A stretch of 41,301 nucleotides of DNA from Bdellovibrio sp. GTDB lineage: Bacteria > Bdellovibrionota > Bdellovibrionia > Bdellovibrionales > Bdellovibrionaceae. Under the pieces are notes generated by a model, which was given only the letters and a program-made list of their open reading frames with translations, had not been told where the DNA came from and did no database searches. The position numbers and the translations under genes were made by a program. The stretch lies in the NCBI GenBank assembly GCA_014376935.1, contig JACMQO010000109.1, forward strand, positions 1 through 41,301, given 5' to 3'. How positions within the stretch are numbered: the stretch's first letter is position 1; every line of letters starts with the position of its first letter. Positions 1 to 41,301 of this stretch are shown here, in pieces.

Positions 1-635
1 AAGGCCAAAATAAAATAACAATTGCGGCCCATCAGAAAGTAAAAATAAATTCGTATCCCGTTGAAAGCGATTTAAGTTCAAGCTTTGCCATTGCCGCTTT
101 TGCGGCCTTAAATGGTCAGGCGCGTTTTCAACATTTTCCATTTAAAAGCCTTCAACCAGATAAAGTATTTTTACAAATTTTAAAACGCATGGGAGCACTT
201 GTCGAAACGACTTCGGAGTGGGCGCAAGTTTCGCAAAGTAAAGAACTACTGCAAGCTGTGCATTGTAATTTAAATGACTGCCCCGATCTATTTCCGGTTT
301 TAGCGACCTTATGTGCGTTTGCACGGGGCGCATCGCAATTAGACGGAGCCCCGCATTTGATTTTTAAAGAATCAAATCGAATCGAAAAAACGGCCGAGCT
401 TTTAAACGCCATTGGCGTGAAGACGCAAATTTTACCCGACGGTATGCGGATCACTCCCCACCACCCGTTAACGACCCAAGTTAAGCCTTTTGAATTCGAT
501 ACCGATCATGATCATCGTTTAGCATTTGCTGCCGCATTAGTGGCATCACAAGGCTTTCCGATTCAAATTACAAATCCGCAGGTTGTCACAAAAAGCTTTC
601 CCGAATTTTGGGATATTGTTCGAATGAATTTTTAA
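1..635 (+). CDS. aroA: 3-phosphoshikimate 1-carboxyvinyltransferase (EPSP synthase), C-terminal part, truncated by the window start
   Basis: Frame is open from the window start. '...YPVESDLSSSFAIAAFAAL...' and 'HLIFKESNRIEKTAELLNAIG...FDTDHDHRLAFAAALVAS...' match the EPSP synthase C-terminal lobe. aroC follows directly. Confidence 0.93.
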   Translation, partial: GQNKITIAAHQKVKINSYPVESDLSSSFAIAAFAALNGQARFQHFPFKSLQPDKVFLQILKRMGALVETTSEWAQVSQSKELLQAVHCNLNDCPDLFPVLATLCAFARGASQLDGAPHLIFKESNRIEKTAELLNAIGVKTQILPDGMRITPHHPLTTQVKPFEFDTDHDHRLAFAAALVASQGFPIQITNPQVVTKSFPEFWDIVRMNF

Positions 636-643
636 CAAAGGAA

Positions 644-1690
644 ATGACCGTGTCAGCAAATACATTTGGCCAAAGATTTCAACTGACTAGTTTCGGCGAA
701 AGCCACGGCGTAGCATTAGGAGCCATCATCGAAGGATGCCCTGCGGGCGTTCATTTTGACTTTGCATTTCTAAATTCAGAGTTACAACGCCGTAGACCCG
801 GGCAAAGTGCCATCGTGACAGGCCGAAACGAAGACGACCTGCCCGAGGTTTTAAGTGGGGTCTACGAAGGAAAAACACTTGGAACGCCGATCGCGATTAT
901 CGTTCGCAACAAAGATCAACGTTCAGACGACTATAAAGAAATCGCAACGAAATCACGCCCCGGCCACGCCGATGATTTATGGCGCGAAAAGTTCGGACAC
1001 ACCGATCACCGCGGTGGCGGCCGATCATCTGGACGTGAAACTTTATCACGCGTGATTGGCGGAGCCATTGCCCGCATGGTCTTAAAAGAAATTTATCCCG
1101 AATTAAAAATTTTCGGATTCGCAACTTCGATTGGTCCGATCACTTTAGACCCCCAGCAGATTTTGAAAATCGAGTCTGACCTTATCGAAAAAAAAATAAT
1201 CGTCGATCAATTTTCGTCAAGGCTTCCAGATCAACAAAAAAACATACAAGCCCAAGATTTACTTTTAAAAGCAAAAACCGAAGGTCATAGTTATGGCGGA
1301 ACTGCTGAAATTTTTATTTCAGGTGCCCCCGTTGGTTTAGGGCAACCCGTTTTTCATAAATTAAAGTCTGACTTAGCCGCGGCCTTCATGAGCGTGGGCG
1401 CTACCGCCGGCGTCGAATTAGGTGATGGCCAAGACGCGGCCGAAGCCGAAGGCTCACAATTTCATCGTCAAGAATCGCAACGTCATTACGGCGGCATACG
1501 CGGTGGCATCAGCAGCGGCGAACCCATATTGTTTCGTGTTTCTTTCAAACCGACATCAACTGTTTTGGATGCGGCCAAGAAAGGCCGTCATGATCCATGT
1601 ATCGTAATTCGCGCAACACCCGTTTTAGAATCGATGGCGGCCTTAGTGATATTAGATCACGTGCTTTGGGCGCGTCAGGATAAAGTTTAG
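644..1690 (+). CDS. aroC: chorismate synthase
   Basis: FGQRFQLTSFGESHGVALGAIIEGCPAG, RRRPGQ, GHADDLWREKFGHTDHRGGGRSSGRET. Start trimmed from the ORF start 608 to ATG 644, which has an AAAGGA upstream. Confidence 0.97.
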   Translation: MTVSANTFGQRFQLTSFGESHGVALGAIIEGCPAGVHFDFAFLNSELQRRRPGQSAIVTGRNEDDLPEVLSGVYEGKTLGTPIAIIVRNKDQRSDDYKEIATKSRPGHADDLWREKFGHTDHRGGGRSSGRETLSRVIGGAIARMVLKEIYPELKIFGFATSIGPITLDPQQILKIESDLIEKKIIVDQFSSRLPDQQKNIQAQDLLLKAKTEGHSYGGTAEIFISGAPVGLGQPVFHKLKSDLAAAFMSVGATAGVELGDGQDAAEAEGSQFHRQESQRHYGGIRGGISSGEPILFRVSFKPTSTVLDAAKKGRHDPCIVIRATPVLESMAALVILDHVLWARQDKV

Positions 1691-1775
1691 CTGTGTGCCG
1701 TCTTAATTTGAGACTTATAGAAATTTAAAAGATTTTTCCAATCGACAAAGTTATTCTTAAAACTGGAGTATCATC

Positions 1776-2195
1776 ATGAAATACACAGCTTTATTTTTGA
1801 TTCTATTTTCTTCTTTAATCACCTACGCCCAATCAAAAAATCAAATCGATCAGCAAGCCTTACAGCAAACACAAGAGCTGATGAAAAATCCAACCGAACG
1901 CAATAAAGCCATCAGCCAAGATCCCAATGCGCAAGGCACCGATAAAATGGTGAAAGATTTAATGGGCGCAAACAGCGAAGAAATGTATAAGGCGGCGGCC
2001 GACTTTATGCCTTATGTTGTCGAAAAAGGTAAAGGTGATCCCAATAAAATGAATGAATTCATCCAGCAAGCCTTACGCGATCCTGCGGCATTTGAAAAAG
2101 ATTTACCCAGCGATTTGAAAGAAAAAATATCATCCCTAGCTAAAAAAGCAAAACCGCTTCCACAAGCAGGCGATAATAAAGTTAAAACTCCTTAA
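1776..2195 (+). CDS. hypothetical secreted protein
   Basis: Signal peptide MKYTALFLILFSSLITYAQS; GGAG 10 nt upstream of the ATG; no family recognised. Confidence 0.7.
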   Translation: MKYTALFLILFSSLITYAQSKNQIDQQALQQTQELMKNPTERNKAISQDPNAQGTDKMVKDLMGANSEEMYKAAADFMPYVVEKGKGDPNKMNEFIQQALRDPAAFEKDLPSDLKEKISSLAKKAKPLPQAGDNKVKTP

Positions 2196-2374
2196 AATTG
2201 CCCTTGGCTTAACGAAGTCGGCATTTCTCAGCAAATTCATCTCGTTGATGCTCATTAGTTAAAAAAAATTAATTTGTATCGGCACTGCTCTTGCTCTTTA
2301 CTAATTCAAATCATTCGTTTTTAGTTAATAAGTACTAAAAATGGATTTTAATATTAAAAAAGGGGAATTTTTCC

Positions 2375-2923
2375 GTGAAAAAAACAATGCTAGCCTTTAT
2401 TTTTGCATTCGCCATGACACCCATTTTAGCTTACGCTGAAGACGCACCTGCTGCGACCGCAATGCCGCCAGCAATAACGGACAACCAAATCGCTGAAGTG
2501 ATGAAGACGGCCAACATGGCTGAAATTGACGCGGCAAAAGTGGCTAAGTCAAAATCAAAAAACCAACAAGTTAAAGAGTACGCTGAACACATGATCGTTG
2601 AACACCGACAAAATGATAAAGACGCAAAAATCTTAGCTAAAAAAGTAGATATCAAGCCAAAATCAAATGACATCGCCAGGGGCATCAAAAAAGATGCGAA
2701 AATAGAATTAGCTGATTTGAAAAAAATGAGCGGCGCTGACTTCGACAAAGGTTACATGAAAATGCAAATCGGTATGCACCAAGAATTATTAAACGATCTT
2801 GATCAAAAATTTATTCCGGCCGCGCAAAACACGCACTTTAAAGAGTTTCTACAAACGACTCGTACGCACGTAGCAGCCCATTTAGCCAAAGCCCAAGAAG
2901 TACAAATTGATATCAGTAAGTAA
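2375..2923 (+). CDS. DUF4142 domain-containing secreted protein (GTG start)
   Basis: Signal peptide, then 'AEIDAAKVAKSKSKNQQVKEYAEHMIVEH...' and 'HQELLNDLDQKFIPAAQNTHFKEFLQTTRTHVAAHLAKAQ', typical of DUF4142. Confidence 0.8.
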   Translation: MKKTMLAFIFAFAMTPILAYAEDAPAATAMPPAITDNQIAEVMKTANMAEIDAAKVAKSKSKNQQVKEYAEHMIVEHRQNDKDAKILAKKVDIKPKSNDIARGIKKDAKIELADLKKMSGADFDKGYMKMQIGMHQELLNDLDQKFIPAAQNTHFKEFLQTTRTHVAAHLAKAQEVQIDISK

Positions 2924-2939
2924 TTTTTTAGATCGAAGC

Positions 2940-3281
2940 TTATTCGGTTCTTAATTTTTTAAAGAACGAATGATCTAATGACAATCCCGCGCTGGTGACC
3001 GTTTGGGTCACCGACGCGATAAATTTTAAAGCATTTCCCGTTAAGCTAAACTTCGCAACCACACAAATTTTAATTTTCTTTCCCTTTGCATCCGGAAAAA
3101 CATTTTCAATTTCTTTGCTTTCAACGAATTTAAGATAGTTTGTGATTTTCTCTTGAAGAAGATGAATGTGCATTTTTTCATTAGACCAGTCTAAATGGTC
3201 AAAGATATTAAGGATAACGTCATTCGACTCTTTATCGACACTGATGGCGTCTATTTTATGAACATCTTCAACCGTACTCAT
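2940..3281 (-). CDS. small protein resembling the DUF6572 family
   Basis: 'KIDAISVDKESNDVILNIFDHLDWSNEKMHIHLLQEKITNYLKFVES' resembles DUF6572-type proteins (recalled, not searched). Confidence 0.6.
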   Translation of the reverse strand: MSTVEDVHKIDAISVDKESNDVILNIFDHLDWSNEKMHIHLLQEKITNYLKFVESKEIENVFPDAKGKKIKICVVAKFSLTGNALKFIASVTQTVTSAGLSLDHSFFKKLRTE

Positions 3282-3429
3282 AGACTAATATTCCCCATTT
3301 AATCGACGACAATCAAGAAAAACACTTTACCGGGTCCTGACCTTATTTTTTAACAGCTGGACTAAAGAGATGCGTCATCAAGATTCATTTAAGGTTGAAA
3401 CTTGCATGGAACTCACGTTTATTTGACCG

Positions 3430-5079
3430 ATGTTTAAACTATTAATACCCCTCCTATTCATTGGCGTTTTTACTCTTAATTGCAAAGCGGATGATATCCC
3501 TCTTAAGATTGCGGTCGTTCAAGAGTTCGGTCAATTTAACCCGATCACTTTAAATCTGGCTTCGACTGAATCGTTTCTGCATTTCGTTTTACGCGGACTG
3601 ACCGCACAGGATGATAAAGGGGTTTTAATCCCCGACCTAGCTGATAGCATTCCCTCTTTAAAAAACAAAATGGCCCAGATCATCACCGACAAGTCGACGC
3701 AAAAAATCAAAGCGCACTGGACCATTAAAAAGAACGCGGCCTGGAGCGATGGAAAACCCGTGATTTGTCAGGACTGGTGGTTAGGATGGCAAGCTGGCCT
3801 AAGTGCGAACACCATGACTCAAGAAAAAACGTTATACTCTAAAATCGAAAAAATTGAATGGACGGCCCAAGATCCGAAAAAATGTTCCGTCACTTACACG
3901 ACAAGTAGTTGGGCCTTCGACCGCGATCTGCCTTACCCGATTCCGTACCATTTAGAAAACGCGATCTTTGAAAAATGGAAAAATCAAAAAGAAGCTTACG
4001 ACCAAAATTCAATTTACGTCACGGCGCCCGCAATGCCGGGTCTTTACAATGGTCCTTATGTCGTTGAAGACTTTAAATTAGGAAGTCATTTTATATTAAC
4101 TCCGAATAAATATTTTTTTGGAGAAAAACCTAAGATCTTGAAAATATCGGTTCAACACATGGGCGAAGCAAACAGTTTGCAGGCGCATCTAAAAACAAAG
4201 TCGATCAACATGATTTCGGCCGTTGGCTTTCCACCTGACATGGCATTTAGTTTTGCGGATGCAGAAAAAGATTCTGACTTTAAAGTCTTTTTTCAAGATT
4301 CGCCAATCTTTCAAGGGTTATTTCTAAATCATGAAAGCCCAATGCTTTCTGATATTAAAATTCGTAAAGCTTTAAGTCTTGCGATCGATCGTAAAAAATT
4401 AACCGAAGCTTTTTTTGGCGGAAAATTAAAGCCCGCCGAAACTTTTATTCCTCCGAACTTTCCAGAGTTTGTAGCCCGCAAACCCACGTTTAATCGCGCC
4501 GATGCTAAAAAAATATTAGACGCCGATGGCTGGATCATTAGCAGTGATAAAAAAATCAGATCTAAAAACGGGAAAGACTTAATTATTGATTTTAAAACGT
4601 CATCAGGAATTAAAATTTTAGAAACGATTCAAGTTTTTATCTGTAGCGAATTCGCCCAAATTCAAGTGGGATGTTCGATTAAAAACCAACCGCCACGTAT
4701 TTTACTTGGCGACACAATTTCTAAAGGCGAATTTGAAATGGCCATGTTCGGAAATTCAATCCTGCCGGATACGTCGCTGACATCGATGTTTTCGTCGAAA
4801 GAAATTCCAACGAAAAAAAACAGTTGGACCGGAGCCAATAACCTGCGCTGGAAGTCAGCCAAAGCAGATCAACTTTTGTTAGCCTTCGACCAAGAACCGA
4901 ACCGGTCAAAACGCAGTCAAATCTTGAAAGACTTAGAAAAAGAGATTTTAGATCAAGTGGCGTTCATCCCGGTCTATCACCGCAGAGAAGCCGCCGTCAT
5001 TCCGAAAACTTTAACAGGACTGAATTACCTCGGAAAAGGAACCAATTTTATGTTTCCAGAACGTTGGAAACTGCCGTAG
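3430..5079 (+). CDS. ABC transporter solute-binding protein, family 5 (peptide/OppA type)
   Basis: Signal peptide; 'WSDGKPVICQDWWLGWQAGL', 'YNGPYVVEDFKLGSHFILTPNKYFFG', 'IRKALSLAIDRKKLTEAFFGG', 'PVYHRREAAVI' are SBP_bac_5 landmarks. Confidence 0.9.
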   Translation: MFKLLIPLLFIGVFTLNCKADDIPLKIAVVQEFGQFNPITLNLASTESFLHFVLRGLTAQDDKGVLIPDLADSIPSLKNKMAQIITDKSTQKIKAHWTIKKNAAWSDGKPVICQDWWLGWQAGLSANTMTQEKTLYSKIEKIEWTAQDPKKCSVTYTTSSWAFDRDLPYPIPYHLENAIFEKWKNQKEAYDQNSIYVTAPAMPGLYNGPYVVEDFKLGSHFILTPNKYFFGEKPKILKISVQHMGEANSLQAHLKTKSINMISAVGFPPDMAFSFADAEKDSDFKVFFQDSPIFQGLFLNHESPMLSDIKIRKALSLAIDRKKLTEAFFGGKLKPAETFIPPNFPEFVARKPTFNRADAKKILDADGWIISSDKKIRSKNGKDLIIDFKTSSGIKILETIQVFICSEFAQIQVGCSIKNQPPRILLGDTISKGEFEMAMFGNSILPDTSLTSMFSSKEIPTKKNSWTGANNLRWKSAKADQLLLAFDQEPNRSKRSQILKDLEKEILDQVAFIPVYHRREAAVIPKTLTGLNYLGKGTNFMFPERWKLP

Positions 5080-5134
5080 AAAAGCCACATCGCTTGGTCA
5101 GCAAACACTTCAGAAACCGAACTTTATTTAAGTC

Positions 5135-5177
5135 AAAAACAACTGCTTGAACTTCGGGCAGTTGTTTTTTAATTTTT
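5135..5177 (+). terminator. Rho-independent terminator after the solute-binding protein gene
   Basis: AAAACAACTGC-ttgaacttcgg-GCAGTTGTTTT followed by a T-rich run (TTTTTTAATTTTT). Confidence 0.85.
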
Positions 5178-5256
5178 AAACTTTTTTTATTGAATTAATC
5201 ATGTTAAAAAAACATAAATTTTTTGACATTAAAGTCATCAACCCAAGGAGATCCTC

Positions 5257-5562
5257 ATGAAAAAACTTATCTTAGCTGCAATGGTATTAGCTGCTGTTTC
5301 TTGTACTAAAAAAGAAGAAACTGCTGCGACAACTACAACTACTGAAACAACTGCAACTGCTCCAGCAACAACTGAAGCGACTGCAACGACAACAACAGCT
5401 ACTGATGCTGCTGCAACTACAGCTCCTGCTGCGACTACAACTGAAGCGACTGCAACTGCTCCAGCTGCTACAACAACGACTACAACTGAAGCAACTGCGC
5501 CAAAAGCTAACGCTACTAAAACAACTAAAACTGAAGAAACAACAACTAAAAAAACTCACTAG
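5257..5562 (+). CDS. low-complexity Thr/Ala-rich putative lipoprotein
   Basis: MKKLILAAMVLAAVSC lipobox, then an almost pure T/A/E/P/K tail ending TKKTH; AAGGAG Shine-Dalgarno. Confidence 0.75.
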   Translation: MKKLILAAMVLAAVSCTKKEETAATTTTTETTATAPATTEATATTTTATDAAATTAPAATTTEATATAPAATTTTTTEATAPKANATKTTKTEETTTKKTH

Positions 5563-5567
5563 TTTTT

Positions 5568-6428
5568 CTAGTTCATCAGAACATCTACCCACGGGCGTTT
5601 GCTTGTGGGTATTGCTTCTTTCGGCATAAATAAGCCCGTACGAAGCCCGCCATCAAAAGCTAAACTTCCCGCCCACATTTCTTTTTGTTTCAAAATCATC
5701 TTTAAAATCGCAAATGCTTTCGCATTATTGCCTTTCATCACTTTAATGACTTCTTCAACGGTAACATGCGGAATGGCATCATCCCAGCAGTCATAGTCGG
5801 TCACAAAACTAAATGGCAAATAAGGAAGACCCGCTTCACGTGCTAAAGCGTACTCTGGAAAATTCGACATCCCGATAATTTGCGCGCCCATTTGGCGATA
5901 AGTATTAGATTCTGCCTTAGTTGAAAAGTAAGGACCTTCGATGCAAACGTAGGTTTGCCCGAAATGAATGTTAAATGATAAAGACTTTTTGTTATCTACC
6001 AACACCAGTTCTTTTAATTTTTCGGCCATTTTTTCGCAAATAGGTTTGGCTAACGAAACGTGACCAATTAAGCCTTCGCCTAAAAATGTATGCGCACGTA
6101 AAGATTTTGTGCGATCGATGTACTGGTATGGAATCACCAAGTCACCGGGCGCGTGTTCTTTTTGTAAAGAGCCGACCGCACTAAATGATAAAATCGCTTT
6201 AACGCCCATATTTTTTAACGCGTAAATATTCGCACGGTAATTAATTTCTGAAGGCATATGTTCATGATGATCACCGTGTCTAGAGATAAACAAAAACTCT
6301 TGGCCTTCAACTTTGACCTTTTTAAAACCGCTAGACGCTAAACCAAATGGAGTTTCACGATTTAATAATTCGACCGTTTCAAACTCTTCAAATTTTTCAA
6401 AACCTGATCCACCGATAACACCAAACAT
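5568..6428 (-). CDS. mtnP: S-methyl-5'-thioadenosine phosphorylase
   Basis: MFGVIGGSGF, FISRHGDHHEHMPSEINYRANIYALKNMGVKAILSFSAVGSL, CIEGPYFSTKAESNTYRQMGAQIIGMSNFPEYALAREAGL, VTDYDCW. Confidence 0.95.
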   Translation of the reverse strand: MFGVIGGSGFEKFEEFETVELLNRETPFGLASSGFKKVKVEGQEFLFISRHGDHHEHMPSEINYRANIYALKNMGVKAILSFSAVGSLQKEHAPGDLVIPYQYIDRTKSLRAHTFLGEGLIGHVSLAKPICEKMAEKLKELVLVDNKKSLSFNIHFGQTYVCIEGPYFSTKAESNTYRQMGAQIIGMSNFPEYALAREAGLPYLPFSFVTDYDCWDDAIPHVTVEEVIKVMKGNNAKAFAILKMILKQKEMWAGSLAFDGGLRTGLFMPKEAIPTSKRPWVDVLMN

Positions 6429-6462
6429 ATAACTTCCTTTGCTAGTTCTATTAATAAAAAAT

Positions 6463-7506
6463 TTATTTTAAAAACACGCCGGCATCGACGTCTTTTTGCG
6501 TGTACACACCGCGATCTAAAATCCAGACCGCAACTAATTTGGCGGGCGTCACATCAAATGATGGATTATAAACTTTTGAGTCAAGCGGCGCCCACTGTAC
6601 CGATCCGAAATGCCCTTGCACACCTAAAACTTCGCTTGGTTTACGTTGCTCGATCGGAATCAATTCACCACTGGCACAGGTCGGATCGACCGTCGTATAG
6701 GGTGCCGCCACATAAAACGGAATTTGATGATAAAAACAATTCACCGCCACGCTGTAGGTTCCAATTTTATTCGCAAAATCACCATTGGCCGCAATGCGGT
6801 CTGACCCAACGATAGCTTTTGTGATTTTTTTCAAACTCATCAGCTGCGCGGCCATATTATCGGTAATTAATGTGTACGGAATTTTTAATTTTTGTAACTC
6901 CCACGTTGTTAGTCGTCCACCTTGCAATAAGGGGCGAGTTTCATCAACGTAGACGTGAATTTTTTTACCTTGCGCATGCGCTTTCGCAATCACGCCTAAG
7001 GCCGTTCCAACACCGGCCGTGGCTAACCCGCCCGTGTTACAATGAGTTAGAATTTGGTCGCCGTCGACAAACAAGGCCGCGCCATTTGTGGCCATGCGGT
7101 CACAAAGTTGAACGTCTTCATCAAAAATCGCTACCGCTTCATTCACCACGTTTTCTAAAGAGAACTTTGAATTTAAAACGGCGCGCATGCGATCAATACA
7201 AACCATTAAATTAACGGCCGTCGGACGCGATTCGTACAGTTCGGTGGCAGCCTTTTGTAATTCAGCTTGCGATTTATTTTCGATCGCAAGCTTGGCTAAC
7301 ATCAAACTAGCCGACACCCCGATCAACGGGGCCCCGCGAACACGGAGCGACTGAATAATTTCAACCATTTGCGGTAACGATTCGACGATCAACCATTTTT
7401 CTTCAAAAGGTAACAGTGTTTGATCTAAAATTTTAAATTCAGATTTTTTTAAATCAGCTGAATATGAAAATTCTAACGACATCGAAGTTAATTTTTTCAA
7501 ACTCAT
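6463..7506 (-). CDS. mtnA: methylthioribose-1-phosphate isomerase
   Basis: VRGAPLIGVSA, LTHCNTGGLATAGVGTALGVI, VYVDETRPLLQGGRLTTWEL, VGSDRIAANGDFANKIGTYSVAV. Confidence 0.96.
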   Translation of the reverse strand: MSLKKLTSMSLEFSYSADLKKSEFKILDQTLLPFEEKWLIVESLPQMVEIIQSLRVRGAPLIGVSASLMLAKLAIENKSQAELQKAATELYESRPTAVNLMVCIDRMRAVLNSKFSLENVVNEAVAIFDEDVQLCDRMATNGAALFVDGDQILTHCNTGGLATAGVGTALGVIAKAHAQGKKIHVYVDETRPLLQGGRLTTWELQKLKIPYTLITDNMAAQLMSLKKITKAIVGSDRIAANGDFANKIGTYSVAVNCFYHQIPFYVAAPYTTVDPTCASGELIPIEQRKPSEVLGVQGHFGSVQWAPLDSKVYNPSFDVTPAKLVAVWILDRGVYTQKDVDAGVFLK

Positions 7507-8198
7507 AATAAAATGTTTCCTATTTTTTGACGAAGCTCGTACAAGTACGCAATTTCTTCTTTGGGTAATGAATGTAAACCACCCAGCTTTTCTGCCGATG
7601 CTAAAATTTGCGCTGAATGTTCAATGCGCTCCATACCTCGGTAGGCCTCGTCTAAATCGGCTCCCCACGTGATGGCTCCATGATTTCTTAAAATCATGGC
7701 TTGATGCTTTGGTAAATAAGGTACTAAAACTTTTCCCATGTCTTCAGTGCCAGGGCGCGCGTAAGGCACAAACGGAATATCACCCGTCGCTAAAATAACT
7801 TCTGATAAACAATCGCTGGGTAACTTTTTTAATTCAGGCCGAGCAATCGACCAAGCGATGGCCGTCGGTGGATGCGCGTGCACGATCGCTTTGGCTTCGG
7901 GGCAACGTTTAAAAACTTCAAGGTGCATCAAACGCTCAGATGAAGGTTTACCGATCAACACATCGCCGTTTAGGTTGATCACGGCCATTTGTTCAGGCGA
8001 CATAAATCCCTTCATGACTCCGCTGGGCGTGATTAGAATTTCATCGTCACTAATTCGGTAGCTGACATTGCCGTCGGCTGCGGCCAACATATTGCGCGCA
8101 TGCAGACGCTGACAGACTAAGACGATCTCTTGAGCAACTTTTTGAGCGGTGAAATTTGTCATGAAATAGTCATACATCGCCCTGCTAAATAATGGCAA
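7503..8198 (-). CDS. class II aldolase/adducin family protein (candidate 5-methylthioribulose/5-deoxyribulose-phosphate aldolase or MtnB-like); exact start uncertain (8198, 8177 or 8162)
   Basis: 'GNVSYRI...ILITPSGV', 'SSERLMHLEVF', 'AIVHAHPPTA', 'LRNHGAITWGADLDEAYRGMERIEHSA'. Overlaps mtnA by 4 bp. Confidence 0.88.
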   Translation of the reverse strand: MPLFSRAMYDYFMTNFTAQKVAQEIVLVCQRLHARNMLAAADGNVSYRISDDEILITPSGVMKGFMSPEQMAVINLNGDVLIGKPSSERLMHLEVFKRCPEAKAIVHAHPPTAIAWSIARPELKKLPSDCLSEVILATGDIPFVPYARPGTEDMGKVLVPYLPKHQAMILRNHGAITWGADLDEAYRGMERIEHSAQILASAEKLGGLHSLPKEEIAYLYELRQKIGNILL

Positions 8199-8256
8199 GT
8201 ACAGGCAAATAAGGATGTGAAGAATTGCTTAGGCCTTGAGATTTAAGAAATAAAAA

Positions 8257-8715
8257 TTAAAATTCGCCTTCAGCTTTAATTTTTAAGCCACCCTTTGTGG
8301 GACGTCCTTTGAGTTTAACTTTTGTTCCACCAATGGTTGTTTCACCGGTTGAAATACCATCGCGTAGGTTCATGCCTTTTTTTACTTTTTCGGCGGCCTC
8401 GTCGATATCTTTCGTGTTTAAATTGGCTTTGATGGCCTCACGACGCTTCTCTTCAAGCTCTTCGGGCGATAATGCGGCATCACCTTTTTGCAGTCGGTAT
8501 TTATTACTTTTGCCGCTAATAGCATCTTTCAGGGCTTTGGCATCATTCGCAGTCGCGCCTAATTGATCAAAACCACTAGCGGTATTGCATTCGCCATTTA
8601 TACAAACACTGGCCCCACCATTACGCATAGGCATATTGGGGTCATCGCCTTCAGCCACTTCGGCTTGGACACGCAGGCAAAACAAAATAAAAAGCGCTAG
8701 AGTGATCTTAGACAC
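8257..8715 (-). CDS. hypothetical secreted protein (GTG start)
   Basis: N-terminal hydrophobic signal; Lys-rich helical middle region; no family recognised. Confidence 0.6.
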   Translation of the reverse strand: MSKITLALFILFCLRVQAEVAEGDDPNMPMRNGGASVCINGECNTASGFDQLGATANDAKALKDAISGKSNKYRLQKGDAALSPEELEEKRREAIKANLNTKDIDEAAEKVKKGMNLRDGISTGETTIGGTKVKLKGRPTKGGLKIKAEGEF

Positions 8716-8854
8716 AGTTTCTATTCGGCTGTAGTCCAGCCCAACTTGAAAAATTTGTTCATTTTTACACTCGACGGCCTATCTCAGGTTGAAACGCTTG
8801 TCACTGCGCCTGCCAGCCTGTACTAATAACCCCTCTTATTGAAAGTAGGCCCTT

Positions 8855-10288
8855 TTGAGTACAAATACTCCTGTTCTTTTCGCAGATTTAAATTTAATTG
8901 AACCTTTGCAGCTGGCTTTAAAGAAGTCTGGCTACACCACCCCGACTCCGATTCAGGTGCAAGCGATTCCTCACCTGCTACAAGGTAAGGATCTATTAGG
9001 CTGTGCCCAAACGGGTACGGGTAAAACGGCGGCGTTTGCGTTACCGATTTTAAATCGTTTAGCGATGCAGTGGTCAAAACCACCTCCAAAAAGCACGACT
9101 GTTTTGGTTTTAACGCCAACACGTGAATTAGCTTTACAAATTTTCGAAAGCTTTAATACGTACGGAGAAAATTTAAATTTAAAATCAGCCGTCATCTTTG
9201 GCGGCGTTGGACAAGGTCCACAAGTTAAAGCGCTTTCAACGGGCGTTGATGTTTTGGTTGCGACTCCGGGTCGTTTATTAGATTTAATTTCGCAAAATCA
9301 TTTAACATTACGAAACGTAAAAACTTTCGTATTAGATGAAGCTGATCGTATGCTTGATATGGGTTTCATCCGTGACATCCAAAAAGTATTAACGATGATT
9401 CCTAAACAACGTCAGACTTTGTTTTTCTCGGCAACGATGCCTGCGGATATCGAGCGTTTAGCGTCTTCAATGTTAACAAATCCCGTTCGTATCGAAGTAA
9501 CTCCGGTTTCTTCAACAGCTGAAAAAATTGATCAGCGCTTAATGTACGTTGATAAATCTCAGAAAAAAGATTTACTTCGCTTTGTTTTAAATGATCCGTC
9601 TTTAAAACGCGTGATTGTTTTCACACGAACAAAACACGGTGCGAACCGCGTTTCTGAATTACTTGTTAAAAATAAAGTTCCGTCAGAAGCCATTCACGGT
9701 AACAAGTCACAAAATGCCCGTCAGCGTGCTTTAGATGCTTTCAAAGCCGGAACGATCCGCGTATTGATCGCAACTGATATCGCGGCCCGCGGTATTGACG
9801 TGGATGGAATCACTCATGTAATCAACTACGAAATTCCAAACATTGCTGAAAGCTATGTTCACCGTATTGGTCGTACGGCCCGCGCAGGCGCTGAAGGTTC
9901 AGCGATTTCTTTCTGTGACGCTGAAGAGCGCGCGTTCATTCGCGACATCGAAAAAGTCATTGGGCAGTCAATTCCCGTTGATAAAAATCACCCCTACCAT
10001 TCAGTTCAAGTTGAAAATGCCAAAATGATGTCTTCAGGAAAAGCGAAAGCGATGATCGAAGGCGCGGGTCGTGCTGAACGTCGTGGCGAAGGCGGCGGTG
10101 GTGGCGGACGCAGATTTGGCCAAGGTGGCGGCGGCGAAGGAGCCCGCGGCAACAATAACGGTCCTCGTAGACCAGCCGTAACAACAGGCGCCGGCGGCCA
10201 ACCCCGCGATGAATCAGGTCGCCCCCACGTGGGTTTAGAAAAACCAAAACCAAAGAAAAGACTTTTTGGTTTCGGTCGCCCGAAGTGA
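8855..10288 (+). CDS. rhlE: DEAD-box ATP-dependent RNA helicase (RhlE-like) with a Gly/Arg-rich C-terminal tail; TTG start
   Basis: PTPIQVQAIP, AQTGTGKTAAFALPIL, PTRELALQI, VATPGRLLDL, DEADRMLDMGF, FSATMP, ATDIAARGIDVDGITHVINYEIPNIAESYVHRIGRTARAG. Tail contains GGGGGGRRFGQGGGGEGARGNNNG. Confidence 0.93.
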   Translation: MSTNTPVLFADLNLIEPLQLALKKSGYTTPTPIQVQAIPHLLQGKDLLGCAQTGTGKTAAFALPILNRLAMQWSKPPPKSTTVLVLTPTRELALQIFESFNTYGENLNLKSAVIFGGVGQGPQVKALSTGVDVLVATPGRLLDLISQNHLTLRNVKTFVLDEADRMLDMGFIRDIQKVLTMIPKQRQTLFFSATMPADIERLASSMLTNPVRIEVTPVSSTAEKIDQRLMYVDKSQKKDLLRFVLNDPSLKRVIVFTRTKHGANRVSELLVKNKVPSEAIHGNKSQNARQRALDAFKAGTIRVLIATDIAARGIDVDGITHVINYEIPNIAESYVHRIGRTARAGAEGSAISFCDAEERAFIRDIEKVIGQSIPVDKNHPYHSVQVENAKMMSSGKAKAMIEGAGRAERRGEGGGGGGRRFGQGGGGEGARGNNNGPRRPAVTTGAGGQPRDESGRPHVGLEKPKPKKRLFGFGRPK

Positions 10289-10321
10289 TTTCGATTTAAT
10301 TCAAATTTAAGCTTTAAAACT

Positions 10322-10347
10322 AAACCCACCTAACGGTGGGTTTTTTA
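10322..10347 (+). terminator. Rho-independent terminator after the helicase gene
   Basis: AAACCCACC-taac-GGTGGGTTTTTT. Confidence 0.85.
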
Positions 10348-11256
10348 TTTCTTAGACGAACACTGTTTTAACAGTTCAAGCCCTTGCTTAATCGTTTGCG
10401 CCGAAAATATTTCGCCCTTAATCAGACTAAAAATTTTTCTTTTTTCTCTTCCTTCTAGATGACAAAAGCCGGCCTGCGCGTAACAATCCGGATGTGAATC
10501 AAAGGCAGCGCTTTTTACTTTATCGCACCGCTCACTTGTTTCACTTAAAGCCTTAGAACTTTCAAAGCTTCGCTTTTGTAGACACTGAAAAACTTCGGTC
10601 ACCCACGCTTTTCCTGGTGGTGTTTCCATTTCGTTTAATAGTTTGAATTTACTGCCACTACAGTATTTATAACCGTAACTTAAATTGTAGCCATCCAATC
10701 CACAGGGATTTTTTTGCTCTTGGCAAAGATAAAAATCGCACGTCCCGATCAGGCTGTCGCAAGATTTTTTTTTAACAAGTTCATGACTAAATAGGCCGAT
10801 CACTTCGGTTGCAAAACCATCACCCACTTCGAAACGAAGTTGAGACAAAACTTCGAGCGAATCAGGTGCAAAAACATCCGGTCGGTTTTTGATGTAGTCG
10901 CCGGCCTTCTTTTCAGTTCTTTGAACATGGGCTCCATTTTCAATTTGATGAATTGAAAACAAAACAGACTCTGGTAATGAAGAAGCAATTTCAGAAATGG
11001 CGTGCAAATCTTCTTGAGGAATATCTTTTAAAAATTCAACATGATCACAATTATTAACTGGCAAATAATAGACCGACTTGGTTGCGGTTTTTACAAAATG
11101 ATCCCAATCAAAGTAATAACTTTTTCCAGCATTGGAATAGCAATTTACAAATTTATTTTCATCATAATGGATCGTGTCTGCATAAAGGCTAAAGCCAGAA
11201 AGACAAACTAAAATAGAAGTAAATAAAGAAAATAAAGAAAATAATTTTGGCGTCAT
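10345..11256 (-). CDS. hypothetical secreted Cys-rich protein
   Basis: Signal peptide MTPKLFSLFSLFTSILVCLSGFSLYA. Start moved from 11274 to 11256 because AAGGATCT precedes that ATG. Many Cys in the mature part. Confidence 0.65.
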   Translation of the reverse strand: MTPKLFSLFSLFTSILVCLSGFSLYADTIHYDENKFVNCYSNAGKSYYFDWDHFVKTATKSVYYLPVNNCDHVEFLKDIPQEDLHAISEIASSLPESVLFSIHQIENGAHVQRTEKKAGDYIKNRPDVFAPDSLEVLSQLRFEVGDGFATEVIGLFSHELVKKKSCDSLIGTCDFYLCQEQKNPCGLDGYNLSYGYKYCSGSKFKLLNEMETPPGKAWVTEVFQCLQKRSFESSKALSETSERCDKVKSAAFDSHPDCYAQAGFCHLEGREKRKIFSLIKGEIFSAQTIKQGLELLKQCSSKK

Positions 11257-11394
11257 AAGATCCTTAGCGGGCAAGGCATTTTCAAAATGCTAGTGTACAC
11301 ACTTCAATCGAAAGTTACGCCTGTAATGATTATGACGTTCGTGAACTAATTACCTAACCAAGCGACGTTTTGGCAGAAAACAGACCGCTTAGAT

Positions 11395-11434
11395 AAAAAA
11401 ACCCACAATCCGTAAGGCCTTGTGGGTTTTAAAA
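11395..11434 (-). terminator. Rho-independent terminator after the 11450-12016 gene
   Basis: On the minus strand: AAAACCCACAA-ggccttacgga-TTGTGGGTTTTTTT. Confidence 0.85.
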
Positions 11435-11449
11435 TTGAAAAAAAATAGA

Positions 11450-12016
11450 TTACCAACAAGGGCTTTGACGAACGATCACTTTTTGAGTCGTGTTCGAAAC
11501 ACCCGCAAAATGCGCAACCGCATCGACGTCAGCATTCAGATCTAACTGCATGTCACGTTTAACAGTGCTCATGTAGTATTCTGTCTGTTGTTGACCGATC
11601 ACATTCACTGGACGAGTAAAACAACCTTGTGGCGTACAAACATTTTCGTAACGAGTCGTTTGACAGCTGATGTATTCAACTCTGTTTTCAGAACGTGTTT
11701 CATCTGTTTTATTCACGCCCGTCACGCCAAATGGCTGACCTGATTGAGACGATTTGATTTCAAAAGTTCCGTTATCAGGAATTGAAGTTCCTTTAGGGAT
11801 GTTGATCGAAATTTTTGTCGACTTACCCGCAGATTTTAATGTGGCGATCACTTCTTTCTTTTTGAAATTTAAAGATGTGTCGTAAGAACCTACGGCAATT
11901 GTTTGTGTTCCATCTTCAGTTGTCGCGCTAAAACTTTTTAATACGTTTAACGTTCCACCGATATCTTCACAACCTACGATAAATAATGCGCATGCAGCGA
12001 CTAATAACTTTTTCAT
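11450..12016 (-). CDS. hypothetical lipoprotein
   Basis: MKKLLVAACALFIVGCED lipobox; paired Cys motifs (SCQTTRYENVCTPQGC); clear AAGGAG Shine-Dalgarno. Confidence 0.7.
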   Translation of the reverse strand: MKKLLVAACALFIVGCEDIGGTLNVLKSFSATTEDGTQTIAVGSYDTSLNFKKKEVIATLKSAGKSTKISINIPKGTSIPDNGTFEIKSSQSGQPFGVTGVNKTDETRSENRVEYISCQTTRYENVCTPQGCFTRPVNVIGQQQTEYYMSTVKRDMQLDLNADVDAVAHFAGVSNTTQKVIVRQSPCW

Positions 12017-12022
12017 ATAATG

Positions 12023-12069
12023 CTATCTCCTTAAAAAATGTTTCTTCGTTGAAACCTTTAAGTAGATAG
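12023..12069 (-). promoter_or_regulatory. leader hairpin pairing the Shine-Dalgarno of the 11450-12016 lipoprotein gene
   Basis: Minus strand: CTATCTACTTAA-AG-GTTTC-aacgaa-GAAAC-ATTTT-TTAAGGAGATAG-CATTAT-ATG. Outer arms pair 11 of 12 positions and contain AAGGAG; inner arms GTTTC/GAAAC. Confidence 0.6.
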
Positions 12070-12098
12070 TAGCGATGACGACAACAGAACAACAAGTC

Positions 12099-12749
12099 CT
12101 ATTCGACTAACTTTCGTAATGCGTCACCGTCTGATTTTTCAGTTTTCTCAACTTGATTTTGCAACGTGGCCATAGACCGCTTGATACGATCTTTCAGAAA
12201 GGCCTCAGAGACAACTGGATCTAAAGATGTCAATGAAGAGATCGCGATGTCCTTTTGTGGATAGGCCGCAATGCCTTCAATGGCCTGCGCTTTTAAAACA
12301 GATTCGAGTTGCCGTTTGTTATTTTCTGAGCTTGTTACCGGCCGTAGGACAAAGCTTTCAAGTTGCTTCAACGATTCAACTGTTTGGTGGCGCGAAATAA
12401 GTTCGACCGCTAAAGTTCGTTGATCTTCGTCAGCTTTTTTATCAGACATCACTTCTGACAATTTTTTCAAATCCGCATTTGAAAGGTTTTTAGCGACATC
12501 TTGGATTTGATCATCCGACTGCTCTAAATTATTTTGTGCTAATTGAGCCAACTGCTGATCTATTTTTTGAGAGGATTTTAATTCTTTGTTTGAATTCGAA
12601 GTGGGCACAGAGCTATTTTTTGCGACCGGCAATGTTCCATTTTTAATTTGTTTTGCAATCGTGCGTGCATTTCTTTGGGCTAAATCGAATTCAACCAAAA
12701 CCACGGCGATGATTAGAATTAAACTAAATATCCAGAACGACTTTTTCAT
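12099..12749 (-). CDS. hypothetical protein with an N-terminal membrane anchor and helical repeats
   Basis: Hydrophobic N-terminus MKKSFWIFSLILIIAVVLVEF, then a Lys/Gln/Leu-rich helical region. Confidence 0.65.
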   Translation of the reverse strand: MKKSFWIFSLILIIAVVLVEFDLAQRNARTIAKQIKNGTLPVAKNSSVPTSNSNKELKSSQKIDQQLAQLAQNNLEQSDDQIQDVAKNLSNADLKKLSEVMSDKKADEDQRTLAVELISRHQTVESLKQLESFVLRPVTSSENNKRQLESVLKAQAIEGIAAYPQKDIAISSLTSLDPVVSEAFLKDRIKRSMATLQNQVEKTEKSDGDALRKLVE

Positions 12750-12764
12750 TGAACGTGTTACCTA

Positions 12765-12790
12765 CCTCTTAAAGGCTACCCTTTAAGAGG
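12765..12790 (-). promoter_or_regulatory. perfect 11-bp inverted repeat between the lytic transglycosylase gene and the 12099-12749 gene
   Basis: CCTCTTAAAGG-4 nt-CCTTTAAGAGG; the distal arm ends 15 nt before the ATG and contains the purine-rich AGAGG. Confidence 0.6.
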
Positions 12791-12806
12791 AATGTTTCAA
12801 CAAAAA

Positions 12807-13505
12807 TTAGATTGTTTCACGAATTTTTTGTAGCTCTTCATAAATTGATAAGTAATTAACAAAGACTCTTTCGTAATACGGGTGAGCAATCTTTGATGCT
12901 GCAGGCAGGCGGTGCAGGTTACCCATTCCCATGTTGTAAGCATTAATATAGTGGGCACTTTCAGCATTTAAAGCTTTCTTTAAGTAATCAAAATACAAAG
13001 CTCCGACTTGCGCATTGTATGACGGGTTCTTTAAGGCTTCAGCGCCTTTCCATTTGAATTTCTTTTTGCCCGTGATCCACGCAGCCGTGACGGGTTTGAT
13101 TTGCATTAAACCTATTTCACCGTGCGTACCGATCGCGTTCGGGTTGAACCGGCTTTCTGTTTTCATAACGGCTAATAAGAACACGGGATCATATGAATGC
13201 GATTTACCTAATTCGATCACCGTTTTAGTTAGCTCTGCAGCATCTAAACTTGGATTTTCAGACGTAATGTATCTTTGAATATAAGATTCAAAATCGCTAT
13301 CACCTTCAAATTGCTTCGCAACCGACCCTTCATAAGAAGTTTTTAATAACTCTTGAGCATGTTGCACACGTTCACTGTCATTAAATGCAGGTAAGATTTC
13401 TTTTTTAATAAAAGTTTGGCAGCTTTGATTGAATAAAAAAAGCACAGACAAAACAGCGAATACCAGCATTTGTTTTTTTGTGTTTCTCATTTTAGACCAA
13501 TTCAT
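12807..13505 (-). CDS. lytic transglycosylase (SLT domain), putative lipoprotein
   Basis: LFNQSC lipobox-like; 'YDPVFLLAVMKTESRFNPNAIGTHGEIGLMQIKPVTA', 'YNAQVGALYFDYL', 'HYINAYNMGMGNLHRL' are SLT motifs. Confidence 0.92.
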   Translation of the reverse strand: MNWSKMRNTKKQMLVFAVLSVLFLFNQSCQTFIKKEILPAFNDSERVQHAQELLKTSYEGSVAKQFEGDSDFESYIQRYITSENPSLDAAELTKTVIELGKSHSYDPVFLLAVMKTESRFNPNAIGTHGEIGLMQIKPVTAAWITGKKKFKWKGAEALKNPSYNAQVGALYFDYLKKALNAESAHYINAYNMGMGNLHRLPAASKIAHPYYERVFVNYLSIYEELQKIRETI

Positions 13506-13780
13506 AAAAGCCTCTCTTTTTGGTGAACTGCTTTCTTAACCCTTTACATTACAATTCACAGACCAAACTTGCGTTTCAAAAGCGAACTCGGTAAGTGGCT
13601 AGAACCACTTGGTTCCTAAATTGACGCGCCTTTAACACGAACTGAAAAAGGATATAGTTTTGGGTGTATGGAAAGTCTTATACAGTGAAGATTAGATAGG
13701 CAGTCATTCTGAGACCCAGAACAAAAAGGGGCGGATCGGCACGCCTATGGCGATTTTTAACTCGAATAAAAAGAAGTCAG

Positions 13781-13796
13781 TCTGAGAATTCTCAGA
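13781..13796. repeat. perfect 16-bp palindrome TCTGAGAATTCTCAGA
   Basis: Equal to its own reverse complement; lies in the 400-bp intergenic region 13506-13907. Confidence 0.7.
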
Positions 13797-13824
13797 TTAG
13801 AACTAGAAAATAGTGTCACACAAT

Positions 13825-13865
13825 GAAAAAAAGGCCCACGGCTAAAAACCGCAGGCCTTTGAAAA
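13825..13865 (-). terminator. Rho-independent terminator after the DUF3465-like gene
   Basis: Minus strand: AAAGGCCTGCGGTTTTTAGCCGTGGGCCTTTTTTTC. Confidence 0.85.
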
Positions 13866-13907
13866 GACTAAGTTATCTAAATTTATTGAACGTGCGAACC
13901 CAAAAAA

Positions 13908-14354
13908 TTACTGGCAGTAAACGTGGCCGCCCAATTCGATGAAACCATCGGGACGTGTATGACGTGGATCTTTGTGTGTCCAGTGAACTAAACCCGATGC
14001 TTTTCCAGTTGGAATGAATTGTCCACCCACTGAAACAACGTCGCCGATTTTAACAGGAACTTTTTCACACATATCTAAATTTGAAACGATCATGATCACG
14101 CGACCGTTTGAAAGCTTCACGTTGAATTTTTGGTGTGGAAGACCTTGGTTGTCATCTTGTAACAACTGGCTCACAACTAAACCTTTTGCTGTTAAAAAAC
14201 TAATGTTCTTTTGATTTTGAACGGCTTGAACTAAAGCGGCGTCGTCCGTTGCGATTTGGCCCGGAGCAGGTTGTTGTACAGGTTGTTTTCTTGCGAAAGA
14301 GGTTGAAGAAAGACCGATCACGAACGCAACAAATAGAACTTTAATTTTTGACAT
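13908..14354 (-). CDS. DUF3465-like secreted protein
   Basis: 'LLQDDNQGLPHQKFNVKLSNGRVIMIVSNLDMCEKVPVKIGDVVSVGGQF...GLVHWTHKDPRHTRPDGFIELGG' resembles DUF3465. Confidence 0.85.
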   Translation of the reverse strand: MSKIKVLFVAFVIGLSSTSFARKQPVQQPAPGQIATDDAALVQAVQNQKNISFLTAKGLVVSQLLQDDNQGLPHQKFNVKLSNGRVIMIVSNLDMCEKVPVKIGDVVSVGGQFIPTGKASGLVHWTHKDPRHTRPDGFIELGGHVYCQ

Positions 14355-14467
14355 GAATTCCCCTCAGAATTATTTACGAGTCCTCAAAGAAGCCTCTTGC
14401 GGGACATCCTTATTCAAACCGAGAACAGATTCAAGTTAAGAATTCATCAAAACAGTAATAATAATGA

Positions 14468-14944
14468 CTATTTAAACTGAATGTTCAAAATGACAACAGT
14501 TTCATCGCCGCCTGGCTTCTTTATGACAACTTCGTCATCTTTCTTTTTACCCAGCAAAGCGCGCGCTACGGGCGACTTCCAAGAGATCTTTCCTAAAGAA
14601 ATATTAAACTCATCCGCGCCGACGATTTGATAAACAATTGTATCTCCATTTTCGTTTTCAACGGCGACGGTCGCTCCGAAAATGATGGTTTCTGATTTTA
14701 ATTTTTTTGGATCAATGACTTCAGCGGCTTCCATTCTTTTTTGTAAAAAATAAAGACGCTTATCGATTTCACGCAGCCGGCGTTTACCGTAAATGTAGTC
14801 TGCATTTTCAGATCGATCGCCGTTACTGGCCGCCCACTGGACGACTTCAACAAGTTTCGGCCTTTCGCCGTTCAATAGATCCGTGTACTCTTTGCGTAAG
14901 ACTTCAAAGCCTTCCGGAGTGATATAATTTTTATCGTCAGCCAT
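14468..14944 (-). CDS. transcription elongation factor GreA/GreB family
   Basis: 'YITPEGFEVLRKEYTDLLNGERPKLVEVVQWAASNGDRSENADYIYGKRRLREIDKRLYFLQKRM...', 'ISWKSPVARALLGKKKDDEV'; GreB-like. Confidence 0.93.
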   Translation of the reverse strand: MADDKNYITPEGFEVLRKEYTDLLNGERPKLVEVVQWAASNGDRSENADYIYGKRRLREIDKRLYFLQKRMEAAEVIDPKKLKSETIIFGATVAVENENGDTIVYQIVGADEFNISLGKISWKSPVARALLGKKKDDEVVIKKPGGDETVVILNIQFK

Positions 14945-14959
14945 ACGTTCAAGTCTAAG

Positions 14960-16225
14960 TTAAACTTTTAAACTTAGTCCATCTTTAAGTGCCGATTTCA
15001 TGGCGCGGAAAGCTGGAATAAAGCTGATTAGGATTGCTAACCCCATCATAACGAAAATGTAGATGATTTCAGAGGTCGCAAATAACGGAGGCTCTAAATA
15101 AAGACCGAATTTCACTTGAAGCCAAGAACCTAAAGCCCATTCAATCACAACTTTAATCGCACAGGCTAGAATAACCGCGATCCCCGTCAAGACAACAGTC
15201 TCTAGAACAATCAGTCCTAAAATATGTTTTAAAGACGCCCCCAAAACACGTAAGATCGCCATTTCGCGGCGCCGCTCGTTTAACGACGTCATTAATGCAA
15301 TCAGCATCGACATCAATCCAACAAGCATCACTAAAAACGAAATACTTTTTAATATTTTTTCGATTGATGAAAGACTTTGCCACAATTCAGAAAGCACCAC
15401 GCCTGGAATAACCGCTAATAGGGGCTCTTCTTTATATTCATTGATTTCGCGCTGTAATCTTAATGTATCGATCCGATTTTTTGTACGTAAGAAAAAAGTG
15501 GTAATCATTTTCGGAGTGACCATTTCGGGTTTAATTTGTGCGACCGCAATCTGTTTATCTTTTGTCGGAGCGCTGCCACTTTGCCAATCTAAGTGAATCG
15601 CCTCCATCGCTTCTAATGAAATATACAGGGCGCGATCGATATTCGTACCCGTCGGTTTTAAAATACCAACAATGTGAAACGGCTTATCATCGTGGGCTTG
15701 AATCGAATCGCCCGTCGTTGAACCGTGTGCGATAACGACACGATCACCAATTTTGTATTTCAATGTCTCGGCCACGTCCGCGCCGACAACCACATCAAAA
15801 TAGCCTTTGAATACTTCGCCTTCGGCAAACACGATACTTTCTTTTGATCTAAATTGATAATGCTTAAAAAAATCTTCATTCGTCGCAACGACGCGAAAAC
15901 CGCGGTGGCCATCGCCTAAACTATACGGAATTGTCCAATCCACTTCAGGGCGTGACTTGATGTCATTATAAGTTTCGATCGAAACATTGTTTGTCGCTTG
16001 GCCTAAATTAAAAATAGAGTACAACACGATATTTAAAGGCCCTGAACGTGCGCCGACGATTAAGTCGACACCCGAGATACTTTGCGTAAATCCTGTTTCA
16101 GCCGCGCGGCGGATGCGTTCGACCGACATCAACAACACTAAACTTAGCATCATTGCAAATACCGTTAACGAAGTAGCCAGCCTTCTGTTTTTTAAAGACT
16201 TCCAAGCTAATTTAAACCAATTCAT
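14960..16225 (-). CDS. ABC transporter permease, FtsX/MacB-like
   Basis: N-terminal TM, MacB_PCD-like region with 'SGVDLIVGARSGPLN', C-terminal FtsX TMs 'RRREMAILRVLGASLKHILGLIVLE'. Confidence 0.9.
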   Translation of the reverse strand: MNWFKLAWKSLKNRRLATSLTVFAMMLSLVLLMSVERIRRAAETGFTQSISGVDLIVGARSGPLNIVLYSIFNLGQATNNVSIETYNDIKSRPEVDWTIPYSLGDGHRGFRVVATNEDFFKHYQFRSKESIVFAEGEVFKGYFDVVVGADVAETLKYKIGDRVVIAHGSTTGDSIQAHDDKPFHIVGILKPTGTNIDRALYISLEAMEAIHLDWQSGSAPTKDKQIAVAQIKPEMVTPKMITTFFLRTKNRIDTLRLQREINEYKEEPLLAVIPGVVLSELWQSLSSIEKILKSISFLVMLVGLMSMLIALMTSLNERRREMAILRVLGASLKHILGLIVLETVVLTGIAVILACAIKVVIEWALGSWLQVKFGLYLEPPLFATSEIIYIFVMMGLAILISFIPAFRAMKSALKDGLSLKV

Positions 16226-16899
16226 ACCAAGGCCTCAGTTTTCATATGAACACTGTTTAAGGCTTGAAGGCTGATCGAACGGTCAAATAATTTTTCAATC
16301 GTGCGATCGTGACTGACAAATAAAACGGTCGTTTGATCTTCGCGGCAAAAGTGAAATAATAATTCTAAAAACTTTTCTCGATGATCATAATCTAAGGCCG
16401 AAGTCGGCTCGTCAGCTAAAATAACTTTCGGCTTTTTAAGTAAAGCACGCGCGGCCGCAACCCGTTGTTGCTGCCCGACCGAAAGATCGGTGACGGCCCG
16501 ATTTAAAAATGGTCTTAATCCCAATTCATTCACCAATTTATCAAACCGCGCTTGATCTAGTTCTTGATTTGAAAACATCAAAGGCAATAATAAGTTTTCT
16601 GTGACTGATAAGTACGGAATTAAATTAAAACTTTGAAAAATGTAACCGATATGGTCGGCACGAAATTGATCTAGTCCAGAAGATTTTTTTTGCGCAAATG
16701 ATTCGCCCAAAACTTTTAAATCACCAGACTGAACTTGTAAAACACCCGCGATTAATTCTAACAAAGTTGATTTACCCGAACCGCTAGGCCCGAATAAAAA
16801 AACGATTTCACCGGATTTGACTTCAAAATCTTTTAGATCAAGAACCGGCGTGGTGCCGTAAGAAAATTTTAAATTTTTAAACTCTAAGGCGTTTTGCAT
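16222..16899 (-). CDS. ABC transporter ATP-binding protein, LolD/MacB-type
   Basis: Walker A GPSGSGKST, signature LSVGQQQRVAAARALLKKPKVILADEPTSALD, VSHD. 4-bp overlap with the permease. Confidence 0.94.
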   Translation of the reverse strand: MQNALEFKNLKFSYGTTPVLDLKDFEVKSGEIVFLFGPSGSGKSTLLELIAGVLQVQSGDLKVLGESFAQKKSSGLDQFRADHIGYIFQSFNLIPYLSVTENLLLPLMFSNQELDQARFDKLVNELGLRPFLNRAVTDLSVGQQQRVAAARALLKKPKVILADEPTSALDYDHREKFLELLFHFCREDQTTVLFVSHDRTIEKLFDRSISLQALNSVHMKTEALV

Positions 16900-17348
16900 C
16901 AGTGATACGCTTCGACTTCATCGCCCGCTAGCTCAAAGCTGACTTCACCGTACTGCGATCTTTTAGTTGAAATTTTAAATTCTCCGTACACCCAAATTGG
17001 GGCGCCAACGGCTGCGTTGACACCTTTTTTCATTTTCACGTAAACCATTTGGTTCGGCGGCGGGGGTGGAACATGAATACACGCTTGCGGGCTGGGCACT
17101 AATAAAAATTCGGTCACCTTACGGTCGTTGTCTTCTAAAGGCACCATGAAGCCTGGAATTTTAATTTGCTTACCGTTTAATTCTTGCAGTTCGGTCGTGG
17201 CTTTGTTCGACATGTAATCCATCTGTCCTAACAGGCGCCAATCCACTTCGATCCCAGTGCCTCGCCCGGTGCTGGATAATAAGTAAACTCCGCCGCCAAG
17301 GGCTGCTGAAAAAACCAAAAGTGCTGCTAAAATCCATTTCATATTCAT
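16899..17348 (-). CDS. DUF3299 domain-containing protein
   Basis: '[74 protein letters not shown]'. Start shortened from 17405 to the signal-peptide ATG at 17348, avoiding overlap with divergent hisS. Confidence 0.85.
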
Positions 17349-17376
17349 AGCATTTAGGATAGGCTCGATTTCATCT

Positions 17377-18627
17377 ATGAGCAAATACCAAAGCGTGCGC
17401 GGCACACGCGACCTACTGCCGACTTTGAAAAAGACTTTTCGTGCTATTGATCAAACTGCCTATAATACGGCGCAAAAATATGGCTTTAGTGAAATTGAAA
17501 CGCCCATTTTTGAGTTCTCGGATGTGTTTCACCGTTCACTAGGCGAAACGTCAGACGCCGTTAGTAAAGAAACGTATACGTTTACAGATCGTGGCGGCGA
17601 CTCAATTACCCTACGTCCAGAGGGAACGGCCGGCGTGGTTCGCGCTTTTGTCAGTGAAGGTTTAGCGCAGCTGGTTCCGCTTAAACTTTACTACTACGGT
17701 CCTATGTTCAGGTACGAGCGTCCGCAAAAAGGCCGCTATCGCCAGTTCTCGCAACTGGGCGTCGAAATTCTTGGCCTAGAAACACCATTAGCTGACCTAG
17801 AATGTTTAGATGTCGCATGGAATATTTTAAAGAAATTGAATTTATCTGAGCGTTGTATTTTAGAAATCAACACTTTAGGTGATACCGAATCACGGGCCAA
17901 TTACCGTACTGCTTTGGTCGAATTTTTAACTCCGCTGAAAGACCAGTTGTCTGCTGATTCACAAGTGCGTTTAGAAAAAAATCCGATGCGCATTTTGGAT
18001 TCGAAAGATGAAAATGACAAAAAAATAATCTTGAACGCGCCCTTGATGGAGTCATTTTTAAACGAAAAATCGAAAGATTTCTTTAATAAAGTACTGCAAG
18101 GCCTAGACGCCTTGAAAATTCCGTACAAGAAAAATCCAAAATTAGTGCGTGGGTTAGATTATTACTGCCATACCGTTTTTGAATTTACGACAACAGAACT
18201 TGGCGCTCAGTCTGCTATTTTATCTGGTGGCCGCTACGATGGTTTGGTCGAAATGTTAGGTGGACCTAAAACTCCGGGTGTGGGTTGGGCTGCCGGCGTT
18301 GATCGCTTAGCTGATCTTTGCGAAACAACTTTAGTTCACGCCAAAGAAGAAACGGTCTTTGGATTTGCCGCCATCGGACCCAAAGCAGAACTTGAAGCGC
18401 TGAAGTTAACCAGCGCATTGATTGCAAAAAATAAAAAATGTCTTTCTTTTCCGACCGGAAATTTAAAAAAGAAATTAGAGAAAATTAGTAAATTAACCGC
18501 CGATGCGGAAACGGTTTACGCCATTTTAATTTTTGATCAAGATGATGGTTCGGTCGAGTTTAAAGTTAAGAATTTCAAAACAGGTGAAGAAAAATTAACT
18601 TCAGCTGTCGAAATTTTAACCTTGTAA
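17377..18627 (+). CDS. hisS: histidyl-tRNA synthetase
   Basis: [80 protein letters not shown]. Confidence 0.97.
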
Positions 18628-18652
18628 AAGAGATTTGTTCAAAGTTCATGAA

Positions 18653-18687
18653 CGACCGAACACTCTATTCGGTCGACGCTCATTTTT
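18653..18687 (+). terminator. possible terminator downstream of hisS
   Basis: CGACCGAA-cactcta-TTCGGTCG stem, with a short T run (ATTTTTC) a few nt later. The T run is not directly adjacent. Confidence 0.45.
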
Positions 18688-18715
18688 CTATCGACGCTTT
18701 TTCCTAAAGTAAGCT

Positions 18716-18749
18716 ACTCCTTTAAAAAACAATAAAACACTAAAGGAGT
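18716..18749 (+). promoter_or_regulatory. leader hairpin pairing the Shine-Dalgarno of the 18754-19737 lipoprotein gene
   Basis: ACTCCTTTA-16 nt A-rich loop-TAAAGGAGT-tttt-ATG. 9-bp perfect arms; the 3' arm contains AAGGAG. Confidence 0.6.
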
Positions 18750-18753
18750 TTTT

Positions 18754-19737
18754 ATGAATAGATTTTATTCTTCAGTCGCGCTTGCCGGCGCCATCGCTTT
18801 ATCGGCCTGTTCGGCAAAAATCACCGATGATGCTAAAGATAAACAAATCAAAGAAGAAGCTGCAAAATGGCCCGCTTTCAGCGATCAGTCTTTGGCTGGT
18901 AAGATTTTTGGTAAAAGTTGGTCAGCCGCTTCTGCCGTGGCTCGCGTTAGTTCTTTAGATTCAAGCAATATCATTATTAGCCTTTATGCGGAATCAGTCG
19001 CGAACTCTTGCAGTGTTTCAGCTTACTCGTCAAAACCTTACGCGACCGTTAGCATTCCCGCAGCTTATACAGTCACTGAATACCGCGTTGATCTTTACGA
19101 CACGACTGCGGGTTACAAAAATGCTTTAGCTTTTAACGAAACAACGATTTTAGGTGCAAACACTTACGTGGCCGATCGCTCTAGAGTTTCTGTCGCGTCG
19201 ATTGATGAAACTGGTTTTCAAGCCTACATTTGGGCGACAACTTCACAAAGTATTTCTGCCGAAAATGTTTCTGAAATCAATGGTCAAATTCACGTAAGCG
19301 ATTGCCGCAAAGCCGTGGCATTTTCAGAGTGGACATCTTTAACGGGCAACTATCAATTGCAAACCTTTGATGGCGCGACTCAAGATATGCGACCGATTAC
19401 TTTGCAAGAAGACACGCAATCAAAATTCTACGACAATGCGTCTTCATCGTATATCGATGCGATGCCATTTCCACTTTATTATTCGGCTTATAATCAATAT
19501 AATTTTGGCCCCATGGAAGGCTTAGGCGTTTCAAAAGTCTCAACAACGGCAACCAGCAAAATTTTGCAATACTCTTATAACGGACCGATCAACTACAGCA
19601 ATAAAGACATCACATTGATTTTAGATATGACAGTCACAAAACAAGCCCAATACCTTTACGTCGAATACACTTTAGAGGTACCAGGATTGGTCACTAAAAC
19701 TTCACACAAATTTACTTTGGTTAAGTCGCAATATTAA
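18754..19737 (+). CDS. hypothetical lipoprotein
   Basis: MNRFYSSVALAGAIALSAC lipobox; no family recognised. Confidence 0.7.
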   Translation: MNRFYSSVALAGAIALSACSAKITDDAKDKQIKEEAAKWPAFSDQSLAGKIFGKSWSAASAVARVSSLDSSNIIISLYAESVANSCSVSAYSSKPYATVSIPAAYTVTEYRVDLYDTTAGYKNALAFNETTILGANTYVADRSRVSVASIDETGFQAYIWATTSQSISAENVSEINGQIHVSDCRKAVAFSEWTSLTGNYQLQTFDGATQDMRPITLQEDTQSKFYDNASSSYIDAMPFPLYYSAYNQYNFGPMEGLGVSKVSTTATSKILQYSYNGPINYSNKDITLILDMTVTKQAQYLYVEYTLEVPGLVTKTSHKFTLVKSQY

Positions 19738-19850
19738 TTCAAATTTGTTTTAGGTACTGACTTAAAACTAAGGTCAGATTAATTAATGCGACTCGATCAC
19801 CCCTTGGCAACTTGTTTACTTATATGTATCCAAGTTACCGAGGGACCCCT

Positions 19851-20159
19851 TCAATGCGTCACTTCAACTAATAAATAATCTGAATTCACCAGATCCGATG
19901 CAATCAGATGAATGTCCATTTTTTTTGATTTTAATAAAATTCGTTCGACAGGTTTAAAGTTTTCTTTTTTAAACAGGAATTCTTTTAAGTTAGTTTCGGC
20001 TTCAACCAAACTTAAGTGCGCCACCCTTAGAAGCTTTCGGCCCGCTTCGTTCATCTTTACAATTTTTCCAACTTTACTGATCAAAAAAATAGGCTCGTGT
20101 AATTTTTCGTAAAATTGAAACCCGTATTCGCCTAGACAATCACCGATACTGTATCTCAT
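19851..20159 (-). CDS. small PAS-like domain protein
   Basis: 'FYEKLHEPIFLISKVGKIVKMNEAGRKLLRV' resembles the PAS core start; about 102 aa, no output domain. Confidence 0.55.
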   Translation of the reverse strand: MRYSIGDCLGEYGFQFYEKLHEPIFLISKVGKIVKMNEAGRKLLRVAHLSLVEAETNLKEFLFKKENFKPVERILLKSKKMDIHLIASDLVNSDYLLVEVTH

Positions 20160-20223
20160 ACAACTTTTTCCTTTATAGACTGATCATAAAGCGTTGTACG
20201 TAAAGAAGATGTAAAAATGGGTT

Positions 20224-21162
20224 TTACGGGCGTCCTTCGGTCAGGATACCTTCAATAAGTAAGTCGTGGTCGTTTAAGCACGGAATCAGTTCAAAACTTT
20301 CGCCGCCGGCATGTATGAAATTTTCGTTTAATTCCATACCAATTTCTTCGATCGTTTCTAAACAGTCAGCCACGAACGATGGGCACGCCACGGCCAAATG
20401 CTTAATACCCTTGGCCGCTAAAGCTTGCATCGTATCTTCGGTTGAAGGGCTAAGCCATTTTTTTAAACCGACCCGGCTTTGAAATGCGCTAGAAATTTGG
20501 TCGTCCTTTAATCCCAATTCATTTTGAATCATCTTAGACGTTTCTAAACATTGTTTTTGATACGAGATTCCGGCGTGCACCTCTTGGCTGATCGGAAGTC
20601 CGTGATAAGAAAGTAATAAATGTTGTTTGGGTTGAAGGCGATCCTTAATAATTTGGCTTTGCGCCTTATTGTACCAAGCTTTGTCGTAAAACGGTTCGAT
20701 AATGCTAATTTTTCGCTGGGCATTTTTATTTAGTTGCTCAAGACGTTCAACGCTGCTGTAAACCGTTGCCTGGGCGTAATGCGGATAAAGCGGCATAAAA
20801 TAAATACGATCGTTGGGATCAGATGTTGTGATTTGATCTAAGGCCTGCTGCATCGAAGGCGTACTGTAGCGCATACCCACGATGACTTTCCAGTCGTGAC
20901 CTAACAAGTCTTGTAATTTCTTTTGTAACTTAATGGTATTCACCATCAGTGGTGAACCACCTTCGGTCCATACGCTTTCGTATTTTTTTGCTGACTTAGC
21001 ACTGCGCAAAGGAACGATCCCCACTTTGACGATCAAGTCACGTAATGGCCTACGGATCGGAATAACATTGGCGTCCATTAAAAATTCGGCCAAATATTTT
21101 CCCACGCTTTTCGGTGAATATGTTTCTGGAGTCCCAAGTTGATTTAAGATTAAATAATTCAT
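20224..21162 (-). CDS. hemH: ferrochelatase
   Basis: 'LNQLGTPETYSPKSVGKYLAEFL', 'GGSPLMVNT', 'VGMRYSTPSMQQAL', 'LLSYHGLPIS', 'SAFQSRVGLKKWLSPSTEDTMQAL', 'VACPSFVADCLETIEEIG'. Confidence 0.96.
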   Translation of the reverse strand: MNYLILNQLGTPETYSPKSVGKYLAEFLMDANVIPIRRPLRDLIVKVGIVPLRSAKSAKKYESVWTEGGSPLMVNTIKLQKKLQDLLGHDWKVIVGMRYSTPSMQQALDQITTSDPNDRIYFMPLYPHYAQATVYSSVERLEQLNKNAQRKISIIEPFYDKAWYNKAQSQIIKDRLQPKQHLLLSYHGLPISQEVHAGISYQKQCLETSKMIQNELGLKDDQISSAFQSRVGLKKWLSPSTEDTMQALAAKGIKHLAVACPSFVADCLETIEEIGMELNENFIHAGGESFELIPCLNDHDLLIEGILTEGRP

Positions 21163-22403
21163 GCAATATCCTTTTTAATTCGTTCGGTCAGTCTTAAGTT
21201 GTAATCTAATATCTTAGCTAGGCCGACACCGCCTAAGTAGTTTCCGGTTAAGTACAAAGGCTGCGCGCTTTCTTTTAAGCGAGCGCCATTTTTAAAAACT
21301 TCAAATAAATTTTTTGCTTCAGATCTAGTAAATGAGTCAGACAGAAGAAAGTCTCTTAATTCTAAACCATAAAGTGGTAGGGCTTTTTGGTATTTCGTGA
21401 TTTTAAAGAATTGCGGTTTTTCTTCTGAACCTAACATTTTTTTTCTATCGGCCAGAATCAAATCTAAAATGTTTTCGTTTTTATTTAATATCCAAGTTTC
21501 GCTTTCTAAATGCCCACGATTTGGAAAAATATCGGTATTAAACAACACGCCCAAAGAATTAAAATTTTCTTTAGCCGGAAATAAGCAACCGAATCCTTGA
21601 ATGGATTTTAACTGCCTAAAGCCTAAAGTCGCCGTTACTAAAGGTAAGGTCGGAACTTTTACTAAAGTCTGCGCCGCTAAAGGGGCTTTGGCTGCCAATA
21701 TTTCAACGGCTTTATCGATCGAAGTCGCAATCACAACAGCCGAGAAATCTTTTTCGTTTAGAATTGTCGAAGTCGATAAATGAAATTGAACATTTTTTTC
21801 TTTTAAATATTTTTGCAACGGATCTATTAAACTTCGCATACCTGCTTCAGGAGTAATACTACCTTTTAATTTTCCTTTAGCGGGACGTAAGGCTTTATTA
21901 AACACGCCGCCCATGACTAATTCGGCCGAAAGCTGATCGCTACTTTGACCGTAAATACCTTGAAACCCCGGAGAGACTAAATAATCGTTAAAGTCTGAAC
22001 TCAGACACCGCGTGGCCCATTCTGAAACCATTTCATTTTTTTTAGGCGCGATCTTTTTTGTGATCATGAAGATCACGGCCTTAACCAGCGTCATGGCCGC
22101 TTTCAATTTAGGAATCGGAAACGTAACAGGCTTGTTTTTAAAAATATACCGTTTTTTAGAGCGATAGCCGGCTTCAACAATTTTAACATTTAAATCGGAA
22201 AAAAGATTTTCAACCGATCGACTTGCTAATAAGGCATTGGCTGCTTTTTCAACGGGAATAATTTCTTGATCTGTTCCTAATAAACCGCCGCAATGATCAG
22301 CGGATTCGAATACATCAACTTGAAAGCCTTGCTTGGTTAAAGCCCAAGCTAAGGTCAGTCCTGAAAATCCGGCTCCAATGATGGCGACTTTTTTGTTTGT
22401 CAT
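21159..22403 (-). CDS. hemG: protoporphyrinogen/coproporphyrinogen oxidase, HemY/HemG FAD type
   Basis: KKVAIIGAGFSGLTLAWALTKQGFQVDVFES (FAD-binding), 'YLVSPGFQGIYGQSSDQLSAELV', C-terminal 'LYLTGNYLGGVGLAKIL'. 4-bp overlaps on both sides. Confidence 0.88.
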   Translation of the reverse strand: MTNKKVAIIGAGFSGLTLAWALTKQGFQVDVFESADHCGGLLGTDQEIIPVEKAANALLASRSVENLFSDLNVKIVEAGYRSKKRYIFKNKPVTFPIPKLKAAMTLVKAVIFMITKKIAPKKNEMVSEWATRCLSSDFNDYLVSPGFQGIYGQSSDQLSAELVMGGVFNKALRPAKGKLKGSITPEAGMRSLIDPLQKYLKEKNVQFHLSTSTILNEKDFSAVVIATSIDKAVEILAAKAPLAAQTLVKVPTLPLVTATLGFRQLKSIQGFGCLFPAKENFNSLGVLFNTDIFPNRGHLESETWILNKNENILDLILADRKKMLGSEEKPQFFKITKYQKALPLYGLELRDFLLSDSFTRSEAKNLFEVFKNGARLKESAQPLYLTGNYLGGVGLAKILDYNLRLTERIKKDIA

Positions 22404-23740
22404 AGCGATTTCGAAAAAACCTGCGTTTGTGGTTTTAATAATTTCAATCTTTCATCAAAGAACAAGCAGGCATTACGTAAAAATGGCTTTCCCGCTTCAG
22501 TTAATTGTAAAGAGTCACCTTGAATCGAAACCAGTTGGTCGGCGATCATTTCTTTTAAAAAATCGGCTGCTAACGGAACCTGTTCGGGATTTAATCGCAC
22601 TTGGCCCGTTGTCATAAATTCTAAAATTTGCTGACGACGTTCTTGATCTTCTTTGGTCAATACATGCCCACGGTGGGTCGCGATTTCGCCCGCTTCGACT
22701 TGTTGTTGGTAAGTCGCAAAAACTTTTTCGTTTTGGTGAAAGCTATTTGGCGTTTCGCTAATGCTACTAACGCCTAAACCCAAAAGTACATCAGTTCTTT
22801 GATCGGTATAACCCATGAAATTACGATGTAAAGTTTTATCATTTAAGGCCACGCTCAATGAATCTGTCGGTAACGCAAAATGATCCATGCCTACCTCAAC
22901 GTAACCTGCCGCTAATAAATCTGTGCGGCATAGTTCATAAAGATCACGTTTGGCTTTTCCGGTTGGCAGATCTTCGTCTTTAAATAGACGCTGCGCCGGT
23001 TTAATCCAAGGCACTAAAGCAAAGCTGTACAAAGCAATGCGATCTGGACGTAGTTCGATTGTTTTTTGAACGGTCTCTTTCATCGTGGCTAAGGTTTGCT
23101 TAGCCAAGCCATAAATCAAATCAAAATTGACCGAGCGAAACCCTAAAGATCTGGCCTCATCCGTAATTTTTTTAGTGATATCAAAAGGCTGAATACGGTT
23201 AACTAAACGCTGCACTTCATGCGTAAAATCTTGAACACCAAGACTAACGCGGTCAAAGCCCAATGACTTAAGCATTTTTAATTGTTCATAGTTTGTGCGG
23301 CGGGGATCCACTTCGATCGATCCTTCGAAGTTAGGCGCTAAGTTTAACTGCGATAAAATCGGCTTCAGCATGGCTTCTAACGATGAAGCGGAAAGAAATG
23401 TCGGCGTACCGCCACCAATATGCAAATGTCTTAGTGGTCGTTCTTTTAATTCAGGAACCGCCGTTAAATAAGTTTGCCACTCTTTCAAAATTAAATTCAC
23501 GTAGGGATCTTCACGCTGATGATCTTTTGTGATAATAGTATTGCAACCACAGAATGTACAAAGCGTTTCACAGTACGGAACGTGCATATACAGCGACCAC
23601 GCGCTGTCTTGATTTGTTAAAGCTAGTTTTAAATGTTCGACCCACATCGTTTTTGCCGGGGGCGTTTCCCAATAAGGAACCGTCGGGTATGACGTATACC
23701 GCGGAGCCGGAATATCATATTTCGCAAATAGGTTACTCAC
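22400..23740 (-). CDS. hemN: oxygen-independent coproporphyrinogen III oxidase (radical SAM)
   Basis: 'YTSYPTVPYW', 'YMHVPYCETLCTFCGCNTIIT', 'HIGGGTPTFLS', 'EVDPRRTNYEQLKMLKSLGFDRVSLGVQDF'. Confidence 0.96.
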   Translation of the reverse strand: MSNLFAKYDIPAPRYTSYPTVPYWETPPAKTMWVEHLKLALTNQDSAWSLYMHVPYCETLCTFCGCNTIITKDHQREDPYVNLILKEWQTYLTAVPELKERPLRHLHIGGGTPTFLSASSLEAMLKPILSQLNLAPNFEGSIEVDPRRTNYEQLKMLKSLGFDRVSLGVQDFTHEVQRLVNRIQPFDITKKITDEARSLGFRSVNFDLIYGLAKQTLATMKETVQKTIELRPDRIALYSFALVPWIKPAQRLFKDEDLPTGKAKRDLYELCRTDLLAAGYVEVGMDHFALPTDSLSVALNDKTLHRNFMGYTDQRTDVLLGLGVSSISETPNSFHQNEKVFATYQQQVEAGEIATHRGHVLTKEDQERRQQILEFMTTGQVRLNPEQVPLAADFLKEMIADQLVSIQGDSLQLTEAGKPFLRNACLFFDERLKLLKPQTQVFSKSL

Positions 23741-24762
23741 TAGAATGAACTCCTTACGATTTCAACGAAACGCTTTACGTTTTGTTCAGGCGTTTTTGGT
23801 AAAACGCCGTGACCAAGTCCAGAAACCCAACCTTTTCTTTCGGCAACAGTTAGATCTTGAAATGGCTTTAAATAATTATGTAACGCTTTTTCAAAGTCAG
23901 CGGGCTGCAAATGAAGTAACGACTGATCGAAGTTTCCTTGTACAAAACCGCGCGTATTTTTCTTTAAAACTTCTGGTAAATTGAAACGGTGATCAAGACC
24001 ACGCCCCAACCACGGAATATCTGTAAAAGTTTTTGAAGCGTAGTGATCAGCCGTTGTGCCTTTTGAATAATAACCTAATTTATTCGGATACGCGGCCGCC
24101 AATTTGGCAAGTTCAGGTAAGACGTATTTTGTGTACAACTGCGGTGATAACTCGCCAGCTGCGGTGTCGAAGATCATAACGACGTCAGCGCCGCCTTCGA
24201 ATTGCAAACGAATATTTTCGATTAAAAACGGCGTCATCATTTCGACAAACTTCGGCCATAGATCCATCAGAGCCGTTTTCGTTTTGATTAATGAACCGGT
24301 GTGCGTACCTTCAACAGCGTAAACAAATAAGGTCCATGCGCCACCCACAAAGCCGATCAAACCCTTTTCTTTCGGTAAACGCTGTCTAGTTAATTGCATC
24401 GCTTTTTTTTGAAATTCCATTTCTGGAAGTGCATCTTGCCACGGTTTCAATTGTGAAATATTTTCGGTCGTTAAATGAAAACCTAAACGCGGGCCATGAT
24501 CAGTGTATTCTAAACCCTGACCTAAAGCTTTGAACGGAAACAATAAATCGCTAAATAAGATGGCCGCATCAAAATCAAAATCTTGAATGGGGCCCATCGC
24601 GACTTCGGCCGCTAATTCAGGAACTAAACACAAATCCATAAACGAATGCTTTGCGCGTAAAGCTTGATAATGAGCATGGTATCGACCTGCTTGGCGCATC
24701 ATCCAAATCGGCGGAGTTTGAACCGCTTCACCCGCTAATGTTTGTAAAAATAAATTTTTCAT
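23740..24762 (-). CDS. hemE: uroporphyrinogen decarboxylase
   Basis: 'TPPIWMMRQAGRYHAHYQALRAKHSFMDLC', 'AILFSDLLFPFKALG', 'GFVGGAWTLFVYAVEG', 'GLGHGVLPKTPEQNVKRFVEIV'. Confidence 0.96.
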   Translation of the reverse strand: MKNLFLQTLAGEAVQTPPIWMMRQAGRYHAHYQALRAKHSFMDLCLVPELAAEVAMGPIQDFDFDAAILFSDLLFPFKALGQGLEYTDHGPRLGFHLTTENISQLKPWQDALPEMEFQKKAMQLTRQRLPKEKGLIGFVGGAWTLFVYAVEGTHTGSLIKTKTALMDLWPKFVEMMTPFLIENIRLQFEGGADVVMIFDTAAGELSPQLYTKYVLPELAKLAAAYPNKLGYYSKGTTADHYASKTFTDIPWLGRGLDHRFNLPEVLKKNTRGFVQGNFDQSLLHLQPADFEKALHNYLKPFQDLTVAERKGWVSGLGHGVLPKTPEQNVKRFVEIVRSSF

Positions 24763-24789
24763 AAAGATCCTTTTCTGAGCTGACTTAAA

Positions 24790-25473
24790 TTAATTACCAA
24801 TAACCCACTGATAGCCCACACCACGCACCGAACGAATTAATTTTTCATCCGTATCACCAATGGCACTTCGTAACCGAGCAACGGCATTGTCAATTGTTCG
24901 TGGACTTAAACTTTTATCTTCGCCCCAGACTTGATTAATGATCTCGTCGCGACTGACAACACGTGGGGCTTGTTCAACAAGTAACTTCAAAATCATCATA
25001 TCTTTGACCGGAGGGTATTCGATGTTGCCATTCTTTAAGTGCAACGAATAGCTTTGCAGATCAATTGAACAATGATCTAAATCGATTTTTTGCGAAACAA
25101 CATGGGCATTCAAAACATGCTTCACGCGAATCATAACTTCTTTTAAGTGAAACGGTTTTGGAATGTACTCTTCAGCACCTAACTCGTAACCCTTTAATCG
25201 TGACTCAGGGTCACTTTGGGCTGTTAAAAAAATAAAATGCGGCTTTACCGCGCCTTCTAACGAGTTAGCAATCGTATATCCGTCCCCATCGGGAAGTCCG
25301 ACATCTAAAATCAATAGATCATATTTCTTACTTTTAATAAGTTGCATCGCTTCGGCTTGGGTCGTCGCCCAGTCGACTTCGTACGCGGCCGGCAAAGGCT
25401 CGGATAAAAGTCTTTCTTTTAAAATTTTTCCTAAAGTTACATCATCTTCAACGACTAATATTTTTCCCGACAT
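24790..25473 (-). CDS. two-component response regulator, OmpR/winged-helix type
   Basis: Receiver 'ILVVEDDVTLGKIL...LLILDVGLPDGDGY...FLTAQSD...GAEEYIPKPF'; output 'VVSRDEIINQVWGEDKSLSPRTIDNAVARLRSAIGD...IRSVRGVGYQW'. Confidence 0.95.
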   Translation of the reverse strand: MSGKILVVEDDVTLGKILKERLLSEPLPAAYEVDWATTQAEAMQLIKSKKYDLLILDVGLPDGDGYTIANSLEGAVKPHFIFLTAQSDPESRLKGYELGAEEYIPKPFHLKEVMIRVKHVLNAHVVSQKIDLDHCSIDLQSYSLHLKNGNIEYPPVKDMMILKLLVEQAPRVVSRDEIINQVWGEDKSLSPRTIDNAVARLRSAIGDTDEKLIRSVRGVGYQWVIGN

Positions 25474-25474
25474 A

Positions 25475-26356
25475 TTAGTTCGCCTTGCTTTCGGGGGCTG
25501 CCGGCAAAATCACTTCAACTTTAAAACCAGTGTCTGCCTTTACAAAATGAATTTGTCCTTGCATTTTTTTTAATAGGTCACGGGTCAAGTAAAGTCCTAA
25601 GCCATTCCCCTGCTGATTCTTCGATTTAAAAAGCTGCGATCCTAATTGTGAATAATTGCCGGCAAAACCAACGCCATCATCTGTGATAGCTATTCGAAAT
25701 GTGTTCTTTTCAAGAACGGGTGTCACTTGAACCGATTTGGCCTGACCATGAAGCGAAGCATTTTGAAATAGATTTCTAAAAACACTTTTCAAGGCTTGTT
25801 CGTCGGCTAAAACGAACGCGTCTTTATTTAATTTGATCTCTAAAGCAGGCCATTCAACCCGCAAAAAAGCGATGACTTTATTTAATGAAATGGGTTGAAC
25901 ACGAATTAAGTTCGAATCGATACGGGCCATCCACAAAGAATTTTCTAATTGCAGATCAAGACGGTTCACTTCTTCCATAATTCTTTGAAGTTCTGGATCT
26001 TGATTTTTATCTGCCAAAACCTCGGTCGTTAAACGCAGCCGTGTTAAGGATGTTTTCAAGTCATGCGTAAAGTTAGAAAAGAAACTTCTTAACCGGCGGT
26101 TACGACTGACTTCGCGGTTCATTAAGACAAGCAAAAAAGAGCCTCCAAAAAAAACGGCGGCCACTAAAACTGATCCTTCCCAAATCAGCATTCGGTGTAA
26201 GCGATCAAATTTTTCTGGCGTTAACACATCAACAAGTAAAGTTAATTGTCGTAACGAAAAAACCCACCACCAGGAAACCAAAGCAAACGTAAATAAAAAA
26301 CAAATAAGTGACACCGCAAATTTTAATCGTCCCGATTTTAAAATGGCGTCGCTCAT
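25475..26356 (-). CDS. sensor histidine kinase
   Basis: Two TM segments with a short intervening loop; 'FTHDLKTSLTRLRL' H-box, 'FRNLFQNASLHG' N-box, 'AITDDGVGFAG', 'GNGLGLYLTRDLL'. Confidence 0.93.
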   Translation of the reverse strand: MSDAILKSGRLKFAVSLICFLFTFALVSWWWVFSLRQLTLLVDVLTPEKFDRLHRMLIWEGSVLVAAVFFGGSFLLVLMNREVSRNRRLRSFFSNFTHDLKTSLTRLRLTTEVLADKNQDPELQRIMEEVNRLDLQLENSLWMARIDSNLIRVQPISLNKVIAFLRVEWPALEIKLNKDAFVLADEQALKSVFRNLFQNASLHGQAKSVQVTPVLEKNTFRIAITDDGVGFAGNYSQLGSQLFKSKNQQGNGLGLYLTRDLLKKMQGQIHFVKADTGFKVEVILPAAPESKAN

Positions 26357-26359
26357 AAT

Positions 26360-27634
26360 TTATATACCTTTGACTGCCGCAGTTAATATGCGCACAGACT
26401 CGTCTAAAACTTGATCCGTATGTGCTAAAGATAAAAACCCAACTTCGTACGCATTCGGGGCTAAATACAAGCCGGCTTCTAAAGCCGCTAAGAATATTTT
26501 ATTAAACACTTCTTTTTGACCCGCAGGAATTTGTTCTAAGCGGCGAATGGGTTGGTCTGATTTTAAATGAAACCAGAATAGACTTCCTTGACGAAGAAAT
26601 TGAATTCTTTTTTCGGCCAAAATGGGGCTTAAGGCTTTTTCAAAGCGCGCACCCTTTTCTTCTAATAATTTCCAACCATTTTGCTTTTCCATTTTTTGTA
26701 AGGTGCATAGGCCAGCCCGCATTCCGACAGGATTCGCACTTAGGGTACCGGCTTGATAAACCGGCCCCAACGGAGCGACTAAATCCATTAATTCTTTTTT
26801 ACCACCGTAACAACCGACCGGAAATCCACCACCGATCACCTTACCGTAGGTCACTAAGTCGGGCGTGATTCCTAAAACTTCAGCCATACCACCTAAAGCC
26901 ATACGAAAGCCTGAGATCACTTCGTCAAAAATTAAAAGGACGTTATTTTTTTTCGCAAGCTGAGCCACTTTTTCTAAAAATTCTTTGCGCTGAATTAATA
27001 GACCGTAATTGGCTGGAAGCGGCTCGATAATCACGGCCGCTAATTCTGACGCGTGCTTCTGAAACATTTCTTCTAATAATTTATCATCATCTAACGGACA
27101 AACAATCGTCGTCTCGGCAACTGGTTTGGCGATACCTGCACTTGTTGAAGCGGCGACACCAGCTAAGCCGCTACCTGCCTTTACTAAAAGTGAATCGACG
27201 TGCCCGTGGTAACACCCTTCAAATTTTAAAATCTTATCTTTACCGGTTGCGGCACGCGCAACACGAAGTGCGCTCATGACGGCTTCAGTACCTGAAGATA
27301 CGAAACGCAATTTCTCAACCCAAGGAATACGGGACGTGATCCATTCGGCCAGTTCTAAACTGTAAGGTTCACACGCACCAAAGCTCCATGCCGTGCTGAT
27401 CATCTCGTGCACTTCGGCTTCAATTTCGGGATCGCGGTGGCCTAATACTAACGGACCGAAACTTTGACAAAAATCAATGTACTCTTTGCCTTCAACACTC
27501 CAAAGTTTAGCACCGTGGGCTTTTTTGAAAAAAACGGGCTCGCGCCCCATACCAGCAAAACTACGCACCGGAGAATGCACTCCGCCCGGAGAAACTTTTT
27601 TGGCGCGTTCGAATAAATCTTTTGATGAAATCAT
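26360..27634 (-). CDS. hemL: glutamate-1-semialdehyde 2,1-aminomutase
   Basis: '[30 protein letters not shown]', '[21 protein letters not shown]', '[20 protein letters not shown]', '[17 protein letters not shown]', '[16 protein letters not shown]'. Confidence 0.97.
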
Positions 27635-27679
27635 TTTTGAATACTCTCCCGATCGTTCTCTGATTACTGAAAATTAATA

Positions 27680-29110
27680 TTAAAATAGCTCGATGTAAAC
27701 ATTTTCGCTTGAACCTAACTTATTACATATTGAATGATAAGTTCGTCCCGGACCGCAAATATGGGCGGCCATCTTTATTTCTGGAAATCGTTTTAACGCG
27801 ACATCAAACTCTTGGGGGCTGGTCCACACAAAAGCGCCGGGCGATTGAACATCTTTTGAGAGCAGTTCGAATTCTAGCTGATACGTGGCAAATGTTTTCT
27901 TACCCGCGTCAGTCGTCGAATCTAAATGGCTTAAACGTCCCCATGTTAAAGGCGCACTAAAAAAAGGCTGAATGCGTTCGTCTTCTTGTTCGCCCAAAGA
28001 TTCGCTAGAACCATTGACCCAAATACCTTGGGCTGAAAGTTTCTTCCATGTTTCAAGGCCCGCACTCCAAACCGTTCCTGAAAATTTTAAGTCAGCGGGC
28101 CATGCATCGGCTTTCGCTACATATAAGGCGTCTACGCCAGAAACATCTGGAGTCGGCAATGATTTTCGAATAGCTTTAAATTCTAATCTTTGTTTGATCA
28201 ATGAATCTGGAACTTTTTTATTCGGAATCATTTTTTTGCTCGACACCGAACCACCGGCCGGAGTTAAACCTTGCACGATTTCAATTTGACCATAAGGTCT
28301 AGTTAAACAACTCATGCCTAAAGCTAAGTGGCAACCACCGCCATACGATTTTAAAATCTGCCGCTCTTTTTCAGCCGCCACGAATGAATCCGCGCAATTA
28401 ATTTTTTGAACTAAATCAAAAATATCTTTGCGGGTATTCTTAATTTCGACCGCAAGGGCCCCTTGTGCCGCCGCATTCGGATTCAGGGTTAAGGGTAAAA
28501 CCATCCAATCGCAATTTTGTATCGACTCTTGCAGAAAAGATTTGGTTTCGGCAAAACGATCGCCATCTAGCAACCGATCTAATGCCGCCTTAGCTAAGAT
28601 AAGGCCATCGGTATTTGAATCGGCTAACCATTTTCGAATTCGTGTTGGAATATTGCCGCGAATATTTTCGAATTTTAATTCATCTTTTGACCACGGTAGC
28701 GACCAGTCAAAAAAGTTTTTCAAATTATGCATACGTCGCGGTGAAGACGTAAAAATTTGAACGTTTTTTTTACCACGCGATGATTTTTTAAAAAGTAATA
28801 GGTCGCGCTGATCCGCCCGCTTTAAAGTCGCCGCGATCATCGTTTCAGGCGTCATCTCGGTTGGAAGGTCCTTCCAAGAGTGCACAATCATGTCGGTTTT
28901 TTCATTCACCAAATCGTCATAGAAGTCTTTTGTGAAAACGCCTTTTTCGGGCATTTTCCATAACGGATCTTGTTGATTGATGTCACCTAAAGATTCTCTG
29001 AATAAATATTCAACTTCTAAACCGGGCTGTGCCTTTTGCAACGATTCACCGACTTGGTACGCTTGCCAGCGCGCCAATTCACTTTGCCTAGAAGAGATCT
29101 TGATTTTCAC
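27680..29110 (-). CDS. hemC: hydroxymethylbilane synthase (porphobilinogen deaminase) with a ~165-aa C-terminal extension that may be a divergent uroporphyrinogen-III synthase domain
   Basis: 'ISSRQSELARWQAYQV', 'GVFTKDFYDDL', 'VHSWKDLPTE', 'TSSPRRMHNL', 'NIRGNIPTRIRKW', 'GGGCHLALG'. 476 aa versus about 310 for canonical HemC; tail has 'FVWTSPQEFDVAL' and 'ICGPGRTYHSICNKLG'. Confidence 0.88.
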   Translation of the reverse strand: MKIKISSRQSELARWQAYQVGESLQKAQPGLEVEYLFRESLGDINQQDPLWKMPEKGVFTKDFYDDLVNEKTDMIVHSWKDLPTEMTPETMIAATLKRADQRDLLLFKKSSRGKKNVQIFTSSPRRMHNLKNFFDWSLPWSKDELKFENIRGNIPTRIRKWLADSNTDGLILAKAALDRLLDGDRFAETKSFLQESIQNCDWMVLPLTLNPNAAAQGALAVEIKNTRKDIFDLVQKINCADSFVAAEKERQILKSYGGGCHLALGMSCLTRPYGQIEIVQGLTPAGGSVSSKKMIPNKKVPDSLIKQRLEFKAIRKSLPTPDVSGVDALYVAKADAWPADLKFSGTVWSAGLETWKKLSAQGIWVNGSSESLGEQEDERIQPFFSAPLTWGRLSHLDSTTDAGKKTFATYQLEFELLSKDVQSPGAFVWTSPQEFDVALKRFPEIKMAAHICGPGRTYHSICNKLGSSENVYIELF

Positions 29111-30006
29111 AGGTCATCCCATCCAAACGGACGAACATGCGCCCGCTTTTCAGCTTGAGCCTTCCAATCGGCGATCGAGCTATTCGCTTTCTTAATATTC
29201 GACTGAATACTTTCTTGCTGGTTTGCCACGTCAGTCGTGAAATCATCTAAGTGACTGTAAGAGGCTAAATTATTTTTATGCACATACGTTACCGAGTCTT
29301 TGCGGAAATCATAAACTGAAACCGGAGATTCTTTCTGTCTGACTTTAATAAAGATATTTAACTCGTCATGCGATAGCGGCGCCGCCACAACTAAATGTTT
29401 TGCCACAGGGGCATCCGCATTCAAATCTAAAATAGCAGAAGCCGCTGAACCGTATATTGTTTCTTTCACTTTACCAGCGTCCCGACACCAAATGCGGTAC
29501 GCCCATTTTTTTTCAATCCACGGAATCATTTCTTCAACCAATTGACCGGCACCGATAAAATCAATCACGGCACTTGAATCTTTTGTTTCGGTGATCTTTT
29601 TACGAAGAAGTGAACCGTAACTTTGCGATCCTAACCCGTACAAGTTTTCTTCGCGCGTTTTTTTAACGACCGCAAAAATTTGCTGAATTTGTTTATCAAA
29701 CTTATTTTTAAAATCAGAATCTTTTAACGACTGCCACCAATTTTTAAATTGGCCGAAAACTTCAGTCTCGCCAACAAGCGGACTTTTTAAACCGCACAGA
29801 ACTTGAATTAAAAATTCTTCAGCATCTAAGCCAAAATAAATTTCTTCCGTGTTTGTTAAATCAAAATCTAAAACGCGTTGCTCTTCAGAAAAGAAAATTT
29901 GCCTGCGACAAGTCTCCCACATTAAAAATGCGGGTTCTTTCAAAATATCTTTTCCAACACCTGAAGATGATTGAAAAGAATGGTGAATAATTATAAGATC
30001 AGACAT
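29107..30006 (-). CDS. hemA: short, divergent glutamyl-tRNA reductase
   Basis: 'WETCRRQIFF' at the active-site Cys region, 'CGLKSPLVGETEVFGQFKNWW', 'FIGAGQLVEEMIPWI' (nucleotide-binding). Only ~300 aa. Start at the second Met (30006) is more likely than 30012. Confidence 0.82.
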   Translation of the reverse strand: MSDLIIIHHSFQSSSGVGKDILKEPAFLMWETCRRQIFFSEEQRVLDFDLTNTEEIYFGLDAEEFLIQVLCGLKSPLVGETEVFGQFKNWWQSLKDSDFKNKFDKQIQQIFAVVKKTREENLYGLGSQSYGSLLRKKITETKDSSAVIDFIGAGQLVEEMIPWIEKKWAYRIWCRDAGKVKETIYGSAASAILDLNADAPVAKHLVVAAPLSHDELNIFIKVRQKESPVSVYDFRKDSVTYVHKNNLASYSHLDDFTTDVANQQESIQSNIKKANSSIADWKAQAEKRAHVRPFGWDDL

Positions 30007-30037
30007 ACACATAAGTTATCATGTAGTTTTCATTAAA

Positions 30038-30060
30038 GTGTCACAGGTTTGTCATGACAC
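30038..30060. promoter_or_regulatory. inverted repeat in the divergent hemA/hemB intergenic region
   Basis: GTGTCA-N11-TGACAC, with an internal palindrome TGTCATGACA at 30050-30059; followed by GATATAAAA, a possible hemB -10. Confidence 0.4.
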
Positions 30061-30100
30061 GATATAAAAAATTGAACTCAAGTTCTAAAAATGAGGCATA

Positions 30101-31081
30101 ATGTCACAAATTCAGCGCCCACGTCGAAACAGAAAGAACCAAGCCATCCGAGACCTAGTTTCTGAGACCCAAATTCTGACACAAAATCTAATTTACCCGG
30201 TCTTTGTTTGCGAAGGCAACAACACCGAAACCCCGATCAAAGCCATGCCCGGCCAGTCGCGCTGGACCCCCGATTTACTTTCAAAAAAAATCACTGAATG
30301 GAAAAACTTAGGCCTTAATCATTACGCCTTATTTCCACAGATCGAAGAAAGCAAAAAAGATTCACGCGGCACCGAAGCTTTGAACGATAACGGGCTTCTA
30401 CCCGACACGATTAAACGTTTAAAAGACGATCACCCTGAAATAAATATTATTGCCGATGTCGCACTTGATCCATTTTCTTCAGATGGTCACGACGGTGTGG
30501 TTGAAAATGGAAAAATTTTGAATGACGTATCGGTTGAAATTTTATCGCAAATGGCATTAAAGCAAGCGCAGTGGGGAGCCGACTGGGTCGCTCCATCTGA
30601 TATGATGGATGGCCGCATTGGTTCGATTCGAAAATTATTAGATCAACATAATTTCACAGATGTAAATATTTTGGCATACTCGGCTAAATACGCATCTTGC
30701 TTTTATGGACCATTCCGCGATGCCTTGCAGTCAGCACCAAAATTTGGCGATAAAAAAACTTACCAAATGGATCCGCGCAACACGCACGAAGCCTTACGCG
30801 AAACTCTTTTAGATATTGAAGAAGGCGCCGACATGGTCATGGTTAAACCAGGTCTTCCGTACTTAGATGTGATCGCCCGAATTAAAGATATCTCGTCAGT
30901 TCCGGTTGCGGCTTACAACGTCAGCGGCGAATACGCGATGATCAAAGCCGCCGTCGCCATGGGAGTTTTAGACGAAGACAAAGCGATCTATGAAACCATG
31001 ATCGCTTTCCGCAGAGCCGGAGCCAGCGCGATTTTGACGTACTTTGCTCCGCAAATGGCGAAACTACTTCGCCTCAACTAA
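30101..31081 (+). CDS. hemB: delta-aminolevulinic acid dehydratase (porphobilinogen synthase)
   Basis: 'NLIYPVFVCEG', 'DVALDPFSSDGHDGVVENGKILND', 'GADWVAPSDMMDGRIGSIRKLLD', 'ILAYSAKYASCFYGPFRDA', 'MVKPGLPYLDVI', 'AYNVSGEYAMIKAA'. Confidence 0.97.
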   Translation: MSQIQRPRRNRKNQAIRDLVSETQILTQNLIYPVFVCEGNNTETPIKAMPGQSRWTPDLLSKKITEWKNLGLNHYALFPQIEESKKDSRGTEALNDNGLLPDTIKRLKDDHPEINIIADVALDPFSSDGHDGVVENGKILNDVSVEILSQMALKQAQWGADWVAPSDMMDGRIGSIRKLLDQHNFTDVNILAYSAKYASCFYGPFRDALQSAPKFGDKKTYQMDPRNTHEALRETLLDIEEGADMVMVKPGLPYLDVIARIKDISSVPVAAYNVSGEYAMIKAAVAMGVLDEDKAIYETMIAFRRAGASAILTYFAPQMAKLLRLN

Positions 31082-31915
31082 TTTTTTATTCACCATTTCG
31101 ATTAAGGCCTGTCCGCGGGCCGATTTTCTAAATTCAGATTTGTAAATCAAACACATGCGGTCGTGAAATTCGGGCGCATTCTTGACGGGTTGAATGGTAT
31201 CGTCGGTCAATGCTTTGATCACGCGTTCAGGTAAGACGCCGCAGCCAACTCCGCTTATCATTAATTGCGCGATCACTTCTAAACTAGGTGATTCAACGAT
31301 GCGCTTAAAATGAAAATCTTTTTTTTGCATTTTTTTAATGATCTCTTGAGTTTGAAGCAGGCTGGGCTCGACGATCAGAACGTCCGAGTTCAGACAGTTT
31401 TTAGATTTCCATAAGGTTCCGCGGTCTTTAGAAATTTCCTTAATAATTAAATCAGGGTGCGCTACCGGATTTATCACAAAGGCCGCATCTAATTTCTGAC
31501 TGATCACATCTTCGGTCATGTGTCTTGAAAGCCCATGGGCAAAACTAAAATTAATTTCAGGAAACTTATGCAAAAATTCAGAAACAAAATACGGTAACGT
31601 GTACTGGGCTACGGCCGTATGACAACCGAAACGAATCAGCCCTGAAACCTTTTGCACTTCGTTTTGCGCCGACAGCAAAACTTCATCCCATTTTTGAATC
31701 AGCTCGACCGCGTGGTCAGCTAACCGACGACCCGCCTGAGTTAACGTCAGACCTTTTTTACTGCGAATAAACAACTGAGTTTTGGCTTCAAGCTCGATCC
31801 GCTTCAAACAATGGCTTAGGGTCGGTTGTGTAACGCCAAGGCGCTCGGCCGCTCGTGATACGTGTAAAGTTTTTGAAATCTCTAAAAAGTATTTTAGGTC
31901 TGTTTGACTAATCAT
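31064..31915 (-). CDS. LysR-family transcriptional regulator
   Basis: 'DLKYFLEISKTLHVSRAAERLGVTQPTLSHCLKRIELEAKTQLFIRSKKGLTLTQAGRRLADHA'. Confidence 0.95.
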   Translation of the reverse strand: MISQTDLKYFLEISKTLHVSRAAERLGVTQPTLSHCLKRIELEAKTQLFIRSKKGLTLTQAGRRLADHAVELIQKWDEVLLSAQNEVQKVSGLIRFGCHTAVAQYTLPYFVSEFLHKFPEINFSFAHGLSRHMTEDVISQKLDAAFVINPVAHPDLIIKEISKDRGTLWKSKNCLNSDVLIVEPSLLQTQEIIKKMQKKDFHFKRIVESPSLEVIAQLMISGVGCGVLPERVIKALTDDTIQPVKNAPEFHDRMCLIYKSEFRKSARGQALIEMVNKKLVEAK

Positions 31916-32035
31916 GAATATAGCTAATCATAAAGCACGATCTAATTCACTATTGTTATACAAAGAAATGATTTAATTGTAGAATCAGAAATAAGTGGTT
32001 GCAGATTTTGAAAGTTGGACTTAATTAAATAGCCC

Positions 32036-32890
32036 ATGCTTTCTTTGTTTTATATTTTAATTTCAATGCTATCGATTCAGTTCGGAGCCTCATTAGCGAA
32101 ACAACTTTTTCCAATAGCAGGCCCATCAGGCACGACGATGTTGCGTGTCTGCTTAGCTGCGCTTATTCTTCTAATTATCTGGCGACCTTGGAGAATAAAA
32201 TTTACGTCAACACAGATAAAATTATTTACCGGATACGGTATCTGTTTAGGCGCAATGAATATTCTTTTCTATTTGGCGTTAGCACGAATTCCATTAGGAA
32301 TTGCGGTGGCTTTAGAATTTACGGGCCCCTTAGTTTTATCTTTGATCACTTCGAAAAAAGCAATCGATATATTCTGGGCGATTTTAGCCGGCGTAGGAAT
32401 TTATTTAGTTTTGCCCGTGAGCGAAACCAACGCAAACGCATTAGATTTAATAGGAATTCTTTTAGCACTGGCTGCCGGCGTCTTCTGGGCTTTATATATT
32501 ATCTTTGGACAGAACTCCGGAAAAAACACGCACAGCGGTCACGCAACCGCGATCGGAATGACTTTCGCAGCGTTTGTCACGATTCCATTCGGAGTTTATT
32601 TTAATTCGGCCGAAGTATTTCAAATCTCAATTTTACCATTGGGCTTAGCGATAGCTGTGCTTTCAAGCGCGCTACCGTACTCGCTAGAAATGATGGCGAT
32701 GAAAAATATTTCGACAACGACGTTCGGCGTATTGATGAGTCTTGAACCTGCGATTGCCGCACTGATGGGATTTTTATTTTTAAATGAAAACTTAACGGCG
32801 ATTCAAATCGCCGCCATTGCTTGTATCATCGTCGCATCAGTGGGCAGTGCGGCTAGCTTAAAAAACAGGTCAGCCCCCGTTCCAAATTAA
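32036..32890 (+). CDS. EamA/RhtA-family (DMT superfamily) exporter
   Basis: Ten hydrophobic segments; 'ALEFTGPLVLSLI', 'SSALPYSLEMMAMKNISTTTFGVLMSLEPAIAALMGFLFLNE' is typical of RhtA-like exporters. Confidence 0.9.
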   Translation: MLSLFYILISMLSIQFGASLAKQLFPIAGPSGTTMLRVCLAALILLIIWRPWRIKFTSTQIKLFTGYGICLGAMNILFYLALARIPLGIAVALEFTGPLVLSLITSKKAIDIFWAILAGVGIYLVLPVSETNANALDLIGILLALAAGVFWALYIIFGQNSGKNTHSGHATAIGMTFAAFVTIPFGVYFNSAEVFQISILPLGLAIAVLSSALPYSLEMMAMKNISTTTFGVLMSLEPAIAALMGFLFLNENLTAIQIAAIACIIVASVGSAASLKNRSAPVPN

Positions 32891-32892
32891 AA

Positions 32893-33969
32893 TTACCGAC
32901 GACCAACCTTAACGCTTTCGCCACGGCTCCAGCCGAACACGGTCTGTAACTGCGAACGTGACCAATACACTAACGCCACGACACCAAATACGAACATCAC
33001 GATACTTAACCACTGGCCGCGCGTTAAACCAAAAAGTTGGTAACCGATGTGCGCATCAGGCATACGGAACTGTTCGTCTGCGATCCGAACTACGGCGTAA
33101 ATGATCACGAAACTGCCGGCGATAAATCCAGGCTTGTGCGATTTTCTCATTAAGAAAAATAAAATTAAGAACGTAAATAAACCTTCGCCCAAAGCCGCGT
33201 ACAATTGCGACGGGTGACGTGGATCTAAAACCGGAGCAATTAAATCTTTTGCCGCTGCGTCGCCACCTTGAATATCATGAATCACATTATACAAAGTCGC
33301 GTAGACTTGATCACGCGCTTGCAAATTCGTTTTGAACTGACCTAAAAGATCACTCCACTTGGCTGCAGTTACGCCGACTTTTTCAACGACCGGAGTCAGC
33401 GTGCTTAAACGATCAAACTCTTGCGTGGGCCAATTTAAAATATCAGAAGGAAATTTTACTGCTAATGGAAAACTTGGATCAGAAGGTCGGCCGACTAATT
33501 CACCATTGATAAAATTCGCAATACGACCGAAGAAAACTCCGATCGGCCCAGTAACCGCCGCTAGATCTAAAAGATACGTGTAAGAAAGCCCGGCTTTGCG
33601 CGCGTACAAAACGCACGCGATGATGATTCCGATAATACCACCGTGACTGGCCATGCCACCTTCATTAACGGCTAAGACTCCCCAAAATGGAAATGACGGA
33701 CGAAAACTTAAAAATAAACTTGAGTCATAAAATAAACAGTAACCCAAACGACCACCGACTAAAGTTCCAATCGCGGCGTACGTGATAAAGTCTCCGACCA
33801 TAACGGTCGTCATGCCGGCGCGCTGACGCTCTGCAAGCCACGAGATGACTTTGTAGGCACAAATAAAACCCAACATGTACGCAAACCCATACCAGCGAAA
33901 ACCAAACTGATCGCCCCAAAAAGCTGTCTCTGGAAATTTTAGAATAAACGGACTTAAATCATGAACCAT
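32893..33969 (-). CDS. lgt: prolipoprotein diacylglyceryl transferase with an insertion
   Basis: 'RWYGFAYMLGFICAY', 'GGRLGYCLFYD', 'NEGGMASHGGIIGIII', 'GRIANFINGELVGRPSD', 'DPRHPSQLYAALGEG'. ORF start 34167 trimmed to 33969. Confidence 0.94.
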   Translation of the reverse strand: MVHDLSPFILKFPETAFWGDQFGFRWYGFAYMLGFICAYKVISWLAERQRAGMTTVMVGDFITYAAIGTLVGGRLGYCLFYDSSLFLSFRPSFPFWGVLAVNEGGMASHGGIIGIIIACVLYARKAGLSYTYLLDLAAVTGPIGVFFGRIANFINGELVGRPSDPSFPLAVKFPSDILNWPTQEFDRLSTLTPVVEKVGVTAAKWSDLLGQFKTNLQARDQVYATLYNVIHDIQGGDAAAKDLIAPVLDPRHPSQLYAALGEGLFTFLILFFLMRKSHKPGFIAGSFVIIYAVVRIADEQFRMPDAHIGYQLFGLTRGQWLSIVMFVFGVVALVYWSRSQLQTVFGWSRGESVKVGRR

Positions 33970-34068
33970 TTGAAAACCCCTTACGGATAATTTGCTAAAT
34001 GAAAAAACGAAAACAACATGATTATCTTGGCTTGGACATCGAACTTGGTCAATGCTACACCTTAACCT

Positions 34069-34998
34069 ATGACTAAAAAAGTTTCTGATATATTCGACGA
34101 AAGCCAATGGACTGAAATCAAAGGTTTCGACTTCACGGACATCACTTACCACCGCGCAAAAAACCAAGGGACAGTTCGTATCGCCCTAAACCGTCCCGAA
34201 GTGCGCAATGCTTTTAGACCTAAGACGGTCGACGAGCTTTCAATCGCCTTCGAACACGCGCGCATTTCAGCGGACGTCGGCGTCGTTTTATTAACCGGAA
34301 ATGGCCCCTCGCCCAAAGACGGCGGCTGGGCCTTTTGCTCAGGCGGGGACCAACGCATTCGCGGCAAAGACGGCTATAAATACGAAGGTGAAGACAGTAA
34401 CGGAACCGGCACCGACGAAGAAAATAAAGTGAACTTGGCGAAATTGGGCCGCTTACATATTTTAGAAGTGCAGCGCCAAATCAGATTCTTACCCAAAGTT
34501 GTTGTCGCGGTTGTTCCCGGGTGGGCGGTCGGAGGAGGTCACTCACTTCACGTGATCTGCGACATGACGATCGCATCGAAAGAACACGCCGTCTTTAAAC
34601 AGACAGATCCAGACGTGGCCAGTTTCGATTCCGGTTACGGTTCAGCGTACTTAGCCCGCCAAGTCGGACAAAAAAAAGCGCGCGAAATTTTCTTCTTAGG
34701 CCGTAACTACGACGCCCAAACTGCATTCGACATGGGAATGGTCAATGAAGTTGTTACACACAAAGATTTAGAAAAAGTGGCTCTTGAATGGGCGGCCGAG
34801 ATGAATAAAAAATCTCCGACCGCAATGCGCATGCTAAAATTCGGATTCAACATGATCGACGACGGCTTAGTCGGACAACAACTTTTCGCCGGAGAAGCCA
34901 CCCGCCTAGCTTATGGAACAGAAGAAGCCGTTGAAGGGCGCAATTCATTTGTCGAAAAACGCCCGAAAGATTTTAAAAAGTTTCCTTGGCACTACTGA
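34069..34998 (+). CDS. menB: 1,4-dihydroxy-2-naphthoyl-CoA synthase
   Basis: 'IALNRPEVRNAFRPKTVDEL', 'AFCSGGDQRIRGKDGY', 'VVPGWAVGGGHSLHVICDMTIAS', 'FKQTDPDVASFDSGYGSAYLARQVGQKKAREIFFLG', 'EGRNSFVEKRPKDFKKFPW'. Confidence 0.96.
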   Translation: MTKKVSDIFDESQWTEIKGFDFTDITYHRAKNQGTVRIALNRPEVRNAFRPKTVDELSIAFEHARISADVGVVLLTGNGPSPKDGGWAFCSGGDQRIRGKDGYKYEGEDSNGTGTDEENKVNLAKLGRLHILEVQRQIRFLPKVVVAVVPGWAVGGGHSLHVICDMTIASKEHAVFKQTDPDVASFDSGYGSAYLARQVGQKKAREIFFLGRNYDAQTAFDMGMVNEVVTHKDLEKVALEWAAEMNKKSPTAMRMLKFGFNMIDDGLVGQQLFAGEATRLAYGTEEAVEGRNSFVEKRPKDFKKFPWHY

Positions 34999-35040
34999 TA
35001 AAAAGTTCGCTATAAAAACCACACATTTTCTTAATTTGAG

Positions 35041-35078
35041 ACAGGCGATTCGAAAAGCATAATTCAACAATCGCCTGT
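35041..35078 (+). promoter_or_regulatory. 10-bp inverted repeat upstream of the 35093 gene
   Basis: ACAGGCGATT-18 nt-AATCGCCTGT; ends 14 nt before the ATG and lacks an adjacent T run. Confidence 0.5.
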
Positions 35079-35092
35079 GTTAAAATGAAGGT

Positions 35093-35863
35093 ATGAAAAG
35101 CCTACTTTTCTCTGCCATTTTCGCCTTCGCGATCGCTGCTTTTCAACCAGCAGCTTTCGCCGACGACTCCGGTTCAAGCGGCACGAAGCGCTTTAATATT
35201 ACGATGCTGAACAAACGCGCCGAGCAGCGCTCATTGAAACGCTTCACACTAAAAGAATGGATGGAAGGAAACGAGAAGCGAAAAATGATGGACATGTGGC
35301 TTTCATTAAATAGCCCGTCTCCGTATGAATTTAGCGTGGCCGGCAGCTTGAATCAATACACCTTAGATGGCAGCAGCAACAATCAGGTCAGCAAAAAATC
35401 CTACGAAGGATCATTTTCGGCTTACGCCACGGCCGTAGGCCTAACCGGCGAATACCAAAATAACACCGAAGAAAATTACAACGATACGACGGCCCTATTT
35501 AATTTACGCGTCTTCGGAACAAACCTTCAAGATACAAGCTTTACGTTACATTATGGATTAAGAACGCGAACTGAAAATAGCGGTCTGTACCGCCTGAATC
35601 AACAGTTCGCGGCCGCCACTTTACAAGTTTACCTGATTGGTTTCTTCGGCGTACAAAGCCAGTACAGATACTACATGCCCATCACCGAATCCTATTACGG
35701 CGACATCAAACCCAATGATCTAACAATCGGCGCCTTCATCGATTTCGACGCCTTCCGCATTTTCGGCGACTACTACCACGAAAAACAAAACTCGCAACTG
35801 AACGGTACCGAATCCACGATCGACCGCACCGGCACAAAAATCGGCCTAAAAATTTTCTTCTAA
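35093..35863 (+). CDS. hypothetical secreted, probably outer-membrane, protein
   Basis: Signal peptide MKSLLFSAIFAFAIAAFQPAAFA; alternating aromatic/polar strands; C-terminal '...GTKIGLKIFF' ending in Phe. Confidence 0.7.
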   Translation: MKSLLFSAIFAFAIAAFQPAAFADDSGSSGTKRFNITMLNKRAEQRSLKRFTLKEWMEGNEKRKMMDMWLSLNSPSPYEFSVAGSLNQYTLDGSSNNQVSKKSYEGSFSAYATAVGLTGEYQNNTEENYNDTTALFNLRVFGTNLQDTSFTLHYGLRTRTENSGLYRLNQQFAAATLQVYLIGFFGVQSQYRYYMPITESYYGDIKPNDLTIGAFIDFDAFRIFGDYYHEKQNSQLNGTESTIDRTGTKIGLKIFF

Positions 35864-35981
35864 CTACCAAGATAGACAAGTTCACAAGAATTCGAATTTC
35901 GGAGTTCCCCTATCACGATAACGATTTAGCTTTCATCGGGACATTGCCTCTTACATGCATAGAGAAACTTAATATTCATCA

Positions 35982-36025
35982 CCCTCTGAAAGTTAAGACC
36001 CTATACGGTCTTAACTTTCAGAGGG
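35982..36025. promoter_or_regulatory. perfect 19-bp inverted repeat just upstream of the HTH gene
   Basis: CCCTCTGAAAGTTAAGACC-ctatac-GGTCTTAACTTTCAGAGGG, checked base by base; ends 18 nt before ATG 36044. Confidence 0.9.
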
Positions 36026-36043
36026 AAACAAAAGGGTCAATCC

Positions 36044-36586
36044 ATGGCATTTAACGGAAAAACTGATTTAGAAAAAGCATATTTATTTTGGTACCCGCGC
36101 TACAACTTACAAAAGAACGATAAAGACATTTTACCTTACCTAAATAAAGACTTAATTGCTTTTGAAGAAAATCACGAAAGCTGGCTTGAAAAATCCAGAC
36201 TAAGTTTGTTTTTATCTGCAAAAACCGTCGCTGATAAATTAGACGTTACGCAATCCATTTATTCAAGATTCGAAAAAAGCGAGCTTGAAGGAACGATTAC
36301 CTTAACAACATTGGCAAAAGCCGCAGCAGCTATGGATTGCGAACTGGTTTATGCTTTAAGGCCAAAAAGCAAAACAACTTATTCAAATTGTATTTGGGAA
36401 AAACTTTTAAATGAGTCAACTAACCATCCATGGCTGCGAAGTTATGACCGTAATCAACCTGCTAAGGCGCTAGCCTCGGTCGCAAATAGATTGATGACCA
36501 ATCCTGACTTTAGAAAAGCCCAAGGTTGGTCACAAAAAGCGAATCAAAAAAAAGAAATCCAAAATCAAGATTCCCACTTCTATTAA
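36044..36586 (+). CDS. XRE-type helix-turn-helix protein resembling 'mobile mystery protein A'
   Basis: 'SRLSLFLSAKTVADKLDVTQSIYSRFEKSELEGTITLTTLAKAAAAMDCELVYALRPK' resembles the TIGR02612-type HTH and its following motif (from memory). Confidence 0.7.
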   Translation: MAFNGKTDLEKAYLFWYPRYNLQKNDKDILPYLNKDLIAFEENHESWLEKSRLSLFLSAKTVADKLDVTQSIYSRFEKSELEGTITLTTLAKAAAAMDCELVYALRPKSKTTYSNCIWEKLLNESTNHPWLRSYDRNQPAKALASVANRLMTNPDFRKAQGWSQKANQKKEIQNQDSHFY

Positions 36587-36603
36587 ACAGATAAGATTTA
36601 TAA

Positions 36604-37812
36604 TTAATTATTTTTTTTCAAGCGTGCGCCGTAGAAACCATCATAGCCGTGAATTTGTGGCCACACGCGGATTTCTTTTTCTAGTTGCCACTTCTTACCT
36701 TCTTCGGTCGATAAGAACCATTGGACTTGGTCTTCGTTTTCGCGGTGTAAAATACTGCAAGTTGCGTAAACCATTGATCCGCCTACTTTACATAATTTTG
36801 AATAATCGCCGATGATTTCTTTTTGTAAGGCCGTCAAACGACTGATTTCTTCATTTGATAATTTCCACTTCGAATCAGGGTTACGACGTAATACGCCTAA
36901 ACCAGAACAAGGCACATCAAGTAAAACGCGGTCGAAAGAATTTTCTAAGCGTTTGATCGTCTTAGATCCTTCAATCACTTTTGTTTCGATAATATCAACG
37001 CCGCCACGGGCTGCGCGTGTTTTTAATTCTTTCAATTTCCATTCGTGAATGTCCATCGAAATGATTTTACCTTTATTCTTCATTAACGCCGCTAAATGCA
37101 AAGACTTACCACCCGCACCCGCGCACGTATCAACAACGCGTAAACCTGGGGCCACATCTAATAAACCCGCAACCTGCTGTGAAGCCGCATCTTGCACTTC
37201 GAAGTAACCTTTGCGAAAAGCTTGCGTAACGAAAACATTTTTTCTAACTTTTAATTTTAAACAAACTGGAAATTGAAAGTCCGGCGAAGAAATTAAATCG
37301 GCTTCGATTTGTTCCGCAGCTAGTTCGGCCTTTACGACCTCAGGGGTCGCACGCAATGTATTCACGCGTAAGAAAACTTCAGCGGGCTTATTCAAAGCGT
37401 TCATTAATAAATTCCACTGATCTTTGAATTCGGCTTTGCCTAATTCATTCAACCAATCCGGAAATGAATTCGCGATCTCGGGTGGTTTTTCGGCCGAGTT
37501 TCTTTTTTTCATTTCAAAAACATTCAGCCCGTCAAACTCCATCCAGTTCGGAAGTTCGCCGCGTGTTTGAATCAGGTACGCGCCCACTAAATCCCAAGGA
37601 TGATCAGAGCCCGCAATAAATTCTAATCTGCGTTTATGACGAACGATTTCGTAAATCATTTCCGCCACAAACTTACGATCGCGCGCGCCCCATTTACGAT
37701 TTTTTTTGAAAAGTCTTTCCATGACTTTATCGGCGTATCTATTTTCAGAGAATGTTTCGTTCAATGCGGTCGCAACCGCATCGATCAAGTGAAAGTGTAA
37801 TGAATCTGACAT
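36604..37812 (-). CDS. RsmB/NOP-family rRNA (cytosine-C5) methyltransferase
   Basis: 'VDTCAGAGGKSLHLAALMKNKGKIISMDI', 'FDRVLLDVPCSGLGVLRRNPDSKW', 'MVYATCSILHRENEDQV'. Confidence 0.93.
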   Translation of the reverse strand: MSDSLHFHLIDAVATALNETFSENRYADKVMERLFKKNRKWGARDRKFVAEMIYEIVRHKRRLEFIAGSDHPWDLVGAYLIQTRGELPNWMEFDGLNVFEMKKRNSAEKPPEIANSFPDWLNELGKAEFKDQWNLLMNALNKPAEVFLRVNTLRATPEVVKAELAAEQIEADLISSPDFQFPVCLKLKVRKNVFVTQAFRKGYFEVQDAASQQVAGLLDVAPGLRVVDTCAGAGGKSLHLAALMKNKGKIISMDIHEWKLKELKTRAARGGVDIIETKVIEGSKTIKRLENSFDRVLLDVPCSGLGVLRRNPDSKWKLSNEEISRLTALQKEIIGDYSKLCKVGGSMVYATCSILHRENEDQVQWFLSTEEGKKWQLEKEIRVWPQIHGYDGFYGARLKKNN

Positions 37813-37845
37813 CGTAAAACCAAGCCTTGTTGAATAGCCGGTTTG

Positions 37846-38520
37846 TTAGAATGTGAACACGGCTCCGGCAGATATATATGTCCCATTTAATTGTCCGTCA
37901 CTTGTTAAATGCAGATGATTTTTTAAACCACCCTCAACGTAAAAACCCGTGTTCTCAAAGATGTTAAATAAGCGTAAACCCAAATAAAGTTGATAATCCA
38001 AACTAATCGCGGACTCTCCAGATAATTGTTTGAAGAAAATTCCTGGTCCTGCCCCAAAGCCGAAGTAAAGTGGAAATCTTGAACTTGCGTCAGGCAGTGT
38101 CCATGCGTACAGCAAACTTAGTTTTGTTGCGCGCTGATCTGTCACATTGTATTCGTTGTAACTAACGCGAATCGAATCATCGACTAAGTTTGAATACTGG
38201 CCGATGCGGTATGACATATCTATGCCAGATTTTCCGACTTTTTCCTCTTTACCGCTTTGTCCCCAGTTGTAAGCATCAGACGAAGTATAAGTACTAATTC
38301 CCAATGTTAAATAGTGATCATCGGCAGAAACCGCAGCCACTTCTGAATTAGGCGAGCGTGGACGACCACGGCCCGTTTCATACTCAGGCTGATCGGCTTT
38401 TTGTCCATTATTTTGAAAATATCGAGCCGCCGCACTTCTGCCAACTTTGGGAGCATTGGCAAAAGCCATTTGAAAACTTCCCACCGTCAATAACGCTAAA
38501 ATAAGAATCGATTTAATCAT
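37846..38520 (-). CDS. hypothetical outer-membrane beta-barrel protein
   Basis: Signal peptide MIKSILILALLTVGSFQMAFA; strand-like repeats; C-terminal '...GTYISAGAVFTF'. Confidence 0.7.
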   Translation of the reverse strand: MIKSILILALLTVGSFQMAFANAPKVGRSAAARYFQNNGQKADQPEYETGRGRPRSPNSEVAAVSADDHYLTLGISTYTSSDAYNWGQSGKEEKVGKSGIDMSYRIGQYSNLVDDSIRVSYNEYNVTDQRATKLSLLYAWTLPDASSRFPLYFGFGAGPGIFFKQLSGESAISLDYQLYLGLRLFNIFENTGFYVEGGLKNHLHLTSDGQLNGTYISAGAVFTF

Positions 38521-38615
38521 CAGTCCTCCTGACTCTTATTATGCTACGCACAAGTTTTTGAATTTGCAATAATTGCGGTATTGACCCTGACCAAAGCCCC
38601 TCGTAATTTAAACCT

Positions 38616-39170
38616 ATGAAGTGCCCTTTCTGCGGACACTCCGAAGATAAAGTTCTGGATACCCGTGTTCAAAAAGACGGTGGTATTCGTCGGCGGCGTG
38701 AATGTTTACAATGTAAATCTAGATACAGTACGATCGAAACGGTCGTGCTAAGCTATCCGTTTATCATCAAAAAAGATGGACGTCGTGAACCATACAGTAA
38801 AGAAAAATTACTTCGCGGGATGCAAGCCTCATGTCAAAAACGACCTGTGTCTTTAGCGCAACTAGAGGCGTCGGTTGAAAGAATTTCGGCGTGGCTGATG
38901 ACTCGCGGAGAAAGCGAAGTCTCTTCTAAATTAATCGGCCGCCGCGTGATGGCCGAACTTAAAATGCTAGACGACGTGGCCTACGTTCGTTTCGCCAGTG
39001 TCTATAGAACTTTCAAAGACGTTCAGGAATTCGTTGAAAAACTTGAAGGTGACGAGCTGATTGATATAATAGATACTTCTAGCCCTCAATTAAGCTTAAC
39101 CCCCCAAAGGAAAATGGACGATGAGAAGACAATCACGGGAAATCGCCCTGCAGATATTATTTCAAACTGA
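38616..39170 (+). CDS. nrdR: transcriptional repressor NrdR
   Basis: 'MKCPFCGHSEDKVLDTRVQKDGGIRRRRECLQCKSRYSTIETV', then an ATP-cone 'IIKKDGRREPYSKEKLLRGMQASCQKRPVS'. Confidence 0.96.
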   Translation: MKCPFCGHSEDKVLDTRVQKDGGIRRRRECLQCKSRYSTIETVVLSYPFIIKKDGRREPYSKEKLLRGMQASCQKRPVSLAQLEASVERISAWLMTRGESEVSSKLIGRRVMAELKMLDDVAYVRFASVYRTFKDVQEFVEKLEGDELIDIIDTSSPQLSLTPQRKMDDEKTITGNRPADIISN

Positions 39171-39522
39171 GTACGCCCCACAGATTTCTTTCGAAGATTT
39201 GTTTTCAATTCATGGCGAACGTAAAGACGGTTCAATCATCAAGTATGCGGATGAAATTGTTCGTGGCGTACAAACTCACAAAGTGAAATTAGACGAAAAA
39301 ATTCAAGAAGCCAGTCGTCACTGGAAAATCGATCGCATGGGCGGAGTCGACCGCAACATGATTCGCATCGCGGTGTACGAGATGTTCTTCGCTCCTGAAA
39401 TGATCGAACCGAAAATCGCCATCAATGAAGCGATCGAAATCGTAAAAATCTTTGGATCACAAGAATCACCAGCTTTTATCAACGGCATCTTAGATCAAGT
39501 GAGCCGCAATGACCGTAAATAA
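39121..39522 (+). CDS. nusB: transcription antitermination factor NusB
   Basis: 'RRQSREIALQILFQTEY', 'DRNMIRIAVYEMFF', 'IEPKIAINEAIEIVKIFGSQESPAFINGILDQV'. AAAGGA upstream inside nrdR. Confidence 0.94.
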   Translation: MRRQSREIALQILFQTEYAPQISFEDLFSIHGERKDGSIIKYADEIVRGVQTHKVKLDEKIQEASRHWKIDRMGGVDRNMIRIAVYEMFFAPEMIEPKIAINEAIEIVKIFGSQESPAFINGILDQVSRNDRK

Positions 39523-39952
39523 TTCGATCACACAACTGACAGATGACGACGCTTTCTGCGCCGGAGCTGACCTTTGGGTTGTGCAATCGAATCAAAACAA
39601 ATGGTGGCAACAAATTGATTTTAAATCAGGTTTTTTGTTGTCTTCAAGTTTACTATTTCAAAAAAATAATGATTCATCGAAAGTCCACGGTATCGTTCAA
39701 AAGACCGAAACAGTCCCGTTTGACTTCACCACGCCGACAAAACATTTACTTCTAGGAACGACGAATCATTTTTTCAACAAATGGGTGCTTGTTTTAGATT
39801 CCGATATCGATTCAGCGTTACCTGAAATCGAAAAAATCAGCCAGCAACTGAAAGCCAACGGAATTCGCTTTTTCAATATCTCTAGAAATGACGTGATCGA
39901 AACCACGACTCGCCTTACGGCTAGTTTACCTGAAATATCATTCGTCGAATAA
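39509..39952 (+). CDS. hypothetical protein
   Basis: ORF overlaps the nusB 3' end by 14 bp in an apparent operon; no family recognised. Confidence 0.6.
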   Translation: MTVNNSITQLTDDDAFCAGADLWVVQSNQNKWWQQIDFKSGFLLSSSLLFQKNNDSSKVHGIVQKTETVPFDFTTPTKHLLLGTTNHFFNKWVLVLDSDIDSALPEIEKISQQLKANGIRFFNISRNDVIETTTRLTASLPEISFVE

Positions 39953-39975
39953 ATCAATTCCAGTATCATTGTTGA

Positions 39976-40500
39976 ATGATAAAAAAATGGAACGAAAAGC
40001 TAGAGAAAATGTTCGAATCAACAAACCAAGACCTGACTTTAATTGAAAGCAGCCAAACGTTTGAATTGAATCCCGACAATGTTTATCTAGAGAATTTAAG
40101 TTACATCTACACATCAGCTGTCGAAAAAAATAATATTCAAGCTGTCTTCACACAATTGTCGCCATTTTTTGAATTGGGATTTTTATTAGAAAAGCAAAAA
40201 AATGTGTACACACCGACACATGCATTTGCTTACGGAAATATTTCAAATATCGCAGATAAAAAAATTCTTTTAAAATTGCCCCGCACGGACGTTTTCGTTG
40301 TTGTACGTGCTGCGGCTTCGGCCATCTTAAAAAAAGTAAATTACGATTTTTTAAACCGCGATAAAAAAATGTCGGCTTTTGTTGTGGCGATCAGTCCCAA
40401 CTATTCAATTTTAGTGGCCACAAAAATTGCTGAACCTTGGTTGAAGCTTCGTTTAGAAAGCTTACAGAAAACATTGATGAAGATTAATTTCGAATCATGA
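39976..40500 (+). CDS. hypothetical protein
   Basis: ORF in the same operon; its stop overlaps the next start (ATGA at 40497-40500). Confidence 0.65.
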   Translation: MIKKWNEKLEKMFESTNQDLTLIESSQTFELNPDNVYLENLSYIYTSAVEKNNIQAVFTQLSPFFELGFLLEKQKNVYTPTHAFAYGNISNIADKKILLKLPRTDVFVVVRAAASAILKKVNYDFLNRDKKMSAFVVAISPNYSILVATKIAEPWLKLRLESLQKTLMKINFES

Positions 40501-41301
40501 CCAACGAAAACGAAAACACCTACACATTATTTATTTTATCCGACAGTACCGGCGAAACGGCCGTGACGATGCTTCGAGCCGCCTTAGTTCAGTACGCCGA
40601 AAAAGAAATTAACATCGTTCGTTGCAAAAATATTCGCAGCGAAGACCAAGCCCGTAGCGTGGTTGACGATTGCTTCGAACGTCGTGGAATGATCGTTTAC
40701 ACTTTTGCCAGCCCCATCTTAAGAAAAAAAACGGCAGAACTTTGCTTAGAAAAATCAATTCCTTCGATCGACCTACTTGGTCCATTGATCAACACGCTCG
40801 ATCACTTCTTTGGCGTGCAATCATCCAGCCAAGTGGGTGCCTTACGCCAAACAGACGACATGTATTTTAAACGCATCGAAGCGATCGAATACACGGTTCG
40901 ACATGACGACGGAAAAACTTTTGCCGAGCTGGACAAAGCCGATATCGTTTTGGTCGGCATCAGCCGCACCAGCAAAACTCCGCTATCTATTTTTCTAAGT
41001 CATAAAGGCTGGAAAGTGGCTAACGTTCCGCTGGTGATCGAATCACCACTTCCACCTGAATTATTTAAAATCGATCAGCGAAAAATTGTAGGTCTAATTA
41101 TTGATATCGATTCTTTGCAACGAATCAGAAAAAACCGCTTAGAAAAATTTGGCCAGGATACGGGCGGCGAATACGCCTCGTCTCAACAGATCTTGAAAGA
41201 AATTGAATACGCCGAAAATTTATTTAAACAAAATCGCCGCTGGCCCGTGTTTAACGTGACCGAGCGGGCTTTAGAAGAAACGGCCAGCGAAATCGTACGC
41301 G
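40497..41301 (+). CDS. PEP synthase / pyruvate,phosphate dikinase regulatory protein (bifunctional kinase/pyrophosphorylase), truncated by the window end
   Basis: Translated by eye: MTNENENTYTLFILSDSTGETAVTMLRAALVQY..., 'DKADIVLVGISRTSKTPLSIFLSHKGWKVANVPL' P-loop. No stop before the window end. Confidence 0.92.
   Translation, partial: MTNENENTYTLFILSDSTGETAVTMLRAALVQYAEKEINIVRCKNIRSEDQARSVVDDCFERRGMIVYTFASPILRKKTAELCLEKSIPSIDLLGPLINTLDHFFGVQSSSQVGALRQTDDMYFKRIEAIEYTVRHDDGKTFAELDKADIVLVGISRTSKTPLSIFLSHKGWKVANVPLVIESPLPPELFKIDQRKIVGLIIDIDSLQRIRKNRLEKFGQDTGGEYASSQQILKEIEYAENLFKQNRRWPVFNVTERALEETASEIVR

Follow-up and report, generated by a model that had tools for sequence, protein, structure and literature searches.

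A short HemA without the dimerization domain or active-site histidine of canonical glutamyl-tRNA reductase is conserved across Bdellovibrionota and shared with Leptospira

RESULTS AND DISCUSSION

A minimal glutamyl-tRNA reductase-like protein in Bdellovibrio

The 41,301-nucleotide stretch of Bdellovibrio sp. DNA analyzed here (the window) carries a hemA gene whose product, judged from its sequence, is probably (about 85%) the only glutamyl-tRNA reductase (GluTR) of the cell and would represent a minimal type that works through a cysteine thioester and NADPH. Models of GluTR stress a V-shaped dimer that acts as a cradle for HemL, together with a conserved active-site histidine; the window protein has neither the dimerization domain (domain III) nor the histidine. 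A preliminary description had read the gene as an odd, truncated HemA. Our analysis supports that interpretation at the sequence level and widens it, since the gene belongs to a conserved minimal type and does not stand as a single oddity. The features of the gene are as follows.

29107..30012, minus strand: short hemA (glutamyl-tRNA reductase-like), 301 amino acids (aa), identified from the open reading frame (ORF), Pfam GlutR_N, profile matches to GluTR structures, and hhalign
29902..29913, minus strand: nucleophile motif T34-C35-R36-R37 (E. coli T49-C50-N51-R52); Cys and Arg each in 96/96 short homologues
29812..29814, minus strand: codon for Phe67 at the canonical His position (E. coli His99, M. 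kandleri His84); His in 0/96 short homologues
29749..29793, minus strand: conserved block G74-L-K-S77-P-L-V-G81-E82-T-E-V-F-G-Q88; G74, S77, E82, and Q88 each in 96/96
29482..29553, minus strand: NADPH-binding (Rossmann) signature, G154-x-G156 to R177; each in 96/96 (E. coli G189, G191, R214)
29110..29133, minus strand: C-terminal tail R-P-F-G-W-D-D-L, in the place of the dimerization domain; P295 in 77/96, G297 in 76/96, W298 in 80/96, D300 in 77/96

The frame begins with ATG, with a further in-frame Met at residue 3, and its 3' end overlaps by 4 bp the start (GTG) of hemC (27680..29110, minus strand). Both this overlap and the unusual shortness of the product (about 300 aa had been estimated) agree with the preliminary description, and the ORF contains the C-terminal sequence that it quoted as well as both of its motifs, WETCRRQ and EEFLIQVLCGLKS.

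Profile methods relate the protein to GluTR

Taken alone, the window protein scored weakly against Pfam and the PDB, and profile methods were therefore needed. The catalytic-domain model GlutR_N (PF05201) was matched at 38.9 bits (cut-off, 27), but only from profile position 68. The hemA equivalog model TIGR01035 (NCBIfam) scored the protein at 37.7 bits, far below its cut-off of 209.55, so that curated criteria do not call it a HemA. When the sequence alone was searched against the PDB, matches were marginal, with M. kandleri GluTR (1gpj) ranked first. A profile of 42 relatives, in turn, matched 1gpj at 3.7e-15 and Arabidopsis GluTR (4n7r) at 1.9e-11, and hhalign against canonical full-length GluTRs gave an E value of 8.7e-24 spanning E. 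coli residues 39 to 336. Identity to full-length HemAs is 15 to 19%.

The end of the protein aligns with E. coli residue ~336 of 418, and Pfam found no dimerization domain (PF00745) in the window ORF, bearing out the earlier claim that this domain is absent. An AlphaFold model, built from a two-sequence alignment and unreliable over its N-terminal 60 residues, places a 37-residue helix (255 to 291) after the Rossmann domain at modest confidence (mean pLDDT, 57); Foldseek with this model returned 1gpj as the best match (E value, 5.6e-6). Given the length of the predicted helix, the initial portion of the spinal helix appears to be largely present and the domain after it missing. The earlier suggestion that the protein stops soon after the spinal helix begins therefore holds for the missing domain but probably not for the helix itself. 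The presence of the NADPH-binding Rossmann domain rests on the invariance of G154, G156, and R177 and on the hhalign coverage rather than on Pfam Shikimate_DH.

The catalytic signatures are kept and the histidine is lost across short homologues

To score residue conservation, we counted over 96 distinct short homologues, whose median length is about 304 aa. Invariant in all of them are Cys35 (E. coli C50), Arg37 (R52), Gly74 (G106), Ser77 (S109), Glu82 (E114), Gln88 (Q120), Arg120 (R153), Gly154 (G189), Gly156 (G191), and Arg177 (R214), which in the alignment match invariants of canonical GluTR. With E. coli HemA, 1gpj, and 4n7r, the short type thus shares the T-C-x-R motif, S109, E114, Q120, K150/R153, the Rossmann GxG, and the equivalent of Arg214; like the full-length relatives in the phylum, it also lies upstream of hemC.

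The short type differs from these canonical proteins in its lack of a dimerization domain, in its shorter N-terminal domain (the Cys is preceded by 34 residues, not 49), in its additional conserved tail, and in several active-site columns. At E. coli His99, which we take to be the catalytic or active-site histidine of GluTR, the window protein has Phe67, aligned with M. kandleri His84 in the 1gpj alignment and with His99 in the family alignment, just as the preliminary description had it. This column lacks His in every short homologue, where Phe predominates and Leu, Tyr, and Arg also occur, whereas 24 of the 26 full-length-type HemAs of the comparison set have it. The possibility that the histidine or the dimerization domain had merely been rearranged, also raised earlier, finds no support in this count or in a gene that runs directly into hemC. 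Glu54 is invariant in the full-length set, and every short homologue has Ile, Leu, Val, or Met instead; with this position always hydrophobic, the short type may act on a different substrate or by a different mechanism. The Asn51 column is mostly Leu or Gln, with Arg in the window protein. The Gln116 column is mostly Glu, which is unremarkable since M. kandleri has Glu too. Tyr132 and Arg137 are newly conserved, and the tail appears as P-x-G-W-(D/E)-D in about four-fifths of the 96. In the literature that we searched, we found no description of a missing His or a missing dimerization domain in short HemA, and no biochemical assay of such a protein.

The short type is the standard hemA in most sampled families of the phylum

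A hemA gene is present in 97 of 141 genomes from the order. The short form occurs in families f1, f3, f5, f7, and f9, and full-length hemA (open frames of 386 to 431 aa) in nine genomes of f2, f4, f6, f8, and f10. A survey of 369 genomes of the phylum added short matches in f11, f12, f20, f22, f24, f26, and f27. The short type is therefore the standard hemA in most sampled families of the phylum. In trees of short and full-length HemAs, a branch with 100% support separates the short proteins from the rest. Ratios of dN/dS between pairs of close relatives are 0.05 to 0.10. In nearly every locus read, hemC directly follows hemA, usually overlapping it; in most loci that extend far enough, hemL is the next gene or lies a short way beyond.

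Short GluTRs have a known precedent. Model NF001909 (PRK00676), which we take to be that of chlamydial HemA (Chlamydia), has 338 positions, likewise far below the ~416 of the canonical model. The window protein scores 15.8 bits against it (cut-off, 478) and does not belong to the same subfamily. Within the phylum, family f15 offers another case: a 334-aa HemA in genome G288 (locus L099, 961-1965, minus strand) ends just past the point where the spinal helix begins, and the hemC start lies within its stop codon; the HemA of its sister L100 also lacks domain III. Unlike the short type, these proteins have a canonical active site (STCNR, His present) and fall among the full-length HemAs in the tree, which indicates that their loss of domain III was independent. 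Domain III thus appears dispensable in more than one line.

The window genome has no other hemA

The preliminary description had considered a second, canonical hemA elsewhere in the genome; no second hemA-like gene was found in the window genome, which is 99.5% complete. The genome gave no match to ALA synthase (TIGR01821), and it has hemL, hemB, hemC, hemE, and hemH. With no other hemA and no ALA synthase match, the short protein is the only candidate for the step that forms glutamate-1-semialdehyde (GSA). PF00745 also had no match in the window genome, although this model is insensitive, as it detects only three of the nine full-length HemAs of the order. Of the 141 genomes, 92 carry both hemA and hemB, 5 have hemA without hemB, 1 has hemB without hemA, and 43 have neither.

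The gene heads a heme operon with its own two-component system

On the minus strand, the gene leads a complete heme operon, which reads hemA-hemC(D)-hemL-sensor kinase-regulator-hemE-hemN-protoporphyrinogen oxidase-like-hemH, with hemB divergent.

30101..31081, plus strand: hemB, divergent from hemA (ALAD, 454.9 bits)
27680..29110, minus strand: hemC with a C-terminal extension in the HemD position (HemC, 187.6 bits; 40% identity to Leptospira HemCD along almost the entire length)
26360..27634, minus strand: hemL, glutamate-1-semialdehyde aminomutase (NF000818, 533.6 bits; 62% identity to Leptospira HemL)
25475..26356, minus strand: sensor histidine kinase, HemK-like (32% identity to the Leptospira heme-operon kinase)
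24790..25473, minus strand: response regulator, HemR-like (48% identity to the Leptospira heme-operon regulator)
23740..24762, minus strand: hemE (URO-D, 275 bits)
22400..23740, minus strand: hemN-like radical SAM coproporphyrinogen oxidase (Radical_SAM, 76.8 bits; position matches Leptospira hemN)
21159..22403, minus strand: FAD amine-oxidase family protein, likely protoporphyrinogen oxidase (Amino_oxidase, 34.9 bits; position)
20224..21162, minus strand: hemH, ferrochelatase (Ferrochelatase, 295 bits)

The two-component system inside the operon (24790-26356, minus strand) is HemKR-like. The C-terminal ~186 aa of hemC (27680-28240, minus strand) form an extension that has no Pfam match in genomes with short HemA; in relatives with full-length HemA (L087 and L083) the extension is a recognizable HemD (HEM4). 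HEM4 had no match anywhere in the window genome, and Leptospira has the same fused HemCD form. The extension probably represents a HemD that has diverged very far.

Leptospira has the same short HemA and a similar operon

In a tblastn search of plasmid records, a 289-aa homologue (27% identical to the query, 97% of which is covered) turned up on two Leptospira interrogans replicons. The operon there is collinear and reads hemA-hemCD-hemB-hemL-HK-RR-hemE-hemN, with the short hemA first. Like the window protein, the L. interrogans short HemA (LIC20008/LB010; WP_000269773.1) has Phe at the His position; it carries its own Cys motif (WSTCMR), the motif GEQSYGG, and the tail FGWEEL, and hemCD follows directly, as hemC does in the window. 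The two arrangements differ in hemB, which lies within the operon in Leptospira and is divergent in the window.

The Leptospira gene has been named hemA in publications (PMC7567364, PMC3953431), although RefSeq record WP_000269773.1 is annotated "hypothetical protein." In L. biflexa, loss of the two-component system lowers expression of hemA, hemE, and hemL and makes growth dependent on added heme or ALA (PMC2266917), a phenotype that fits an ALA-forming role for the heme operon. The system is shut down by ALA (PMC11426443), and the same regulators were likewise linked to heme genes in B. bacteriovorus in 2008 (PMC2266917). 

A proposed mechanism and its alternatives

In the proposed mechanism, the first step would be attack by Cys35 on the aminoacyl bond of Glu-tRNA(Glu). 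NADPH held in the Rossmann domain would reduce the resulting thioester to GSA, and HemL, encoded two genes downstream, would then convert GSA to ALA. In canonical GluTR, domain III carries dimerization (PMC6399207) and the enzyme is a V-shaped dimer (PMC6399207, PMC7242693). Because the short type lacks domain III, a V-shaped dimer cannot form through it, and we infer that the enzyme is monomeric or uses a different surface for association. For a replacement contact, whether with itself or with HemL, the best candidate would be the conserved tail RPFGWDDL, and the role of His99 (with Asn51 and Glu54) may be taken by other residues or not be needed.

The location of dimerization in domain III of the canonical enzyme (PMC6399207) and a tail that looks like a binding motif could also mean that the short protein is one subunit and that a separate, unrecognized protein supplies the dimerization domain and perhaps a general acid/base. 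We consider this unlikely: PF00745 finds nothing in the genome (with the limited sensitivity given above), the loci read have no additional conserved gene between hemA and hemC or hemL, and the f15 HemAs do without domain III while keeping a canonical active site. The loss of His99, Asn51, and Glu54 and the high divergence from full-length HemAs (15 to 19% identity) might instead point to a protein that is no longer a reductase, such as a regulator or a thioester enzyme with another substrate, with ALA coming from elsewhere. This seems more improbable still, since the NADPH and Cys signatures are invariant, hemL is kept and ALA synthase was not found in the genome, hemA and hemB co-occur almost perfectly, and the heme operon of Leptospira has been connected with the supply of ALA (PMC2266917).

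Short length is all that would speak for a frameshift, an assembly error, or a decaying gene with the dimerization domain hidden downstream, and we give this next to no weight. The 96 distinct homologues of similar length fall in a single clade under strong purifying selection, and hemA stops within the hemC start, which makes the downstream DNA hemC on the same strand. Clade-wide conservation and the low dN/dS refute a frameshift or pseudogene, and the earlier argument against a sequencing frameshift, based on a frame that reads straight into hemC, is thereby strengthened.

Beyond the reading of the window gene as the sole, minimal GluTR, we tentatively propose, at somewhat less than even odds, a broader scenario. 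The short proteins may form a deep-branching GluTR class without the dimerization domain, His, Asn51, and Glu54 that passes GSA to HemL via a new C-terminal docking tail, and this class may have spread between Bdellovibrio-type predators and Leptospira together with the whole heme operon, its ALA-responsive two-component system included.

Conservation of the short form across the clade and in Leptospira suggests that the pairing domain and the usual His may not be essential. A natural, phylum-wide GluTR without them would show which parts are essential for recognition of Glu-tRNA, reduction of the thioester, and channeling of GSA, and it would offer a small construct for structural work. The annotation is also corrected for a family that automatic models miss, including its Leptospira member.

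Heme synthesis across the order

Neither hemA nor hemB is present in several near-complete genomes of the genus to which the window belongs (G047, G048, G049, G051, G057, and others), and heme synthesis therefore appears to have been lost repeatedly. The only true ALA synthase score in the order (560.7 bits) comes from genome G121 (C59:22801-23964), which is not among the hemA and hemB matches. In G131 and G132 (g60), the hemA family match spans one in-frame TGA each, which could reflect a shortened tail or a sequencing error.
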